Shown here: piece by piece, positions 1 through 64,000 of the stretch
How positions within the stretch are numbered: the stretch's first letter is position 1
Layout of the letters: each line of letters starts with the position of its first letter
Translations under genes and position numbers: made by a program
Notes under the pieces: generated by a model
Database searches by the model: none
Seen by the model: the letters and a program-made list of their open reading frames with translations, nothing else
Told to the model about the DNA's origin: nothing
Assembly (NCBI RefSeq): GCF_009762795.1
Contig: NZ_CP046400.1
Location: 1,713,501-1,777,500 of the forward strand
Reading direction: 5' to 3'
Origin: Pseudodesulfovibrio cashew
Lineage (GTDB): Bacteria; Desulfobacterota; Desulfovibrionia; Desulfovibrionales; Desulfovibrionaceae
DNA: 64,000 nt

Positions 1-929
1 ACATCGTCACCGAGAAGTCCGTGCACAACGCCGTGACCATGGATATGGCTCTGGGCTGCTCCACCAACACCACGCTCCATCTGCCCGCCCTCTTTGCCGA
101 GGCCGGACTGGACCTGAATCTGGAGATGTTCAACGAAATCAGCAAAAAGACCCCCAACCTCTGCAAGCTGGCCCCTGCCGGGCCGCACTACATGGAGGAA
201 CTGGAGGAGGCCGGCGGCATCCCCGGCGTCATGAGCGAGCTGGCCAAGAAAGACCTGCTCAACCTCGACGTCATGACCGTCACCGGCAAGACCCTGGGCG
301 AGAATCTCGAGGCCCTGGACGCCAAGGTCACCAATAACGACATCGTCCGGTCCATCGACAATCCCTATTCCCAGGAAGGCGGCATCGCCATTCTGTACGG
401 CAACATCGCCCCCGAAGGCTGCTGCGTGAAGCAGTCCGCAGTGGCGCCCGAGATGATGCAAAACACCGGCATCGCCCGCGTCTTCAATTCCGAAGAGGAG
501 TGCGTCGAGGCCATCCTTGGCGGCAAGATCACCTCCGGCGACGTGGTGGTCGTGCTCTATGAAGGTCCCAAGGGCGGTCCGGGCATGCGCGAGATGCTTA
601 CCCCCACCTCCGCCATCTCCGGCATGGGCCTGGGCGAGTCCGTGGCCCTCATCACCGACGGCCGCTTCTCCGGCGGTACGCGCGGCGCGGCCATTGGTCA
701 TATCTCCCCCGAAGCTGCGGCAGGCGGCCCCTGTGGCCTGATCAAGGACGGCGACAAGATCGAGATCGACATCCCCGCCCGCACCATCAACCTGCTCGTT
801 GACGACGCCGAACTCGAGGAACGTAAAAAGAACCACACCCCGGTGGTCAAGGAAGTCAAGTCGTCCTTCCTGCGCCGCTACGCCAAGCTCGTCACCTCCG
901 CCTCCCGTGGCGCCGTGTACGAAAAATAG
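1..929 (+). CDS. ilvD: Dihydroxy-acid dehydratase, C-terminal part (5' end outside window)
   Basis: The reading frame is open from the first bases, so the gene begins upstream of the window; about 309 C-terminal residues are present, a little over half of the usual ~555. The enzyme removes water from 2,3-dihydroxy acids to give the 2-keto acids of valine, isoleucine and leucine synthesis, using a cytosolic Fe-S cluster. Visible family motifs are [10 protein letters not shown] near the start, and [10 protein letters not shown] followed by [12 protein letters not shown] in the last third, all characteristic of IlvD/Edd. The gene ends in a strong intrinsic terminator. IlvD is preferred over the related 6-phosphogluconate dehydratase Edd because the C-terminal segment reads as IlvD, but the missing N-terminus limits certainty. 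Confidence 0.93.
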
Positions 930-949
930 GCGTTCATTTACCGCATGCA

Positions 950-995
950 AAGCGGGCAGCCCGGCATCAGCCGGACTGCCCGCTTTTCTTTTTTT
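950..995 (+). terminator. Intrinsic terminator of ilvD
   Basis: A 10-bp perfect stem (AAGCGGGCAG paired with CTGCCCGCTT) is followed by a T-rich run. It lies 21 nt after the ilvD stop codon. Confidence 0.85.
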
Positions 996-996
996 C

Positions 997-1125
997 GCCT
1001 CCGGCGGCCAGGGGGAAGGGGAGAGAGGGAAACCCTTTGCAAAGGGCTTTCCCTCTCTCCCCTTCCCCCTGGACCCCCATCCCCTCTCTCCCTTCCTAAA
1101 CTCTTTATAGCTCGCTGCGCTCGGA
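997..1125 (-). repeat. Palindromic intergenic element, copy 1 of 6
   Basis: The element has a fixed architecture seen six times in the window: a GCCTCCGGCGGCC edge, a long palindrome built of GGGGAAGGGGAGAGGG and its complement around an AACCCTTTGCAAAGGG-like centre, then a GGACCCCCATCCCC spacer and a tail of AAACTTTTT-like sequence plus a small GCG/CGC palindrome. Here the CCTCC edge faces the end of ilvD, just after its terminator. The other copies are at 19971, 21467, 32750, 33170 and 46472. There is no ORF of its own. Confidence 0.85.
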
Positions 1126-1234
1126 GGCAGAGCAGCGCAGGACGGCCCGTCATCTTTCATCGTGGTGGAGGCGGATGGGAATGGATTAAAGAAAAGTAAC
1201 GGTTTTGGCTGGTTGATGCGGTGGATGTGAGTCG

Positions 1235-1600
1235 CCTGGAGGGTATGAGTACAAGGCGCAAGTGGGTTGCGGGACTGAAGCGTACCTTAATACGCGAGGG
1301 TCCGTGCCTCAGGCAGCAGCGCAGCAATCATACATTTCCCTTTCCCCCTCAGGGTGGGCAGAAGGGTATGAGTGCAAGGCGCAAGTGGGTCGCGGGACCG
1401 AAGCGTATCTTAATACGCGAGGGTCCGTGCCTCAGGCAGCAGCGCAGCAATCATGCATTTCCCTTTCCCCCCTCAGGGTGGGCAGAAGAGTATGAGTACA
1501 AGGCGCAAGTGGGTCGCGGGACCGAAGCGTATCTAAATACGCGAGGGTCCGTGCCCCACGCAGCAACGCAGCAATCATGCCCTTCTGCCCACCCTGAGAA
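1235..1600 (-). repeat. Three tandem ~123-bp palindromic repeats
   Basis: Three units start near 1241, 1364 and 1488 (periods 123 and 124 bp) and are about 95% alike. Each holds the imperfect palindrome GAAGCGTATCTTAATACGCGAGGGTC followed by GCAGCAGCGCAGC. Read on the minus strand the unit runs GCTGCGTTGCTG, CCTCGCGTA, TACGCTTCGGTC, CTTGCGCCTTG, the same order as the repeats at 26246-26530 and, more distantly, those at 20911-21180. The rest of the 930-1796 interval holds element copy 1, two terminators and an AT-rich stretch (1640-1796) with no convincing gene. Confidence 0.85.
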
Positions 1601-1606
1601 CGAGAA

Positions 1607-1636
1607 AAGCCTCCTTGCGGAGGCTTATTGTTTTTC
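1607..1636. terminator. Terminator-like hairpin
   Basis: The stem AAGCCTCC-TTGC-GGAGGCTT is followed by ATTGTTTTT on the plus strand and by TTTTCTCG on the minus strand, so it could act in both directions. It could end minus-strand transcripts from the 1797-2850 operon. Confidence 0.6.
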
Positions 1637-1796
1637 TCGGTGCAAATAAAAGGAAGATGCTTTTTATATTGCACCCACCGTGCCAAACTCGTTTCCAACG
1701 ATCGAATTATTTTTTAAATAAATAATGCTGATTGGTTATACGCAAATGCTTCGAGCTGATATCCATGAAGGATCTCCCCCTCATGGTACAAAAATC

Positions 1797-2537
1797 TTAA
1801 CTTCCGACCGCATGGGCGCAGCAGGGGCCTATTTTTTGTACCTTTGGTATTGTTTGCCCTGATTCATCCATGGACAGGGTTTCCATGATGCCTCGGACGG
1901 TTTCGCCGGAGCGGCGGAGCGCTTCAACCACACGCGGGTCGAACTGGGTGCCGGAGTTGCGGATGATCTCCTCCAGGGCGGTAGCAAAGCTCATGGCGCG
2001 ACGGTAGGGGCGGTCCTGCATCATGGCTGACAGGGAGTCGGCCACGGCTATGATCCTCGCCCCTTGGGGAATGGTCGTGCCGCGGAGGCCGTGAGGGTAT
2101 CCTTTGCCGTCATAGCGCTCGTGGTGGTGCAGGACCATATCCACGATGCCCAGCCGGGCCAGGCCGGTCACGGGGCGGATGATCGCCGCGCCCGCCTCGG
2201 GGTGCTTGCGGATGGTCCGCCACTCTGTGGTGGTCAGTGGGCCCCGTTTCATGAGGACGGCGTCCGGTACGCCGATCTTGCCGATGTCGTGCAGATGCCC
2301 GGCCACGTGGATGATGTCCGCCTCTTTGGGCGTCAGCCCCATTGTCAGGGCCAGGATGTGGGCCACCTGGGCCACCTCGTCCGAGTGCCGCGACGTGTGT
2401 GGGTCCTTGGCATCGATGGCGTTGCCCAGGGACTCGGCGAACTGGTGGAGGATGGTGGTGACGGCCAGGGACGTGGTGCAAATGGAAGACCCCGGCAGCG
2501 GGGGCTTCGCTGCCGGGGCGGAACCTTGGACGGACAT
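1797..2537 (-). CDS. HD-GYP domain phosphodiesterase-like protein
   Basis: The 246-residue protein is mostly one HD-GYP domain. HD lies at residues 83-84 in HLHDIGKIG, and the second half carries HHE at about 138-140 and the GYP motif at 146-148 in RYDGKGYPHG. HD-GYP proteins hydrolyse cyclic di-GMP to pGpG or GMP at a binuclear metal centre. There is no signal peptide, membrane segment or receiver domain, so it is probably a soluble stand-alone enzyme. It starts 1 nt after the stop codon of the upstream TPR gene (2539-2850) and is surely co-transcribed with it; the TPR protein is a candidate partner. All key metal residues appear present. Confidence 0.88.
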   Translation of the reverse strand: MSVQGSAPAAKPPLPGSSICTTSLAVTTILHQFAESLGNAIDAKDPHTSRHSDEVAQVAHILALTMGLTPKEADIIHVAGHLHDIGKIGVPDAVLMKRGPLTTTEWRTIRKHPEAGAAIIRPVTGLARLGIVDMVLHHHERYDGKGYPHGLRGTTIPQGARIIAVADSLSAMMQDRPYRRAMSFATALEEIIRNSGTQFDPRVVEALRRSGETVRGIMETLSMDESGQTIPKVQKIGPCCAHAVGS

Positions 2538-2538
2538 A

Positions 2539-2850
2539 TCAGGCTTCCACCTGTTCGAGGCGGGTGAGGTTACGGGTGATGATCTTGTGCAGGACGTTGC
2601 CTTCCCCTGCGCCTTTTACCGCCGCCTTCTCCGCCAGGCGGAAGCAGGCCAGCGCCTCGGCGCGTCTGCCGTCGCCCTGAAAGACCAGTCCGATGTTGTT
2701 TCGAACCTTGGCCTCATGCAACGGCGAACCCATTTGCCGGGCGATCTTGCTGGCCTGGCTGAGCTGGAACATGGCGTCTTCCACCCGTCCCTCGTTGAAC
2801 GACTTCATTCCTTCCCGATTGAGCAGGCCCAATTGCTGCAGAGTGCTCAT
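2539..2850 (-). CDS. Small TPR-type protein
   Basis: This 103-residue soluble protein begins MSTLQQLG and has two TPR-like helical hairpins: a segment around FNEGRVEDAMFQLSQA and one around NNIGLVFQGDGRRAEALACF. The start at 2850 is chosen because AAGGAG lies 7 nt upstream; the same frame is open further upstream but without that signal. TPR proteins mediate protein contacts. The next gene, 1 nt downstream, encodes an HD-GYP protein, so a role in scaffolding or controlling that enzyme is a reasonable inference. No catalytic motif is visible. The 216 bp upstream of this gene is AT-richer and probably holds the promoter. Confidence 0.72.
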   Translation of the reverse strand: MSTLQQLGLLNREGMKSFNEGRVEDAMFQLSQASKIARQMGSPLHEAKVRNNIGLVFQGDGRRAEALACFRLAEKAAVKGAGEGNVLHKIITRNLTRLEQVEA

Positions 2851-3066
2851 TGCGAACTCCTTGGTGTGATGGTTGCCGGCGCGGCGTTTTTGCCGTCCGG
2901 TTGCTACATCGCCCAAAGAGCGGGCTGTCGTTCGTTTTCCTATCCTTCATTGGTCCTTCCCTCGTGGGCCGCTTCATGCGGCACGAGTTGAACAGTAGTG
3001 AAAGTGAAAATCAATTTCAAGTAGTTTTTCTAAAAAGGGTAGATTTATGTGGTTGGAGGAGGAAGG

Positions 3067-3830
3067 TGAGGCGTGATTGCGGGAGGAGAGCCAGCGTTGG
3101 GGCCTGCGGCCCCTTGCTTCCAGGTTCGCGCTTGCAGCGCGCGGAGAGCCGGGTTTGGGAGCTGCGCTCCCAAAAGCCCTCCATGCCCTCCCGGCGGGGT
3201 CCATTTCTTTTGCTGCGCCAAAAGAAATAGACGAAAGAAAAGGCGCTTGGAGGGTCATCACCGCCCCCGGTGCTCGCTGGCGAGAATCTCATCCAACCCG
3301 GTCGGCTCCGGACTTCGTTGAGTGGGACGCCCTGCCAACCTTCTCGTACGGAGGCCGTCCGACGCCGTGCGGGTCACGACAGAAGAGCCGCCTACCGGTT
3401 TGGTGAGCTTCTAGGCCCGTGAGCAAGGGGCTGACTGCGCTCCTCCGAAGGGAAAGTCGAAGCGCCGAATTGCTTCTTTTTGATTCGTAACGGGGTGCTA
3501 ACTCGATTTGCCGGGCGAAGAACAGTTGCTACGCACTGCAAGCTACCAATCATCCCGGCAGCGACCGGTCATCGAGCTCGGGGCTTAGAGACGCTTGGCA
3601 CGGCTGTAGTGCGGCCCGAAGCGCGCCTGCCCGCAGGCTTTCGCTTTTCGGGCAGCTGAAGCCGTGTTAGCGGCTCTTGGCTCCGAGCTCGCGCTGCAGC
3701 ACCACCAAAGGCGTCTTTTGCTTACTTTTGGACGCCTTGGCCCAAAAGTAAGTCGCCCCGAAAGGGGCGAAACCTTTCCCCCATCAATGCCGCCGACAGG
3801 CGGCTTCCTTATCTCTCCCAAACCAGCGCG
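3067..3830 (+). repeat. ~800-bp non-coding repeat, left copy (inverted relative to 6655-7450)
   Basis: This stretch aligns almost end to end with the reverse complement of 6655-7450, with roughly 80-85% identity outside a poorly conserved middle part (about 3480-3560). No protein is conserved: short indels shift all frames between the copies. Shared hairpins include TTTCTTTTG...CAAAAGAAA (about 3205-3229), CTTACTTTTGG...CCAAAAGTAAG (3721-3752), CGCCCC-GAAA-GGGGCG (3754-3769) and GCCGCC-GACA-GGCGGC (3789-3804). Within 2851-3946 I see no gene; the rest is promoter-like AT-rich sequence for the flanking genes. Confidence 0.85.
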
Positions 3831-3909
3831 AAGCGCAAAACACTTGTCTCCCCCACCATTTCAAAGTAACACTATATACGCTCTGGACAAATTCTAGACA
3901 TTAGTAATT

Positions 3910-3940
3910 CCTGCCGTTTCCAGTCGCCTGGAATGGCAGG
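3910..3940 (+). promoter_or_regulatory. Hairpin overlapping the cobD-cobQ translation start region
   Basis: CCTGCC and TTCCAG (3910-3923) pair with CTGGAA and GGCAGG (3928-3940) around a TCGC loop, giving 12 base pairs with a small internal bulge. The right arm runs into the purine-rich AGGGGA that would serve as the ribosome-binding site of the gene starting at 3947 or 3956, so folding could mask it. It has no match in the other copy of the flanking repeat. Confidence 0.5.
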
Positions 3941-3946
3941 GGATCG

Positions 3947-6637
3947 GTGATACATATGGTCAAGCAATCGCTCTTCGCGGGCATCCCGGACATACTGGAC
4001 GAACAGAAATTCGCCCATGGGGGCAACCTGCGCAAGATGGCCGAGCGGGCCGGGTGCTCGCCCGACGACATCCTCGATTTTTCCGCCAACGTGAACCCGC
4101 TGGGGCCGCCGCCGTGGCTCGGGCAGGTGGTGGGGCAGGCGCTCCGGGACGTGGACGCCTACCCGGACCCCGACTGCCACGAACTGCTCATGGCCGCCTC
4201 CGAGCGGTACAAGATCTGGCCCACCCAGGTGCTGGCGGGCAACGGCGCATCCGAGCTGCTCTTTGCCGCCGCCGGGATGGGAGGCTACGGCCAGGCCGTG
4301 ATCCCCTCGCCCACCTATGTGGACTACGCCCGGGCGTGCAAGGTCCACCGCCTCTCAGTACGCGAGATGCCGCTGACCGACGACCTTCAGGTGGACTTCC
4401 CCAGGCTTGGGGCGGTGCTGACCACCCCCTCACTGGTCTTTCTCTGCTCGCCCAACAATCCCACGGGCCAGACTTTTTCCGCCAACGACCTGCGAGAGGT
4501 GGCAACCATGTTCCCACAGTCGCGCTTCATCGTGGACGAGTCCTTTGCCGAGTTCCTGCCCGAGGACGCGGACCGGCTGATCAAGGACCGTCCGGCCAAC
4601 GTGATCACCGTGCTCTCCCTGACCAAATTTTACGCGATCCCCGGCCTGCGCCTGGGCCTCGCCTTTGCCGACCCGGACGTCATCCTGCGTCTCAAGCACC
4701 GTATGCCCGCCTGGTCGGTCAACCTGCTGGCCCAGAAGGTCGGCGTGCGCTGCCTGCGTGATGACCAATACGCCGCCCACACCCGCGAGCAGACCGCTCT
4801 GCTGCGCGAGAATCTCGCCTCCGGACTGCGGGAGGTGCCGGGCATCACCGTGCTGCCCGGACAGGCAAACTATCTGCTCTGCCGGGTGGACCGCGTGGGC
4901 CAGGATGCCGCACCGCTGGCCGAGCGGCTGCTCCTGGAGCACCGCATCGCCATCCGGCTGTGCGGCAACTACGAAGGGCTGGACAACAAGTGGTTCCGGG
5001 TGGCCGTGCGCAACGGCGCGGACAACGAGCGGCTGATCCGGGCCATGAAGGCGCTCTCCGGCACCGCACGCGGGCCGGTGATCAAGCGCGCCAAGCGCAC
5101 CCCGGCGCTCATGCTTCAGGGCACCAGCTCCAACGCGGGCAAGTCCGTGCTGACCGCCGCCTTCTGTCGCATCTTTCTTCAGGACGGGTACAACGTGGCC
5201 CCGTTCAAGGCCCAGAACATGTCGCTCAACTCCTTTGTTACGGACGAAGGGTGCGAGATGGGCCGCGCCCAAGTGACCCAGGCCATGGCCTGCCGCCTGC
5301 GCCCGGACGTGCGCATGAACCCGGTGCTGCTCAAGCCCGGTTCGGACACGGGTTCCCAGGTCATCGTCATGGGGCGACCCGTGGGTAACATGTCCGTGCG
5401 CGAGTACGTGCGCTACAAGCCGCGCGCCTGGGAGGCGGTCAAGACGGCCTACGACTCCCTGGCAAATGAACACGACATCATGGTCCTGGAGGGCGCGGGC
5501 TCACCCGCCGAGGTCAACCTCAAGCACCACGACATCGTGAACATGGCAATGGCCCGTTATGCCCGGGCTCGCGTGCTGCTGGCGGGGGACATAGACCGGG
5601 GCGGCGTGTTCGCGTCCATGGTCGGGACCATGAATCTGCTGGAGCCGCGCGAACGCGATCTGGTGGAAGGGTTCCTCATCAACCGCTTCCGGGGAGATCC
5701 CTCCCTGCTCGATCCGGCCTTCGGCCAGATGTTCGAGCACACCGGCAAGCCGGTCATGGGCACCATCCCCTATATCCACGCCCTGGGGCTGCCCGAGGAG
5801 GACTCGGTATCCTTCAAGGAAGGCTTCCGGCCAGAGAGCGACAAGTTCCCGGAGGACGAGTGCGTGGACATCGTGGTTCTCGACCTGCCGCGTATAGCCA
5901 ATTTTAACGACATCGACCCGCTCCACGCCGAGCCTGACGTGCGCGTGCGCATTGTCACCGACATTGAGGACATGGGCACGCCGGACGCGGTGATCATCCC
6001 CGGCTCCAAGTCCACGGTGCCGGACATGAAGACCCTGCGCGGTTCGGGCATGGCCGCCGTGGTCCGCGAATTGGCGGGCGAAGGGCACCGGACTCAGATA
6101 GTGGGCATCTGCGGCGGGTTCCAGATGCTCGGTGATATCATTGACGACCCCTACGGCCTGGAGTCCGAGACCACCCGCATGGAAGGGTTTGGCCTGCTCC
6201 CGGTCCAGACCACCCTGGCCCCGGAAAAGACCCTCACCCGCACCTGGGGAACCCACTCCCAGTCCGGCCACCGTGTGCACGGCTATGAAATTCACCACGG
6301 CCAGACCGTGCTGCTCGACGACAGCCCGCGCGTGGCCCTGCGCGACAATGCGGGCGAACCCCTCGGGTTCATCCGTGCCGACGGCCGCGTCTGGGGTACT
6401 TACCTGCACGGCCTGTTCGACGCCGACGAGTTTCGGCGCTGGTTCATCGACCAGTTGCGCATGAAAAAAGGGCTTTCGCCGTTGGACCGAGTGCAAGTTC
6501 GATTTGACCTGGAAGACGCTCTCGACCATCTCGCCGGAGTTGTCCGCGAGGCCGTGTGCATGGAGAAGGTGTACAAGGCCCTCGGGCTTGGGGGGTGTTG
6601 TACGCAGGCGAGTTTGTTTTTTAAGGTTGGCGGGTAA
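3947..6637 (+). CDS. cobQ: Fused threonine-phosphate decarboxylase-like / cobyric acid synthase
   Basis: The 896-residue protein joins two corrinoid enzymes. Residues ~10-375 are a class-I PLP aminotransferase fold of the CobD/HisC type; [14 protein letters not shown] contains the likely PLP lysine at 227. CobD makes (R)-1-amino-2-propanol phosphate from threonine phosphate. Residues ~385-880 are cobyric acid synthase: [11 protein letters not shown] is the nucleotide loop, KAQNMSLNS follows, and the glutamine amidotransferase part has Cys ~721 in [10 protein letters not shown] and His ~820 in GTYLHGLF. CobQ amidates adenosylcobyrinate diamide to adenosylcobyrate. GTG at 3947 and ATG at 3956 are both possible starts. 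The gene sits alone between inverted copies of an ~800 bp repeat. The function of the first half could also be HisC-like, but its fusion to CobQ favours CobD. Confidence 0.92.
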
Positions 6638-6654
6638 GTTGTTATTTTTGCAAG

Positions 6655-7450
6655 ACAAGAGAGAAGGAAACCGCCTTTCAGGCGGCGATGGTTGTTGGAA
6701 GGGTTTCGGCCCTTTCGGGCCGACTTACTTTTGGACCGGAGCGCCCAAAAGTAAGCAAAAGTCGCTCTTTTTTGTGCTGCAGCGCGATCTCGTGGCCAAG
6801 AGCCGCTAACACGGCTTCCGCTGCCCGGAAAGCGAAAGCCTGCGGGCAGGCGCGCTTCGGGCTGCACTTCAGCCGTGTGCAAGCGGCTCTAAGCCCCGAG
6901 CTCGATGACCGGTCGCTGCCGGGGTGACTGGTAACTTGCCGAACGAGGGAATTCTTTTTTGCCCGTCACATCGAACGAGCACCCAGCTATGCGATAAGGG
7001 CAACTTGTCATCGCCCATCAAGTCGAGCGGCTCCGCTGTGACGAACCAGAAGAACGCAATTCGGCGCTTCGAATTTTTCTTCGGAGGTCCGCAGTCAGCC
7101 CCTTGCCCGCGGGCCTAGAAGCTCACCAAACCGGGCGGCGGCTCTTGCCCCGGAACCCGCACAGAGTAGGACGGCCTCCGTACGATAAGGCTGGCAGAGC
7201 GTTCCATTCCACGTAGTCCGGAGCCGACCGGGTTGGATGAGATTCTCGCCAGCGAGCACCGGGGCGGGGATGATGCTCCAAGCGCCTTTTCTTTCGTCTA
7301 TTTCTTTTGGCGCAGCAAAAGAAATGGACCCCGCCGGGAGGGCATGGAGGGCTTTTGGGAGCGCAGCTCCCAAACCCGGCTCTCCGCGCGCTGCAAGCGC
7401 GATTCCCGGAGGCGAGAGGCCGCAGGCCCCAACGCTGGCTCTCGCGCCCG
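6655..7450 (-). repeat. ~800-bp non-coding repeat, right copy
   Basis: This is the inverted partner of 3067-3830, so the same end of both copies faces the cobD-cobQ gene. It starts only 17 nt after that gene's stop. Conserved hairpins are CGGCCC-GAAA-GGGCCG (minus strand, 6708-6723), the CTTACTTTTGG/CCAAAAGTAAG pair (6724-6755) and TTTCTTTTG/CAAAAGAAA (about 7309-7331). In the GAAA-capped hairpin the third base pair is G-C here and C-G in the left copy, a compensatory change. No coding region fits; 6638-7526 has nothing else but a terminator. Confidence 0.85.
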
Positions 7451-7464
7451 AGGCGCGCATCCCA

Positions 7465-7497
7465 CAAAAAAGGCCGCTCCACCAAGGGAGCGGCCTT
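7465..7497 (-). terminator. Intrinsic terminator of the yitT-SAM hydrolase-cobS operon
   Basis: On the minus strand AAGGCCGCTCC pairs with GGAGCGGCCTT and is followed by a T run. It lies 30 nt past the cobS stop codon. Confidence 0.85.
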
Positions 7498-7526
7498 CCT
7501 TACCTCTTCACCAAGTTATCAAAAAA

Positions 7527-8258
7527 TTACCCGATCAGGACAAACCCCACCCCGGCGGCCACCTCGCCGACCATGACGGCGCAGCCGAGAAAATCCCCGT
7601 TGACGCCGCCGACGCGTTCGGCGAGCTGATGGAGCCAGTAAAGCGCTCCGGTGGCCAGGAACATGGCCGCAACGGTCGCGCCGGGACCGGCCATGACCAG
7701 CCCGAGCAGGAAGGTGGCTCCGGCCGCGCCGATGGCCACGGGCAGGGTGGCGCCGTCTATGTAGAGCTTTCCGAGCCCGGGCCGTGCCAGATGACGGGTT
7801 ACGTAGCCGAAGCCCACGCATGCGCCCCTGCCGAGGACAAAGGCCCAGATGAGGGCGGTGTAGTCTCGGCGCATGAGCATCTCGTGAAAAAGGACCAGTT
7901 CGCCCGCGCAGACCATGACCAGGCCGAGGACGCCGAAGGCTCCGGCCCGAGAGTCCTTGACCACGGTCCAGAACCGCTCGGGGTCGGCGTGAGTGGTCAC
8001 GGCGTCGCAGACGTCGGCCAGGCCGTCGAAGTGGAGCCCGCGCGTCAGCAGGATGTTGAACAGCACGGCCAGCCAGGCCTGGGTCCAGGGTGACGAACCG
8101 AACAGGCCGAGGAAAAAGGGCAGGGCGATGACCGCGCCCAGGGTGAGGCCCACGGCGGGCATGTAGCGCATGCAGCGGTTCATCTCGGCCTCGGGGATGA
8201 TCCGGGCCGGGGCCAGGCGGGTGAGAAAACCGAGGGTGTTCAGATAGCGGCGAAGCAT
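7527..8258 (-). CDS. cobS: Adenosylcobinamide-GDP ribazoletransferase
   Basis: The 243-residue membrane protein joins adenosylcobinamide-GDP with alpha-ribazole to form the nucleotide loop of cobalamin. The family signatures are clear: FLTRLAPA at the N-terminus, the RGLHFDGLADVCDA motif near residues 70-85 with the acidic metal-binding residues, KDSRAGAFGV, and a series of hydrophobic segments. Length matches the family (~245-260). It is the last gene of a minus-strand operon; its start lies 3 nt after the stop of the SAM hydrolase gene and the next upstream gene is yitT-like. The partner activities CobD, CobQ (3947) and CobT (31676) are in the same window. Confidence 0.95.
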   Translation of the reverse strand: MLRRYLNTLGFLTRLAPARIIPEAEMNRCMRYMPAVGLTLGAVIALPFFLGLFGSSPWTQAWLAVLFNILLTRGLHFDGLADVCDAVTTHADPERFWTVVKDSRAGAFGVLGLVMVCAGELVLFHEMLMRRDYTALIWAFVLGRGACVGFGYVTRHLARPGLGKLYIDGATLPVAIGAAGATFLLGLVMAGPGATVAAMFLATGALYWLHQLAERVGGVNGDFLGCAVMVGEVAAGVGFVLIG

Positions 8259-8261
8259 GAA

Positions 8262-9086
8262 TCAGGCCTCCCAGGTGAGGGTGATCTCGTCGCCCATGGA
8301 CAGGCCCAGAGCCTTGGCCGCCGAGCGCTGGTTGACCGCGATCTCCAGGAATCCCTGGCTGCCTTCGAGCAGGCCGGGCGCGCCCTCGGGCATTTGCGCG
8401 TAAGTTGTCACGTAGGCCAGCGGGGTGTGGGACGGCGCGGTCAGAGCGAGCTGGTTCGGGGTGCCGAGGCAGCCTGCCTCCAGGTTGAGCACGCAGTTGC
8501 CGAAGCGGTCCACGTGCAGCACATGGCCTGTTGCCGTGCCGGGCGAGACGTCCGGCGTTGCCCAGTCCGGGGCCACAAGGCTGGCGGGATCGATCTCGCC
8601 GCCCAGACCGGTGCGGTCCCCCCCCAGCGTGAGCCAGGCGGCCAGGGGCGCGAACACGTCGCGGCCGTGAAAGGTGTGCGAGACCTTGTCCGGGGCGTCC
8701 ACGGCGCGGGAAAAATCATAGGCGCGCACAGACTGGGCCCAGGTGGTGGACAGGGCTAGGGAGAGCAATCCGTTGTCCGGGGCTATGAGTAGGCGCTCGT
8801 CCAGCTCCAGGCCCACGATGCGCCGGGCGGTGCCCACGCCCGGATCAACCACGGCCAGGATGACTGCGTCGCCAGGGAAGTGGACGTAGCTGGCGGCCAG
8901 GAAGAACCCGGCCTGGGCCACGTTGAATGGTTCCACCTCGTGGGAGATGTCCACCACGGTGCAGGCCGGAGCCTTTTTCGCCAGGACCGCCTTCATCTGG
9001 CCCACATACGGGTCGGCCATGCCGAAGTCCGTGAGCAGGCCGATGGTTCGGGGCGGCGGTGTCTCCTTTTTTTTCGGAAAGAGCAT
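8262..9086 (-). CDS. S-adenosyl-L-methionine hydrolase (DUF62 family)
   Basis: The 274-residue protein begins with a basic stretch and then TIGLLTDFGMADPYVG, followed by SHEVEPFNV and VVDPGVGTARR, the conserved blocks of the SAM hydroxide adenosyltransferase/SAM-dependent halogenase family; APDNGLLSLAL and FHGRDVFAP are further family motifs. Most members cleave SAM to adenosine and methionine; a few are chlorinases or fluorinases. The start codon abuts the stop of the yitT-like gene and cobS follows after 3 nt, so the three genes form one transcription unit. The link to cobS is intriguing but its meaning is unknown. Halogenase activity cannot be excluded from sequence alone but is much rarer. 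Confidence 0.88.
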   Translation of the reverse strand: MLFPKKKETPPPRTIGLLTDFGMADPYVGQMKAVLAKKAPACTVVDISHEVEPFNVAQAGFFLAASYVHFPGDAVILAVVDPGVGTARRIVGLELDERLLIAPDNGLLSLALSTTWAQSVRAYDFSRAVDAPDKVSHTFHGRDVFAPLAAWLTLGGDRTGLGGEIDPASLVAPDWATPDVSPGTATGHVLHVDRFGNCVLNLEAGCLGTPNQLALTAPSHTPLAYVTTYAQMPEGAPGLLEGSQGFLEIAVNQRSAAKALGLSMGDEITLTWEA

Positions 9087-9965
9087 CTAGTAGACCTTCC
9101 TTGAAGAGAATCCCTGGCCCAGGACGTGGAAGCCCGAGCCCATGATGAAGAAGGCGTCGTTGTCGATGGTGTAGACCAGCTCCTCAAGCTCCTTGAGCTG
9201 CATGGAGGAGATCATGGTCAGGACGACTTTCTTGGGATCGCCCGAGTAGCCGCCCGTGCCCTCCAGAATGGTCACGCCCCGGTCCAGGTCGGTGAGGATG
9301 GCCTCGCGGATGGCCTCGTGATGGTCGGAGACCACCAGGCACATCTTGCGCTCGGAGAACATGCCGAGCACGTATTCGATGGCCAGGGCGATGATGAAGG
9401 TCATGGCGATGGAGTAGAGGACGATGGTCATGTCCAGGTAGACGAACCCGCCCACGAAGCCGATCATGTTGAACCAGAACTCGAAGGAGCCCATGGACAT
9501 GTTGAACTTCTCCTTGCAGATGACCGCCAGGATGTCCGAGCCGCCCGTGGAGCCCAGCGAGCGCAGGGCCACGCCCACGCCCGCGCCCATGATCCCGCCG
9601 CCGGTGATCACCGCCAGCCAGATGTCCTGGATGGGCAGGGTCCAGGGGATCAGGTCGATGAAGAACGACGTGGCGAACATGCCGAACAGGGAATAAAAAA
9701 AGAACCTGCGGCTGACGAAGACCCAGCCCAGCACGAATACGGGCAGGTTGAGGACCAGATACCATTGGCCCGTGCTCAGCCCGCCGAAGGCGTAATAGCA
9801 GAGCAGGGCGATACCGGACATGCCTCCGGTGAGCAGGCCATGGGGCACGGCCACGGCCTTGACCGAGAAGGCGATGAGAAAGGACCCGACGGCCAGCAGC
9901 ATCAGGTTCCAGGGAACGCCGAAAGTAAACCGGCGCAGGCTGTTTTCAAGGGCGTTTGTTTCCAT
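9087..9965 (-). CDS. YitT/DUF2179 family membrane protein
   Basis: The 292-residue protein has five or six predicted membrane segments in its first two thirds (for example around the segment after FGVPWN and the GGGIMGAGVGVALR loop with GSTGGSDIL), then a soluble C-terminal DUF2179 domain of about 85 residues containing RGVTILEGTGGYSG. This is the standard YitT architecture; the biochemical function is not known, and a transport role is suspected. The start at 9965 has GGAG about 8 nt upstream. It is the first gene of the operon with the SAM hydrolase and cobS. Confidence 0.88.
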   Translation of the reverse strand: METNALENSLRRFTFGVPWNLMLLAVGSFLIAFSVKAVAVPHGLLTGGMSGIALLCYYAFGGLSTGQWYLVLNLPVFVLGWVFVSRRFFFYSLFGMFATSFFIDLIPWTLPIQDIWLAVITGGGIMGAGVGVALRSLGSTGGSDILAVICKEKFNMSMGSFEFWFNMIGFVGGFVYLDMTIVLYSIAMTFIIALAIEYVLGMFSERKMCLVVSDHHEAIREAILTDLDRGVTILEGTGGYSGDPKKVVLTMISSMQLKELEELVYTIDNDAFFIMGSGFHVLGQGFSSRKVY

Positions 9966-10173
9966 GCAATGTCTCCGCCCCCCGTTCTAGCGGGTTTTGG
10001 CGGGAGTGCAAGTGGAAATGGGAGAGAGGGAGCTGGTCTCGTCGTATAGCTTGTTATTTCGGTGTGCGTAGTATTTTTTAAATTTCGATATATAAACGTT
10101 GATAAAATTATGCTAGTAGTTGGAGCATCGTCTTGGTTTCCTTTGTTAGAGTTCTTTCAAGGAGGTGCAAAAG

Positions 10174-11124
10174 ATGTTGATTTCAGGAGTGTTTTCCCGG
10201 AGTCGAGTGGGTCGCGGGCTGAATTTGATTCTTGCCGCCGGTCTGCTCATGCTGTTGGCCGGGTGCCCGTCACTGATGACAGCCACCCAGGCGCAGCAGG
10301 TCAACAAATTCGCTACCGCTGCCGAGGGGTATGGTCCTGTACCCGGAGATGTCATCCGACAGTATGCCGATCAGCGGTGGAGCCTGGCTCAGGTGAACCT
10401 TTCCACCATGCGGCCGAAAAACAGCGCCGCAATGCTCAAGCTGGCCAATGAAAGCAAGGCAAAGACCTATGCGCGGGCAAAACAGGCGGACCAGGCCTTA
10501 TCCGTACTGATGGACTATGCGGCGCTGCTGAAAACCCTGACAGCCTCGGACTACTCCGATGCTCTTGCAAAGGAGGCGGAGAGTTTCGGGGAGAGTATCG
10601 ACAAGGGAATCGGCAAGTTCAACGAACTGTCTGGAGGGTCCGTTGAAACCTTTGGCTCTCTTGCCGGAGCCGCCGTGCGCGGCGTCGGCGGGTTGTATAT
10701 CCGCCATAAGCAGGGTGAGGCTCTCAAGAGAGCCGTGACCAAGGCCAAGAAAGGCGTCAACGAGTTGATGAGCTACACACGGCTCCTGCTCCAGCCCTAC
10801 GCAGGCGAGAGCAACGATTTTTCTGATCTGCGTGGCAAGTTGGGATCGTCCTTCATGCCGCTTGCGGCTAAATGGTACAAGGCGGGACAACCTATCCCGA
10901 TGGAGACCCTGGCTTGGTATGACGAGCAGTACAAGTTGGCGTATCAGGGAGAAAAGTTGGCCAAACAAGCTGTCAGCGCAGCAGAAAAGTTCATCGCAGC
11001 CCATGACAAATTGGTCGAAGCCCTTGAGAACAAGGATGAGATCGCAGGGATAGTCGGGCGGGTGGGGGCCTTCGCAAGCGAGGTGGAGGCGGCTTTGACC
11101 CTGAAGAAACAAATGGAATCATAA
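10174..11124 (+). CDS. Predicted lipoprotein of unknown function
   Basis: The 316-residue protein starts at ATG 10174, preceded at 7 nt by AAGGAGGT, rather than at the in-frame GTG 10165 that lies inside that site. It has a basic N-terminus, a hydrophobic stretch and a lipobox ending LLAGC, so it is a likely lipoprotein. The mature part is rich in Ala, Lys and Glu and predicted almost wholly helical, with coiled-coil-like stretches near the end and a Gly/Ala-rich centre (SLAGAAVRGVGGLY). I recognise no family. Upstream 9966-10173 is AT-rich and likely holds the promoter. A second small helical gene follows after 30 nt and a terminator closes the pair. Confidence 0.75.
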   Translation: MLISGVFSRSRVGRGLNLILAAGLLMLLAGCPSLMTATQAQQVNKFATAAEGYGPVPGDVIRQYADQRWSLAQVNLSTMRPKNSAAMLKLANESKAKTYARAKQADQALSVLMDYAALLKTLTASDYSDALAKEAESFGESIDKGIGKFNELSGGSVETFGSLAGAAVRGVGGLYIRHKQGEALKRAVTKAKKGVNELMSYTRLLLQPYAGESNDFSDLRGKLGSSFMPLAAKWYKAGQPIPMETLAWYDEQYKLAYQGEKLAKQAVSAAEKFIAAHDKLVEALENKDEIAGIVGRVGAFASEVEAALTLKKQMES

Positions 11125-11154
11125 GAAAGTACGGCGGTGCTTTCGGGAGGAGTT

Positions 11155-11502
11155 ATGGCTAATACGGAAAGGATGAAGGTCCTCAAGGCTGTTCGGGCTG
11201 CGCAGAATCAGGTCAATGAACTGCGCGCTGATCCGAGTTTGGCGGAGGACCAGGTCGATGCTTTGGAAAAGTTGTTTATTATCCTTTGGACGCTTGAAGA
11301 ATTGATTATGGCTGCACGGGACGAAGAGGCCATTGGGGGAATGACCGGTGCCGCTGCCGAACTGAAAGAGGTCAACGAGCAGTTGAACAAGGATATAGCC
11401 GAATTGAAACAGGTGGCCGAGGCGGTGGACAAAGCCGCGTCTGTAGTAAACCTGTTGGTCGACATCCTTGGCAAGGCTGCTCAGTTGGCCGCTCTGGTGT
11501 AA
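11155..11502 (+). CDS. Small helical protein of unknown function
   Basis: A 115-residue soluble, acidic, Ala/Glu/Leu-rich protein. The start at 11155 is chosen for the GGGAGGAG sequence a few bases upstream. The sequence reads as two or three amphipathic helices (KAVRAAQNQVNELR, then AAAELKEVNEQLNKDIAELKQVAEAV with coiled-coil heptads) and a hydrophobic C-terminal end. It lies in the same transcription unit as the lipoprotein at 10174, so the two may interact; no domain is recognised. Confidence 0.7.
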   Translation: MANTERMKVLKAVRAAQNQVNELRADPSLAEDQVDALEKLFIILWTLEELIMAARDEEAIGGMTGAAAELKEVNEQLNKDIAELKQVAEAVDKAASVVNLLVDILGKAAQLAALV

Positions 11503-11510
11503 CTTGTCCT

Positions 11511-11544
11511 AAGGGGGATGTCTTGCAAGACATCCCCCTTTCTT
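11511..11544 (+). terminator. Intrinsic terminator
   Basis: AAGGGGGATGTCT and AGACATCCCCCTT form a 13-bp perfect stem with a TGCA loop and a TCTT tail. It ends the lipoprotein/helical-protein pair. Confidence 0.85.
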
Positions 11545-11607
11545 GCACATCGTTGCCAGCGGTTTCGCTTTGGGCTAGGGCACCTCTCCGCAAGGAGTTC
11601 CCGAGTC

Positions 11608-12591
11608 ATGAAGTTCCCTCTCTCGCCCGTTCGGTTCCGGTTGGCCCTCCAGGCCGCGTTTACCCTGTTCAACCTCTATGTGGGGTTCCGTTTCGCTGCC
11701 TTTCTGGCGTGGGCCGGGGGGCATTCCCCGGATTACGTGCCCAAGCCCGGTGCGGTGGAGGGCTTCCTGCCCATCAGCGCGCTGCTCGGACTGCGTCATC
11801 TGGTCAACTCCGGCCAGTGGGACTTTATCCATCCTGCCGGGCTGACCATCTTTCTGGCCGTGCTGGGCATGGCCGTGCTCTTTCGCAAGGGGTTCTGCGG
11901 CTATGTCTGCCCGGTGGGCTTCCTGTCCAACCTGCTGGACCACGCCGGGCGGCGGGTGGGGCTCTCGCGCGTGCCGCCCAAGGTCGTCGATTACCCGCTG
12001 ACCGCACTCAAATATCTGGGGATGGGCTTTTTCCTGTTCTCCGTGTTTTTCGCCATGGACACCCGCTCCCTGGAGGCGTTCCTGACGGGGCCATACAACA
12101 GTGTGGCCGACGCGCGCATGCTCGGTTTCTTCATGAGTCCCTCCGGCCTCTCCCTGATGGTGCTGGGCGGGTTCGGCCTGTTCAGCCTGGTGGTGCGCGG
12201 CGCATGGTGCCGGTATCTCTGCCCCTACGGCGCGCTGCTTGGGCTTCTGTCCTGGTTCGGGCCCGTGGCCGTGTCCCGCGACCGGGACAAGTGCGTGTCG
12301 TGCGGCAAGTGCGCAAAAGGATGTCCGGCGGGCATCCGCGTGGACCTGAAGCAAACCGTGCGCACACCCGAGTGCATCGGATGCATGGAGTGCGTGGGAG
12401 CCTGTCCTGTGGACGGGTGCCTCGAGGCCAGGGCGGCGGGGCGGCGCATCCCGTGGCCCGTGGTGGGGCTCGGGGCAGTATGCGTCCTGCTCCTCTTCTG
12501 GGTTTGGGCCAAGACCACCGGTCATTGGGATTCGACCATGCCCCAGGCCATGCTCGCGAGACTCTACGCGCCGTTTGCCGCCGGGAATTGA
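11608..12591 (+). CDS. 4Fe-4S membrane protein of the NapH/YccM type
   Basis: The 327-residue protein starts at ATG 11608 with AAGGAG 10 nt upstream. It has several membrane helices and two CxxxCP motifs next to membrane segments (FCGYVCPVGF and WCRYLCPYGA), typical of the NapH/NosR/RdxA membrane group. A cytoplasmic ferredoxin part follows with CVSCGKCAKGCP and CIGCMECVGACP, enough for two 4Fe-4S clusters, then one more membrane helix and a short tail. Such proteins pass electrons between the quinone pool or cytoplasm and extracytoplasmic cytochromes. No dedicated redox partner is adjacent, so the specific pathway is unknown. Confidence 0.85.
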   Translation: MKFPLSPVRFRLALQAAFTLFNLYVGFRFAAFLAWAGGHSPDYVPKPGAVEGFLPISALLGLRHLVNSGQWDFIHPAGLTIFLAVLGMAVLFRKGFCGYVCPVGFLSNLLDHAGRRVGLSRVPPKVVDYPLTALKYLGMGFFLFSVFFAMDTRSLEAFLTGPYNSVADARMLGFFMSPSGLSLMVLGGFGLFSLVVRGAWCRYLCPYGALLGLLSWFGPVAVSRDRDKCVSCGKCAKGCPAGIRVDLKQTVRTPECIGCMECVGACPVDGCLEARAAGRRIPWPVVGLGAVCVLLLFWVWAKTTGHWDSTMPQAMLARLYAPFAAGN

Positions 12592-12630
12592 CCGTCTGCC
12601 GCCATTATCCCGTAAACATCCGTTTTTATC

Positions 12631-12659
12631 TTGACTTCCAAGGTAAAAATCGGTTTTAA
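12631..12659 (+). promoter_or_regulatory. Possible sigma-70 promoter of the CBS-ACT gene
   Basis: TTGACT (12631-12636) and TTTTAA (12654-12659) are spaced 17 nt apart in the only AT-rich stretch between the ferredoxin gene and the CBS-ACT gene. The -10 match is weak. Confidence 0.4.
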
Positions 12660-12789
12660 CCAGCGTCTGCTGGCTCCGGACATGCTCGGCGGCCGATTGC
12701 GCCGCGAGAGCAAACCGTGTATGGGATGCGGACGGATCGAACCGGTCCCGTTCACATCGAAGAGCCGCACTCCAAGGAGGATTTAGGAC

Positions 12790-13446
12790 ATGTACGTCGG
12801 ACTGAAAATGCTTCGCGACTTCGTCAAGGTCACCCCGCACACCCTGGTCAAGGACGCCCAGAAACAGTTGGAAGACAACAAACTCTGGATGCTCCTGGTG
12901 GTTGACGAAAACGACAAGCTGGTCGGCTACGTGCGCAAGGAGGACATCTCCGCCGCGCTGCCTTCCATCATGACCTCCCTGGAAAAGCATGAACTCAACT
13001 ACCTGATGAGCAAGCTCACGGTGGAGAAGATCTACCGCACGGACATCAAGACCGTGACCCCCGAGACAGAAATCGAGGGCGCAGCGGACATGATGTACGA
13101 AATGAACCTGGCCGGCCTGGCAGTGGTCGGCAAGGAAGGTGAGCTCATCGGCTACATCAATCGGAGCGTCATGCTCGACGTGCTGTCCGAGGAGATGGGC
13201 TACCGCGAAGGCGGCAGCCGCATAACCCTGGAAGTGGAGGACCGCTCCGGCGTCCTCTACGAAGTGGCCGGGGTCATCGCCAACATGAAGATGTCCATCA
13301 TCTCCACGGGCACATTCTTTTATAACGGACGCCGCATCCTGGTCGTCCGAATCGATACCGAAGACCCGTCCGCCGTCGCCGCAGCTTTGACGGAACGGGG
13401 CTACAAACTGGTCGCTCCCGAAGACTTCGAGGGAGAGTGGACCTAA
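12790..13446 (+). CDS. CBS-pair and ACT domain protein (AcuB-like)
   Basis: The 218-residue cytosolic protein has two CBS motifs: residues ~10-65 (KVTPHTLVKDAQKQ ... LVGYVRKEDI) and ~80-140 (TVTPETEIEGAADMM ... LIGYINRSVM). A C-terminal ACT-like domain follows from about 145 (RITLEVEDRSGVLYEVAGVI). CBS pairs bind adenine nucleotides and ACT domains bind amino acids, so it is likely a sensor. A good AAGGAGGA site precedes the start. It lies 115 bp upstream of the liv transporter cluster on the same strand; control of that cluster by this protein is an inference. Related AcuB-type proteins are often found near acyl-CoA synthetase genes. Confidence 0.85.
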   Translation: MYVGLKMLRDFVKVTPHTLVKDAQKQLEDNKLWMLLVVDENDKLVGYVRKEDISAALPSIMTSLEKHELNYLMSKLTVEKIYRTDIKTVTPETEIEGAADMMYEMNLAGLAVVGKEGELIGYINRSVMLDVLSEEMGYREGGSRITLEVEDRSGVLYEVAGVIANMKMSIISTGTFFYNGRRILVVRIDTEDPSAVAAALTERGYKLVAPEDFEGEWT

Positions 13447-13561
13447 GGGTTTACGCTTTACTCCGGCGGCACAGGACCGGGACGGTGTTACGTAATTCAC
13501 CGGCCGGCCGTGCGAGGCCGCAGCCTTGAGGGGTATACCCTGATACCATAATTGCAGGATT

Positions 13562-14359
13562 ATGGCTTATCTTGACGTCTGCGACGTGACGCTCACGTTC
13601 AAGGGCATTGCCGCCCTTATGGGAGTGTCTTTCACCGTGGAGCAGGGAACCATCGCGTCCCTGATCGGACCCAACGGTGCCGGAAAGACCTCCATGCTCA
13701 ACTGTATCAGCGGCCGCTACGTCCCCGACGGGGGCGCATCCGGGCCGTGCGGGATCTCCCTCGACGGCGAGTGCCTGCTCTCCCTTCCTGCGCACAAGCG
13801 CACGGAACTGGGACTGTCGCGCACTTTCCAGAACATCGCCCTGTTCAAGGGACTGTCCGTGCTGGACAACCTGATGGTCGGACGGCACAGCAGGATGCAA
13901 TACGGGATTCTCCCCGCCATCTTCTATTGGGGCAAGGCCGTGCGCCAGGAAAGCGCACACCGCCGCCGCGTGGAAGATGTCATCGACTTCCTCAACCTCT
14001 CCCCATACCGCCACCAGCACGCGGGGCGCCTACCCTACGGCGTGCAGAAACGGGTGGAGCTGGGCCGGGCGCTCGCCGCCGAACCCAAGCTCATCCTGCT
14101 CGACGAGCCCATGGCCGGAATGAACCTCGAAGAAACCGAGGACATGGCCCGGTACATTCTCGATATAGCCGAGGAGTGGGGCGTGACCGTCCTGCTTGTG
14201 GAACACGACATGGGGGTTGTCATGGACATCTCCGACAAGGTCGTGGTCATCGACTTCGGGCAGAAGATCGCCGAGGGCACGCCGGACGAGGTCCAGGCCG
14301 ACCCGGGCGTCATTGCCGCCTATCTTGGCACCGAGGAAGCGACCTTCACCGGACGATAG
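13562..14359 (+). CDS. livG: Branched-chain-type ABC transporter ATP-binding protein
   Basis: This 265-residue ATPase has Walker A GPNGAGKTS at about residues 38-46, the Q-loop FQNIALF, a divergent signature LPYGVQKRVELGRAL, Walker B LILLDEPMAGM and the H-loop VEHDMGVVMDI. The LivG subfamily is indicated by the insertion after the Q-loop and by the neighbouring livH, livM, livK and livF genes. It powers uptake of a branched-chain amino acid or another small organic acid. The signature lacks the usual LSGGQ, reading LPYGVQ, which is common in LivG-like proteins. A 10-bp palindrome GGGTATACCC lies about 20 bp upstream and could be an operator. Confidence 0.9.
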   Translation: MAYLDVCDVTLTFKGIAALMGVSFTVEQGTIASLIGPNGAGKTSMLNCISGRYVPDGGASGPCGISLDGECLLSLPAHKRTELGLSRTFQNIALFKGLSVLDNLMVGRHSRMQYGILPAIFYWGKAVRQESAHRRRVEDVIDFLNLSPYRHQHAGRLPYGVQKRVELGRALAAEPKLILLDEPMAGMNLEETEDMARYILDIAEEWGVTVLLVEHDMGVVMDISDKVVVIDFGQKIAEGTPDEVQADPGVIAAYLGTEEATFTGR

Positions 14360-14614
14360 CCGATGACCCCAGATGGCCCGATCGCCGGGCCGGAGTGAGG
14401 GGGCATCCGCACCGTGGCGCAGCCCGCCGCGGCAGTCCCCCGCATCCGCCCTCCGGCGCTCGAACCATTTCGGATCACCGGCTCTCAGCCGCTGTGAGAG
14501 GATTGGAGTTGAGTACGTAACGACGCGAGGCCGCCTCGCGCCCTGCTCCCATCGGGATTGTTCCCGGAGGGGAGGGGCGTTCGGCAACCCGAGCGAGAGC
14601 ACACGGATATTTAC

Positions 14615-16528
14615 ATGGCAAAGCCCTACAAGACGACGTTGCCCAGGCTGCTGCTCAAGCAGGCCGGGGAGCGGGCAGGAAAGCCCGCCCTCCGGGAAAA
14701 GGAATGGGGGGTGTGGCAGGCCGTCTCCTGGCACGACAACCTCCGGATAACGGCGGAGTTCGCCTGCGGACTCAAGGCCCTCGGTCTCGGCAAAGGGGAC
14801 ATCGTCATCCTCATCGGCGACAACCGGCCCGAGTGGATCTGGGCCGAGTTGGCCATCCAGGGGCTGGGCGGCATCGCCCTGGGACTCTATCAGGATTCGC
14901 CGCCCGAGGAGATCGAGTACATCTTCGCCCTTGCCGAATGCCGTCTGGTGGTGGCCGAGGACCAGGAGCAGGTGGACAAGATCCTCTCCTTCAGGGACAA
15001 CCTCCCCGGGTTGGAGTACCTCATCTACCATGACGCCAGAGGGCTGACCGCCTATGAAAAGGACGTGCCGGGTCTCAGGGATTTCAAGGCGGTCCGCCGC
15101 CTGGGCCGGGAGAAATATCCGGAATCCGTGGATCGCTACCGGGAGTGGGCCCGCGAGCTGAAGCCGGAAGACCCGGCGCTCATCGCCACCACCTCGGGCA
15201 CCACCGGGCGGCCCAAGCTGGCCGTGCTCTCCCATCAGAACCTGCTCTCCATGGCCCACAACCTGGGGCGGTTCGACCCCAAGAACGCCGCGGACGAGTT
15301 CGTCTCCTTCCTGCCCCTGGCCTGGATGGGCGAGCAGATGATGGCCGTGGCCTCGGCATTGCTCTTCGGCTTCTGCGTCAACTTCCCGGAGGAGCCGGAT
15401 ACGGCGGGCGCGGACTCGCGGGAGATCGGCCCGCACTTCCTGTTCTCGCCGCCGCGCGTGTACGAGTCCATCGCCGCCAAGGTCCAGGGCGACATCATGG
15501 AGACCACGCCGCTGAAGCGGTTTCTCTACCACTTCTTCCTGCCCATCGGGTACGAGTACGTGGACACCCTGTTCGCGGGCGAGGCCCCATCGGCCTGGCT
15601 GCGGTTCAAGTATTTCCTGGCGGACCAGGGGTTGTTCCGCGCCCTGCGCGACCGCCTCGGGTTCTCGCGCATGCGCTCGGCCACCACGGGCGGCGCGGCC
15701 CTGGGACCTGATGTGTTCCGTTTTTTCCACGCCCTGGGCGTCAACCTCAAGCAGATCTACGGTCAGACCGAGATCGCGGGCATCTCCTGCATCCACAAGG
15801 AGGGCGAGGTTGACTTCACCAGCGTGGGCGCGCCCATCCCCGAGACCGAGGTCAAAATTACGGACGAGGGCGAGATCGTGTCCCGCTCCCCCGCGGTCTT
15901 CCTCGGCTATTACAAGAATGAGGAGGCCACGCGCGAGACCGTCTCCGAGGACGGCTGGCTGCGCTCGGGCGATGCGGGCTACTTTGACGACAACGGACGG
16001 CTGGTGGTCATCGACCGGCTCAAGGACGTCATGCATCTCAACGGCGGCACGCAGTTCTCGCCCCAGTTCCTGGAGAACAAGATCAAGTTCTCCCCGTTCC
16101 TGCGCGAGTCCGTTGTGCTCGGCGGCGGACGGGACTTCGTGGCCGCCATCCTGTGCATCGACATGCCCATCGTGGGGCACTGGGCCGAGAAGCAGATGAT
16201 CACCTACACCACCTACCAGGATCTAGCGGCCAAAGACGAGGTCTACGAGCTGATCAAGGGCGAGATCGCCAAGACCAACGAGACCCTGCCCGAAGAGACG
16301 CGCATCCGGCGTTTCTGCCTGCTCTACAAGGAGCTGGACGCGGATGACGGCGAGTTGACCCGGACCCGCAAGGTCCGGCGCAAGGTGGTGGGCGAACGCT
16401 ACGGCAAGCTGATCGAGGCCCTGTACACCGATGAATGCGTGTTGAATCTGGAAACCGAGATCACCTACCAGGACGGGCGGGTGCGCGGCATGTGCGGCGA
16501 GATTCGCATCGAGGACATGGAGGCGTAA
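14615..16528 (+). CDS. AMP-dependent acyl-CoA synthetase (long-chain type)
   Basis: The 637-residue protein carries the adenylate-forming motifs TTSGTTGRPK (about residues 190-199), YGQTE around 385, and WLRSGDAGYFDDNGRLVVIDRLKDVM near 450-475. It activates a carboxylic acid with ATP and CoA. Length and the long C-terminal extension resemble the FadD15/long-chain type, but the actual acid cannot be read from sequence. The ATG at 14615 gives the natural N-terminus, though its ribosome-binding site is weak; an in-frame ATG at 14558 follows a better GGAGG. The gene sits between livG and livH with only 2 nt before livH, so ligation may be coupled to uptake of the transported acid. Confidence 0.88.
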   Translation: MAKPYKTTLPRLLLKQAGERAGKPALREKEWGVWQAVSWHDNLRITAEFACGLKALGLGKGDIVILIGDNRPEWIWAELAIQGLGGIALGLYQDSPPEEIEYIFALAECRLVVAEDQEQVDKILSFRDNLPGLEYLIYHDARGLTAYEKDVPGLRDFKAVRRLGREKYPESVDRYREWARELKPEDPALIATTSGTTGRPKLAVLSHQNLLSMAHNLGRFDPKNAADEFVSFLPLAWMGEQMMAVASALLFGFCVNFPEEPDTAGADSREIGPHFLFSPPRVYESIAAKVQGDIMETTPLKRFLYHFFLPIGYEYVDTLFAGEAPSAWLRFKYFLADQGLFRALRDRLGFSRMRSATTGGAALGPDVFRFFHALGVNLKQIYGQTEIAGISCIHKEGEVDFTSVGAPIPETEVKITDEGEIVSRSPAVFLGYYKNEEATRETVSEDGWLRSGDAGYFDDNGRLVVIDRLKDVMHLNGGTQFSPQFLENKIKFSPFLRESVVLGGGRDFVAAILCIDMPIVGHWAEKQMITYTTYQDLAAKDEVYELIKGEIAKTNETLPEETRIRRFCLLYKELDADDGELTRTRKVRRKVVGERYGKLIEALYTDECVLNLETEITYQDGRVRGMCGEIRIEDMEA

Positions 16529-16530
16529 GC

Positions 16531-17418
16531 ATGGAATATTACCTGCAACTCATCGTCAACGGACTGGTGGTCGGCGGCATCTACTCCCTGGTGGCACTGG
16601 GGTTCGTCATCATCTACAAGGCCACCAAGGTGGTCAACTTCGCCCAGGGCGAATTGGTCATGGCCGGAGCCTACGTCTGCTTCGCGCTCACGGTACAGTT
16701 TCACATCCCGTTCATATGGGCGTTCCTGCTCACCCTGGCGTTCTCGGTGCTGCTCGGCTTCGCCATCGAACGCATGGTGCTCAGGCCGCTTATCGGCGAG
16801 GAGCACATCTCGGTGATCATGGTCACCGTGGGCATGAGCTCGGTACTCAAGTCCCTGGTCCAGCTTTTCTGGGGCACGCAGATCAGGGTCTACCCCCAGG
16901 TGCTGCCCTCGGAGCCCATCGTCATCGCCGGACTGCCCGTGGCCCCGGTCTACATCGCGGCCTTCGGGCTCTCGGTGGTCCTGTTCGCCATCTTCTCCGC
17001 CTTCTTCAAATACTCCCGCACCGGCATCGCCATGCGGGCCACGGCCTTTGACCAGCAGGCGGCCCAGTCCATGGGCATCGGCATCAAGAACATCTTCGCC
17101 ATGAGCTGGTGCATCGCCTGCATCGTCTCGGCGGTGGGCGGCGTGATCCTGGGCAACATCAACGGCATCAACGCACAGCTTGGCCACCTGGGGCTCAAGG
17201 TTTTCCCGGCGGTCATCCTCGGCGGCCTGGATTCCCTGCTCGGCGCGGCCCTGGGCGGACTGATCATCGGCGTGCTGGAAAACGTCTGCGACGGCGCGGC
17301 CCGAGAGTTGCTCGGCCTGGGCGGTTTCAGGGAGGTGGCGGCGTTCATCATCCTGGTGGTCATCCTGATGATCAAGCCGTACGGCCTGTTCGGAACCAAA
17401 GAGATCGAGAGGGTGTAG
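16531..17418 (+). CDS. livH: Branched-chain-type ABC transporter permease 1
   Basis: The 295-residue integral membrane protein begins MEYYLQLIVNGLVVGGIYSLVALGF, the typical LivH start, and has about eight hydrophobic segments. NFAQGELVMAGAY and the conserved GGLDSLLGAALGGLIIG segment are family landmarks. It forms the membrane channel with LivM. The start at 16531 is supported by GGAGG nine nucleotides upstream, at the end of the ligase gene. livM follows after 2 nt. Confidence 0.93.
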   Translation: MEYYLQLIVNGLVVGGIYSLVALGFVIIYKATKVVNFAQGELVMAGAYVCFALTVQFHIPFIWAFLLTLAFSVLLGFAIERMVLRPLIGEEHISVIMVTVGMSSVLKSLVQLFWGTQIRVYPQVLPSEPIVIAGLPVAPVYIAAFGLSVVLFAIFSAFFKYSRTGIAMRATAFDQQAAQSMGIGIKNIFAMSWCIACIVSAVGGVILGNINGINAQLGHLGLKVFPAVILGGLDSLLGAALGGLIIGVLENVCDGAARELLGLGGFREVAAFIILVVILMIKPYGLFGTKEIERV

Positions 17419-17420
17419 CC

Positions 17421-18467
17421 ATGCAGGGCAAATGCGGACTTTTCTTCACTTCCTATCCCGGCGAGGCGCAACTGTTCCCCTCCGGGTTCCAGAAGCTCAT
17501 GATCGGGCTGTTCCTGCTGGTTCTGCTTGCGGCCCCGGCGGTGCTCAACGTGTACCTCACCTCGGTCATGAACCTCATCTTCATCGCGGTCATCGGCGCG
17601 GTGTCTCTCAACCTGCTCACCGGCGTGTGCGGGCAGATATCGCTGGGGCACGGCGCGTTCATCGGCGTTGGGGCGTACGCCGCCGGACAGTGCACCCTGC
17701 ACGGGGTGCCGTTCCCCCTGGCCATCCTGACCGCCGGTGCGGTCACGGCCCTGGTGGGCATGGTCTTCGGCGTGCCGTCGCTCAGGCTCAAGGGAATCTA
17801 TCTGGCCATCGCCACCCTGGCCGCGCAGCTGGTGCTGGAATACGTCTTCCTGCACGGCGGTGAGCTGACCGGCGGCTCCAACGGGCTGCTGCTGGATTCC
17901 CCGTCCCTGTTCGGCTTCTCGTTCGATACGGACGCGCGCATGTACTATCTGCTCTTCTTCTTTGCCGCCGCGTCCCTGCTCATGGTCTCAAACATCATGC
18001 GCACCAAGTTCGGCAGGGCTTTCGTCTCCATCCGCGATTTCTACCTTTCGGCTGAAATCGTGGGCGTGAACCTGTTCCAATACAAGCTGGCGGCCTTCGG
18101 GCTGAGCTCCTTCCTGGCAGGCGTGGCCGGGGGGCTGTGGGCGCACTACACCGGGTACGTGTCCGCCGAGCAGTTCAACATCGGGCTGTCCATCTCCTAT
18201 CTGGCCATGATCATCATCGGCGGGCTGGGGAGCGTGCTCGGCTCGGTCTTCGGTGCGGTGTTCATCACCGTGCTGCCGGAAGTGCTCAATGTCCTGGCCA
18301 ACGGCCTGGGTGCGTACATGCCGGAGATTTCCCAGCACATCGTGGCCCTGCGCGAGGGCGTGTTCGGCCTGGTGCTCATCCTCTTCCTCATCTACGAGCC
18401 GGAAGGGCTGGCGCACCGCTGGAGGCTGGTCAAGGCGTACTGGAAGCTCTACCCGTTCGCCCACTAG
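17421..18467 (+). CDS. livM: Branched-chain-type ABC transporter permease 2
   Basis: The 348-residue membrane protein has about ten hydrophobic segments and the LivM motifs NLLTGVCGQISLGHGAFIGVGAYA, LRLKGIYLAIATLA and GGLGSVLGSVFGAVF. The ATG at 17421 follows the livH stop by 2 nt with GAGGGTG as the ribosome-binding site. With livH it forms the channel of the transporter. It is followed by a small GC-rich hairpin and then the binding-protein gene. Confidence 0.93.
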   Translation: MQGKCGLFFTSYPGEAQLFPSGFQKLMIGLFLLVLLAAPAVLNVYLTSVMNLIFIAVIGAVSLNLLTGVCGQISLGHGAFIGVGAYAAGQCTLHGVPFPLAILTAGAVTALVGMVFGVPSLRLKGIYLAIATLAAQLVLEYVFLHGGELTGGSNGLLLDSPSLFGFSFDTDARMYYLLFFFAAASLLMVSNIMRTKFGRAFVSIRDFYLSAEIVGVNLFQYKLAAFGLSSFLAGVAGGLWAHYTGYVSAEQFNIGLSISYLAMIIIGGLGSVLGSVFGAVFITVLPEVLNVLANGLGAYMPEISQHIVALREGVFGLVLILFLIYEPEGLAHRWRLVKAYWKLYPFAH

Positions 18468-18491
18468 GGCGTGCGTGGATGTTGTCGCAAT

Positions 18492-18508
18492 CCCGCACCG
18501 GGTGCGGG
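18492..18508 (+). promoter_or_regulatory. Small hairpin between livM and livK
   Basis: CCCGCACC and GGTGCGGG form an 8-bp stem without a T tract. Hairpins at this position often stabilise the 3' end of the upstream message or allow higher expression of the binding protein; that role is an inference. Confidence 0.45.
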
Positions 18509-18577
18509 TGAAACATACAAACCGTGCCGCTTCAAGGCGAGGCGCGCGTAAACCTTAAATCCCTTAGGAGACTGAGT

Positions 18578-19792
18578 ATGAGGGTTGGTAAAATCATAAC
18601 CGCGGTCTGCATCGTTATCCTGGCCGGAATGATGCTGGTTGGCTGCGGAGGCGAGGAAAAGAAACCGGCTGAAACCGCTAAAAAGGACACGTCGCCCATC
18701 AAGGTCGGCGGTCTCATCGACCTGTCCGGTCCCACCTCCTCGGTGGGCGTGCCCTATGCCGCCGGACTGCGTGACGGCGTCAAGTACGTCAACGGCGAAG
18801 GCGGCGTGGACGGCCGCATGATCGAGCTGGACGTGCAGGACACCGCCTACAAGGTTCAGCAGGGGCTGTCCCTGTACAAGAAGATGGTCAACACCGACAA
18901 GGTGGTCTGCATCCAGGGATACGGCTCCGCCGTGACCGAAGCCCTGGTCCGCAACCTGGCCAAGGACAAGATTCCCGATATCTCCGCGTCCTACTCCGCA
19001 CACCTGACCGACCCGAAGAAGGCTCCCTACAACTTCTTCATCGCCGCGGACTACACCACGCAGCTGCGCGCCGCCCTCAAGTATTTCCGCGACACCTGGA
19101 AAGAGGAGCGCGCTCCCAAGCTGGCCTTCATCTACCCCGACCACCCCTACGGCCTGGCCCCCATCCCGGGCGGCAAGGAATACGCCAAGGAGCTCGGCTA
19201 TGAGATCGTGGGCGACGCCAACGTCTCCCTGAAGGCCATCGACGCCACCACCGAGCTGCTGCCGCTCAAGAAGCTCGAGCCCGACTTCTGCTGGATCGGC
19301 GGCACCACCCCGTCCACTTCCGTCATCCTCAAGTCCGCCAAGAACATCGGCATGGACACCGTGTTCTTCACCGACATCTGGGGCACGGACGAGACCCTGG
19401 TCAAGCTGGCCGGGGATGACGCCAATGGCTCCTACTCCAACCAGGCCGCCGCAGTTTACGGCGCGGACGTGCCGGGCATGAAGGCCATCGAGAAGCTGAC
19501 CGAAGGCAAGCCGCAGATGTCCCACTACACGCGCGGTTTCGTCTCCATCCTGGTCATGGCCGAGAGCATGAAGCGCGCCGCCCAGAACGGCCCCATCACC
19601 GGCGAGTCCATCAAGATCGCCCTGGAGTCCCTGCGCGACTACGATCCCATGGGACTGGCTCCGGCCATCTCCTACTTCCCAGATGACCACCGTCCGAACA
19701 TGGCCGTGTTCCTCTACAAGATCGAGAACGGCAAGATGACCTTCGTCAAGGAAGAAAACCTCGAGCGCCGCGCCGAATGGCTCGGCCACTAG
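18578..19792 (+). CDS. livK: Branched-chain-type substrate-binding lipoprotein
   Basis: The 404-residue protein begins with a signal ending in the lipobox LVGC (Cys ~23), followed by a charged linker and a periplasmic type-I binding fold starting SPIKVGGLIDLSGPTSSVGVPYAAG, the classical LivK/Peripla_BP_6 entry. Cleft residues cannot be assigned to a ligand. The start at 18578 has TTAGGAG about 8 nt upstream, whereas the in-frame start further upstream would remove the signal peptide. It delivers the substrate to LivHM. Its neighbourhood of two ligase-like genes suggests an aromatic or branched-chain acid or amino acid as ligand. Confidence 0.92.
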   Translation: MRVGKIITAVCIVILAGMMLVGCGGEEKKPAETAKKDTSPIKVGGLIDLSGPTSSVGVPYAAGLRDGVKYVNGEGGVDGRMIELDVQDTAYKVQQGLSLYKKMVNTDKVVCIQGYGSAVTEALVRNLAKDKIPDISASYSAHLTDPKKAPYNFFIAADYTTQLRAALKYFRDTWKEERAPKLAFIYPDHPYGLAPIPGGKEYAKELGYEIVGDANVSLKAIDATTELLPLKKLEPDFCWIGGTTPSTSVILKSAKNIGMDTVFFTDIWGTDETLVKLAGDDANGSYSNQAAAVYGADVPGMKAIEKLTEGKPQMSHYTRGFVSILVMAESMKRAAQNGPITGESIKIALESLRDYDPMGLAPAISYFPDDHRPNMAVFLYKIENGKMTFVKEENLERRAEWLGH

Positions 19793-19811
19793 AGGCTTCG
19801 AGAGAGAGACC

Positions 19812-19838
19812 GGGGGAGCCCCCGAAAGGAGGCTCTCC
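19812..19838 (+). terminator. GC-rich hairpin after livK
   Basis: GGGGGAGCC pairs with GGCTCTCCC around a short loop, but no T tract follows, so partial termination or mRNA stabilisation is more likely than full stop. The rest of 19793-20101 holds palindromic element copy 2 and no gene. Confidence 0.4.
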
Positions 19839-19970
19839 CGCCCCTCCCCCCGGAGGGGCAACGAAAGACAAGGCGGCACGGAAACGGATTACCGATCCCC
19901 ACCGCGCCCCTCTTCGACACTAACCCTGACCCCGAGGCGAGCCGTCAAACAGCCCGCCCGACCATCCTCC

Positions 19971-20096
19971 TCCGCCCTCGCGAAGCGAACCAAAAAGTTT
20001 AGGAGGGAGAAGGGGATGGGGGGTCCGGGGGGAAGGGGAAGAGGGAAGCCCTTTACAAAGGGTTCCCTCTTCCCCTTCCCCCCGGCCGCCGGAGGC
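19971..20096 (+). repeat. Palindromic intergenic element, copy 2 of 6
   Basis: The order is tail (GCGAAGCGAACC, AAAAAGTTTAGG), spacer GGGGATGGGGGGTCC, palindrome, then edge GGCCGCCGGAGGC. The edge GGAGG (20091-20095) lies 6 nt before the TTG start of livF and is the only plausible ribosome-binding site of that gene. Confidence 0.85.
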
Positions 20097-20101
20097 ATCC
20101 A

Positions 20102-20902
20102 TTGAGCGATATACTGAAGGTCGAGAATCTTGAGGTCGTGTACAACGACGTGGTCCTGGTCTTGAAGGGCCTGTCCCTGTCTTGCCCCGAGGGCGAGATC
20201 ACGGCCCTGCTCGGGGCCAACGGTGCGGGCAAGTCCACGACGCTGAAGGCCATCTCCGGGCTGCTGGAGACCGAGGACGGCGAGGTCACGGACGGCGCGG
20301 TCGTGTACAAGGACGAGCCCATCCAGGGCATCATCCCGGAAAAGATCGTGCGCAAGGGCATCTTTCAGGTCATGGAGGGCCGCCGCATCTTCGAGGACCT
20401 GACCGTGGAGGAGAACCTCCGGTGCGGCGCGTTCACCCGTCCGCGTTCGGAGACCGTCAGGAACATGGAGAAGGTCTACGAGTATTTTCCGCGCCTGAAG
20501 GAACGGCGCAAACAGCTTGCGGGCTACATGTCCGGCGGCGAGCAGCAGATGTGCGCCATCGGCAGGGCGATCATGGCCAGGCCGGATCTGCTCCTGCTGG
20601 ACGAGCCGTCCCTGGGGCTGGCCCCCATGCTGGTGGAGGAGATCTTCGATATTATCAAGAAGTTCAACGCCAGCGAGGGCGTGACCGTGCTGCTGGTGGA
20701 GCAGAACGCCCGGGCCGCGCTCTCGGTGGCCAGCCAGGCCTACATCATGGAGAACGGCAGGGTGGTCATGGAAGGGACTGCAGCCGAGCTGCTCGACAAC
20801 CCGGACGTGCAGGAGTTCTACCTGGGCATGGGCCATGGCGGCGACAAGAAGAGCTACCGTGATGTAAAACATTATCGCCGCCGCAAACGCTGGCTCGGGT
20901 AG
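20102..20902 (+). CDS. livF: Branched-chain-type ABC transporter ATP-binding protein 2
   Basis: The 266-residue ATPase starts at TTG 20102, six nucleotides after GGAGG. It contains Walker A GANGAGKSTT, the Q-loop FQVMEGRRIFEDLT typical of LivF, signature MSGGEQQMCAIGRA, Walker B LLLLDEPSLGLAP and VEQNARAAL. It is the second ATPase of the LivFGHMK transporter. The C-terminus is extended by a basic tail (KSYRDVKHYRRRKRWLG) that is long for the family. The gene is followed by two 150-bp repeats rather than a terminator. Confidence 0.93.
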   Translation: MSDILKVENLEVVYNDVVLVLKGLSLSCPEGEITALLGANGAGKSTTLKAISGLLETEDGEVTDGAVVYKDEPIQGIIPEKIVRKGIFQVMEGRRIFEDLTVEENLRCGAFTRPRSETVRNMEKVYEYFPRLKERRKQLAGYMSGGEQQMCAIGRAIMARPDLLLLDEPSLGLAPMLVEEIFDIIKKFNASEGVTVLLVEQNARAALSVASQAYIMENGRVVMEGTAAELLDNPDVQEFYLGMGHGGDKKSYRDVKHYRRRKRWLG

Positions 20903-20910
20903 CGCGGCTT

Positions 20911-21180
20911 GCGAGAGCGGCGCATCCGCTGCGTTGGGAGGATTGCGCCCGTCCTCGCCGTATTGGGATACGGCTGCGGGTGGCGCGAATCCTCCCGCCT
21001 TGCGGCTGCACCACTCTCGCAAGCCGCGCGGTGTGTCTGGGAAAGGCAGGATGTCTCACTAGGCAGGCGGCGCATCCGCTGTGTTGGGAGGATTGCGCCC
21101 GTCCTCGCCGTATTGGGATATGGCTGCGGGTGGCACGAATTATCCCGCCTTGCGGCTGCACCACTCTCGTAAACCATGCG
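20911..21180 (+). repeat. Two tandem 150-bp palindromic repeats
   Basis: CGCATCCGCT occurs at 20921 and exactly 150 bp later at 21071, and about 110 bp around each are some 93% alike. Each unit is an imperfect palindrome: GGGAGGATTGCGCCC pairs with GGGTGGCGCGAATCCTCCC, and the centre CCGTAT-TGGG-ATACGG is itself a hairpin; in unit 2 one central pair becomes a G-U type (ATATGG). The order CTGCGTTG ... GCCTTGCGG resembles the repeats at 1235 and 26246. The remainder up to 21466 holds no gene I can support. Confidence 0.85.
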
Positions 21181-21466
21181 GGGCGGCAGGAGATTAGGGC
21201 TTTAGAGGGGCGCTTGCGGTTGATTTAGGTCTTCCGTCTAGCTCGACCCACTCTGAACAGCCGCGCTGCGCTTTGCGATGGATTGGGTTGTTGACGCGTA
21301 TTTCGATTTCGGGGGGATAATCAAGCGCGGCAGGGTGTGGCCGTTTCCCGGCTTTGACGGGTGGTGGTCATTCCCTGCCGCCATGCGGTGTGATTTCATT
21401 GGATTGGCCTTTTTATGGCATTTTTACGTGACGTATCGTAAGAAAGAATATCACAGGTAACCTGCG

Positions 21467-21585
21467 CTCCCGCGAAGCGCGTTAAAAAGTTTAGGAAAGA
21501 AGAGGGGATGGCGGCCGGGGAAAGGGGAGAGGGAAAACCCTTCTCGAAAGGGTTTCCCTCTCCCCTTTCCCCGGCCGCCGGAGGC
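21467..21585 (+). repeat. Palindromic intergenic element, copy 3 of 6
   Basis: Tail GCGAAGCGCG then AAAAAGTTTAGG, then a palindrome with centre AAACCCTTCTCGAAAGGGTTT, then edge GGCCGCCGGAGGC. GGAGG (21580-21584) lies 7 nt before the ATG of the next gene. The GGACCCCC spacer seen in other copies is shortened here. Confidence 0.85.
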
Positions 21586-21591
21586 AACACC

Positions 21592-22830
21592 ATGTACTAC
21601 AGCGAATACGAGACCGAGCCGCGCGAGAAGCGGATGAAGCGGAAGTGGAAGGGCGTGCGCGACGTGCTGATTGCTGCCGAGGCCCATTCGGGCGAGTTTC
21701 AGGCCCGGCTTGAGGCGTTGGGGGCGTGCGCTCGCGATTTCAAGGACTGGGACGACTACGGCAAGATTCCGCCCCTGAGGAAGAAGGATCTCATCGACTG
21801 GCAGAAGGAGCACGGGCTGGGTTGGTTCCTGGACTGCGAGCCGGGGCAACTCAAGCGCATCTACCAGTCTCCGGGACCGATCTTCGATCCCGAGGCCAGG
21901 GAGGAGGACTACTGGGCGTGGTCCGAGGGCTTCTTTGCCGCGGGAGTCCGTCCGGGGGACTTGGCGCAGATGACCTTTTCCTATCACATGACGCCCGCCG
22001 GGCTGATGCTTGAGGAGCCCCTGCGCGATATCGGGTGCGCCGTGATTCCCGCCGGGCCGGGTAATACCGATAAGCAGATCGAGTTCCTGACCGGGCTTCC
22101 GGTCACCGTATTCGTGGGCATGACCAGCTATCTGAAGGTCATCGGGGAGAAGGCCCTGGCCGCGGGGTATGACCTGAAGAAGGATTTTTCCCTGAAAAAG
22201 GCGTATGTGGCCGCCGAGCCGCTGCCGGAGTCCCTGCGCCGGGAGGTGGAGGAGATGTTCGGGATCTCGGTGCGTCAGGGGTACGGCACGGCGGACGTGG
22301 GCTGCATCGCCTACGAGTGCATGGAGCTGGCCGGTATGCACCTCTCCAACTATCGCCATGTGGAAATATGCGATCCGGCCACGGGCGAGCCGTTGCCCGA
22401 GGGCGAGGTCGGCGAGGTGGTGGTCACCCCATTTTTTACCGACTATCCGCTGGTCCGGCTGGCCACGGGTGATTTGTCGTCCATCGACCTGACGCCGTGC
22501 GCCTGTGGACGCACCGCCAGGAAGCTGACGGGCTGGAAAGGGCGCGCCGACGATACAGCAAAGGTCAAGGGACAGTTCCTCTATCCCTCGCAGGCTGCCA
22601 CGGTTTTCTCGAAATATCCGCAGGTTGCCAACTGGCAGATACGGATTGAGAATCCTGGTGGACGTGACGAGCTGGCCGTGGTACTGGAGGTCGGACACGG
22701 TCTGGACACCGAAGCGTTCGCGGCGGATTTCCAGGCGGTCATGAAGTTGAAGCCCATCGTCGAGACGGCGGCTCCCGGGACTATCCCGGTCGACGCCCCG
22801 AAGCTCGTCGATGAACGGACTTTCGATTAA
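21592..22830 (+). CDS. Phenylacetate-CoA ligase-like protein with altered phosphate loop
   Basis: The 412-residue soluble protein aligns with the PaaK branch of adenylate-forming enzymes: GCAVIPAGPGNTDKQIEFL, then VGMTSYL, KAYVAAEPLPESLRREVE, VRQGYGTADVGCIAYEC and the ATP-handling LVRLATGDLSS. The usual glycine-rich TSGTTG.P loop is missing: at the expected place (about residues 93-102) the sequence is YQSPGPIFDP. It may therefore use a modified active site or be a non-catalytic relative. It begins at ATG 21592, whose GGAGG site belongs to repeat copy 3, and ends in its own terminator. It follows the liv transporter genes on the same strand. Confidence 0.82.
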   Translation: MYYSEYETEPREKRMKRKWKGVRDVLIAAEAHSGEFQARLEALGACARDFKDWDDYGKIPPLRKKDLIDWQKEHGLGWFLDCEPGQLKRIYQSPGPIFDPEAREEDYWAWSEGFFAAGVRPGDLAQMTFSYHMTPAGLMLEEPLRDIGCAVIPAGPGNTDKQIEFLTGLPVTVFVGMTSYLKVIGEKALAAGYDLKKDFSLKKAYVAAEPLPESLRREVEEMFGISVRQGYGTADVGCIAYECMELAGMHLSNYRHVEICDPATGEPLPEGEVGEVVVTPFFTDYPLVRLATGDLSSIDLTPCACGRTARKLTGWKGRADDTAKVKGQFLYPSQAATVFSKYPQVANWQIRIENPGGRDELAVVLEVGHGLDTEAFAADFQAVMKLKPIVETAAPGTIPVDAPKLVDERTFD

Positions 22831-22866
22831 CCCGGCTTGCCGCTGGGGTTGCGGTCCTAATCGAAT

Positions 22867-22903
22867 GGGTCGGTGACATTGATCACCGGCCCTTTTGGTT
22901 TTT
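22867..22903 (+). terminator. Intrinsic terminator of the PaaK-like gene
   Basis: GGGTCGGTGA pairs with TCACCGGCCC and a T-rich CTTTTGGTTTTT follows. Confidence 0.75.
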
Positions 22904-22915
22904 GTGGGGGGAATG

Positions 22916-22956
22916 CCGAAAAGCGGTCCCGGCATATTGCCGGGACCGCTTTTCGG
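22916..22956. terminator. Bidirectional terminator between convergent genes
   Basis: CCGAAAAGCGGTCCCGGC and its complement form an 18-bp stem around ATATT. It lies between the PaaK-like gene and the convergent HesB-like gene and carries TTTTC on both strands. Confidence 0.75.
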
Positions 22957-22984
22957 GAAGAATGGTTTTGGCTGTCCGCGTTGG

Positions 22985-23314
22985 TTAGTGACCGCCGCAG
23001 GTACCGGTGCCGCAGGAAGAGCAGCCGCAGCCGCCTCCCGCGCCGGGGACTTCCCGCTCGGAAGCGAGGGTGAAGCCGTATTCGCTCATGTCGATGGTGA
23101 TGGCGCCGACGACCTCGGCCAGTTCGCTCTGGATGAGGAAGGTGAAGTCTCCCTGCTCAACGGACTTGTCGCCGTCGCGCAGCTCGTCGATGGCCAGAGA
23201 CAGGCGCGGGCCGCTGCATCCGCCGTCGGCCAGATGGACGCGGATGGGCTGAATGTCCTTGTCTTTGAAATGCATGGAAAGGCTTTTAATGGCAGCGTCA
23301 GTGGCTGTGATCAT
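22985..23314 (-). CDS. HesB/IscA-like protein, cysteine form 1
   Basis: The 109-residue protein starts at ATG 23314, with AGGAG a few nucleotides upstream. It has the single-domain HesB/IscA (A-type Fe-S carrier) fold: IRVHLADGGCSGPRLSLA has the first conserved cysteine, followed by FTFLIQSELAE and IDMSEYGFTLAS. The C-terminal pair of cysteines of classical IscA (CGC) is replaced by a Gly/Ser/Cys-rich tail, GGGCGCSSCGTGTCGGH. Proteins of this fold carry Fe-S clusters or metals. It is the third of three tandem paralogues (with 23519 and 24057); in the selenoprotein paralogue the first cysteine is selenocysteine. Precise cargo is unknown. Confidence 0.85.
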   Translation of the reverse strand: MITATDAAIKSLSMHFKDKDIQPIRVHLADGGCSGPRLSLAIDELRDGDKSVEQGDFTFLIQSELAEVVGAITIDMSEYGFTLASEREVPGAGGGCGCSSCGTGTCGGH

Positions 23315-23461
23315 GGTCACTCCTGGTTGTTGTGGTTTTCGATAGGATAAATAGAAAAAAACGATTGTAAAGGGGGGAGGCTCATTTTCCTTTTGCGGGA
23401 CATGGTGCGGCGCGTTGCCCTTTCGTTTCGCGATTGGCGGATGTGCCCGGGATATGGGTAT

Positions 23462-23485
23462 AAAAAAAGTCCGTATCACGGACTT
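23462..23485 (-). terminator. Intrinsic terminator after HesB-like gene 2
   Basis: On the minus strand AAGTCCGT pairs with ACGGACTT around a 3-nt loop and TTTTTA follows, 34 nt after the stop of the gene at 23519. Confidence 0.75.
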
Positions 23486-23518
23486 GGTAGTTGGAAGAAG
23501 GCGCCTGGGGCGGCTTGA

Positions 23519-23839
23519 TTATTCTCCGCAGTTGCGGCCTCCGCCACTGTGGAAACGGTCGTAGCCTTCTCCCACGGGTCGCTCCGAGTTGATGGAGAAG
23601 CCGCAATGGCCGGTGTCGATGAAGACATCCCCTGTGGCTTCGGCCAGGCGTTCGTTTATGAGGAAGGTGAGGTCGTCGTAGGTTACGGAGCGGTCGCCGC
23701 AGCAGCGGTTGTCCAGGGCCAGCATGAGCTTGGTGCCGGTGCAGCCTCCGGTGGTGAGCTGAATGCGGATGGGGCGGGCGGCCTTGCCTTTGAAATAGGT
23801 CGTCAGCTCCTGTCTCGCGGATTCAGTCACGTTGATCAT
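23519..23839 (-). CDS. HesB/IscA-like protein, cysteine form 2
   Basis: The 106-residue protein starts at ATG 23839, preceded by GGGAG. Its core parallels its neighbours: IRIQLTTGGCTGTKLMLALD with the first ligand cysteine, LTFLINERLAEAT, FIDTGHCGFSIN. It has an extra CCGD in the middle and a histidine/glycine tail FHSGGGRNCGE with only one cysteine, so its metal-binding capacity differs from its paralogues. It has its own terminator, so the three genes are probably separate transcripts or partly independent. A-type Fe-S or metal carrier function is inferred from the fold only. Confidence 0.82.
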   Translation of the reverse strand: MINVTESARQELTTYFKGKAARPIRIQLTTGGCTGTKLMLALDNRCCGDRSVTYDDLTFLINERLAEATGDVFIDTGHCGFSINSERPVGEGYDRFHSGGGRNCGE

Positions 23840-23984
23840 GCACACTCCCTGTAAAACGATTGACCCGACCATACCGGATTGCGTCTTGATAAAAAACACG
23901 ATCCTGTGAAGATGGGGCTTCATCTCTTAACGAAGTGCTCGCCTTCTTGTCAATGGGAGGGGCGAAAAGGGCTGCCTCCTAAAC

Positions 23985-24028
23985 GACAAAGCCCAGGCCG
24001 ACCATGCCTTGGGGCATGGGGCCTGGGC
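23985..24028 (-). terminator. Terminator after the selenoprotein gene
   Basis: GCCCAGGCC and GGCCTGGGC enclose a second inner pairing (ATGCC/GGCAT); on the minus strand TTTGTCG follows. Confidence 0.7.
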
Positions 24029-24056
24029 GTTCATCACTGAATCGTGGTGCGTCCGG

Positions 24057-24401
24057 TTAGCAGGAGCAGGAACCGGAGGAGCAGCCGCCGCCGTCGGTGG
24101 AGCAGGAGCCTGAAGAGCAACCGCCGCCTCCGCCGACCGGGTTCTCGGAGTCAACGACGAACCCGTAGTATGTCATGTCTATTTTTACTTTGCCGGTCTG
24201 GGCAAGCAGTTCCTTGTCGATCAGGAAGGAGAATCCACCGGCCTCGAATACTTCGTCTTTGTCGTTAGGCTCATCCAGAGCCAGAGTCAGGCGCGGGCCT
24301 GCTCAGCCACCTGCTGCCAGATAGACGCGTACCGGGGACGCTTCCTTGTCCTTGAAGTAGCCCTCGAGCTGCTTTTGCGCAGCTTCGGTCAGTTCAAACA
24401 T
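24057..24401 (-). CDS. HesB/IscA-like selenoprotein (in-frame UGA = selenocysteine)
   Basis: The gene runs from ATG 24401, with a strong AGGAGG 8 nt upstream, to TAA at 24057-24059 and is interrupted in frame by one TGA at 24303-24305 (codon 33). Reading the TGA as selenocysteine gives a 114-residue protein. The flanks read VRVYLAAGG-U-AGPRLTLALDEP, which aligns residue by residue with GGCSGPRLSLA and GGCTGTKLMLA of the two neighbouring paralogues, so the UGA occupies the invariant metal-ligand cysteine. After the UGA the frame continues through FSFLIDKELLAQ and IDMTYYGFVVDS to a tail of GGGGGCSSGSC-type repeats. HesB-like selenoproteins are a known group in bacteria. A sequencing error is unlikely because the frame, motif and codon use remain good on both sides. 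A standard gene finder would miss it or split it. Confidence 0.9.
24268..24305 (-). promoter_or_regulatory. UGA codon and candidate bacterial SECIS hairpin
   Basis: The TGA is at 24303-24305. Downstream in the message lie a small hairpin CAGGC-CCGC-GCCTG and then GGCTC-TGGAT-GAGCC (24268-24282), whose loop holds GG about 29-33 nt from the UGA. Bacterial SECIS elements lie just 3' of the UGA with a G-rich apical loop, so the second hairpin is the better candidate. Assignment by eye is tentative. Confidence 0.5.
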
Positions 24402-24567
24402 TACTTATTCCTCCTATGAGTGGTCGGGAATAGAAGAGGTAAGACCTATAGTAGGGTTTGTCAAATCGAAAATAACGTCTATCCGGCGATGGTGTTGACC
24501 CACCTTTGGCTATGGGATATTTCAGGACTTTGCCCATTACCCCTTACTACAAGACAAGGCGGAAGAC

Positions 24568-25107
24568 ATGAAAGAATGCGGCACCATCCTGAATGCCAAG
24601 GAAATGAGCCGGACCCTGGAGCGGCTGGCCTTCGAGATATACGAGCGCCACGGCGAAAACGAATCCCTGGCCATTCTCGGCATCCAGCGGCGCGGCGCCG
24701 ACCTGGCCGAGCGGCTCAAAAAGCTCCTGGACGATCGCCTTGGACGAAAGGTTCCGCTGGGCAAGCTCGACATCAATCTCTACCGCGACGACTGGACCAC
24801 GAACCTGGAACTCGCGCCGGTCATCAATTGTTCCGAGATCGGCTTCGACATCGAGGGCGCGGCCATCGTGCTGGTGGACGACGTGCTCTATTCCGGCCGG
24901 ACCATCCGGGCCGCCCTGGAGGCCATCCTGGACTACGGCCGCCCCGAGCGGGTGGAGCTCATGGTCCTGGTGGACCGAGGGTGGCGCGAGCTGCCCATAC
25001 AGGCCGACTATGTGGGCAAGAAAGTGGAAACCCTGGGCAATCAGCATGTCAACGTCCTGGTCACCGAGCGTGACGGCGAGGACCGCGTCTGCCTGGTGGA
25101 GGCCTAG
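24568..25107 (+). CDS. pyrR: Bifunctional PyrR-type regulator / uracil phosphoribosyltransferase
   Basis: The 179-residue protein has the type I phosphoribosyltransferase fold: LAILGIQRRGADLAERL near residues 33-49 and the PRPP loop VLVDDVLYSGRTIRAAL at about 100-116, with the PyrR motif KLDINLYRDDWT near 68-79. PyrR members bind pyrimidine-operon mRNA and may have weak uracil phosphoribosyltransferase activity. No pyr gene or attenuator is adjacent here; the next gene, 3 nt downstream, is a shikimate-kinase-like gene. RNA-binding regulation is known for Gram-positive PyrR and is only presumed here. Confidence 0.9.
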   Translation: MKECGTILNAKEMSRTLERLAFEIYERHGENESLAILGIQRRGADLAERLKKLLDDRLGRKVPLGKLDINLYRDDWTTNLELAPVINCSEIGFDIEGAAIVLVDDVLYSGRTIRAALEAILDYGRPERVELMVLVDRGWRELPIQADYVGKKVETLGNQHVNVLVTERDGEDRVCLVEA

Positions 25108-25110
25108 CCC

Positions 25111-25647
25111 GTGAGCTTTGTTCCCATCGAAAAAGATCCCGTGCCGCTACCCTGCATCACCCTGGTGGGCATGGCCGGAGCGGGCAAGTCCACCCTGGGC
25201 CGACTTCTGGCCGAGCGGCTGGAATGGGGGCAGTTGGACACCGACCAGTACATGGAGTCCTACTACGCCATGCCTCTCCAGAAGATCATGGACAACTTCG
25301 GCCTGGAGGAGTTCCTGCGCATAGAGGAGCGGCTGGTCAGCGAACTGGGGCTGACCCGGACCATCATTTCCACCGGCGGCAGCGTCATCTACGGCAAGTG
25401 CGCCATGGAGCGCCTCAAGTGCCTGGGCAAGATCGTCTTTCTGGACATTGACGAAGAGACTTTCACCGAGCGGGTGGGCAGCGGCGAGAACCGGGGACTG
25501 GCCATCGCCCCGGGCAAGAGCATGCGCGATCTTTACAATGAGCGCCAGCCGCTGTACCGTGCCGCCGCCGACATCGTCGTCCGCACGGACCGCCACACGC
25601 CCGAGGAATGTGTGGACCTGATTCTCGAACGCATCGACCTGCCATGA
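25111..25647 (+). CDS. Shikimate kinase-like P-loop kinase
   Basis: The 178-residue protein begins at GTG 25111, with GGAGG 9 nt upstream at the end of pyrR. It has Walker A GMAGAGKST at residues 20-28, DTDQYME at the substrate-binding position, the FRxxE-like FLRIEERLV, and STGGSVIY, the shikimate-binding GG motif. The lid region reads ENRGLAIAPGKSMRDLYNERQPLYRAAADI, where the RQPLY motif is canonical. Family identity is good; it may be the AroK/AroL enzyme, but pairing with pyrR and a YkgJ-like gene is unusual and the lid sequence diverges, so a related kinase is possible. It overlaps the next gene by 4 nt. Confidence 0.78.
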   Translation: MSFVPIEKDPVPLPCITLVGMAGAGKSTLGRLLAERLEWGQLDTDQYMESYYAMPLQKIMDNFGLEEFLRIEERLVSELGLTRTIISTGGSVIYGKCAMERLKCLGKIVFLDIDEETFTERVGSGENRGLAIAPGKSMRDLYNERQPLYRAAADIVVRTDRHTPEECVDLILERIDLP

Positions 25648-26258
25648 ACAAACTCACCCCCAAGGCCGCCTTCCGCAAGCTGGCCGCCATATACGACAAG
25701 ATGGTCGCCCAGTACGGCGAGGCCGCGGACGCCATCGGCCTGACCTGCGAAGGCTGCACCGACAACTGCTGTCTTTCCTTTTTCCAGCACCACACCTACG
25801 TGGAGTGGGCCTACATGTGGGAGGGGCTGAAACAGCTCCCCGCCGACCGCCTTGAAGAAATCAAGGCCAGGGCGCAGGACTACGTGGACCAGGCCCAGGC
25901 CGCCTTGGCCCGGGGCGAGCGTCCGCACATCATGTGCCCGCTGAATATCGACGAGAAGCAGGGCATCTGCGGCCTGTACAAGCATCGGCTCATGATCTGC
26001 CGCATGCACGGCGTGCCCAACCTTCTGGTGAAGCCCAACGGTCAGCAGGTCCAGTTCCCGGGCTGCTACCGCTGCCAGGAGCGGACCGAAGCCTATGAAC
26101 AGGACGGCAAGATGGCCCCGGTGGTCAACCGCACGTCCCTGTACAAGGATTTGGTCATGCTCGAAATGCAGTTCGTCGGAAAGAATCTTCGCCAACTCCC
26201 CAAAGTTGACCACACCATCGCCGAGATGATCGTCCTCGGCTCGCCTCGGCTGCGATAG
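25644..26258 (+). CDS. YkgJ-like cysteine-rich metal-binding protein
   Basis: The 204-residue protein starts at the ATGA overlap with the kinase gene. It has the cysteine pattern of the YkgJ/putative zinc- or iron-chelating family: CEGCTDNCC near residues 34-42, then CPLNIDEKQGICGLYKHRLMICRMHG in the middle, and CYRCQE later. No membrane segment. Such proteins are proposed to bind Zn or Fe-S clusters, without proven function. The C-terminal codons (SPRLR) lie in a palindrome with downstream repeats, so the extreme end of the protein may have been shaped by repeat insertion. Confidence 0.8.
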   Translation: MNKLTPKAAFRKLAAIYDKMVAQYGEAADAIGLTCEGCTDNCCLSFFQHHTYVEWAYMWEGLKQLPADRLEEIKARAQDYVDQAQAALARGERPHIMCPLNIDEKQGICGLYKHRLMICRMHGVPNLLVKPNGQQVQFPGCYRCQERTEAYEQDGKMAPVVNRTSLYKDLVMLEMQFVGKNLRQLPKVDHTIAEMIVLGSPRLR

Positions 26259-26530
26259 CGCGGCGTTCGCTGCGTTGCTGCGCGAAGTGCAGACCCTCGC
26301 GTAGGAAGACTACGCTTCGGTCCTGCTCTTCACTTGCGCCTTGCGCCCGTCCCGCTCTCGCAGCCGAGGCTCATGCTCGGGGGTATTGTATGAGGTCTCT
26401 CGCGTAGGAGGACTACGCGTCGGCCCTGCTCTTCGCTTGTGCCTTGCGCCTGCCCGGCTCTCGCAGCCGAGGCTCGGAGTGTTGTATGAGTTCCCTCGCG
26501 TAGGAGGACTACGCGTCGGGCCTTCCATTG
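26246..26530 (+). repeat. Tandem palindromic repeats after the YkgJ-like gene
   Basis: Three partial units share CCTCGCGTAGGAGGACTACGC with the centre GTAG..CTAC (near 26296, 26401 and 26495), each followed in part by CTTGCGCCTTGCGCC. Between them TCGCAGCCGAGGCTC occurs at about 26358 and 26463 and inverted (CCTCGGCTGCGA) at the gene's end (26246). The order GCTGCGTTGCTGCG ... CTTGCGCCTTG matches the repeats at 1235-1600 read in the opposite direction. 26531-26746 holds no gene that I can support. Confidence 0.8.
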
Positions 26531-26746
26531 CTTGTGCTCGGTTCATTCTCGGAGCCAAGGTTCATGAGGAGCTTTGCAGGAAGAGTTGGCGGGGACGTTT
26601 CCGAGTGGGGGGATTTACTTCGGGGGAAGCGTGGTCAGCTTATGCATTGGGGCTCTTGTCCTAGCACAGCATGGGCTTGTTGAAGATGGGTGAACTCGTA
26701 GGAAGAGTGGCGTTACCCGAATTGAAGGCTGGACCGCTCCTTGACC

Positions 26747-27016
26747 ATGGCCTACGGTCGAAACATGCGAAGAGCCGTTTGTTCCGTTTTGCTGTTGTGC
26801 GTTCTGGCCCTGGCGTGGGGCGTGGCGGGCGAGCCGTCCCTGCCTTTGACGTCGGAGGCGCTGGCGGCGTCCGTATACCACGGCAACAAGCGCTCGCACG
26901 TCTTTCACCAGCCGGGGTGCCGGTATTTCGACTGCAAGAACTGCGTCGTGGTCTTCACCTCCCGACAGGAGGCCATCGGCGCGGGATTTCGGCCCTGCAA
27001 GATTTGCAGGCCGTAG
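26747..27016 (+). CDS. Small secreted Ada-type metal-binding domain protein
   Basis: The protein has a signal peptide (hydrophobic run VCSVLLLCVLALAW) and a small C-terminal domain of about 45 residues: YHGNKRSHVFHQPGCRYF, DCKNC, FTSRQEAIGAGFRPCKICRP. The GCRYF and RPCKICRP cysteines match the four-cysteine zinc site of Ada-like metal-binding domains that are also found attached to secreted nucleases. The start is uncertain between ATG 26747 and ATG 26765. The role outside the cytoplasm is unknown. A convergent gene follows after 8 nt. Confidence 0.7.
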   Translation: MAYGRNMRRAVCSVLLLCVLALAWGVAGEPSLPLTSEALAASVYHGNKRSHVFHQPGCRYFDCKNCVVVFTSRQEAIGAGFRPCKICRP

Positions 27017-27024
27017 GGCGGCGC

Positions 27025-27378
27025 CTAAACCTCCAGAGCGAACCCGGCCTTGGCAAAGGAGAACTGCCCGGCCTGGAGAATGGCGATCTCGTTCTCCTTG
27101 GCCGATATCTGGCGGTATTTTTCGTCGTCGGGCAGGGCGGAGTTCCAGACCTGGACTATCTCTGCGCGCACCACGTTGATGCGCCGCTCCATGCTCTTGA
27201 GCGTGTAGCCGCCGTCGTTCACCGGCTTTATGGCCGATTTCTCGAAGGCCGTCATGGCCTCGGTGGAAATTTCGGCCAGGTCGCCGTCCCACTGCTTGGC
27301 CTCGCCTTGCACCACTTCCCTGAGGTGCGCCTCGAAGTCGATCCCGCCTAACAGGGACCAATCCATTTCAACCTGCAT
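27025..27378 (-). CDS. Hypothetical protein
   Basis: A 117-residue soluble, acidic protein starting MQVEMDWSLLGG, with GAGGGTAGG a few nucleotides upstream. It is mostly helical (EAHLREVVQGEAKQW and ERRINVVRAEIVQVWN). I recognise no family. It is convergent with the secreted Ada-type gene and not obviously in an operon. Confidence 0.65.
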   Translation of the reverse strand: MQVEMDWSLLGGIDFEAHLREVVQGEAKQWDGDLAEISTEAMTAFEKSAIKPVNDGGYTLKSMERRINVVRAEIVQVWNSALPDDEKYRQISAKENEIAILQAGQFSFAKAGFALEV

Positions 27379-27483
27379 AACCTACCCTCCATGGTGGTTG
27401 CGTGCTCTTCTTATCGGCAGGCAGGGCCGCTTTCTGAAGGGGGCATGTCGGTGCGGGAGGGCTTCCCTCCTGCTGAAAAAGCA

Positions 27484-27509
27484 AAGGCTCCCGCCGGAAC
27501 GGGAGCCTT
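27484..27509 (-). terminator. Intrinsic terminator of the octahaem cytochrome operon
   Basis: On the minus strand AAGGCTCCCG pairs with CGGGAGCCTT around TTCCGG and TTGCTTTTT follows, 23 nt after the stop codon at 27533. Confidence 0.8.
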
Positions 27510-27532
27510 GTTTCGTCAGCCGGTGGGCCGGG

Positions 27533-28906
27533 TTATTGCAGATTCAAAGCGGCGGGTGGCGTGGTGTCGCCGCCGGAGCCCGGGTAGGGCTGCCAGAGCG
27601 GGAACTTCTCGCCGGACTTCAGGTGTTCCTCGACCATCTCGCGGAAGTGGTTGAAGCGGTGCTTGCACTCGTAGAAGCCGTGCCACCATGCATAGTCCGG
27701 GGCCATCATGGCCGCGCCCATGCGCGCCCTGCGTCCCTCGTGGTGCCAGAGCTCGTAAAACTCCACTTCGGGCCGTTCGTCGAAGAAGCCCTCCTTGGTG
27801 ATCAGCCCCTTGGCGTACAGCTCGTCGAGCATGGCCTTGGCGGGCTTGAAGTAGATGTCGTTGTAGTTGGCCACCACCTTGTCGAGCTTGACGTAGTGGT
27901 TGTCCACCCACGTGTTGGTGTGGCACTGGGTGCAGACCGCCTTCATCTTGTCGCGCTCCACCTTCCAGTCGTTCTGGGCGGGCAGCGGCTTGAAGTCCTG
28001 CGGCCTGACGGTCAGCGGGGCCTGGAGCTCCCAGGAGAGCCGCTCGGTCACGTCGTGGGTGGTCATCACCGGGCCGGTGCCGGACATGTGGCAACTGGCG
28101 CAGGTCGGGCCACGGTAATCCACGCCCGCGGTCCAGGTGCCGGGGGCGGCGTCCCAGTTGTAGGATTCGCCGAAGGAGTCATAGATGGCGCCGTGCTTGG
28201 ATTCGGTGAAGATCTCGATTTGCGGATGGTCGGGGCCCAGGTGGCACTGGCCGCAGGCTTGCGGGCGGCGCGCCTCGGCCACTGAGAACCGGTGCCGGGT
28301 GTGGCAGGAGGTGCATGAGCCGAACGAACCGTCCATGTTGATGCGGCCCACGCCCACGTTGGGCCAGGTCGCCGCGTCGAGGTTGCCCTTGTCGTCGAGC
28401 TTGAGGGCTGTGCCGTGGCAGGTCAGGCAGCCGGACTGGCGCTCGGCGGCGTTGTTCATGCCCTTGCGCATCCAGGGGTCTATCTTCCAGACGATGGAAT
28501 TGGTGTTGGCGTGCTTGGACCGGGCGTACTGCTTCACCTCGTCCGGGTGGCAGCGGGAGCAGTCCTTGGGCGTCACCGCCGTGGCGATGGGCACCTTGTA
28601 CTCGGGACGTCCCCACTGGGTGTCGGAGCGTTCATACTGCTTGAAGTGCTCCTTGATTACGTCTTTGTCCGCGGGGTCTGCCTGGTGGCAGTCCAGGCAG
28701 GTTATGTTGGCCGAGGCATGGCGGCTCATGGTCCAGTCCGCGAAGAGTCCCGGATTTTCCGCCTTGTGACAGTTGATGCACGCCTTGGCCTGCTCGCTCA
28801 TCCCCCGCTCGATCCTAAATTCCTTCATTTTCGGCATGTTCTGGGCCATCGCCGGCACGGCCAGCAGGATGACTCCGCAACAGAACAGAAACAGCACTCT
28901 CTTCAT
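27533..28906 (-). CDS. haoA: Octahaem cytochrome c of the hydroxylamine oxidoreductase family
   Basis: The 457-residue protein has a signal peptide and eight CxxCH haem-binding sites (CINCH, CLDCH, CSRCH, CLTCH, CTSCH, CGQCH, CASCH, CTQCH). The blocks HTRHRFSVAEARRPQACGQCHLGPDHPQIE, ESKHGAIYDSFG and MMAPDYAWWHGFYE are typical of the HAO family. Members without the tyrosine cross-link, coupled to a NapC-type quinol dehydrogenase, are regarded as nitrite or hydroxylamine reductases producing ammonium; that is the likely role here, in the periplasm. The NapC-like gene upstream (28952-29518) ends 45 nt before and is surely co-transcribed. The true substrate could also be another N-oxide or sulfur compound. 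Confidence 0.88.
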   Translation of the reverse strand: MKRVLFLFCCGVILLAVPAMAQNMPKMKEFRIERGMSEQAKACINCHKAENPGLFADWTMSRHASANITCLDCHQADPADKDVIKEHFKQYERSDTQWGRPEYKVPIATAVTPKDCSRCHPDEVKQYARSKHANTNSIVWKIDPWMRKGMNNAAERQSGCLTCHGTALKLDDKGNLDAATWPNVGVGRINMDGSFGSCTSCHTRHRFSVAEARRPQACGQCHLGPDHPQIEIFTESKHGAIYDSFGESYNWDAAPGTWTAGVDYRGPTCASCHMSGTGPVMTTHDVTERLSWELQAPLTVRPQDFKPLPAQNDWKVERDKMKAVCTQCHTNTWVDNHYVKLDKVVANYNDIYFKPAKAMLDELYAKGLITKEGFFDERPEVEFYELWHHEGRRARMGAAMMAPDYAWWHGFYECKHRFNHFREMVEEHLKSGEKFPLWQPYPGSGGDTTPPAALNLQ

Positions 28907-28951
28907 AATCTAGCCTCCAATGCGTTCATGACTCGTTTTCTGCGCCCGTAT

Positions 28952-29518
28952 TCATGAATCCATACCCTTGTAGTCGTAGTGACCACGGTCCGTGTGGACG
29001 AGGTTGGAATGGCAATCGAGACACCGTTTCTCGTAGCCCGGCATGGGGTACAGGACCTGACGGTGGGCCAGCATGGCCCCGCGCTTGTGCGGCATGTACT
29101 CGATGTTCCGGTGGCACTTGAGACATTGGGCGTTCTTGATCGATTCCGTGGCCCTGGTCCGCATGGCCTTGCGGTCGTACTCCTCTCCCATGAAGTGGGC
29201 GAGGACGTCCTTGGCTCCGTGCAGCGTCTTCGTATAGAAGAAGTTCACGGTGTCGTGGGGGGCCGGGAGGTGGCAGTCCATGCAGTCGGCGACGAACCCC
29301 TGCGGGTTGTTGACGTGCGTGGACGTTCGCCAGGCCTGGTAGGCGGGCTGGATCTCATGGCAGGAGGCACAGAATTCCGGCGTGGAAGTCCTCACCATGG
29401 TGTAGTAGGCCATGCTGAAAATCGGAAATCCGAGCACAATGCCCACGCATATCCATATGGTGGGCTTGAACCATTTCCTCATGCCTCCCCCTGCTCGTTC
29501 GGGTTGGGTTGACGACAT
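28952..29518 (-). CDS. NapC/NrfH-type tetrahaem quinol dehydrogenase
   Basis: The 188-residue protein has an N-terminal membrane anchor (WICVGIVLGFPIFSMAYYTM) and four CxxCH motifs (CASCH, CMDCH, CLKCH, CLDCH) in the order typical of the NapC/NrfH family. It would take electrons from menaquinol and feed the periplasmic octahaem protein encoded by the next gene. Two starts are possible: 29518, with a poor ribosome-binding site, and ATG 29482 (MRKWFK), just after GGGGGAGG. The order of the genes, quinol dehydrogenase then HAO, matches reductive HAO modules. Confidence 0.88.
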   Translation of the reverse strand: MSSTQPERAGGGMRKWFKPTIWICVGIVLGFPIFSMAYYTMVRTSTPEFCASCHEIQPAYQAWRTSTHVNNPQGFVADCMDCHLPAPHDTVNFFYTKTLHGAKDVLAHFMGEEYDRKAMRTRATESIKNAQCLKCHRNIEYMPHKRGAMLAHRQVLYPMPGYEKRCLDCHSNLVHTDRGHYDYKGMDS

Positions 29519-29700
29519 TACCCGGTGACGCGCCCCATCCTGGCCCGGCTCATCGCGTCATTTTGCCCCCGTGACGAAAAGAACCGGCATTTTTGAGAAT
29601 TACCGGAGCAATAGCACACGATTTGCTTTTCTGGCAATCCGGTTTGGCAAAAAATAACGGCTGATCCGCCGAAATGGAGATTGGCGGGGGGGACGGCCGG

Positions 29701-30696
29701 CTAGCGGCCCAAGGCGGCCCGAAGGTATGCCCGGCCCAGCTCGCTGTCGCCGTAGGCCTCGGCCCAGTGCAGGTAAACAAGTTTGAGGTATTTGGCGTGG
29801 ATGTGGTCCGCGTTTTCCAGCCGTTTGGTCACGGCTTCCGGGGGAAGGGTGCGCAGGGCCTCGTCCAGAGTGGCCGCCCGGTGTGCGGCCAGGTGGCTCT
29901 TTCGCACGGCAGTCAGCCCGGCCCGGCTCATGGCCTCCCGCCGCTCCGGATCGGCGAGCAGGGCGCAGACCGTGTCGATGAGCGCGTCCATGTCGTCCAT
30001 GGGATAGGTGGCCAGGTGCACGCCGTCCTCGAAGAGCCGTGACTGGCCGTGCCCTACCTCGGGAGTGACCAGGCACGCGCCGCAGGCCAGGGCCTCGAAC
30101 ACGCGGAAGTTGAGGTCGCCGCGTTCGGCGTAGTTGAGGACCACCCGCGCCCTGGGGAAAAGCTCCCCGAACCGGCCCGAGCGGACCTCGAGGTTGGGGA
30201 AGCGGGCCTTGAGCTCCTTCAGGAACACATGGCGTTCGGGCGTGGTCTCCGGGTCCACTGTCCCGGCAAAGAGCAGGTCCCACTCCTTTTGCACTGGCGA
30301 GTCCGGCGGGGTCAGGTCGTCCCGGGCATAGGCCGGAAGCCAGATGACCTGACTGTGGGGCAACCGCTGCCGGAAGCGGGGCAGATGGTCGCGCAGGCTC
30401 ACGGCGGCCAGGTCGAACCCCTGGGCGTACATGGGGTACCAGGAGTGGATGTGGGAGTCGATGGCGTAAAAGACCGAGGGGCAGGGGAAGCGCTCCACTC
30501 CGGCCAGGGGCGGTGGGAAGCTGCGGTCCGCGTAGACCACGGCGTCCGGTTCCCGGCCCGTTTTGGAGACCAGGTCTTCCCAGGTCAGCAGGGCGGGTTC
30601 GTTCAGTTGGATCTGAACCACATTATGGCCCAAGGCCCTGACGTGCTCGCGAAAATAGATGCCGCCAATCCAGGCGATGGTCTTAGAAGAGCTCAA
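29701..30696 (-). CDS. CgeB-like glycosyltransferase family protein
   Basis: A 331-residue soluble protein of the GT-B, CgeB/DUF3880 kind. The N-terminal half has [13 protein letters not shown] and the C-terminal half the conserved [48 protein letters not shown], where RVFEALACG is the nucleotide-sugar-binding motif of this group. It likely glycosylates a surface or flagellar component. It starts at TTG 30696 inside the previous gene's end (14-bp overlap), so it is translated together with the WcbI-like protein. Confidence 0.75.
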
Positions 30697-31519
30697 TGTA
30701 CGCCCCCTGGAGATAGCCGACGAAATCCGGGATGCCCGCCTGGGCGCACATGACGTAGTTGGCCACGTACCGGGCGTGGGTCATCCGCCTGCCGTAGATC
30801 TGGTATTCCGTCTCTGCCGTGGCGAAGTCCCAGCCGAAGTAATCTCCGATGCGCGGATGGATGGGCTGCTCGAAGTCGGCGAAGGGGTCGTCCACCGCGT
30901 CGAACGCGGCCTGACCGGGGTGGTCGAAGCCGAGGTGCTCCAGGACGCCCGAGGCCACGTGGTCCATGAGCAGCCTGCCGGGATGGTTGACCGTGTTGAA
31001 GAGCCGCTGGTCCCGGTATTCGGCCAGGAGCAGCTCCAGATACTTGATCGGCGTGTGGCTCTCCCGTTCCCGCTCCTGCTCTATGGACTTGCTGACCAGG
31101 TCGAGCAGGTCGAACCTGCGGGGGATGTCCGAGCGCAGGTAGAGCATGACCGTCTCCCTCGGCGGGAGGTTCATGGCCAGGAATTCGTCCAGGTGGGAGC
31201 AGCGGTAGTCGAACCCGGCGGCCCCGCTCCACAGCGGCCAGTAGCCCTTGAAGAACATGTTGGGCACGCAGAGGCTGCGGGCTGAGTCCGGCAGCTTGGA
31301 GAGCAGGGTCTTCGAGGCGAGGTCGCCCCAGGACGGTGTGAGGAACTGGTAGAGAAACAGGTCGCACCGGGCGAGCAGCTCGTCCGGCACTGGCTCACGC
31401 ACGTAATTGGTGTACAGCACGCACTCGTATTGTTCGTCGAACTGCGGACAGGCCCTGAGCCGATCCAGAAGCGGCGGTCCCTGGCAGTTGGCGTGCACGA
31501 TGCAGAGCTGTTTGTCCAT
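30683..31519 (-). CDS. WcbI-like polysaccharide biosynthesis protein
   Basis: The 278-residue protein opens with [16 protein letters not shown], the signature of the WcbI family of acetyltransferase-like enzymes involved in capsule biosynthesis, and contains [19 protein letters not shown] near the end. No signal or membrane segment. It is followed, overlapping by 14 nt, by a CgeB-like glycosyltransferase, which suggests a small surface-glycan locus. Substrate unknown. Confidence 0.75.
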
Positions 31520-31675
31520 GCTGTCCCGGAAGCGGTTGAAATTTCCTTACAAGGCGCAGCGGAAGAACTATCACGGATGGCGTCAGGCTTCAACAGGCCC
31601 CACAGGTGTTTACACGGCGAGGGCCAGGGTGTATCCCTCCGTGACCGATCTCAATTCGTACGCAAAGAGGTACAA

Positions 31676-32743
31676 ATGCAAGCACGATTCGACGCCGCCG
31701 TTGCGGCCATATGTCCCGTGGACCGGGAACTCGCCGCCAAAGGGCAAGCCCATATCGACAGCCTGACCAAGCCCTTGGGAAGCCTCGGCAAACTGGAGGA
31801 ACTCGCCTTGCAGCTCTTCCTCATTCAGGAGGGCAACGCGCCTCAGGCCGACCCCATGCGCATCTACACCGTGGCTGGCGACCACGGGGTCAACGAGGAG
31901 GGCGTCTCCGTGTACCCGCAGGAGGTCACCCGCCAGATGATCCTCAATTTCCTTAACGGCGGGGCGGGCATCAACGTTCTGGCCGGGACAGCCGGGGCGC
32001 AGTTCTACGTGGTTGACGCCGGAGCCTGCGGCGGTACCTTCGATGAACACCCGCTGCTCATCCAGGCCAAGGTCGCGCCCGGCACGGCCAACCTGGCCAA
32101 GGGCCCGGCCATGACCCGCGAACAGTGCCTCCAGGCCCTGCTGCTCGGCATCGACCTGGCCGACCGCGCCCATGCGGACGGCGTCAAAATTCTCGGCACG
32201 GGCGATATGGGCATCTCCAACACCACGCCCTCCACCGCCCTGTATTGCGCCTACCTCGGGTTGGAGCCCGAACCCATCACCGGCCCCGGCACCGGCCTTG
32301 ACAAGAACGGCGTGGCCAACAAGGCAGAAGTCATCCGTAAAGGCCTTGCCGCCAACAAGGACGCCGTCGAATCCGGCGATCCCCTTGCCATCCTGGCCGC
32401 TCTCGGCGGCTTCGAGATCGCGGCCCTGGCCGGGTTGATCCTGGGCGGCGCCAGGAACCGCCAGCTCGTGAGCGTGGACGGCTTCATCTCCACCGCCGCC
32501 TATGCCGCCGCTTACGCCCTCTGCCCCACGGTCAAGGACTACTGCGTCATCAGCCATGCTTCCGCCGAGCCGGGCCACAAGGCCGCCGTGGCCAAGCTGG
32601 GCATGACCCCGCTCCTGGACCTGGGCTTCCGTCTGGGCGAAGGCACCGGCGCCGCCTGCGCCATGTACCTCGTGCGCAGCGCCGCCGACATGTACAACAA
32701 GATGGCCTCCTTCGCCGACGCCGGCGTGGACGAGGCCGAGTAA
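31676..32743 (+). CDS. cobT: Nicotinate-nucleotide-dimethylbenzimidazole phosphoribosyltransferase
   Basis: The 355-residue enzyme makes alpha-ribazole phosphate for the lower ligand of cobalamin. The start at 31676 has AGAGGT 5 nt upstream. Motifs are DSLTKPLGSLGKLE near residue 25, TVAGDHGVNEEGVS near 65, GTGDMGISNTTPS around 180, and the catalytic glutamate region with GGFEIAALAGLIL near 250. Length is usual for CobT. The upstream region shows no cobalamin riboswitch that I can see. Palindromic element copy 4 begins 6 nt after the stop codon. Species lower base may be different from dimethylbenzimidazole. Confidence 0.94.
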   Translation: MQARFDAAVAAICPVDRELAAKGQAHIDSLTKPLGSLGKLEELALQLFLIQEGNAPQADPMRIYTVAGDHGVNEEGVSVYPQEVTRQMILNFLNGGAGINVLAGTAGAQFYVVDAGACGGTFDEHPLLIQAKVAPGTANLAKGPAMTREQCLQALLLGIDLADRAHADGVKILGTGDMGISNTTPSTALYCAYLGLEPEPITGPGTGLDKNGVANKAEVIRKGLAANKDAVESGDPLAILAALGGFEIAALAGLILGGARNRQLVSVDGFISTAAYAAAYALCPTVKDYCVISHASAEPGHKAAVAKLGMTPLLDLGFRLGEGTGAACAMYLVRSAADMYNKMASFADAGVDEAE

Positions 32744-32749
32744 GAAGAC

Positions 32750-32868
32750 GCCTCCGGCGGCCGGGGGAAGGGGAGGAAAAACCCTTTTGAGAAGGGTTCT
32801 TTCCTCCCCTTCCCCCGGACCCCCATCCCCTCCTTTTCCCAAACTTTTTGAGTTCGCTACGCTCAGAG
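32750..32868 (-). repeat. Palindromic intergenic element, copy 4 of 6
   Basis: Starts with GCCTCCGGCGGCC 6 nt after the cobT stop, then the palindrome with centre AACCCTTTTGAGAAGGGTT, GGACCCCCATCCCC, AAACTTTTT, and a tail GTTCGCTACGCTCAGAG. Its edge faces cobT. The copy is inverted relative to copy 5 and tail-to-tail with it across about 300 bp. Confidence 0.85.
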
Positions 32869-33169
32869 CCGTGCGAAAGCCGAAGCCGTGCCGCTTTTGC
32901 GGAGACGGGGCCTATGCAAGACGCCGCTGTGCCGGATGGTGTCCTGTCACCGGGAGAAGTGGGTGAAAAACTTGTCTTCGAATCGGATATGGGCCGATGC
33001 TTTGCCCGGCGCAACCGCGAGGGTTCTGTTCGGATGTTATCGATAGGTTGCCGATGCCGATTGGCTCTATACTAGCGAGGTAAGGGGAGAGGTAGAGGGC
33101 GGAATGAGCAGCTATCACTTATTGTTAAAATGAGTTGGCATTCCTGCGCGGACTTTTCGCCTACTCTCG
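32869..33169. other. Unexplained interval between two inverted elements
   Basis: This ~300-bp stretch is enclosed by copies 4 and 5 of the palindromic element in opposite orientation. A plus-strand reading frame crosses much of it but without a ribosome-binding site or recognisable motif, so it is not called as a gene. Promoter-like TTGCCG and TACTAG occur near 33047-33075 but are weak. Confidence 0.4.
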
Positions 33170-33299
33170 CCCACGAGCGAAGCGAGCGACAAAGAGTTTA
33201 GGAGGGGAGAAGGGGATAGGGGGTCCGGGGGAAAGGGGAAGAGGGGAACCCTTTGCAAAGGGCTTCCCCTCTTCCCCTTTCCCCCGGCCGCCGGAGGCG
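33170..33299 (+). repeat. Palindromic intergenic element, copy 5 of 6
   Basis: Tail CGAGCGAAGCGAGCG then AAAGAGTTTAGG, spacer GGGGATAGGGGGTCC, palindrome with centre GAACCCTTTGCAAAGGGC and edge GGCCGCCGGAGGC. The edge faces the 3' end of the minus-strand gene at 33370, just before its terminator. Confidence 0.85.
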
Positions 33300-33302
33300 C
33301 CC

Positions 33303-33340
33303 CAAAAAAATAGGCCGGTCGCTGTTGCGACCGGCCTATT
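33303..33340 (-). terminator. Intrinsic terminator of the small gene at 33370
   Basis: On the minus strand AATAGGCCGGTCGC pairs with GCGACCGGCCTATT and a run of seven T follows. Confidence 0.85.
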
Positions 33341-33369
33341 GTCCGTATGTGCCGTGGTTCCCGGCGTGT

Positions 33370-33564
33370 TTAGGCTTCACCGATGTTCCCCACTGTCTGG
33401 ATGATACTGCCCTTGGCGTTGTAGGTCCCGGTGGCTTCCACCTTGACCAGTTCGCGGGCCAGTTCCGGGTTTTCCATTACCTCACGTTGCAGCCGAACCT
33501 TGCGGATGGACTTGATCTGTTCCGCCTGGTTGAACGACGTTGCTTCGAATCCACCGATTTCCAT
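33370..33564 (-). CDS. Small protein of unknown function (64 aa)
   Basis: The start at 33564 follows GGAGGT by about 7 nt, a strong signal. The protein begins MEIGGFEATSFNQAEQ, is helical in the middle (REVMENPELARELVKVEA) and polar; no signal or membrane segment. I recognise no family. It is a monocistronic gene with its own terminator downstream, and its upstream region is AT-rich, which supports real expression. Confidence 0.65.
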   Translation of the reverse strand: MEIGGFEATSFNQAEQIKSIRKVRLQREVMENPELARELVKVEATGTYNAKGSIIQTVGNIGEA

Positions 33565-33715
33565 GATACGTACCTCCTTCCATGGAGTGTTGAATGAATG
33601 ACGTGCCATTCTTATCGGCTGATATAAAGAAACCTTAAGGTGTCGCCGCAAATCGCGCGGAGCGCGCTCGCCGGTGAGTTTGATTTTCCGTATGATTTTC
33701 ATTGGATATAAAATA

Positions 33716-33742
33716 TTCCGCGTCCGGAGGCCGGACGCGGAA
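33716..33742 (-). terminator. Intrinsic terminator of the fmdB-like/hemC operon
   Basis: On the minus strand TTCCGCGTCCGG pairs with CCGGACGCGGAA and an AT-rich ATATTTTATA follows, 21 nt after the hemC stop. Confidence 0.8.
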
Positions 33743-33763
33743 ATAAAGTCGTTGCGGGTGTGA

Positions 33764-34696
33764 TCAGGCGGATTCGCGGGCGTAGACTTCGTCGAGGATG
33801 GCCTTGCCGCCGGCTTGCAGCACTCTTTCGGCCAGGGCCATGCCGATGTCCCAGGCCTCGGCCACGGTTCCTTCGGCCTCCATGCGTATGGGGCGGGAGC
33901 CGTCCACGTCGGCCACGAAGCCGGTCAGCTTGATTTGGTCGCCGTCGATGACGGACCATGCCGCGATGGGCACCTGGCAGCCGCCGTCCAGGCCGGTCAG
34001 GAAGCCGCGTTCGGCCAGGACCTGGTGCTTGGTCTCCTGGTGGTCCAGGAAGGTGAGCATGGCGAGCACTTCGGCGTTGTCCTTGTGGTATTCGATGCCG
34101 AGGGCGCCCTGGGCCACGGCGGGCAGGAAGTCCGGCGGACCGAGCACTTCCATCTTGGGGGCGGTGAGTTCCAGCCGGTTGAGCCCGGCGGTGGCAACCA
34201 CGATGGCATCGAAGTCGCCGTTCAGAAGCTTTTTCACCCGGGTGTCCAGGTTACCGCGCAGGGACTCGATCTTCAGGTCCGGGCGCAGGGTGGCGAGCTG
34301 GGACTGGCGGCGCAGGCTGGAGGTGCCGACCACCGCGCCTTCAGGCAGTCCCTTGAGCCCGTCGCACTTGACGGAGAGCAGGGAATCGGTGGACGCCTCG
34401 CGTTCGGGGATGATGCCGACCTCGAGGCCTTCGGGCAGTTCGGTGGGCACGTCCTTCATGGAATGGACCGCCAACTGGGCGCGGCCGTCCAGCAGAGCCT
34501 CTTCGATCTCCTTGACGAAGAGTCCCTTGCCGCCGACCTTGGCCAGGGGGACGTCCAGGATTTTGTCGCCCTTGGTCTTGATCTTGAGCAGTTCGACGGT
34601 GAGGCCGGGGTGTTCGGCCTCCAGCAGGGCCTTGATGTGGTTGGCCTGCCAGAGGGCCAGGGCGCTGCCGCGCGTGGCGATGACGAGTTTGTTCAT
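33764..34696 (-). CDS. hemC: Porphobilinogen deaminase (hydroxymethylbilane synthase)
   Basis: The 310-residue cytosolic enzyme polymerises four porphobilinogens into hydroxymethylbilane. It contains [12 protein letters not shown] at the N-terminus, [14 protein letters not shown] near residue 80, [18 protein letters not shown] around 125-145, [11 protein letters not shown] and the dipyrromethane-binding cysteine in [13 protein letters not shown] near residue 240. Length fits the family. It starts 31 nt downstream of the FmdB-type gene and shares its transcript. Its product is cyclised by HemD, found fused to CobA at 44956-46464. Confidence 0.95.
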
Positions 34697-34727
34697 TGTT
34701 TCCCTGTGATGGATTGAAAGTCGTGGG

Positions 34728-34976
34728 TTAGCCGCAGCTGGAGCAGTTGCCGCCGGAGCACCCGGCGCAGCCGGAACTCGCGGCCGGTGCCGGTGCGGAT
34801 TCGCTCTCGCCGCCGGACGCGGCAGGACCGCCGCCCACGCGGGAGCGGACCGCGCTCATGAGTTTGCCGGTTTCCTTGCTGCCACACTTGGGGCAGGGCG
34901 GACACTCGTCCCGGTCAAAGACGAGTTCCTCGAATTCATTGCCGCAGTCGTTGCACTGGTATTCGAATATGGGCAT
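34728..34976 (-). CDS. FmdB-type zinc ribbon protein
   Basis: The 82-residue protein begins [18 protein letters not shown] and has CPPCPKCGS, the two Cys pairs of the FmdB/CxxC zinc ribbon. After that a proline/alanine/serine linker leads to a Gly/Cys-rich tail ([14 protein letters not shown]). FmdB proteins were first noted near formamidase genes; general function is unclear, possibly metal or DNA binding. It is co-transcribed with hemC, 31 nt upstream of it. Its tail resembles those of two HesB-like proteins in this window. Confidence 0.85.
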
Positions 34977-35256
34977 GGATTGCTCCGTTCGTTGTTTTTC
35001 AGGTGCCCGACATGTCCCGGGCAGACGGTTTCCATAGCGGAAAAGCACGGGACTGGCAACGGTGGCCCCCTCGCGCTCCTTTTCCGGTAGAGAGATAAGA
35101 CCCTGCCGTCTCATGTCCACCCCTTTCGCTCCCGACACGCGATTATAACGTCGTGGGCGTTGAAAGGTGCAACCATGGCTGGTAGGGTGCTGATGGCGGT
35201 ATAGGTTTTTTCCTTATGGCGGCAGTTCGCCGCCGGTCTTCTCATGTGGAGTTTTG

Positions 35257-36201
35257 ATGGAAGGGGAACGGGAAACCGCAGGAGTGGAAGCCCACTCCGG
35301 CGAGGTCGGCTGCACCGGTCTGGATGATTCCGGCGAACGGCTCAGGTGCGTCTTTTCCACGGTAACCAAGGTCAAGCTGGGGACCGGGACCACAGCCCGG
35401 GTCCAGGAAAACCGTGTCCTCTGGTACGTGTTGCAGCGTAACGCCGACGCCTACGGGGTGCGCAAGATCAACCCCCAGTTCGTGCCCACGGGCGATGAGA
35501 CGCTCATCGACAAGGAAACTCTGCTGGCCGAGTATACCCCGGAAGTCGAAATCCACAATTTACAGGTGGAACCCGCCGTCCAGGCCCTGAAAAAGACCGT
35601 GGCCAAGGGCGACAAGCACCGCGAGCGCAACGAACCCCTCTCGGCCGAGATGTACTATGTGGAGGCCCTGGACACCGAAGTGACCAACGTCCGCGCCATT
35701 TTCGGTCTCGGGCTCATCTATCTGCAGCGCGGCGACTGCGAGAAGGGCAAGGTCCTGTTTGAGGAACTGGTTCAGATCAAGGCCGCCTTCAACGTCGAGC
35801 ACAAGCACCTGTTCAACGAGTTCGGCATCGCCCTGCGCAAGGCCGGGATGTTCGATGAGGCCGTCAGTTATTACGGCAGGGCCGTGGAACTGGCCGATCC
35901 GGACGAGAATCTCTATTACAACCTGGCCCGCGTCTTCTTCGAGAAAGACGACTGGGACCAGGCAATCCTGTTTGCGGCCAAATCCCTGGATCTCGATCCC
36001 AACCACCAGCACGCCCTGGAGCTGTGCCGCTTCGCCAGAGCCCTGGCGGGCAGCGAGACCCTGCGCGGCAAGTACAAGAAGCCGCCGGTCCCCGAAGATG
36101 TGGCCAGGCAGGCAGAAGCCCTGCTTGGCGGGGGCCAGGACGAGCTGGACCTGCCTCTGGAGTTCGGTGGCGGGGAACTGGACCTGACCCTGCCGGAGTA
36201 G
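35257..36201 (+). CDS. TPR protein with conserved N-terminal region, paralogue 1
   Basis: The 314-residue soluble protein starts at ATG 35257 after a weak GTGGAG. Residues ~20-110 form a region shared with the protein at 61054-61803 (both have KxGTGTTARV/KRV, then an aromatic-rich stretch, then EELL/ETLLAEY). Residues ~115-260 are TPR-like: NVRAIFGLGLIYLQRGDCEKGK, FNEFGIALRKAGMFDEAVSYYGRAVEL and LYYNLARVFFEKDDWDQAILFA. The C-terminus is a charged extension. It is followed after 2 nt by an unknown gene, so they form an operon. No enzymatic motif; scaffold role inferred. Confidence 0.8.
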   Translation: MEGERETAGVEAHSGEVGCTGLDDSGERLRCVFSTVTKVKLGTGTTARVQENRVLWYVLQRNADAYGVRKINPQFVPTGDETLIDKETLLAEYTPEVEIHNLQVEPAVQALKKTVAKGDKHRERNEPLSAEMYYVEALDTEVTNVRAIFGLGLIYLQRGDCEKGKVLFEELVQIKAAFNVEHKHLFNEFGIALRKAGMFDEAVSYYGRAVELADPDENLYYNLARVFFEKDDWDQAILFAAKSLDLDPNHQHALELCRFARALAGSETLRGKYKKPPVPEDVARQAEALLGGGQDELDLPLEFGGGELDLTLPE

Positions 36202-36203
36202 TC

Positions 36204-36809
36204 ATGCAAGAAACCTTCAAACGGCTCGAAGTCTCCATCAGGGGGGCGCTGCACCTGGTGGGTGCCATCCCGTTGCCCAAGCGTGTGGTCAAGGAAGGGC
36301 TTAAGGCCTTTGGCCAGGGACAGTGGACCGATCTGATCACGGACATCGCTCTGGGGCTGGCTTCTCGCAGGATCATTGCCCGCACCGAGGGGGTGGTCGG
36401 TGCTTCGCTCAAGCCGATTTACCGGATGCAGGGCGTCTCCATGCAGGGCAACCGGTTCGGCCTGGAGGTGTTTCATGCCGGGCGGGACGCGGCGGTGGAC
36501 CATATCGGCGCATCGCACAAGACGATCGACCCCGGGGATCTGCTCAAGGCCTGTGCTCCAGGCGATATGCTCGGCGTGTTCCATGCCCGCCGGGACGGAG
36601 TCCTGTCGTTCCGTTGGGACGGGGTGGACCCGTTCCGTCAGGAGGATCTTGTGTTGGAGTATGAGGATTGCGCTCCGATGCTGGGCGGCAAGAGTCGTTT
36701 CGAGCTGGCAACGGGCGTCACCTGGCAGGGACTGGCCGGCCCCCGCAACGCCGGAAAAATGAGCGGGAGATTCTACGATCGCAGACACGTGTTCCACACT
36801 GTCCGCTAG
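36204..36809 (+). CDS. Hypothetical protein co-transcribed with TPR paralogue 1
   Basis: A 201-residue soluble protein beginning MQETFKRLEVSIRGALHLVG. It is basic in the N-terminal part and mixed alpha/beta in prediction (GVVGASLKPIYRMQG, then HAGRDAAVDHIG and FHARRDGVLSFRWDG). I recognise no family or catalytic motif. It starts 2 nt after the TPR gene's stop, so the products probably work together. Confidence 0.65.
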   Translation: MQETFKRLEVSIRGALHLVGAIPLPKRVVKEGLKAFGQGQWTDLITDIALGLASRRIIARTEGVVGASLKPIYRMQGVSMQGNRFGLEVFHAGRDAAVDHIGASHKTIDPGDLLKACAPGDMLGVFHARRDGVLSFRWDGVDPFRQEDLVLEYEDCAPMLGGKSRFELATGVTWQGLAGPRNAGKMSGRFYDRRHVFHTVR

Positions 36810-36887
36810 GCGTTGACCTTGCGTGTTGCGAGAAAGGATGCGCTCCGGGACAGGCCCTCCGCATATCGTCGCCTACAGCCGGCCCCT

Positions 36888-36992
36888 TCAACTCTGATTC
36901 CTTGCCGCAGGCGCGTGTAGCCCTGAGCATGTAGGTGCCATCGTCGTGGGGGCGCACTGGCGATAGTCATCTGAAATAAGCAGGACTTTCAT
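36888..36992 (-). CDS. Possible small or frame-disrupted ORF with strong ribosome-binding site
   Basis: ATG 36992 is preceded by GGAGGA about 6 nt upstream. The frame reads MKVLLISDDYRQCAP and stops after 34 codons, while the +1 frame stays open from about the 14th codon and reads HDDGTYMLRATRACG. This may be a small gene with a frameshift or a chance signal. The rest of the 36810-37187 gap shows no other gene. Confidence 0.3.
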   Translation of the reverse strand: MKVLLISDDYRQCAPTTMAPTCSGLHAPAARNQS

Positions 36993-37187
36993 TTCATTCC
37001 TCCTCCTTCCTCCGTCCGGAGCCCCATTCCCCGAGCAAGCCCGGTTTTTGGCTTAATACAGATACTTGACGGTGAGGCCGCACCCAAGCTAAAGGCAATC
37101 AATTGTCCGAGCCCGGCTTAATTCATGCCGACTCTTTTGATCCGAAAACAAACAGAGTTCATTGTAGCGCCAACAAGGAGTATTGCC

Positions 37188-37409
37188 ATGTCCAAAAAGG
37201 AAGTGGAACGTCTGCTGATCGCAGGCGGAGAGGATAAGAGCGTAAAGGCCAAGTACAACGCCATTCCGTCCAAGGAGGCCTTTGTGGCCACCGCCAACGA
37301 GGATGGATACGATTTTACGATCGACGAGCTGGACGCGGTGATTTCCGAGTCCGGCGACGACTTCACCTCGTACGGCAACCCGCCCGCCCGCTCCATCTGG
37401 TGGGCCTAA
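37188..37409 (+). CDS. Nif11-type leader peptide-like small protein
   Basis: The 73-residue protein starts at ATG 37188, with AAGGAG 7 nt upstream. Its N-terminal ~50 residues match the Nif11 fold: MSKKEVERLLIAGGEDKS, then KYNAIPSKEAFVATANEDGYDFTIDELDAVISESG. The C-terminus is YGNPPARSIWWA, which is short and lacks a Cys/Ser/Thr-rich core expected of a lanthipeptide. Nif11-type proteins serve as leader peptides of peptide natural products in some bacteria and have unknown roles in others. No modification enzyme, protease or exporter is nearby, so this may be a non-RiPP orphan or act with enzymes elsewhere. Confidence 0.75.
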   Translation: MSKKEVERLLIAGGEDKSVKAKYNAIPSKEAFVATANEDGYDFTIDELDAVISESGDDFTSYGNPPARSIWWA

Positions 37410-37607
37410 AAGTTTTTTTGCGTTGCGGGCTCTTGCGCATGGCGTGAGAGCCCGCAATTGCGTCTTCCCCTCCATGTAACTTCTCGCCACCCCTCACTGC
37501 CGCCATGCGTCCGAGGATGCTCAGGCGACTTTTAAGCGCAATTCCTTACGGAATGGAATTGCCGTGCATTGCATCCTGTCGGCAATAGCGCGATGCGATT
37601 ACCAATC

Positions 37608-37642
37608 AAAAAGCCCCCGCCGGAGACCGGCGGGGGCTTTTT
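37608..37642. terminator. Bidirectional terminator at the end of lon
   Basis: AAAAAGCCCCCGCCGG and its complement make a 16-bp stem with a 3-nt loop and T runs on both strands. It lies 20 nt past the lon stop. Confidence 0.85.
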
Positions 37643-37662
37643 GATTTCGTGTTGGGAGAGGG

Positions 37663-40200
37663 CTACTTGGCCTTGGCCAGGGGCCAGACCTGCTCGATCT
37701 TCTCGATGGTCTTGATGGTGATCCTTTTGCGCAGCTCGTCCGGGATCTCGGCCAGGTCCTTCTTGTTCTGGGCCGGAATGAGCACGGTCTTCATGCCGCG
37801 AGACACCGCCGCCAGGATCTTTTCCTTGATGCCGCCCACGGGCAGGACGCGGCCGCGCAGGCTGATCTCGCCCGTCATGGCCACTTCCGGGTTGATGGGC
37901 GTGTCGGTCAGGGCCGAGATGAGCGCCGTGACCAGGGTCACGCCTGCAGACGGACCGTCCTTGGGTGTGGCTCCCGCGGGCACGTGCACGTGGATGTCCA
38001 TGTTCTCGGTGAACTTGGGGTCGATGCCGTACTCGTCGGCGCGGGCTCTGGCGATGGACAGGGCGGCCTGGGCCGACTCCTTCATCACGTCGCCCAGCTT
38101 GCCGGTCAGGGTCAGCTTGCCCTTGCCGGTCATGGTGGTGACCTCAATGTGCAGCAGTTCGCCGCCCACCGGAGTCCAGGCAAGGCCCACGGCCACGCCC
38201 GGAGGCAGAGTGGTCTCCTTCTCGTCGTCCAGGAAGATCGGGGGGCCCAGCAGGGTGTAGAGGTTCTTGGACGTGATCTTGAACGGCCCCTTTTCCCCTT
38301 CGGCCTTCTTGCGGGCCATCTTGCGGCAGAGCTTGCCGATCTCGCGCTCGATGTTGCGCAGGCCGGCCTCACGCGTGTATTCGCGCACGACCTTGGACAC
38401 GAGCTTGTCGCTGATGGCCAGCTCGTCGTCCTTGAGGCCGTTGTCCGCTATCTGGCGCGGGATGATGTAGCGCCGGGTGATGGCCGTCTTCTCCTGCTCG
38501 GTGTAGCCGGGGATGCGGATGATCTCCATGCGGTCGCGCAGGGGGCCGGGGATGGAGTCCAGCATGTTGGCCGTGCAGATGAACATGACCTTGGACAGGT
38601 CAAAGGGCACGTTCAGGTAGTGGTCGGTGAACGAGTAGTTCTGCTCCGGGTCCAAGACCTCCAGCAGGGCCGACGACGGGTCGCCCCGGAAGTCGGAGCC
38701 GAGCTTGTCGATCTCGTCGAGCATGATCACCGGATTGCGGGTGCCGCACTGCTTAATGGCCTGGATGATGCGGCCCGGCATGGCTCCAATGTAGGTCCGC
38801 CGGTGACCGCGGATCTCGGCCTCGTCGCGCATGCCGCCCAGGGACATCCGGTGGAACTTGCGCCCCAGGGAACGGGCGATGGAGCGGCCCAGGGAGGTCT
38901 TGCCCACGCCGGGAGGACCGGCGAAGCAGAGGATGGGGCCCTTCATCTTCGGGTTGAGCTTGCGCACGCTCAGGTATTCGAGGATGCGCTCCTTGACCTT
39001 TTCCAGGTCGTAGTGGTCCTCGTTGAGAATCGTCTCCGCCTTCTTGATGTCCAGGCGGTCGCGGGAAAGTTTCTTCCATGGCAGTTCGATCATCCAGTCC
39101 AGGTAGGTGCGGATGACCGTGGCCTCGCTGGATTCGGCGTGCATGGACTCGAGGCGGCGGAGCTGCTTGTGCGCTTCCTTCATGACGTCCTTGGGCATGC
39201 CGGATTTGAGGAGGCCCTGCTTGAGTTCCTCCATCTCTTCGGTTTCGTCGCCCTCGTCGCCCAGCTCGCGCTTGATGGCCTTCATCTGCTCGCGCAGGTA
39301 GAAGTCGCGCTGGGCCTTGTCCATGCCTTCCTTGGCCATGGACTGGATTTTCTGCTGCATGTTGGCCACTTCCACTTCCTTGAGGAGCTGGGTGTTGACC
39401 AACTCCAGGCGGATCATGGGATCGTGGCACTCGAGGATGCGCTGGGCAACCTCGACCTTCATGCGCAGGTTGGAGGCGATCAGGTCGGCCAGCCTGCCGG
39501 GCTCGTCCACGTTGTTGAGCACGCTCATGATGTCCTGGCTGGAAATGCCACGCAGGGAGAGGATGCGTTCGGACTGCTCGCGGGAGGAGCGGATGAGCGC
39601 TTCCTGCTCGCTGGTCAGGGTGCCGGTCTCGGGCTCCATGAGCGGTTCGAGCTCGGCGATGTGGAACGGGTCGCTGGTGGTGAACCGTTTGACCTTGGCG
39701 CGCGCCAGCCCCTGCACCAGGACCTTGAGGCGGCCGTCGGGCATCTTGAGCATGCGCATGATCATGCCCACGGTGCCGGTGGCGTAGAGGTCATCCTGGT
39801 CCGGGTCCTCAACGGACTCGTCCTTCTGGGTCAGGATCAGGATGTAGCGGTCGCCCGCCAGGGCCTTGTCCACGGCCTGGATGGATTTCTCCCGGCCCAC
39901 GAACAGGGGCAGGATCATGTAGTTGAAGACCACGATGTCGCGCACGGCGAGCACCGGCAGCACGGACGGGATGTCCGCCGGGTTGGGGCCGGGCAGGGAC
40001 TCGCCCTCCCCGAACATGCCCGAGGCTCCGGCGGCGCCGGTCAGGGCCTGGATGATATCAGGCAGCTCCTCGTCCTTGCCGGGCTTCTCCTTGTCGGGAG
40101 CGTCCGGCTTGCGGGCGGGCTGCTTCTTTTCTGCTATATTCGGCGTCTTGCGCCTGATTCGCGCCGGTTTGACGGGCGATTTGTTCTTCTTCCTGCTCAA
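37663..40200 (-). CDS. lon: ATP-dependent protease Lon
   Basis: The protein is about 845 residues from TTG 40200, which follows GAGGAT at 6 nt; an open frame further upstream (to 40293) is possible but less well signalled. After a basic, Lys/Pro-rich N-terminal extension the LON substrate-binding domain begins near [16 protein letters not shown]; the AAA module has Walker [14 protein letters not shown] (~425-437) and the C-terminal protease has KDGPSAGV with catalytic Ser ~750. It degrades damaged or regulatory proteins in the cytosol. The long basic N-terminal extension is unusual but known in some delta-proteobacterial Lon proteins. Confidence 0.95.
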
Positions 40201-40298
40201 GATGACATCCTCTTGTTTCAGTGAAAATGGGATCGTTAACCCCACATAAGTCGTCAATTCGGCTTGGCAAGTCCGATTTTCATGTAAATTCACTAATC

Positions 40299-40571
40299 TT
40301 ACACGCGGACGTCGAAGCGTTCGAAGCGCTCCTCAACGGCGCTGCGGGACGTCTCGATCCGGCTGACCCTGGCCAGGGGCGGCCCGTCGTGCAGGCGGGC
40401 CAGAAAAGCGTCCAGGTCGTCGTCCGAGCCCTGGGCCGTCACTTCCACCGGCCCGCCGGGAAGATTGCGCACCCAGCCGGTCACGCCCATCTCGCGGGCC
40501 ACGTCGCGCGTCCAGGCCCGGAACCAGACGCCCTGGACCTTGCCGTGCACGACGGCGTGCATCTCCCGCAT
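40299..40571 (-). CDS. acyP: Acylphosphatase
   Basis: The 90-residue enzyme hydrolyses acyl phosphates. VHGKVQGVWFRAWTR contains the phosphate-binding loop with its catalytic arginine, and GWVRNLPGGPVEVTAQGS has the catalytic asparagine. Length is exact for the family. It starts directly upstream of the radC stop region (the start ATG touches the radC stop codon), so both genes are in one operon. Confidence 0.93.
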   Translation of the reverse strand: MREMHAVVHGKVQGVWFRAWTRDVAREMGVTGWVRNLPGGPVEVTAQGSDDDLDAFLARLHDGPPLARVSRIETSRSAVEERFERFDVRV

Positions 40572-41255
40572 TTACAACCTCCCGGTTTCGTTGAAGCTGT
40601 AATAGTCGTGATCCGTGACCACGAGGTGGTCCAGCACCCTGATATCCAACCCCTCGGCGGTCTCCCGGATGCGTTCGGTGAGCCGCACGTCCTCCATGGA
40701 GGGGGTGGGGTCGCCGCCCGGGTGGTTGTGGGCCAGGATGATCCCCGAGGCCTCAAGCTTCAGGGCCCGGGCCATGATCTCCCTGGGGAAGACCGGCGTG
40801 GCGTTGACCGTGCCCCTGCTGACCCGCTCCCAGGCGATGACCCGGTTCTTGGTGTCCAGGAACGCGGCCCAGAATTCCTCTGTGCCCTTGGAGCCGATGC
40901 GCGCCATGGCTGCCCTGGCCACCTCGGCCGGGTCGGACAGGGGTTCGCGGGTGCGGGCTCCGGCCTCGCCCAGTCTGGCGAAGAGTTCCTGGAGCAGGAC
41001 CCAGTGGGCGGCCACGCCCGGGCCGACGCCCTCGACCTCCTGCAACTGGTCTGGGCTTGCCGTCAGGGCGTCCTTCAAAGATCCGAACCGCGCGAGCACG
41101 GCCTTGGCCAGCGGCTTGGTGTCCTTTCGCGTGAAGATCTGGGCCAGGACCAACTCCAGCAGCTCGTAGTCTGCCAGGCCCCGACTGTTCTCCACAAGCT
41201 TTTCCCTGAGCCGCTTGCGGTGGCCGTGGTAGTGCGGTTTCGTCTTTTCCGTCAT
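40572..41255 (-). CDS. radC: RadC/JAB-domain protein
   Basis: The 227-residue protein has an N-terminal helix-hairpin-helix region (around EGVGPGVAAHWVLLQE) and a C-terminal MPN/JAMM domain with the metal motif HNHPGGDPTPS at about residues 190-200, preceded by the glutamate of the motif. RadC is annotated as a DNA repair protein, though its actual role is disputed. It is the first gene of a pair with acylphosphatase. Start at 41255; no strong ribosome-binding site. Confidence 0.88.
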   Translation of the reverse strand: MTEKTKPHYHGHRKRLREKLVENSRGLADYELLELVLAQIFTRKDTKPLAKAVLARFGSLKDALTASPDQLQEVEGVGPGVAAHWVLLQELFARLGEAGARTREPLSDPAEVARAAMARIGSKGTEEFWAAFLDTKNRVIAWERVSRGTVNATPVFPREIMARALKLEASGIILAHNHPGGDPTPSMEDVRLTERIRETAEGLDIRVLDHLVVTDHDYYSFNETGRL

Positions 41256-41312
41256 AGCCTTTGTGTCAAGGGGTGGGGTATTATTATACTCGAATTATAA
41301 CTCGGGCCGCGT

Positions 41313-42311
41313 CTATCTGCCCATTGGTCCGCCCGTCTGGCGGGGCCGGAAAAGGTCGATGAGCCCGGCGATGAGGATGTCGAGGACCTCGTCGTATTTG
41401 CGCGCGCCGGTCTTGATGGAAAACTCCGCCTCCAGGGCCAGGTCGATCATTCTGGCCACGCCCGCGCGTCCCAGCCGCTTGGCCACCGGGGTCTTCCGGC
41501 GGATGACGTAGGGGTTGCCCGCTGGTTTGCCGCCGGACACGATCAGCCAGTACATGCGCGCCTGGCTCATGAGGAACCCGATCAGGTTGAAGAGCATCTG
41601 GTCTTTGGCCGCCTTGGCGTGGTCGTCGATTACCCGCTTCCATACGGCGGCCTCGGCGCCGGGCTGCCCCAGGGCGTCCATGAGGTCGAAGAAGGCCATC
41701 TCGTCCGTGTGTGCCACCAGAGAAACGTGGCTCTGCCGGATGGTCCGCTCGTCTCCGGCGGCCAGCTCCAGCTTGTCCAGCTCCAGTCGGGCGGCCACGG
41801 CGTCCACTGGCAGGACTCTGGACAGAGCCCGCTCAACGCCCGGTTCGAAGGAAATACCCGTCTTCGCGCCCCAGCGCCTTACGAAATCTTCAAGCGAGCC
41901 CCTGTCGAGCCCCTGGGATTCCCAGACCCAGCCCGCCTCCCCGGCCTTCTTGTAGAGGGCTCGACGCGACAGGGTGGCAGGGATCGGAGCCTTCTTGGTC
42001 TTCCACTGCCCCTCCAGGCAGAAAATGGGGTAGACGTCAGAGCCGAGGCCCTTGACCCCGGCGTCGAGCTTGTCCCAGTGCTCGGCCTTGAGCGCGTGGG
42101 CGCGGCGCACGATCAGCGCCTTGGGCTGGGGAAAGAGCGATTTGATGGTCAGGTCGGTCCAGAAGGCTCCCGGCAGGGGATCGTCGTCGTCTCCCCAGAA
42201 GGTCTTGCGCTCCCAGCCGTCCTGGCCGGACGCGGCAAGGCGCTCGGCCACCTGGGACTTGATCAGCTCGGGGTCGGGGCAGACCAGAAAAAGGTATTTG
42301 GGACGGGACAT
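41313..42311 (-). CDS. holA: DNA polymerase III delta subunit (HolA-like)
   Basis: The 332-residue protein has N-terminal features of the delta subunit (MSRPKYLFLVCPDPELIKSQ, then LTIKSLFPQPKALIVRRAH) and a C-terminal region QMLFNLIGFLMSQARMYWLIVSGG resembling the delta collar domain. The middle, with AAGDERTIRQSHVSLVAHTDEMAFFDLMDALG, is the typical delta linker. It loads the beta clamp. It follows lptE in the minus-strand order with a gap of about 12 nt, an arrangement common in bacteria (lptE-holA). Sequence divergence makes it a good rather than perfect match. Confidence 0.85.
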   Translation of the reverse strand: MSRPKYLFLVCPDPELIKSQVAERLAASGQDGWERKTFWGDDDDPLPGAFWTDLTIKSLFPQPKALIVRRAHALKAEHWDKLDAGVKGLGSDVYPIFCLEGQWKTKKAPIPATLSRRALYKKAGEAGWVWESQGLDRGSLEDFVRRWGAKTGISFEPGVERALSRVLPVDAVAARLELDKLELAAGDERTIRQSHVSLVAHTDEMAFFDLMDALGQPGAEAAVWKRVIDDHAKAAKDQMLFNLIGFLMSQARMYWLIVSGGKPAGNPYVIRRKTPVAKRLGRAGVARMIDLALEAEFSIKTGARKYDEVLDILIAGLIDLFRPRQTGGPMGR

Positions 42312-42323
42312 GGTCTGCCTTCG

Positions 42324-42821
42324 TTAGTAGTTCTGTTCCATCTTGTCGGCCAGCCTGCGGATGCCCAGGCGGGTGACTTCCTCGTCGGCCTGCGTCTCCT
42401 GTCCGGAAAAGAACGGCCAGTTCTGGCTGATGCTGCCGGAGCGCCAGATCACGTGGTCGTCCAGCGCGGAGCTGATGGTAGCATGAAAGTTGAAGTTGGC
42501 GTTGGAGCGCAGGGTGGTGTCACCTGAGCCCTCCACCGCTGTGGGGCGGTAGTAGCGTTCCACGGTGATCTGGATCAGGGCGTCGGCTTTGCGCCGGTCG
42601 TCGGTCCAGGTCACGGTGCCCCGGTTGGTCAGCTCGTCCCTGAGGAGCTTGCGGATGCGCGGCTCCAGCCAGGTGAGGGTGGTCGGGTTGTCCACGCCGG
42701 AGATGGCAAGGACCCGATATTCGTCTTGCAGGACCGAGTGGCCCTTGTCGCCGAAGGAATAGCCGCATGCCGCGAGGGTGAGCGGCAGGAGCAGGACTAG
42801 GCATGCGTAAAGGTGTCTCAT
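42324..42821 (-). CDS. lptE: LPS-assembly lipoprotein LptE-like
   Basis: A 165-residue lipoprotein starting at ATG 42821 (MRHLYACLVLLLPLTLAACG, lipobox LAAC). The mature part has the LptE-type pattern GYSFGDKGHSVLQDEYRVLAISGVDNPTT ... LEPRIRKLLRDELTNRG and a C-terminal helix. It would help LptD insert LPS into the outer membrane. The start is taken at the residue that begins the signal, although the ribosome-binding site is poor; an upstream frame is open. Its location before holA is the usual LptE-HolA neighbourhood. Confidence 0.8.
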   Translation of the reverse strand: MRHLYACLVLLLPLTLAACGYSFGDKGHSVLQDEYRVLAISGVDNPTTLTWLEPRIRKLLRDELTNRGTVTWTDDRRKADALIQITVERYYRPTAVEGSGDTTLRSNANFNFHATISSALDDHVIWRSGSISQNWPFFSGQETQADEEVTRLGIRRLADKMEQNY

Positions 42822-42953
42822 GCCGGGGGATGGTACGTGGAAACCGGGCAAAGGTCCACTTCCCGGAGCACCGGGGGAGCGTAATCGAAAAAGGCGCCCG
42901 AGGCCGCAATCAGGCCTGGGCACCGAAATTGGAGCAAGGTGGAGGGCCCGGTC

Positions 42954-43658
42954 TCAGAATCCCTTTTCCAGCGGGGGCCATACGAGGGCATAGGTCGGCG
43001 GATCGATGTCGGCTTTGGGCTGTCCTGCGCAGGGACGCCCGGCCACGCGGAGCTCCACGTGGCGGTTTTCGATGCGCAGCCTGTTTTCGGCAAACCACTG
43101 GATGGCCTGGGGGAAGACGCGGTGTTCGAGCTTGAGGATGCGCGGGCCCAGCTCATCTTCGGTTTCGCCCGCCTGGCAGGGGACTGCGGCCTGGATGATG
43201 ACCGGTCCATGGTCCATCTGTTCGTCCACGAAATGGACGGTGCAGCCGGAAATCTTCACGCCATAGTCGGCAGCGTCGGCCTGCCCGTTCACACCCGCGA
43301 AGCTGGGCAGCAGGGCGGGGTGAATGTTCATGACCCGGTTCGCGAAGGCCTTGAGAAAAACCGGCGTGACCATGCGCATGAACCCGGCCATGACCACCAG
43401 GCCCTCGTCCGTCACGCCCGCCTCATGGATGGCGTCGACCATGGCCTGGTCGAAGGCCTCGCGCGAGGGGTAGTCGGTGTGGAGCAGGACGCGGTACGGA
43501 ATGTCATGGTCCTTGGCCCGTTGGATGCCGTAGGCTGATGCCTTGTTGGAGATGACCAGCTTGATCTCGGCGTCGAGCGCGCCCTCTTCGATGCGGTCGA
43601 TGATCGATTGCAGATTGGACCCGCTTCCGGAAACGAGGACGGCAATGGGCAGCGTCAT
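42954..43658 (-). CDS. purN: Phosphoribosylglycinamide formyltransferase 1
   Basis: The 234-residue enzyme transfers a formyl group from 10-formyl-tetrahydrofolate to GAR in purine synthesis. It begins at ATG 43658, with AAGGAG 6 nt upstream. LVSGSGSNLQSIID is the phosphate-binding start, followed by VVMAGFMRMVTPVFLKAF and the folate/catalytic NIHPALLPSFAG with VHFVDEQMDHGPVIIQA. The C-terminus is about 20-25 residues longer than usual (a proline-rich tail). Gene monocistronic; the next gene downstream on the strand is lptE. Confidence 0.93.
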   Translation of the reverse strand: MTLPIAVLVSGSGSNLQSIIDRIEEGALDAEIKLVISNKASAYGIQRAKDHDIPYRVLLHTDYPSREAFDQAMVDAIHEAGVTDEGLVVMAGFMRMVTPVFLKAFANRVMNIHPALLPSFAGVNGQADAADYGVKISGCTVHFVDEQMDHGPVIIQAAVPCQAGETEDELGPRILKLEHRVFPQAIQWFAENRLRIENRHVELRVAGRPCAGQPKADIDPPTYALVWPPLEKGF

Positions 43659-43851
43659 GTATTCTCCTTGGCATGGCCTTACGGCCCTGTGATTTTGGGG
43701 GGTGACGCGCCGGCGCGTCGCACAAGGAGGTAGTTGGCGCAATTGGCCGGATTAATCAAGGATTGTTTTTACGATGTCACGAGAGGCGAGGAGTGTCGGT
43801 AATTCCCCGGTCCTTTCCGTTGGAGATACTCTCAATCAGCTGCGATTTCAG

Positions 43852-43900
43852 GGGGGAAAATGAATTTCAGCGAAGATGAGCCTGCCATTCATTTTCCCCT
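43852..43900 (-). terminator. Long hairpin after the STAS-like gene
   Basis: GGGGAAAATGAAT and ATTCATTTTCCCC enclose about 22 nt. On the minus strand it lies 27 nt past the stop at 43928. It may be a terminator without a clear T run. Confidence 0.5.
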
Positions 43901-43927
43901 CTCGCCACGGGCTCGCGACTTCGATCG

Positions 43928-44299
43928 CTAATGCGTGAGCCAGGATTCGGCCTCGGCCATGGAGGAAAAGGCCAGAAAGAGGTAGCCCCGGTTGGTGATC
44001 ATGGTCTCGAAATCGCGCACCGGTTTGAGGCGCTGGGGAGGAACCACCAGAGCCCACTTGATGCGCCGCTGGTCGTTGTTTTTGTCAAAATGGGAGACGA
44101 TATCGTATTTGTCGAAAAGGGTCAGGTTCGGTTTGTTCATTTCCCGGAAGTCCAGCAGCACCCTTTTTTCCGCCATCGTCCCTACCGTGGCGGCCACTTC
44201 GTCTATCATCCGCGTAACGCCTCCGGGGGATTCGAAGACCCCCCTGGCCCTGACTAATGCGAACCCGTTCTGGCGGGTCATGTCGTAATCAACGGACAT
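43928..44299 (-). CDS. Small STAS/SpoIIAA-like protein 1
   Basis: The 123-residue protein starts at ATG 44299 with GGAGGGT upstream. The strand-helix pattern (FALVRARGVFESP, then MAEKRVLLDFREMN, KWALVVPP and DFETMITNRGYLFLAFSSMAEAESWL) is that of the SpoIIAA-like/STAS_SEC14 group. It lies 115 bp downstream of a second, similar gene on the same strand (44415), so these are tandem diverged paralogues. Role unknown, possibly binding of a regulator or lipid. Confidence 0.68.
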   Translation of the reverse strand: MSVDYDMTRQNGFALVRARGVFESPGGVTRMIDEVAATVGTMAEKRVLLDFREMNKPNLTLFDKYDIVSHFDKNNDQRRIKWALVVPPQRLKPVRDFETMITNRGYLFLAFSSMAEAESWLTH

Positions 44300-44414
44300 G
44301 GGGACCCTCCCGGTTTCATGGTGTGTCCTGGCCAAGCACCTGGGCAGTATGTTCTGTGTCGTCATCCGTCTTTCCCTTTGTGTTGCGTCGCCACCCTGTC
44401 GGGCTGCGGCAGTA

Positions 44415-44783
44415 TCAGGATGAAAGCCAGACCGATGCCATTTTGAGTTTGTTGAACACCTTTATCTTCATACCGGCGTGTACGCCGATGGTTTCGTAAA
44501 TGCGGGCCAGGGCCATGCGTTCCGGCCGGACCAGCAGCGCCACCTTCATGGGCCGTTCGCGGGAAATTCGCTCCATGGCCCAGACGGCCACGTCGTAGCT
44601 CTCCTCATGCTCCCCCTGGAATTGCAGATCCCGGTGATCCAGAAGGAATCGGTCCGCTTCGCGGCTGGCCGGTTCCGCCAACAGACCGTCGAGATAGCTG
44701 ACCATGTCGTTGGCGTTATCTGTTTCGCCCTCGACGTGCACGAGCAGATAATTAGTTTTTATTTCAGTCTGATATTTGATCAT
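44415..44783 (-). CDS. Small STAS/SpoIIAA-like protein 2
   Basis: A 122-residue protein from ATG 44783; a start at 44813 (MKNGAKRD) is also possible. The fold pattern is the same as the neighbour (NYLLVHVEGETDN, then DRFLLDHRDLQF, KVALLVRPERMALARIYETIG and KVFNKLKMASVWL). Identity to the first copy is low but the lengths, order of elements and the final SW motif match. No promoter is clear. Function unknown. Confidence 0.66.
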   Translation of the reverse strand: MIKYQTEIKTNYLLVHVEGETDNANDMVSYLDGLLAEPASREADRFLLDHRDLQFQGEHEESYDVAVWAMERISRERPMKVALLVRPERMALARIYETIGVHAGMKIKVFNKLKMASVWLSS

Positions 44784-44896
44784 CGTGCAGTCTCTTTTCG
44801 CTCCGTTCTTCATAGAGGGAAGATGGGGGTTTATGTTAATATTAGACGATCATGAAAAATAAATCCACACACGTTTGGAAAAAAAGTACTGCTCAT

Positions 44897-44934
44897 GAAA
44901 AAAAGGGGAACGGCGCATCCGCCGTTCCCCTTTT
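44897..44934 (-). terminator. Intrinsic terminator of cobA-hemD
   Basis: On the minus strand AAAAGGGGAACGGCGG pairs with CGCCGTTCCCC and a run of eight T follows, about 20 nt after the stop codon. Confidence 0.9.
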
Positions 44935-44955
44935 GATTCGATATGTTCCGTATGC

Positions 44956-46464
44956 TCAACCGTTGTCGGTCAGCAGTCCCTCCACCAGGCCGGGGATGGT
45001 GTATTCCTCCGGTTCAATGGCGGGCGTAAAGCCAAACCGCTTGACCGTTTCGGTGGTCACCGGTCCGATGGAGGCGATCTTCACCTCCGGGTACTGCCTG
45101 AACACGTCCGGATTCACCAGCTCGAAGAAGTTCTCCACCGTGCTGGACGAGGTGAAGGTCACGTAGTTGATCTTGCCCTGGTCAAGGGCCGCCTCGATTT
45201 CATCGCCAGAGGACTGGACCAGCCGGGTCTCGTAGACCGGCAGTACGGTCACCGAGCAGCCTGCCTTCTTGAGCTCCTGCGGCAGCACTTCACGGGCAAC
45301 CTTGGCGCGCGGGATAAGCACGTCCTGGCCCTGGATGCCGAGCTTGAGCAGTCCCTCGACCACATGTTCGGCAACGTATTTTTCCGGGATGAAGTCCGGG
45401 TTGATGCCTTTTTCGCGCAGGGCGTCCGCGGTGGCAGGCCCGATGGCCGCGATCTGCATGCCCGCGAATATGCGCGAGTCCAGGCCGATCTGGGCCAGTT
45501 GCTGCCAGAAGAATTTCACGCCGTTGACCGAAGTGAAGACCACCCACTGGTAGCGGGCCAGTTGCATGATGGCGGTCTCGACTTCCTCGTAGTCGTCCAG
45601 GGGCTCCACCGAAATGGTCGGGAACTCGTGTACGCACGCGCCCAGTCCCTTCAGGGTGTTCACCAGCCCGCTGGCTTGCTCTCTGGCGCGGGTCACGACC
45701 ACGCCCTTGCCGAGCAGGGGCCGCTTCTCGAACCACGCCAGCTTGTCGTGCAGGGAGCAGACCGTGCCGACCACGATGATGGACGGAGATTTCCACTGCC
45801 GCCGTTCAGCCGCCTCGGCCACTTCCTCGAGGGTGGAGACGAACGAGGTCTGGTTGCAGCGCGTGCCCCAGCGGATCAGGGCTACAGGAGTGTCCGCAGG
45901 CCTGCCGTTCTTCATCAGGTTGTCCGCGATCATGGGAAGATTGCCCACGCCCATGTAGAAGACCAGGGTGGAGGTGGACTTGCCGTACACTTCCCAGTTG
46001 TGGCCGGACTCGCCCTTGGTCGGGTCCTCGTGGCCGGTGATGAAGCAGACCGAGGTTGTGTGGTCGCGGTGGGTGACCGGGATGCCCGCGTAGGCCGGGG
46101 CGGCCACGCCTGCCGTGATGCCGGGCACGACCTCGAAGTCGATGCCGGCCTCGACCAGCTCCTCGCCCTCTTCGCCGCCGCGCCCGAACACGTACGGGTC
46201 ACCGCCCTTGAGGCGGCAGACGGTCAGCCCGGAGCGGGATTTCTCCACGATCAGGTCGTTGATCTTGTCCTGGGGCAGGGTGTGGTCGCCGCCCTTTTTG
46301 CCCACGTACAGGATTTCGCACTCCGGCTTGCACCACTTCAGAAAGTCGGCGTTTGCCAGGTAGTCGTAGATCATGATGTCGCAGGTCTCGATGATCTCCT
46401 TGGCGCGCAGGGTGAGCATGCCCGGATCGCCCGGACCGGCTCCGACGAGAAAGACGTTTGCCAT
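44956..46464 (-). CDS. cobA: Fused uroporphyrinogen-III C-methyltransferase / uroporphyrinogen-III synthase
   Basis: The 502-residue protein contains SUMT in its first half (FLVGAGPGDPGMLTLRA at ~5-21, RLKGGDPYVFGRGGEE near 85-100, GITAGVAAPAYAGIPVTHR near 120) and HemD in its second (from ~260: GKGVVVTRAREQASGL, then VFTSVNGVKFF and FTSSSTVENFF). HemD closes hydroxymethylbilane to uroporphyrinogen III and CobA methylates it to precorrin-2, the branch point to sirohaem, haem d1, cobalamin and alternative haem. The start at 46464 uses GGAGG from palindromic element copy 6 at 8 nt. The fused form is common in sulfate reducers and clostridia. Confidence 0.94.
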   Translation of the reverse strand: MANVFLVGAGPGDPGMLTLRAKEIIETCDIMIYDYLANADFLKWCKPECEILYVGKKGGDHTLPQDKINDLIVEKSRSGLTVCRLKGGDPYVFGRGGEEGEELVEAGIDFEVVPGITAGVAAPAYAGIPVTHRDHTTSVCFITGHEDPTKGESGHNWEVYGKSTSTLVFYMGVGNLPMIADNLMKNGRPADTPVALIRWGTRCNQTSFVSTLEEVAEAAERRQWKSPSIIVVGTVCSLHDKLAWFEKRPLLGKGVVVTRAREQASGLVNTLKGLGACVHEFPTISVEPLDDYEEVETAIMQLARYQWVVFTSVNGVKFFWQQLAQIGLDSRIFAGMQIAAIGPATADALREKGINPDFIPEKYVAEHVVEGLLKLGIQGQDVLIPRAKVAREVLPQELKKAGCSVTVLPVYETRLVQSSGDEIEAALDQGKINYVTFTSSSTVENFFELVNPDVFRQYPEVKIASIGPVTTETVKRFGFTPAIEPEEYTIPGLVEGLLTDNG

Positions 46465-46471
46465 GTTTGTT

Positions 46472-46590
46472 GCCTCCGGCGGCCGTGGGAAGGGGAGAGG
46501 GGAACCCTTTGTATAGGGCTTCCCCTCTCCCCTTCCCACGGACCCCCATCCCTTCTCCCCTCCTGAACTTTTTGGTTCCGCTTCGCGGGG
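46472..46590 (-). repeat. Palindromic intergenic element, copy 6 of 6
   Basis: GCCTCCGGCGGCC, palindrome with centre GAACCCTTTGTATAGGGCTT, GGACCCCCATCCC, AACTTTTTGG and tail CCGCTTCGCGGGG. On the minus strand the edge GGAGG (46473-46477) lies 8 nt before the ATG of cobA-hemD. 46591-46786 otherwise holds a hairpin and no gene. Confidence 0.85.
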
Positions 46591-46740
46591 AGGGTAGTGG
46601 GAATGGTGTGTTTTGTGCGGCGCCTGGGAAGGATCAGAGAGCGTCCTGTTGGGTAGAACGCGACTCTACGCCGCTTATGTGTCATATCGATCCCGGTCCG
46701 GGCTTCCCGGCGTGTAGGCCGAAAGTCCTGGCAGGGAGGT

Positions 46741-46774
46741 CTGGGGGAACCCTCTTGAGGGAGGGAGCCCCCAG
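46741..46774 (-). terminator. Hairpin at the valS end
   Basis: CTGGGGG pairs with CCCCCAG, enclosing a second pair (CCCTC with GAGGG), 13 nt after the valS stop on the minus strand. A T tract is weak. Confidence 0.5.
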
Positions 46775-46786
46775 GTTGCTTTCAAT

Positions 46787-49453
46787 CTATGCCATCACCG
46801 ACTCGAGGCGTTCCTTGAGCTGGGTGAGTTTGGTCTTTTCCTCTTCCATCTCGGCGAGCTTTTTCTTTTCGCCTTCGACCACGGCCTCGGGGGCGTTGTT
46901 GACGAAGCCGGGGTTCTTGAGCTTGCCGGCCACGCCCTTCATGGTCTTTTCGAGCTTTGCGAGGTTCTTGTCCAGGCGAGCCAGCTCCGCGTCGAAGTCG
47001 ACCACGCCCTCCAGCGGGACCGAGATTTCGTTGCCACGGACCACGGCCGCACCGGACGCCTTGGGCGCCTTTACCTTCGGGCCGATGGTCACGTTGTCGA
47101 TGCGGGCCAGGGACTTGATCAGGTCCACGTTGTCCTCCAGCACCGCGCGGTCGTCGTTGTCCACGGTCTTGATCAGCAGGTCGAGCTTCTTGGCGGGCTC
47201 AATGAGCAGTTCGGTGCGGATGTTGCGGGTGCCGGAGACCACGCCCATAAACAGGTCCATGCGGGAGACCACGTCGTGGTCGAGCAGGTCGTCGCGCATT
47301 GCCGGGAAGGGCAGGGTGGCGATGTCCTCGCTGCGGTCGTCGCCCGCCGGGCGCGGCAGGGCGGACCAGATCTCCTGGGTGATGAACGGGGTGACCGGGT
47401 GCAGCAACTGCATGGTCTCGGAGAGCACGGTCCACAGGACCTTCTGCGTGACCGCCTTGGCCTCGGCGTCCTCGCCGTACAGCACCGGCTTGATCATCTC
47501 CAGGTACCAGTCGCAGAACTCGGACCAGATGAATTTGTACAGGGTCTGGGCGATGTCGTTGAAGCGGTACTCCAGGGTGGCAGCCTTGATCTCGCGCTTG
47601 ACCTCCTCCAGCCGGTGCAGGATCCAGGTGTCTGCCAGGGAGTCCGCGGCGTTGAGCTCCACCGCCGGGATTTCGTCCGGCAGGTTCATCATGGCGAAGC
47701 GGGTGGCGTTCCAGATCTTGTTCATGAAGTGCTTGTAGCCCTCGATGCGCTGCTCCGAGAGCTTGATGTCCCTGCCCATGGCCGCGAAGCTGGTCAGGGT
47801 GAAGCGCAGGGCGTCCGCCCCGTACTTGGCGATCATGTCCAGGGGGTCGATGACGTTGCCCGTGGACTTGGACATCTTCTTGCCCTTTTCGTCGCGGACC
47901 AGGGCGTGGATGTAGACGTGGTGGAACGGCACCTGCTCCATGAACTGAAGGCCCATCATCATCATGCGGGCAACCCAGAAGAACAGGATGTCGAAGCCGG
48001 TGATCAGGCAGGAGGTCGGGTAGTAGCGGGCCAGTTCCTTGGTGTCGTCGGGCCAGCCCATGGTGGAGAAGGGCCACAGGGCCGAAGAGAACCAGGTGTC
48101 CAGCACGTCCTCTTCCTGGACGATGTTCTTGCTGCCGCAGGCGGAGCAGGCGGACGGGTCCTCGATGGACACGGTCAGCTCACCGCACTTCTCGCAGGTC
48201 CAGGCCGGGATGCGGTGGCCCCACCAGATCTGACGCGAGATGCACCAGTCGCGGATATTGTCCAGCCAGTCGTAGTAGGTCTTGGTCCAGTGTTCGGGGA
48301 AAATCTGCGTTTCGGCCGGAACCGCTGCGCGGGCCTTCTCGGCCAGCGGCTTCATGGACACGAACCACTGGGTGGAGACGTGCGGCTCGATGACGGACTT
48401 GCAGCGGTAGCAGACGCCAACCGAGTGATCGTGCTCGACGATCTCCTCCAGGAAGCCCTCGGCTTCGAGGTCGGCCAGGATCGCCTTGCGGGCGGTGAGC
48501 ACGTCCATGCCCTGGTACTTTTCCGGGCCGTTCTCGTTGATGATGCCGTCCTCGTCGAGCACGGAGATGACCTCCAGCTCGTGGCGAATGCCGATCTCCC
48601 AGTCGTTCATGTCGTGGGCCGGGGTGACCTTGAGGCAGCCGGTGCCGAATTCGACGTCGACGTAGGCGTCGCCGATGATGGGCAGCTTGCGGCCCACCAG
48701 GGGCAGGACGGCCTCCTTGCCGATGAGCTGGTTGAAGCGGTCGTCCTCGGGGTTCACCGCGATGGCGGTGTCGGCCAGCATGGTCTCGGGCCGGGTGGTG
48801 GCCACGATCAGGTGCCCGGAGCCGTCGGCCAGGGGATATTTGACGTGGTGCAGGTGGCCCGGCTTGGCCTCGTGTTCGACCTCGTCGTCGGCCAGGGCGG
48901 TGTGGCAGCGGTTGCACCAGTTGATGATGTAGTCGCCCTTGTAGACCAGGCCCTCTTCGTACAGCTTGACGAAGACCTGGCGCACGGCCTTGGCGCGCTG
49001 CTCGTCAAAGGTGAAGCACTCGCGGGTCCAGTCCACGGACGCGCCCATGCTGCGGATCTGGCTGAGGATGTGGTCGCCCTTTTCCTTCTTCCACTCCCAG
49101 ACGCGCTCGATGAATTTTTCGCGGCCCAGGTCGTGGCGGGTGAGGCCCTCGGCCTTGAGCTGGCGCTCGACCACGTTCTGTGTGGCGATGCCCGCGTGGT
49201 CGGTGCCGGGAACCCACAGCACGTTCTTGCCCTGCTGCCGGTTGAAGCGGCACAGGATATCCTGCAGGGTCAGGTTCAGGGCGTGGCCCATGTGCAGCAC
49301 GCCGGTGACGTTGGGCGGCGGGATGACGATGGAGTATGCGTCGCCCGGAGCATCCGGGTCGGGGGAGAAGGTCTTGTCCTCTTCCCAGTGTTTTTCCCAT
49401 TTTGCTTCGACATCCCACGGTTCGTAGGCTTTGGCGAGTTCTTTACGGGCCAT
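46787..49453 (-). CDS. valS: Valyl-tRNA synthetase
   Basis: The 888-residue class I synthetase charges tRNA-Val. From ATG 49453, preceded by AAGGAAGGA, it has PPPNVTGVLHMGH (HIGH-type motif near residue 52), the editing domain, GKKMSKSTGNVID (KMSKS-type motif near residue 527), the anticodon-binding domain and the C-terminal coiled coil (ARLDKNLAKLEKTMKG ... KTKLTQLKERL). All typical. It lies next to cobA-hemD on the same strand with 320 bp between, so separate promoters are likely. Confidence 0.97.
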   Translation of the reverse strand: MARKELAKAYEPWDVEAKWEKHWEEDKTFSPDPDAPGDAYSIVIPPPNVTGVLHMGHALNLTLQDILCRFNRQQGKNVLWVPGTDHAGIATQNVVERQLKAEGLTRHDLGREKFIERVWEWKKEKGDHILSQIRSMGASVDWTRECFTFDEQRAKAVRQVFVKLYEEGLVYKGDYIINWCNRCHTALADDEVEHEAKPGHLHHVKYPLADGSGHLIVATTRPETMLADTAIAVNPEDDRFNQLIGKEAVLPLVGRKLPIIGDAYVDVEFGTGCLKVTPAHDMNDWEIGIRHELEVISVLDEDGIINENGPEKYQGMDVLTARKAILADLEAEGFLEEIVEHDHSVGVCYRCKSVIEPHVSTQWFVSMKPLAEKARAAVPAETQIFPEHWTKTYYDWLDNIRDWCISRQIWWGHRIPAWTCEKCGELTVSIEDPSACSACGSKNIVQEEDVLDTWFSSALWPFSTMGWPDDTKELARYYPTSCLITGFDILFFWVARMMMMGLQFMEQVPFHHVYIHALVRDEKGKKMSKSTGNVIDPLDMIAKYGADALRFTLTSFAAMGRDIKLSEQRIEGYKHFMNKIWNATRFAMMNLPDEIPAVELNAADSLADTWILHRLEEVKREIKAATLEYRFNDIAQTLYKFIWSEFCDWYLEMIKPVLYGEDAEAKAVTQKVLWTVLSETMQLLHPVTPFITQEIWSALPRPAGDDRSEDIATLPFPAMRDDLLDHDVVSRMDLFMGVVSGTRNIRTELLIEPAKKLDLLIKTVDNDDRAVLEDNVDLIKSLARIDNVTIGPKVKAPKASGAAVVRGNEISVPLEGVVDFDAELARLDKNLAKLEKTMKGVAGKLKNPGFVNNAPEAVVEGEKKKLAEMEEEKTKLTQLKERLESVMA

Positions 49454-49584
49454 GTTGTTCCTTCCTTTATGGCGGCAAAAGGGTCGGCGCTCAGCACCGA
49501 CAGCTTGAAATTTCGTATGGTTGCGCTTGCCTTGGCCAGCGTCTCTTTGATAGCGTCGGACTACCTTTGTCGAGAGAGCCGGGC

Positions 49585-50841
49585 ATGTCAAGCATACATA
49601 TATATTGGGACGAGTCGCATTTCTGGGGATTGCTGGTCACCCGCGCGCTGACCGCGTGGGGCATTCCGCATCGCCTCGTGCGCGGCCACGAAATAGCCGA
49701 TGGCGTGCTTTCTGGCAAGTCCGGCCCAAGGCCGGAGCTGCTCATCGTTCCCGGCGGGCGGGCCAAGGGCAAGACGGATCGGCTCGGCCTCAAGGGCATG
49801 GACGCCGTGTGCGAGTACGTCCACTCGGGGGGCACCTACCTCGGCTTCTGCGGCGGCACAGGCCTGGGTCTCACCGGGCCGTACTCGCTGGGGCTCTCCC
49901 CCTGGACTCGCCAGGGCTACAAGAACAGGCTGCATCATTTCCTCTCGGGCCACGTGACCTCGGACCTGGCCGCCGACCCGCTGGTGCCGGAAGGGCTGGG
50001 CGGCGAGGCCATGCTCCCTGTCTGGTGGCCGGGCCGCTTCGCCCCCTCTGACAACGGGGTGACCGTGCTCGCCCGCTACCGCGTCCCCGGTCCGGACTTC
50101 TGGGTGGCCGACCTGCATCTGGCGTCCCTGCCCAAGGGGACCATGACCGACTGGGAGAACCTGTACGGCATCCACCTCCGCCCGGACTTCCTCGAAGGGC
50201 TGCCCTGCGTCACGCGCAACGAGTTCGGCGCCGGGCGGGTCATCCTCAGCTACGCCCACCTGGAGACCCCGGCTTCGCCCCCGGCCAACCGCTGGCTCGG
50301 GCATATCCTTTCCACTGTGTTGGGCGAAACCGTGGGCGAGATCCCGGTCCCGGCCTGGGACGTGGCCGCGCGTCCTGTGCGCTGGGACGACCCGGTCCTG
50401 GCCTCGGCCAGGGCGGCAATGGAAGAGACTGTGGCCACCGGACTCAGCCACTTCCTGCTTTTCTGGCGCACTCCCTGGCTGCTCGGCTGGCGGCGCGGCA
50501 TTCCGGGCGCGGGGATCAACTCGCTTTACTCCCTCATCTGCGAGGCCATGGCCCGCGAACCCGACGATGCGGCCCTCGCCTTCTGGAAGCGTCGGCGCGA
50601 CCAGTTCGCCGTGTTGATGAAGCTCTTGGCGGGCGGGTTGTCCGGTTACCTGCTGGCCGAACGGCTGGCCATGACCGTATTCCACTCCGATCCCGAAGCC
50701 GTTTCACAGGCCGGACTTCTGGAGCAGCGACGCGCCCTTTTTGGCAGGCCCCCCGAGCCCGGCGGCATACACGCCGACCTGGCGGCCATGCTGGAGGAAC
50801 TCTACTGGTTGCTTTCCTTGTCTAATAATAACAGTCACTAA
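49585..50841 (+). CDS. Biotin-protein-ligase N-terminal-domain (BPL_N)-like protein
   Basis: The 418-residue protein starts at ATG 49585. Its first half is a glutamine-amidotransferase-like fold of the BPL_N type: LLIVPGGRAKGKTDRLGLKG, then GTYLGFCGGTGLGLTGPYSLGL with a cysteine in the elbow position, and HLETPASPPANRWLGHILSTVLG. The second half (from about 250) is helical and of unknown role (MEETVATGLSHFLLFWRTPWLLGWRRG). BPL_N proteins lack a proven activity. No biotin gene is adjacent. The stop is 161 bp before fapA. Divergent from valS. Confidence 0.75.
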   Translation: MSSIHIYWDESHFWGLLVTRALTAWGIPHRLVRGHEIADGVLSGKSGPRPELLIVPGGRAKGKTDRLGLKGMDAVCEYVHSGGTYLGFCGGTGLGLTGPYSLGLSPWTRQGYKNRLHHFLSGHVTSDLAADPLVPEGLGGEAMLPVWWPGRFAPSDNGVTVLARYRVPGPDFWVADLHLASLPKGTMTDWENLYGIHLRPDFLEGLPCVTRNEFGAGRVILSYAHLETPASPPANRWLGHILSTVLGETVGEIPVPAWDVAARPVRWDDPVLASARAAMEETVATGLSHFLLFWRTPWLLGWRRGIPGAGINSLYSLICEAMAREPDDAALAFWKRRRDQFAVLMKLLAGGLSGYLLAERLAMTVFHSDPEAVSQAGLLEQRRALFGRPPEPGGIHADLAAMLEELYWLLSLSNNNSH

Positions 50842-51002
50842 TGCTGCCTGCTTCTGGCCCATTTGCCATTTATGGCATGGGTGTGGTATATATCAAACCT
50901 AACTGTTGGGAATTGGACGGAAGGGGAGCCGTCTGTTTTCCTTGAGACTTTTCTGGGGCGGAAGCCTCTCCACTCCCGGATCACTCCTTGCGCGGGTCGG
51001 CC

Positions 51003-52904
51003 ATGGCCAAAAACAACGCAACGAAACAGCCTCGGGATGCACAGTTCCGATTTGCCATGTCCGAGGACGGCATGAAGCTCGGCGTGAGCCGTTACTTCCC
51101 GCCCAATGGCGGCGAAGGGCCGTCCGTGGAGTTGCTCAAGCGGCAGTTGGCCGATGCGGGCGTGCTCCTGCCCGTGGACGAAGTCGCTGCCCGCCAGGTG
51201 GTGGAGGGAATCCTCGATCAAGGCGAGATCAAACGCCTCGCCCTGGTCAACGGCATCCCTGCCCAGGAGCCGAGAGACGGCTGTCTCATGGCCCTGGGGG
51301 ACCTGGAATTCCCTGTATTCCCCGGTGACCGTTTCGCACGCAAGCGCGAGCCGCTCCAGGCCAAGCCGGGCGAAACCATCGACGGCCGTCTGATCAAACC
51401 CCGCGAAGATTTCGAGCCCGCCGACCTCAAGCTGACCATGGGCGACAATGTCGAGTTCGACGCCCTGAGCAGTTCCTACGTCTCCCAGGTCTGGGGTATG
51501 GTCCGGCTCAAGGACGGCATCATCTCCGTTGACCTCATTCCCGTTATCTCCGAAGACGCCATCACGGTCTCCGGCACGGTGCACCATCGCGACTTCAAGG
51601 GGCGCGCCGTGACCGTGGCCCAGATCGAAAAGGAGTTGCGCGACCTGGGCGTGGTCATCGACATCGACACGGACCGCCTGGACGCCCTCCTGAAAAAGGC
51701 AGCAGCCCTGGGCAAACCTGTGCCGGACGAGGTCCTGGCGTCGGGCGCCTACCCGGTGCCGGGCAAGGACGGCTGGTTCGAGTTCCTGGTCTCGTCGCGA
51801 GAGACCGCGGGCATCGAGGACGAGGCGGGCCGCCTCGACTTCCGCAATCGCGGCACGTATCCCATGGTCAACCTGGGCCAGGTCATCGGGCGGCTGCACG
51901 CGCCCACGGCAGGCGAGGGCGGCATCGATATTTACGGCAAGACCATCCCCGCCCACGCCGGGCGCGAGCTGCACGTTCACAAGGGCCAGGGCGTCCAGGT
52001 TCTGGATGACAAGGTGACCTACACGGCATCGGCCGAGGGTGTCGTCTCCATGGAAAAGGGGACCCTGTCGGTCACGGATTGCCTGATCATTTCCGGCGAT
52101 GTGGATATCTCCACGGGCAACGTGGAAGTGGAGCGGGGGTCGGTCAAGATCCTCGGTTCGGTCCAGGCCGGGGCCGTGGTCTCCGCGCCCAAGCACGTCA
52201 TCGTGGCCGGGTCCGTTGAGTCCGCCACGGTCACCGCCGGGGGGGACGTCGTTGTTTCGGGCGGCATCCTCATGCCCGAGGGCGGCACGGTGCGCGCCGA
52301 AAACGACGTGCTGGCGGGCTACGCCACCAATGCCCGCATCATTGCCGGCCGCGACGTGGAGATCGCCAACGACACCACCAATTCCCGCATCCAGGCGGAG
52401 GGGCGGTTCCTGGGCACCAAGGGCAAGGGGCACGTCCAGGGCGGCGAAATCATCACCTCCAAGGGCATGGAGATCAACGAGGTCGGCTCGGAGCTCGGGG
52501 TGGACACCCGGATTACCGTACGCATAGATCACGCCGACGACAGCGCGTTGCGCGAGGAGCGGCAGAAGATCAAGGTGGCCATCAGCCGCATCGACGAGGC
52601 CATCGGCACCGACCCGGTTGAGGCGATCCTGTCCCGGACCCCGGCGGAGAAGCGACCGGCCGTGGCCGAGGTCATCAAGCATCGGAACGCCCTGATCCGG
52701 CGACGGAAGGATATCGCGGACCGCATCACCCGCCTCATGCTCGAGCGCCAGGAGGAGCTGGCCGGGGTCAAGGTCAAGGTCAAGCGGCTGCTGCATCCCG
52801 GCACCATGATCCGATTCGGCGGCAAGTCTTTCAACATCACCAAGCGCACCGAAGCGTCGACCATCTACTGGAGCGAGCGCGACCGGGATATCGTCATCGA
52901 GTAA
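51003..52904 (+). CDS. FapA family (DUF342) protein
   Basis: The 633-residue protein from ATG 51003 contains the DUF342 repeats: an N-terminal domain (~1-200), then a central beta-helix of imperfect repeats (DVDISTGNVEVERGSVKILG, VSAPKHVIVAGSVESATVTAGGDVVVSGG) and a C-terminal coiled-coil region (REERQKIKVAISRIDEAIG, then RRRKDIADRITRLMLERQEEL). FapA (flagellar assembly protein A) proteins are scaffold-like, and some sit in motility or chemotaxis loci; no flagellar gene is adjacent here. Start ATG preferred to the in-frame TTG 50988. Confidence 0.88.
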   Translation: MAKNNATKQPRDAQFRFAMSEDGMKLGVSRYFPPNGGEGPSVELLKRQLADAGVLLPVDEVAARQVVEGILDQGEIKRLALVNGIPAQEPRDGCLMALGDLEFPVFPGDRFARKREPLQAKPGETIDGRLIKPREDFEPADLKLTMGDNVEFDALSSSYVSQVWGMVRLKDGIISVDLIPVISEDAITVSGTVHHRDFKGRAVTVAQIEKELRDLGVVIDIDTDRLDALLKKAAALGKPVPDEVLASGAYPVPGKDGWFEFLVSSRETAGIEDEAGRLDFRNRGTYPMVNLGQVIGRLHAPTAGEGGIDIYGKTIPAHAGRELHVHKGQGVQVLDDKVTYTASAEGVVSMEKGTLSVTDCLIISGDVDISTGNVEVERGSVKILGSVQAGAVVSAPKHVIVAGSVESATVTAGGDVVVSGGILMPEGGTVRAENDVLAGYATNARIIAGRDVEIANDTTNSRIQAEGRFLGTKGKGHVQGGEIITSKGMEINEVGSELGVDTRITVRIDHADDSALREERQKIKVAISRIDEAIGTDPVEAILSRTPAEKRPAVAEVIKHRNALIRRRKDIADRITRLMLERQEELAGVKVKVKRLLHPGTMIRFGGKSFNITKRTEASTIYWSERDRDIVIE

Positions 52905-53006
52905 CCCGCCGGACCGGCTGTGGGAAATTTTCCTTCCTCCTTGCCTCTGCTCGACCACAGGGGCTAGGATGACAGTGTTGCGCACATCCAACCAAAGGAG
53001 TCTGCC

Positions 53007-53324
53007 ATGTCCATGACCGACAGGATGACCACGGCCTCCAGGACCGATATCCTGAAGCGGTTCGCCGTAACCCTGGTATGCATGATATTTCTGGAGGTGA
53101 CGATCATGCTGGTCCAGCTCTCGGTGTTGTTCCAGTATTGCTACCTGCTTGCGGCCAAGCGGCGGAGCGAGCCCCTGCGAGGGTTCACCAACGGCCTGAC
53201 CCAGTACGGGTACCGTCTCATGCGCTATAATACCCTGAGCGAGAACCGCCGTCCCTTCCCCTTCAACGCCTATCCCGAAGACGGGGATTGCGAACCGCCG
53301 ACGAGGCAGGTACAGTTCCGGTAA
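53007..53324 (+). CDS. DUF4389-like membrane protein
   Basis: The 105-residue protein starts at ATG 53007, with AAGGAG 7 nt upstream. It has one strong membrane segment (LVCMIFLEVTIMLVQLSVLF) and then the DUF4389 pattern LRGFTNGLTQYGYRLMRYNTLSENRRPFPF, whose conserved PFPF is clear. Function is unknown. The next gene, 2 nt downstream, encodes a Cys-rich small-domain protein; the two are co-transcribed. Confidence 0.82.
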   Translation: MSMTDRMTTASRTDILKRFAVTLVCMIFLEVTIMLVQLSVLFQYCYLLAAKRRSEPLRGFTNGLTQYGYRLMRYNTLSENRRPFPFNAYPEDGDCEPPTRQVQFR

Positions 53325-53326
53325 TC

Positions 53327-53590
53327 ATGCAGAACAGCTACCGTTTCTTCAGCAATCGCGAGTGTGAATACTTCCCCTGCCACAAGACCGGGAAGCCGGA
53401 TGAGTTCAACTGCCTGTTCTGCTACTGCCCGCTCTATTTCTTCGAGGAGTGCGGCGGGAACTGCCGTGTGCTCGAGTCCGGGGTCAAGGACTGCACCGGC
53501 TGCCTCATACCCCACAGCCCCAAGGGCTACGACTACATAGTGGGACGGCTCAAGGAGCGCTTCGAGGCAATCCGGAACAGCGGAGAATAG
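53327..53590 (+). CDS. Cysteine-rich small domain protein
   Basis: An 87-residue protein with a Cys-rich pattern: CEYFPCHKTG, then FNCLFCYCPLYF and ECGGNCRVLESGVKDCTGCLIPH. This matches the cysteine-rich small domain family, often found next to or fused with cobalamin enzymes such as CobS or threonine-phosphate decarboxylase. It probably binds an Fe-S cluster or zinc. It is paired with the DUF4389 gene. No corrinoid gene is adjacent, though many exist in the window. Confidence 0.8.
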   Translation: MQNSYRFFSNRECEYFPCHKTGKPDEFNCLFCYCPLYFFEECGGNCRVLESGVKDCTGCLIPHSPKGYDYIVGRLKERFEAIRNSGE

Positions 53591-53647
53591 AGTCCCCCAT
53601 CGGGGGGCAGAGATTCCAGGTGTTCTCCTGAACGGGATGATCCCGCC

Positions 53648-55114
53648 TTATGGCGCGGCCTTCCCGGCTTCGCTCCGCTGCTTTGGCAAGCGCTTTTTGA
53701 CCAGGTGGTCCGACAGGATCAGCGCCTGATAATACATGTTGATCTTGTTCACGTACCGAACGGGCTCCATGCCGACCAGGCTCATGGCTCCGTATTCCGT
53801 ATTGTGGAACCAGAAACGGTCGTCTAGGCCCATGCTCACTGCCTTCTCCCTGCATTGTCTGATTCTGGTCGGGCCGGCGTTGTATGAAGCCAGGGCAAAG
53901 CGGATTCGGACCGCCTCGTCTGGGACTTGCGCCGGGTCGAAGTATCGGTCCCGGAGCAGGGCCAGGTACTTCACCCCGGCGTGGATATTGTTCTCCACGG
54001 AGTGGATGTCCGCTATCCCGATGCGCTTGTCCCTGGCGATGACCGGCATGAGCTGCATCACGCCCACTGCGCCGGCGTGCGACTTGGCGTTGTGGTCGAA
54101 CTGGGATTCCTGGAAGGCCAGGGCCGCCACGAGCCGCCAGTCCAGTCCATATCTGGCCGCGTACTTCTTGAACAGCGGCGTGTAGGCGCTGAAGTTCTCC
54201 ACCTCATAGGGCTCATCCAGCGGGTGCTCCAGCAGGGCGCCGCTTCGATAATAGCGGTTGAAATAGATGTTGCCGAGCAGAGAGCCCTTTCTCACCGTTT
54301 TGGCAAAGGCATCCAGACTGGCCTTGAGTTCCGGGTTGTCCTTGCGAACCATCCAGGCAATCCGGCCCCCGGTCTTCAGGGCCACGTCCTTGAGGACGCG
54401 AATGTCGGGCAGGCTTCTGGTCCAGAGCTCGGCGAGGTGACCGTCGGCAAGGGTGATGCCGACGATCCCGGCATTGACCATCTCCAGAACGTCCTCGGTG
54501 GTCTCGTATTCCGGAATGGTGACCACGTCCACGAGCGGCTTGCCCTTGGCGAGCAACTGCCGGTTGAGTTGATCCAGGCTTTCCTTGTAGCTGCTGGACT
54601 CGCGGACCAGGACCGTGCGGCCGGAAAGATCCTCCGGCTTCCGGATGCCGGAAATGCTCTTGTGCGTGACCACCAGCTCCTTCACGTCCGTCAGGTAGGG
54701 AGCGGTGAAGGCGACCTTTTTCTCGCGCTCAGGGGTGATGGTGGTCAATGCGGCCACGATATCGCCGCGCCCGTCCAGCAGGGCGGGGATGAGCTGGTCG
54801 GAGGGCACGGGGATGAACTCCACCGAGACTTCGTGTTTTCCGGGGAGGGTCTTGCTCAGGAATTTTTCATACTCCTTGAGCAGGCTGTACTCGAAGCCGT
54901 AGACCTTGGCCTTGTCCATGAAAAATATGGTCGGAGAGAAGGACGTCAGGACCCGGACAGAACGCTTTTTCAGCATGTCGGGCAGGTCGCCGGTCCTGGC
55001 TCGGGAAGTCCTGGAGTAGGTGTGGTGTTCGTATTCAGCGGCGTACGCCGTGGCATGCGCCGCGAGGAACAGGCAAAAGATGGTCGGAAAGAGTAAGATC
55101 GTACGCATTTTCAT
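53648..55114 (-). CDS. MltF-like periplasmic lytic transglycosylase
   Basis: The 488-residue protein from ATG 55114 has a signal peptide (LLFPTIFCLFLAAHATAYA), then an ABC-type solute-binding domain (KVYGFEYSLLKEYEKFLSK ... RGDIVAALTTITPEREKKVAFTAPYL) and a C-terminal SLT domain with catalytic glutamate in ALAFQESQFDHNAKSHAGAVGVMQLMP and YNAGPTRI. This is the MltF architecture: peptidoglycan cleavage modulated by a ligand-binding module. Start chosen from two nearby ATGs; GAGGGA lies upstream. Upstream region is short and ends at an unrelated gene. Confidence 0.88.
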   Translation of the reverse strand: MKMRTILLFPTIFCLFLAAHATAYAAEYEHHTYSRTSRARTGDLPDMLKKRSVRVLTSFSPTIFFMDKAKVYGFEYSLLKEYEKFLSKTLPGKHEVSVEFIPVPSDQLIPALLDGRGDIVAALTTITPEREKKVAFTAPYLTDVKELVVTHKSISGIRKPEDLSGRTVLVRESSSYKESLDQLNRQLLAKGKPLVDVVTIPEYETTEDVLEMVNAGIVGITLADGHLAELWTRSLPDIRVLKDVALKTGGRIAWMVRKDNPELKASLDAFAKTVRKGSLLGNIYFNRYYRSGALLEHPLDEPYEVENFSAYTPLFKKYAARYGLDWRLVAALAFQESQFDHNAKSHAGAVGVMQLMPVIARDKRIGIADIHSVENNIHAGVKYLALLRDRYFDPAQVPDEAVRIRFALASYNAGPTRIRQCREKAVSMGLDDRFWFHNTEYGAMSLVGMEPVRYVNKINMYYQALILSDHLVKKRLPKQRSEAGKAAP

Positions 55115-55223
55115 CGGGCTTCGATCCCTCGTTGACACGCTGAAAAGGGGAATGTCCGGCTTGAAAGCGTCATTTCGATTCCTCTGAATCAGTCTGGTCC
55201 GGATGAACCGCTACAGGCTGCGG

Positions 55224-55679
55224 TCACTTCTTTTTCTTCACGTTGAAGGGCGAGTGGGACATGTATTGGTCGAACTCGCGGGAGTTGAGCTTGTGCTCCC
55301 GGGTCATCTCGCCGGCCTGGTCCTCCAGGTCCATGTCGCTGTTCTGGAAGCGGCACAGGGAGATGTAGGCGTTCTTGACCCTTGCCAGCTCCTCGGGCTG
55401 CTTTTTCTTCCAATAATAGTAGGCCAGGATCTTGGCCGCGCTCTTGACGTGCTCCTTGGGGAAGGGGAGACGGCGCTTGTCGATGACCGACTTGGTGTCG
55501 CCGCCCTCGATGAGCGGCAGGTAGGCTACCAGGACCTGCTTTGAGCGTTGCAGGGAATCCGCTGAAACGCGGTACACGGTCCGTTTCCGGTTGCGGTTCT
55601 GCATGTAGCGGATGAAGTAGAGGATGCCGGTCAGGATGAAAATACCGAGCCAAACCTCGGTGTCGAGGATTTCGAACAT
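55224..55679 (-). CDS. Single-pass membrane protein in a c-di-GMP operon
   Basis: The 151-residue protein from ATG 55679 begins MFEILDTEVWLGIFILTGILYFIRYMQNRNRKR, a single membrane segment followed by a basic stretch, then a soluble part with SADSLQRSKQVLVAYLPLIEGGDTKSVIDKRRLPF and AAKILAYYYWKKKQPEELA, ending in lysines. I recognise no family. It starts 5 nt after the HD-GYP gene's stop, so it is in the same operon as the HD-GYP (55685) and PilZ (56915) genes. Confidence 0.72.
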   Translation of the reverse strand: MFEILDTEVWLGIFILTGILYFIRYMQNRNRKRTVYRVSADSLQRSKQVLVAYLPLIEGGDTKSVIDKRRLPFPKEHVKSAAKILAYYYWKKKQPEELARVKNAYISLCRFQNSDMDLEDQAGEMTREHKLNSREFDQYMSHSPFNVKKKK

Positions 55680-55684
55680 GGGGT

Positions 55685-56893
55685 CTATCTCCGCCGCGTG
55701 AGGTACGGTTTGAGGTTGATCCGGTAGGAAGCCGGGTCCGCGCATTCCAGGATTTCCAGGTCTTCTCCGCCCATGGCGTGGCGCGCGGCCAGGTCCACCA
55801 GTTCAGAGGGGATGGGGTGCAGATCCTGATCCAGGATGATCTTGATCTTGGGCAGGAGCGGTTGGGCCGGGTTGGACTCGTAGACCACGCCGTAGAATCC
55901 CGAGGAGAGCTTGACCAGGCTGCCCGAAGGAAAGATGCCCAGGCACTTGATGAAGTTCTGGACCTCAAGGGGGTCGAAGTCCTGTCCGCGCATGCCGTAC
56001 ATGATGGCCAGGGCCTTATTGGGCAGGATGGCGTCCTTGTAGGAGCGGTCGCTGGTCAGGGCGTCGTAGACGTCGGCCAGGGAGATGATCCGCGCCAGCG
56101 GCGACGTCCCCTCCCTCGTCCTGTGGCCCGGATATCCGCTGCCGTTGAATTTTTCGTGATGGTCGCGCACTGCGAGCAGGATCTCGTCGGGCACGGTCTC
56201 CTGCTTTTTCAGGATTTCGAAGCCGTATTCCGGGTGACGCTTGATCTCCGCGAATTCGTTGTCGTTGAGCCTGGCCCGCTTGTTGATGATCCGCTCGGGC
56301 ACGGCGGTCTTTCCCAGGTCGTGCATCAGTCCGGCCACGCCCAGCTGGTTGAGGTCGTGATGACTCAGGCCGAGGTACTCGCCGAAGACCACGGCGATGG
56401 CCGAGACGTTGATGCAGTGGGAGTAGGTGTAGTCGTCGAAGCGGGAGAGCTTGGAGAGACAGAGCAGGGTGTTGGGATTGCGTACGGCCGAGGCCACGAT
56501 TTCGTCCACGGCCTCCACCGAGGCGGCGTAATCCACCTTGCGTCCCAGCTTGGCGTCGTGGATGACCCGGTGGGCCTGGGTCATGACCTTTTCATAGGCT
56601 TCCTGGGCCACTTCGATCTCTTCCTCGAAGGGCACGCGTTCCCTGACCGGGGGGGATTCTCCCGTCTCCTTGAGCAGTTGGTCCAGCCGTTTTTCCAGGG
56701 GCGGCTCGCCGGGCACGCGGACCTCGATGAAGGCGTGGCGGAACCCCTCGTTCCTGATGCGGGCGATCTGGGCGTCGGAGCGGATGACGCCGGGCACGGT
56801 ATAGAGGTTGGGCAGGTGTTCCCACACGTCGCTGGACAGCCGGACGATTTCCATGCCCGGTTTCAGCTCGTCTATGGCAACCTTCTTGATCAT
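55685..56893 (-). CDS. HD-GYP domain protein with N-terminal DUF3391
   Basis: The 402-residue protein has an N-terminal DUF3391-like region (DELKPGMEIVRLSSDVWEHLP), a helical linker, and an HD-GYP domain at about 145-325: YSHCINVSAIAVVFGEYLGLS, MHDLGKTAVPERIINK, DHHEKFNGSGYPGHRTREGTSP and DVYDALTSDRSYKDAI. The last ~80 residues are specific. The HD and GYP motifs appear intact, so c-di-GMP hydrolysis is expected. It is the middle gene of a PilZ, HD-GYP, membrane-protein operon. Confidence 0.92.
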   Translation of the reverse strand: MIKKVAIDELKPGMEIVRLSSDVWEHLPNLYTVPGVIRSDAQIARIRNEGFRHAFIEVRVPGEPPLEKRLDQLLKETGESPPVRERVPFEEEIEVAQEAYEKVMTQAHRVIHDAKLGRKVDYAASVEAVDEIVASAVRNPNTLLCLSKLSRFDDYTYSHCINVSAIAVVFGEYLGLSHHDLNQLGVAGLMHDLGKTAVPERIINKRARLNDNEFAEIKRHPEYGFEILKKQETVPDEILLAVRDHHEKFNGSGYPGHRTREGTSPLARIISLADVYDALTSDRSYKDAILPNKALAIMYGMRGQDFDPLEVQNFIKCLGIFPSGSLVKLSSGFYGVVYESNPAQPLLPKIKIILDQDLHPIPSELVDLAARHAMGGEDLEILECADPASYRINLKPYLTRRR

Positions 56894-56914
56894 GCCCCGT
56901 TCACTCCCCGCGCC

Positions 56915-57667
56915 CTACAGGCTGTGGCGCGAAATCTTGTCGAGATACTCGCGGATGGTGCCCATCTCTTCCTTGCTTATGTCCAGAAACATGCAGCCCA
57001 TGGTCATGATGCCCTTTTCCCTGGAGAGATTCTTTACCGCCACGGCTACCTTCAGTTCCCCGAGGCTGCCCAGGTTCATGGCCACGATCAGGGCGTCGTC
57101 CACCCTGGTCTGCCGGAGCACGTCGCGTTCCCCCACCCGGACCGAGAGCTTGCAGCCCGACTCGCTGGCGTTGACGATGAGGCACTCCACCTCGTCGTCG
57201 GTGGTGTGCAGCACGCCGTCGATGTTGCATTCCTTTCGCTTGGAGGAACGCAGGGCGAGCTTTTCCACCATGTTCGGGTACTGGATGAACAGCAGCGGGG
57301 CAGGCGTGGTGATGGCGTTTTCGACCTGGGCCATGAACCCGTTGACCGTTCCCTGGTGGACGTATTTGACGACCACGTTGCGGCCGTTGGCGAGTTCCCT
57401 GCGCAGGGCCGAAGGCAGGCGGACCTTGATGATGACGAATTCATAGGGGTCGAAGCCGACGATACGGCCTCTGTAGCTTTGGCTGCTGCCGGGAACGCGC
57501 AGAATGACTTCCTTGCCGGGCGAGGCGTCGAGTTGGACGCCAGGGACCCGGATCACCTTGGCGTTTTCGGGAACGGCGGTTGCCTGAGTCTGGGAGCCTT
57601 CCTCCCGTTTTATCTCCGGCGCGGCCGCCGCCTGTTGCTGTGCTGGGGTCATGGGTGCTTCGCTCAC
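56915..57667 (-). CDS. PilZ domain protein (YcgR-like)
   Basis: The 250-residue protein starts at GTG 57667. The N-terminus (~35 residues, Ala/Gln-rich) is followed by a YcgR-N-like domain (KVIRVPGVQLDASPGKEVILRVPG) and a PilZ domain starting near RSSKRKECNIDG with IVNASESGCKLSV; the canonical RxxxR appears modified (RSSKR followed by N-x-S-x-x-G), which may still bind c-di-GMP. It is followed by the HD-GYP gene 21 nt later, suggesting an operon in which c-di-GMP is degraded and sensed. Alternative start ATG 57652. Confidence 0.8.
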   Translation of the reverse strand: MSEAPMTPAQQQAAAAPEIKREEGSQTQATAVPENAKVIRVPGVQLDASPGKEVILRVPGSSQSYRGRIVGFDPYEFVIIKVRLPSALRRELANGRNVVVKYVHQGTVNGFMAQVENAITTPAPLLFIQYPNMVEKLALRSSKRKECNIDGVLHTTDDEVECLIVNASESGCKLSVRVGERDVLRQTRVDDALIVAMNLGSLGELKVAVAVKNLSREKGIMTMGCMFLDISKEEMGTIREYLDKISRHSL

Positions 57668-57802
57668 TCCTGTCCTGTGTTCAGTCTGATTTGTCGGCCT
57701 GTTCCCCGCATGCGAGGGAATGGTCCTCTCTTTCCATTAGCCGATGCGGCAGGGGCTGTCGATAGGGGTATTTCACGATCAGGACAAAGTCGCCCGGAAA
57801 AG

Positions 57803-58360
57803 TCAGAAGACCTCGGCCTCGAACCAGAGGATGGTGGTGTCGGGGTCTTCCCAGGCGCTGGGGTCCAGCCCCGCCTTGACGCAGGTCTGGGCCAGGAAGG
57901 TCGCCCGGTCCCAGCCCCACTCCACGGGAACCTGGGGCAGGAGCAGGCCGGTGCGGCCGTGGCGCGACATGATGAGCCCGTGGCGGCCCACCTCGACCAG
58001 AGCGGGGTCGGGACAGGGCTCGATGGGGCCGAGGATGGAGATTTCGTACTCCAGCGCGTCGAACTCGTGCTCGCTGACCGGGGGGAACCTCGGGTCCTGG
58101 AAAGCCGCGCTCTGGGCCATGTTCCAGACCGTGCGGAAGAGTTCGCCCGAGCCCTGGACGTTGCCGATGCAGCCGCGCAGGTGGCCGCCCAGCTTGAGGG
58201 TGACGAAGGCACCCAACTCCTCGCGGAGCTTGTCCGTGGGCGGTTCCGGCGGTCCGAAGGGACCGTCCGAAGGGTGCAGGCCGAAGGAGATGGACTGGAC
58301 CACCAGGTCCTTGAGGTATGCCTTTTCCTCGTCGGTCAGTTCAAAGCGGAATTCGGACAT
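57803..58360 (-). CDS. AMMECR1 domain protein
   Basis: The 185-residue protein from ATG 58360 (AAGGAG upstream) contains FVTLKLGGHLRGCIGN, the conserved AMMECR1 motif LRGCIG, and FQDPRFPPVSEHEFDALEYEISIL, the second family block. In most bacteria AMMECR1 is the A component of the AmmeMemoRadiSam system; no Memo or radical SAM partner is adjacent, so this is a solitary copy. It is downstream of an MFS transporter and cobB genes, 2 nt from the former, in an apparent operon. Confidence 0.92.
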   Translation of the reverse strand: MSEFRFELTDEEKAYLKDLVVQSISFGLHPSDGPFGPPEPPTDKLREELGAFVTLKLGGHLRGCIGNVQGSGELFRTVWNMAQSAAFQDPRFPPVSEHEFDALEYEISILGPIEPCPDPALVEVGRHGLIMSRHGRTGLLLPQVPVEWGWDRATFLAQTCVKAGLDPSAWEDPDTTILWFEAEVF

Positions 58361-58362
58361 GG

Positions 58363-59649
58363 CTACTCCTTTGTTTGCACGGCCCGGGGCACGAAGAACA
58401 TGCCCGCCAGGCCGACGGCGAAGAGAACGATGACGGATGACAGCCCCACCCGCTGGCTGCCGGAGGCAAGGGTCAGCCATCCCACCAGCAGGGGGCCCAT
58501 GAAGGACGTCAGCTTGCCGGAAAGGGCGAACAGGCCGAACATCTCGCCGCGCAGCTCCGCCGGAGCGGTACGCGCCAGATAGGAACGGCTGGAGGCCTGG
58601 ACCGGCCCTACGAATATACCCACGGCCAGCCCGAAAATCCAGAACAGGGTCAGATTGGTGATGGTCAGGATCAGTCCGCAGCAGATCGTCAAGCAGGCCA
58701 GGGATACGAGGATGGTCCTGCGCGGGCCGACTTTGTCGTCCATCCAGGCGAAGCCGGCTGCCCCGAGACCGGCGGTGACGTTCAGGCCGATGCCGAAGAG
58801 GATAACTTCGGACGGGGACATGCCGAAGCTCCCGGCAGCGTAGATGCCGCCGAAGGCGAACAGGGTGGCCAGGCCGTCGTTGTAGAACATGCGCGCCAGC
58901 AGGAACAGGGCGATGTGGCGGTAGCGGCGCACGTTGCCCAGGGAACTTTTTATCTGGGCGGCCCCTTCCCGGATGGCCTGCCCGAGCGGAATGCGCCGGT
59001 CTCCGGCGTCGGGCGAGAACAGGAACAGGGGCAGGCAGAAGAGCAGATACCAGGCCGCGGTCAGCGGCATGACTGCGCGTACGTGTAGGGCCTCCTCGTG
59101 GGGAATGCCGAACCACGCGCCCGGCTGGACGAAGCCGTACAGGGCGATGACCAGCAGAACCAGGCCGCCGGCGTAGCCCAGCCCCCAGCCCCAGCCCGAC
59201 CAGCGGCCCACGGCCTCGGGCTCGGCCAGGCCCGGGAGCATGGCGTTGTAAAAGATCATGGCGTATTCGCTGCCCACGGTGCCGATCCCGGCCAAAAGCA
59301 GGGCCAGGGGCACGCAGGCGGTGTCCGGGCGCACGAACCAGAGCAGTCCGGTTGCGGCGATGCAGAGCCCGGTGAAGAGGGCGAGCCATGGCTTTCGCCG
59401 CCCCGTGCGGTCGGCCACGGCTCCCAGCAGCGGGCCGCCCAGGCCGATGACCAGCCCGGCCGCGCCCATCATGTTGCCCCACAGGGCCGTGCCCACGGTC
59501 TCGTTCGCTGCCACCCCCTTGGCGAAGTAGGCGGCGAAGACAAAAGTCTGGATCAGGGCCGCAAACCCGGAGTTGGCCCAGTCGTAGAGCGCCCAGGCTC
59601 GGAGGGCGCGCACATCTGTGGCGCGGGGTGAGTCGTCCTGTGTGCTCAT
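58363..59649 (-). CDS. UMF1-type MFS transporter
   Basis: The 428-residue protein begins MSTQDDSPRATDVRALRAWALYDWANSGFAALIQTF, where WALYDWANSGF is the signature of the UMF1/Atg22-like MFS branch, and has 12 hydrophobic segments, with GLGGPLLGAVADRTGRRKPW between helices 2 and 3. The start at 59649 overlaps the upstream cobB gene stop by 4 nt (ATGA). Substrate unknown; in other genomes this family is near diverse metabolite genes. Its coupling to cobB is by operon only. Confidence 0.85.
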   Translation of the reverse strand: MSTQDDSPRATDVRALRAWALYDWANSGFAALIQTFVFAAYFAKGVAANETVGTALWGNMMGAAGLVIGLGGPLLGAVADRTGRRKPWLALFTGLCIAATGLLWFVRPDTACVPLALLLAGIGTVGSEYAMIFYNAMLPGLAEPEAVGRWSGWGWGLGYAGGLVLLVIALYGFVQPGAWFGIPHEEALHVRAVMPLTAAWYLLFCLPLFLFSPDAGDRRIPLGQAIREGAAQIKSSLGNVRRYRHIALFLLARMFYNDGLATLFAFGGIYAAGSFGMSPSEVILFGIGLNVTAGLGAAGFAWMDDKVGPRRTILVSLACLTICCGLILTITNLTLFWIFGLAVGIFVGPVQASSRSYLARTAPAELRGEMFGLFALSGKLTSFMGPLLVGWLTLASGSQRVGLSSVIVLFAVGLAGMFFVPRAVQTKE

Positions 59650-61040
59650 TGGGTGGGAATGGCGTCGCGGCACGCCTGGACAAAGGCTTCGGCCATGCCC
59701 GGATGACTTGCGAAGTGGAGGTGGATGTAGGAGCCCAGTGTGTTTGCGTGCAGGAACCCCTCGGGGTGAGGGATGACCCCCTTGCGTCCTCGCACGGCAT
59801 AGGCCGTTCGGGTGGTGGAGAGATCGGCGTCCTCGCGGATGGAGGAGTAGTGGAACTCGTGGCCCCTTGCCGTCAGCCCGGCCGGGCCGAACAGGGTTGT
59901 ATCGCGGGTGGTGACCTCCCGGTAGCCGAGGGCCCGGAACCGCTCGCCCATGTCAGCGCGGAAGGGGAAGACTCCGGTCATGGCGTAGCGCCCGCGCCCG
60001 GTGATGATGTCCTCCATCAGGTACATGAAGCCGCCGCACTCGGCGTAGACCGGGCGGCCGGACTCACAGAACTCCCTGACTTCGCGCCGCAGCTTGTTGT
60101 TCTGGCCCAGCTCGAAGGCGTAGAGTTCGGGATAGCCGCCGCCCAGGTAGAGGCCGTCCAGGGCGTCGGGCAGCCTCGGGGCGGTCATGGGTGAAAATTC
60201 CACCAGCCGTGCGCCGGCGTCACGCAGCAGGCGCAGGTTTTCCTCGTAGTAGAAGCAGAAGGCCGCGTCCCGGGCAATGCCGATGGTCACGGTGCCCATC
60301 TGGGGGACCGGCTCGAAGGGCGGGATCGCCTCGATATCCGGCAGGGCCTCCAGGAGCGCGTCCAGGTCCATGCCTCGCTCCACCCAGTCCGCCAGCCGTC
60401 CATAGCGGTCCGGGTCGGCCTCGCCGCATTCGGCGGTGACCAGGCCCAGATGGCGGGAGGGGGTGGCGATGGATTCGTCCCGGCCCAGGCAACCCAGTAC
60501 CGGGATATTCGGCATGAGGGACATGGCCTCGGTGAGCAGGCTCGCGTGGTTTTCGCTGCCCACCCGGTTGAAGATCACCCCCGCGAGGTTCACGTCCGGG
60601 TCGAAGCCCGCGTAGCCCGAGACCAGGGCCGCTGCGGAACGGGCCATGGACCGGGCGTCCACGACCAGGATTACGGGCAGGCCCAGGGTCTTGGCCATCT
60701 GGGCGGTGGACCCGCTGTCGTCCGTGCCGGAGATGCCGTCGTACAGGCCCATGACGCCTTCGGCTACGGCCACGTCGCAGTGGGCGGCGTAGCGGTTGAA
60801 AATGTCGAGGTTGGTGGCCGCGTCGAGCATCCAGCCGTCCAGGTTGTGGCTGGGCACGGGCTTGCCGTCCACGGCGCAGGCCAGGGCGTGGTGCCCGGGA
60901 TCGATGAAGTCGGGGCCGCACTTGTAGGGCTGCACGGCCAGCCCTCGTCGGGCCAGGGCCGCCATGAGGCCCAGCGAAACCGATGTCTTGCCGCACCCGC
61001 TGTGCGTTCCGGCGACGACAAAGCCCTTGACCGTGCTCAT
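59646..61040 (-). CDS. cobB: Cobyrinate a,c-diamide synthase
   Basis: The 464-residue protein (cobB/cbiA type) amidates cobyrinate at positions a and c, using ATP and glutamine. Nucleotide loop GTHSGCGKTSVSLGLM near residue 12-27, KCGPDFIDPGHHALA near 40-54, and the C-terminal glutamine amidotransferase with GGGYPELYAFELGQNN, YAECGGFMYLMEDI (catalytic Cys) and HxH-type residues FLHANTLGSYIHLHFASHPG. Start at 61040 with GGGAG upstream. It is the first gene of an operon with MFS transporter and AMMECR1 genes. Confidence 0.95.
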   Translation of the reverse strand: MSTVKGFVVAGTHSGCGKTSVSLGLMAALARRGLAVQPYKCGPDFIDPGHHALACAVDGKPVPSHNLDGWMLDAATNLDIFNRYAAHCDVAVAEGVMGLYDGISGTDDSGSTAQMAKTLGLPVILVVDARSMARSAAALVSGYAGFDPDVNLAGVIFNRVGSENHASLLTEAMSLMPNIPVLGCLGRDESIATPSRHLGLVTAECGEADPDRYGRLADWVERGMDLDALLEALPDIEAIPPFEPVPQMGTVTIGIARDAAFCFYYEENLRLLRDAGARLVEFSPMTAPRLPDALDGLYLGGGYPELYAFELGQNNKLRREVREFCESGRPVYAECGGFMYLMEDIITGRGRYAMTGVFPFRADMGERFRALGYREVTTRDTTLFGPAGLTARGHEFHYSSIREDADLSTTRTAYAVRGRKGVIPHPEGFLHANTLGSYIHLHFASHPGMAEAFVQACRDAIPTQ

Positions 61041-61053
61041 GGGGTCTCCCGGG

Positions 61054-61803
61054 TTAGATCAGCTCGTTTTTCGTCAGGTACGCCAACAGCTTTCCGCCCT
61101 CCGGATGGTCCGGATTCAGGGCGAGGCAATGCTGGGCGGCATCGGCGCATCCGGCCCAGTCTTCCATGTCGAACAGGGCGCGGCCCAGATTGTACCAGAG
61201 GTTCTCGTCGTCCGAGGAGAGCTCCAGGGCGCGCCGGTAGTAGTCCACGGCCTGCTGAAGCATCTTTTCCCGGCGCAGGGCGATGCCGTACTCGTTGAAC
61301 AGGTGCTTGTGCTCGTCGGCGAACGCGGCGTCGATCTTGACGATCCGGTCGAAGACCTCCTGCGCTTTTTCCTTTTCGTCGCGGGCCAGCAGGCAGAGGC
61401 CGATGCCGAAGTTGGCCCGGACATTGGCTTCGTCCAGGTCCAGGGCGTTGGCATACTCGAATTCGGCGGTGAAGGTTTCGTTGCGCTTGCGGAATTTGTC
61501 GCCCCGGGCCAGGGCCTTCTGCACCTTGCGCAGATTGCCCAGAACATCCTTGTAGAGCTGGGGCATGGGCAGATAGTCCTCCAGCAGCTCTTCCTTTGAG
61601 ATGCGCTCGATAGGCCCGCAAGGCGTAAGCTTGTTATTGATGAGTTGCATTTCCACGGTGTCGTCCTCGACCTCCTTCACGTAGTAGAAGGCCTTGGCCT
61701 TGACCCGTTTGGCCGTGGTGCCGGTGCCGATCTTGGAGTGGCGTTCGATGCCGAAGACGCCTTCGATGGGGCCGCTGTCGTGGGGTGCGCTCATGATTTT
61801 CAT
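61054..61803 (-). CDS. TPR protein with conserved N-terminal region, paralogue 2
   Basis: The 249-residue soluble protein is a paralogue of 35257-36201. The N-terminal region (~20-90) reads SKIGTGTTAKRVKAKAFYYVKE ... GPIERISKEELLEDYLPMPQLY; the C-terminal half has TPR-like repeats (NVRANFGIGLCLLARDEKEKAQ, FNEYGIALRREKMLQQAVDYYRRALEL and LWYNLGRALFDMEDW). Starts at 61803 or 61794 are both possible. It starts 80 bp after the nhaA start region. Its stop lies just 13 bp before cobB. No clear function. Confidence 0.8.
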   Translation of the reverse strand: MKIMSAPHDSGPIEGVFGIERHSKIGTGTTAKRVKAKAFYYVKEVEDDTVEMQLINNKLTPCGPIERISKEELLEDYLPMPQLYKDVLGNLRKVQKALARGDKFRKRNETFTAEFEYANALDLDEANVRANFGIGLCLLARDEKEKAQEVFDRIVKIDAAFADEHKHLFNEYGIALRREKMLQQAVDYYRRALELSSDDENLWYNLGRALFDMEDWAGCADAAQHCLALNPDHPEGGKLLAYLTKNELI

Positions 61804-61882
61804 ACCGGTTCAGGTTGATGCGGGAAGCGTTTCGATCACGATACACGTGTTTGCGCTGTATGAGAAGCCTCGGCGTATTCGC

Positions 61883-63223
61883 TTATTCCTCGGGGAGAGG
61901 CAGCGTCCTGAGCAGGAGGTATCCCGCGATTCCCGCCAGTGTGGAGGTGGCCAGGATGGCCGTCTTGGCCGCGCCGAGCAGGGCTGCGTCGTTGCCGAAG
62001 GCAAGTGAGGCGATGAACAGCGACATGGTGAAGCCGATGCCGCCCAGAAGCCCCGCGCCCAGGAAATGCCGGAAGGTCATGCCGCCCGGCCAGCCACCTG
62101 AAAGCCGGGCCATGAGCCAGACCATCAGGACGATGCCGATGGGTTTGCCCAGGAACAGGCCCAGGCCCACGCCCTGGGCCACGGGAGAGGCTGCCAGCGC
62201 GCCGAAGCCGTTCTCCAGGGTGACGCCCGCATTGGCCAGGGCGAAGACGGGCATGATGGCGTAGTCCACCAGGGGGTGCATGGCGTGCTCAAGCCGCTGC
62301 AGTGGGGTCTGGGCACGGGAGGTCACGTGGCGCATGGCGAGCAGCGCGGAGTTCATGCCCGAATTGGAGAGCACTGTAGCCCCGGGTTCGACCGCCTCCT
62401 GGTATGATTCGAGGATGTTGCTGGCATTGAAATGGAAGGCCTCGGCGTCGCAGCGGGTTCGGGCCGGAATGGCGAAGGCCATGAGTACGCCCGCCACCGT
62501 GGAGTGGACTCCGGACTTCAGGATGGTCAGCCAGACCAGAATGCCCACCAGAGCGTAGAAGGCCGGAGCGCGGACCCCCATGCGGTTGCCCGCAAAGGCC
62601 AGGGCCAGCAGCCCGGCTGCGGTCAGGAGCATCCAGAGGGCCACATCCGAGGTATAGAACAGGGCGATGACCAGGACCGCGCCGATGTCGTCCACAATGG
62701 CCACGGCGGTCAGGAATATCTTGAGCTGGTAGGGCACGCGGTCGCCCAGTAGGGCAAGGATGCCCAGTGCGAAGGCGATATCCGTGGCCATGGGGATTCC
62801 CCAGCCGTGGGCGCCCGGCGTTGCGACGTTGACCGTCGCGTACAGCAGGGCGGGTACGGCCATGCCGCCCACCGCCGCCAGGATGGGCAGGATGGCCTGG
62901 CGCCGGGAGGAGAGTTCGCCGACCTTGAATTCCCGCTTTATCTCCAGGCCGACCACGAAGAAGAACATGGCCATGAGCCCGTCGTTGACCCATAGGAGCA
63001 GCGGTTTGGAGAGCTCCAGGGAGCCGTAGCCCATGGTGAGCTTGGTCTCCCAGACCAGGTGGTAGCTGTGGCTCCAGGGGGAGTTGGCCCAGATGAGCGC
63101 GGCCAGGGCGCTGAAGATCAGAAGCAGGCCACCGGTGGATTTGGATTTGAAGAACTCCTGGAAGGGGAGGAGAACCTGTTCGATGGGTTCAAGCCCGCAG
63201 GAGACAAAGTTTCGTATCGTCAT
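61883..63223 (-). CDS. nhaA: Na+/H+ antiporter NhaA
   Basis: The 446-residue membrane protein has the NhaA pattern: an N-terminal helix with QEFFKSKSTGGLLLIFSALAALIWANSPW, GLEIKREFKVGEL, the ATDIAFALGILALLG segment with the ion-binding aspartates, VAIVDDIGAVLVIALFYT (the conserved VDDIGAV), and FALANAGVTL; 12 helices fit. It exchanges Na+ for H+ at the membrane. No riboswitch is seen upstream. It ends 79 bp before the paralogue-2 TPR gene. Confidence 0.95.
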   Translation of the reverse strand: MTIRNFVSCGLEPIEQVLLPFQEFFKSKSTGGLLLIFSALAALIWANSPWSHSYHLVWETKLTMGYGSLELSKPLLLWVNDGLMAMFFFVVGLEIKREFKVGELSSRRQAILPILAAVGGMAVPALLYATVNVATPGAHGWGIPMATDIAFALGILALLGDRVPYQLKIFLTAVAIVDDIGAVLVIALFYTSDVALWMLLTAAGLLALAFAGNRMGVRAPAFYALVGILVWLTILKSGVHSTVAGVLMAFAIPARTRCDAEAFHFNASNILESYQEAVEPGATVLSNSGMNSALLAMRHVTSRAQTPLQRLEHAMHPLVDYAIMPVFALANAGVTLENGFGALAASPVAQGVGLGLFLGKPIGIVLMVWLMARLSGGWPGGMTFRHFLGAGLLGGIGFTMSLFIASLAFGNDAALLGAAKTAILATSTLAGIAGYLLLRTLPLPEE

Positions 63224-63261
63224 GAGGTACTCCCGGAAAGCCGGGAATACCCCCGCTTTCG

Positions 63262-64000
63262 TCAGGTTCTGTGTTTATCGCCGGACAGGACCTCGTCGAC
63301 GTCGTCGGCGAACAACGGCTTGTAGAATAGGAAACCTTGGACGTAACGGCAACCTTCCCGCTCAAGAAAGGCGAGTTGTTGAGGCGTTTCCACCCCTTCG
63401 GCCACGATTTTGAGGTCCAGGGACCGGCCCAGGGCGAAGACCGTGCGCACGATGGCCTGGCTGTCCAGGTTGTCGTCCACGTCGTTGATGAAGGAGCGGT
63501 CCAGCTTGACCACATCGATGGGGAAACGCTGGAGATAGGAGAGCGAGGAGTAGCCGGTGCCGAAATCGTCGATGCAGACGTTGGCCCCCAGATTCTTGAT
63601 CTGCTTGAGGATGTCCTCGGCCACGGACGGGTTCTCCATGAGCGCGGACTCGGTTATCTCTATGTTCAGGCATTCAGGCGACAGGCCGGACGCCTCCAGG
63701 GCACGTGAAACCTGGCCGGGGAGGATAGCCTGGCCGAAGTGCTTGCCGGAGATGTTGATGTTCAGGGTCAACTCGTCGTTGCCGAACTGCTTCTGCCACA
63801 GGCGGACCTGCTCGCAGGCCTTGTTCAGCACGAGGTTGTCGATGGCGTAGATGAGGCCGGTGTCCTCGGCCAGGGGGATGAACCGGTCCGGGCTGATGGT
63901 CCCGTGCTCGGGATGGGGCCAGCGGATCAGGGCCTCGAAGCCGGATATATGCCGGGTCTCCAGCCTGACGATGGGCTGGTAGGCCAGCACGAATTCATCC
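63262..64000 (-). CDS. EAL domain protein, C-terminal part (5' end outside window)
   Basis: The frame is open to the window's edge, so only the last ~245 residues are present. They contain the EAL domain: GFEALIRWPHPEHG (the EAL motif), NINISGKHF, EITESALMENP, CIDDFGTGYSSLSYLQRFPIDVVKLDRSFI and AEGVETPQQLAFLEREGCRYVQGFLF, a complete catalytic set. It would hydrolyse c-di-GMP to pGpG. Whatever sensory or GGDEF domains precede it are not in the window. Ends 38 bp before nhaA. Confidence 0.9.
   Translation of the reverse strand, partial: DEFVLAYQPIVRLETRHISGFEALIRWPHPEHGTISPDRFIPLAEDTGLIYAIDNLVLNKACEQVRLWQKQFGNDELTLNINISGKHFGQAILPGQVSRALEASGLSPECLNIEITESALMENPSVAEDILKQIKNLGANVCIDDFGTGYSSLSYLQRFPIDVVKLDRSFINDVDDNLDSQAIVRTVFALGRSLDLKIVAEGVETPQQLAFLEREGCRYVQGFLFYKPLFADDVDEVLSGDKHRT

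Follow-up and report, generated by a model that had tools for sequence, protein, structure and literature searches.

The window analysed here, meaning the whole stretch of 64,000 nucleotides from Pseudodesulfovibrio cashew, contains a reading frame of the IscA/HesB family that is interrupted once by UGA, at the place where proteins of this family hold their first metal-ligand cysteine. Is this codon a true stop, or is it read as selenocysteine (Sec), and what would such a protein do beside two neighbours that have ordinary cysteine (Cys) there? The features that the argument needs are, in positions of the window:

24415-24410, minus strand: ribosome-binding site AGGAGG, 8 nt before the ATG (direct reading)
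24401-24057, minus strand: putative selenoprotein gene of the IscA/HesB family (NF038090), 114 residues and a stop codon, predicted Sec at codon 33
24401-24399, minus strand: ATG start codon (direct reading)
24305-24303, minus strand: in-frame UGA, codon 33, where IscA/HesB proteins have their first metal-ligand cysteine
24282-24268, minus strand: candidate bacterial SECIS hairpin, GGCUC / loop UGGAU / GAGCC
24059-24057, minus strand: stop codon TAA (direct reading)
about 24028-23991, minus strand: strong terminator-like hairpin 3' of the stop codon, T tract weak (from the fold of 24045-23995)
23839-23519, minus strand: Cys paralogue with GGCTGTKL, SECIS stem incomplete, 76.1 bits with NF038090 (below the cut-off of 85)
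23314-22985, minus strand: Cys paralogue with GGCSGPRL, SECIS stem incomplete, 95.6 bits with NF038090

An earlier note on this DNA had claimed a single TGA at the first metal ligand, within GG-U-AGPRL, Cys at the corresponding place of both adjacent paralogues, and a strong ribosome-binding site. All of this holds when the sequence is read directly. The TGA is codon 33, both same-strand neighbours have Cys at the site, and the AGGAGG before the ATG is kept in all eight aligned loci of the genus; the strand, which the note did not give, is minus. The terminator that was said to bound the gene stands only in part: a strong hairpin does follow the stop codon (the fold of 24045-23995, with the last hairpin bases cut off, has -22.7 kcal/mol and z -3.2), but it has a poor T tract, and the terminator scan gave no call for the hairpin at 24028-23991.

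Since the 2000s, HesB-type selenoproteins have been described from these bacteria, and the gene in the window is no new kind. In the parts of the literature drawn on here, HesB is already counted among the known selenoproteins in 2005 (PMC1242214, PMC1088965), the 2006 survey gives HesB-like selenoproteins for Desulfovibrio vulgaris and D. desulfuricans (PMC1794560), and a paper of 2007 names DVU_1382, with an in-frame TGA, as the one in D. vulgaris (PMC1914089). The statement of the earlier note that such proteins exist in some bacteria is thus borne out by papers of 2006-2007, and NCBI has a curated model for the family, NF038090 (IscA_HesB_Se), which the protein in the window matches over its full length and above the curated cut-off, with no difference found. 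With the Desulfovibrio proteins it shares the family name, the organism group, the in-frame TGA and the UxGP motif (for the motif, the part of the 2026 review drawn on here, PMC13188914). We see no difference of kind from DVU_1382, judged from descriptions and not from the sequence of DVU_1382; the copy in the window is adjoined by two Cys paralogues. The HesB-like selenoprotein of Methanococcus maripaludis is alike in having Sec in a HesB-like protein and differs in being archaeal, and archaeal SECIS elements mostly lie in the 3' UTR (PMC11097638, PMC13188914, in the parts drawn on). The M. maripaludis protein has been labelled with 75Se and its function was called not clear, and disruption of the gene of this distant HesB-like selenoprotein, quoted there as unpublished, left nitrogen fixation unimpaired, a point against the explanation given below (PMC11097638, likewise in part). 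Our literature search, which may have missed a functional study of the bacterial protein, gave no paper naming NF038090 and none joining a HesB selenoprotein with an A-type carrier.

One reading is that the UGA is a true stop, leaving a truncated or dead gene, or else a sequencing error, the latter being a case that the earlier note had allowed for; UGA is a stop by the standard table, and the two intact Cys paralogues adjoining the gene fit with this. Against this, a UGA copy of the gene was counted in every one of the 36 genomes of the genus, and because all of them hold it, the codon is not a sequencing error. The codons 3' of the UGA are moreover, judging by a comparison with seven congeners, under purifying selection, with silent changes far in excess of amino-acid changes (dN 0.035-0.127, dS 0.49-0.87), which argues against a dead gene. 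The nearest named relatives by protein are mostly Pseudodesulfovibrio, with identity up to 84%. In the order as a whole, a family match was found in 116 of 120 genomes drawn from it, and many among the matches listed carry one TGA. One genome of those surveyed has, besides a normal pair, a weak and distant family match with one in-frame TGA (G147:C1:1480793-1481017).

A true stop is also hard to reconcile with the full set of Sec machinery. The earlier note had proposed to look for selA, selB, selC and selD in the same genome, and all four were found in the single contig of 3.9 Mb that was searched: a tRNA-Sec (selC) with a tca anticodon at 80.8 bits, selB at 387.5 bits, selA at 608.5 bits, and selD at 338.5 bits, the last with one in-frame UGA in its own frame. 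The formate dehydrogenase alpha model also has two matches in this genome (G000:C1:1476442-1477197 and 2258253-2259002); both are under the cut-off, have one in-frame TGA each, and are probably further selenoproteins.

The signal that would direct such a reading was sought by comparison, because Rfam at its gathering thresholds found nothing in the window. Near 24240-24310, where the earlier note had advised a search, folding and comparison brought out a hairpin at 24282-24268, the stem of which begins 20 nt and the loop 25 nt after the UGA. The limits for bacterial SECIS elements, in the part of the 2026 review used here, are a loop of 3-9 nt with G in its first two positions, a stem of 4-16 bp, 16-37 nt from UGA to loop, and an energy of at most -7.5 kcal/mol (PMC13188914). 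The loop of 5 (UGGAU), the stem of 5 and the distance of 25 nt lie within them, and so does the fold energy, -7.6 to -8.8 kcal/mol for stretches of 15 to 24 nt. By itself the fold is weak (z -1.8 for the window sequence folded alone over 55 nt), and energy separates the two kinds of copies imperfectly, with 6 of 70 UGA copies above -7.5 kcal/mol and 3 of 50 Cys copies reaching it in a 20-nt stretch.

It is the pairing that sets the copies apart. UGA copies have GGCUC-UGGAY-GAGCC, or paired variants of it, at +21 to +35 after the UGA. From 129 family hits, of which 9 with neither Cys nor UGA at the site were dropped, we obtained 70 UGA and 50 Cys copies; all five stem pairs are present in 69 of the former and none of the latter, and in rows coding ALDE the stem is complete in 69/69 UGA against 0/32 Cys genes (Fisher p 5e-27, related rows not discounted), counts that give no prevalence since the loci were chosen by UGA status; for the genus, prevalence is given by the count over its 36 genomes. 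Sixty of these loci had been picked for showing UGA, and 19 of the 20 others as having a listed match without it, 8 of which also held a UGA copy. In the ALDE rows the Ala codon is GCT in all 69 UGA genes and in 1 of the 32 Cys genes. In 28 further genomes of the genus the stem is complete in 28/28 UGA and 0/30 Cys copies (2 family hits classed as neither are left out), and in 80 named loci, some sharing genomes, it is full at 71/71 UGA sites and 2 of 48 pattern-fitting Cys sites. Because Sec and Cys copies stand side by side in one genome, each can be checked against the other: nearly the same residues follow the site in both, but the hairpin is complete in the Sec copy and not in the Cys copies. 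The earlier note had counted Cys orthologues in the same strain against its own reading; the Cys paralogues are separate genes, in which the stem is incomplete.

Covariation adds to this, with a reservation as to its source. All 325 cells pair in the SECIS alignment, which has 65 distinct rows. Both sides are changed in 22 cells, and the covariation score is 0.220; none of 500 shuffles attained either value. Of the five measures, two fail to exceed the shuffles (both-side-changed pairs, 500/500; further pair types, 173/500). All of the both-sided change is in one of the five stem pairs, the outer one, which is G-C, U-A or C-G. Part of this pair falls within the codon that follows ALDE, which encodes either P or Q. 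The both-sided change thus also tracks the amino acid, and the Cys copies are the better control. Alignment A1 excludes a second, diverged UGA copy from L093, which alone among the UGA copies has 4/5 pairs. That copy (minus strand, start near 2287, FGVGURGPKL) is in tandem with the usual UGA copy.

Because of the Sec machinery, the conservation of the UGA and the comparison with the Cys copies, we find it very probable that the gene encodes a selenoprotein of the HesB/IscA fold in which UGA codon 33 is read as Sec. SelB with Sec-tRNA would read the codon as selenocysteine because the SECIS hairpin lies downstream, with its loop at 25 nt. The stem is complete in the UGA copies and not in the Cys copies, which also goes against a true stop, and we give that explanation almost no credence. 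Reading of the UGA as some other amino acid, tryptophan or cysteine, and thus without selenium, has nothing in its favour beyond the open frame; the SECIS stem, the Sec machinery and the presence of Cys or UGA at the site in 120 of the 129 family hits make it exceedingly improbable.

What kind of protein is then made by recoding at codon 33? The earlier note had suggested a search with the recoded protein, and this leads to the IscA/HesB family by sequence models and structure matches alike. NF038090 is matched at 122.9 bits (cut-off 85, E 5.7e-36) and PF01521 at 34.4 bits (cut-off 26.3, E 2.8e-8), and the UxGP motif is present as GGUAGPRL. TIGR01911 (HesB_rel_seleno), the model listed for HesB-like proteins in the part of the 2026 review drawn on here (PMC13188914), gives 40.4 bits against a cut-off of 66.35. 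The equivalog models of IscA, SufA and ErpA match far under their cut-offs (25.3, 28.3 and 23.9 bits against 150.6, 136.2 and 117). The predicted model, with a mean pLDDT of 77.9, has the IscA fold and matches structures of the A-type carriers IscA and SufA (PDB 1x0g, 1s98 and 2d2a; E 4.8e-6 to 2.6e-4), although the fold matches are moderate, with TM 0.52-0.65 by query length and the best, 1s98, at 0.65 by query and 0.75 by target. The first-ligand position is alike too, with the Sec site aligned to the conserved Cys of PDB 1nwb and 2apn; the protein in the window differs from IscA and SufA in having Sec for Cys and a long tail rich in Cys and Gly. Column 33 is invariant in 61 rows when U is read as C, and C95, C100 and C112 are at least 90% conserved. 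In the tail, with its several CSSGSC-like units, residues 91-108 and 112-114 have a pLDDT below 50, and because of this low confidence the full ligand set is not seen in the model.

In the A-type carrier fold, a selenolate would stand in for the thiolate of the first metal ligand, where it would be expected to alter the metal chemistry, and the glycine-containing, Cys-rich tail with its CSSGSC units would likely provide the other ligands. The likeliest role, at roughly even odds, is that the selenoprotein takes up an Fe-S cluster or a metal, which it hands on, beside the Cys paralogues. It is quite possible, if somewhat doubtful, that a selenoprotein of this fold is instead no Fe-S carrier and serves in other metal or metalloid binding, in redox chemistry or in selenium storage. 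IscA ends in a short CGC-type tail, unlike the several CSSGSC-like units seen here, which is in keeping with such a different role. According to the part of the 2026 review drawn on, Sec may bind metal in some families, and what most selenoproteins do is not clear (PMC13188914). The match of fold and first ligand to IscA-type proteins speaks for a carrier, however, and so does the rest of the genome: at E 0.001 NF038090 finds the three copies of the window only, and PF01521 finds no other A-type protein, though not exhaustively. From these searches the genome is likely to be without A-type proteins besides the three copies; this is not certain, because the genome search with PF01521 returned the selenoprotein only and so missed a Cys paralogue that Pfam does match as a protein. 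With only three family copies found, some of them may therefore have to serve the carrier role, and a sulfate reducer in which they are the only A-type proteins found is one where the function of HesB-like selenoproteins can be tested.

The point most worth following is that pairs of Sec and Cys copies recur. All 36 genus genomes combine a UGA copy with one or more copies that have Cys at the site; the Cys partner in G114 has a decayed motif, DDCNGS. Of 35 loci with both kinds, 30 have the Sec copy first in transcription order and 5 have the Cys copy first. With the Sec column masked, a tree built from 128 rows and 96 columns requires 15 changes to account for the Cys label, and the branches with starred support alone force 6 such changes, many forks being weak; examples with starred support are the grouping of the two copies of L114 and that of L052 with L122, which lie at two places in one genome. 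The direction of Sec/Cys change is not given by the 128-row tree. That the Cys copies form one clade across the order is rejected (p-AU 2.85e-5, 48 against 69 rows), in a quick tree whose groups were named with the first tree already in view and from which 11 of the 128 rows were left out, namely 10 labelled neither motif and the second copy of L093. Since the Cys copies are not one clade over the order, the Sec/Cys pairs would have arisen more than once, or gene conversion would keep neighbours alike, and this is possibly new.

Two Cys copies, L193:595-644 and L204:1339-1388 (with TGT and TGC), retain a complete SECIS-like stem. This is what would be expected of a recent Sec-to-Cys change, and the two stems point to that direction at these loci. 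In the part of the 2006 survey drawn on here, two Sec-to-Cys and no Cys-to-Sec events are given for HesB-like proteins, and repeated Cys partners would extend those two events in the family (PMC1794560). A third paralogue without Cys at the first ligand place, with the tail Cys kept, was seen in L054, L056, L057, L067 and L074.

The upstream regions of Sec and Cys copies differ, and a block with TTGACA is common to the Sec copies in 8/8 genus loci; no switch motif was identified upstream of either kind in the aligned genus loci. Methanogens hold Sec and Cys isoforms of methanogenesis enzymes. We tentatively suggest, as an idea rather on the unlikely side, that the selenoprotein may belong to a standing pair of Sec and Cys isoforms, and that such pairs may be remade by duplication with Sec-to-Cys change, or gene-converted, and serve as a selenium-dependent switch or in mixed oligomers.

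The neighbouring genes gave no functional clue in the 80 loci, some of which are from one genome. A gene that we take to be phosphoribosyltransferase-like is within the fetched stretch in 45 of the 80 loci, and presumably AroK-like and YkgJ-like genes are so in 12. Among plasmids, a search found 8 matches, all distant and partial. Elsewhere in the window, short near-duplicate stretches in the ORF translations at 20909-21177 and 26310-26558 are apparently intergenic and possibly belong to a dispersed intergenic repeat. Similar letters (KGFPLPLPP, KGFPSPLSP) recur in the ORFs 20053-20361, 21508-22830 and 31610-32842, which suggests a dispersed repeat that lies close to where genes end or begin.
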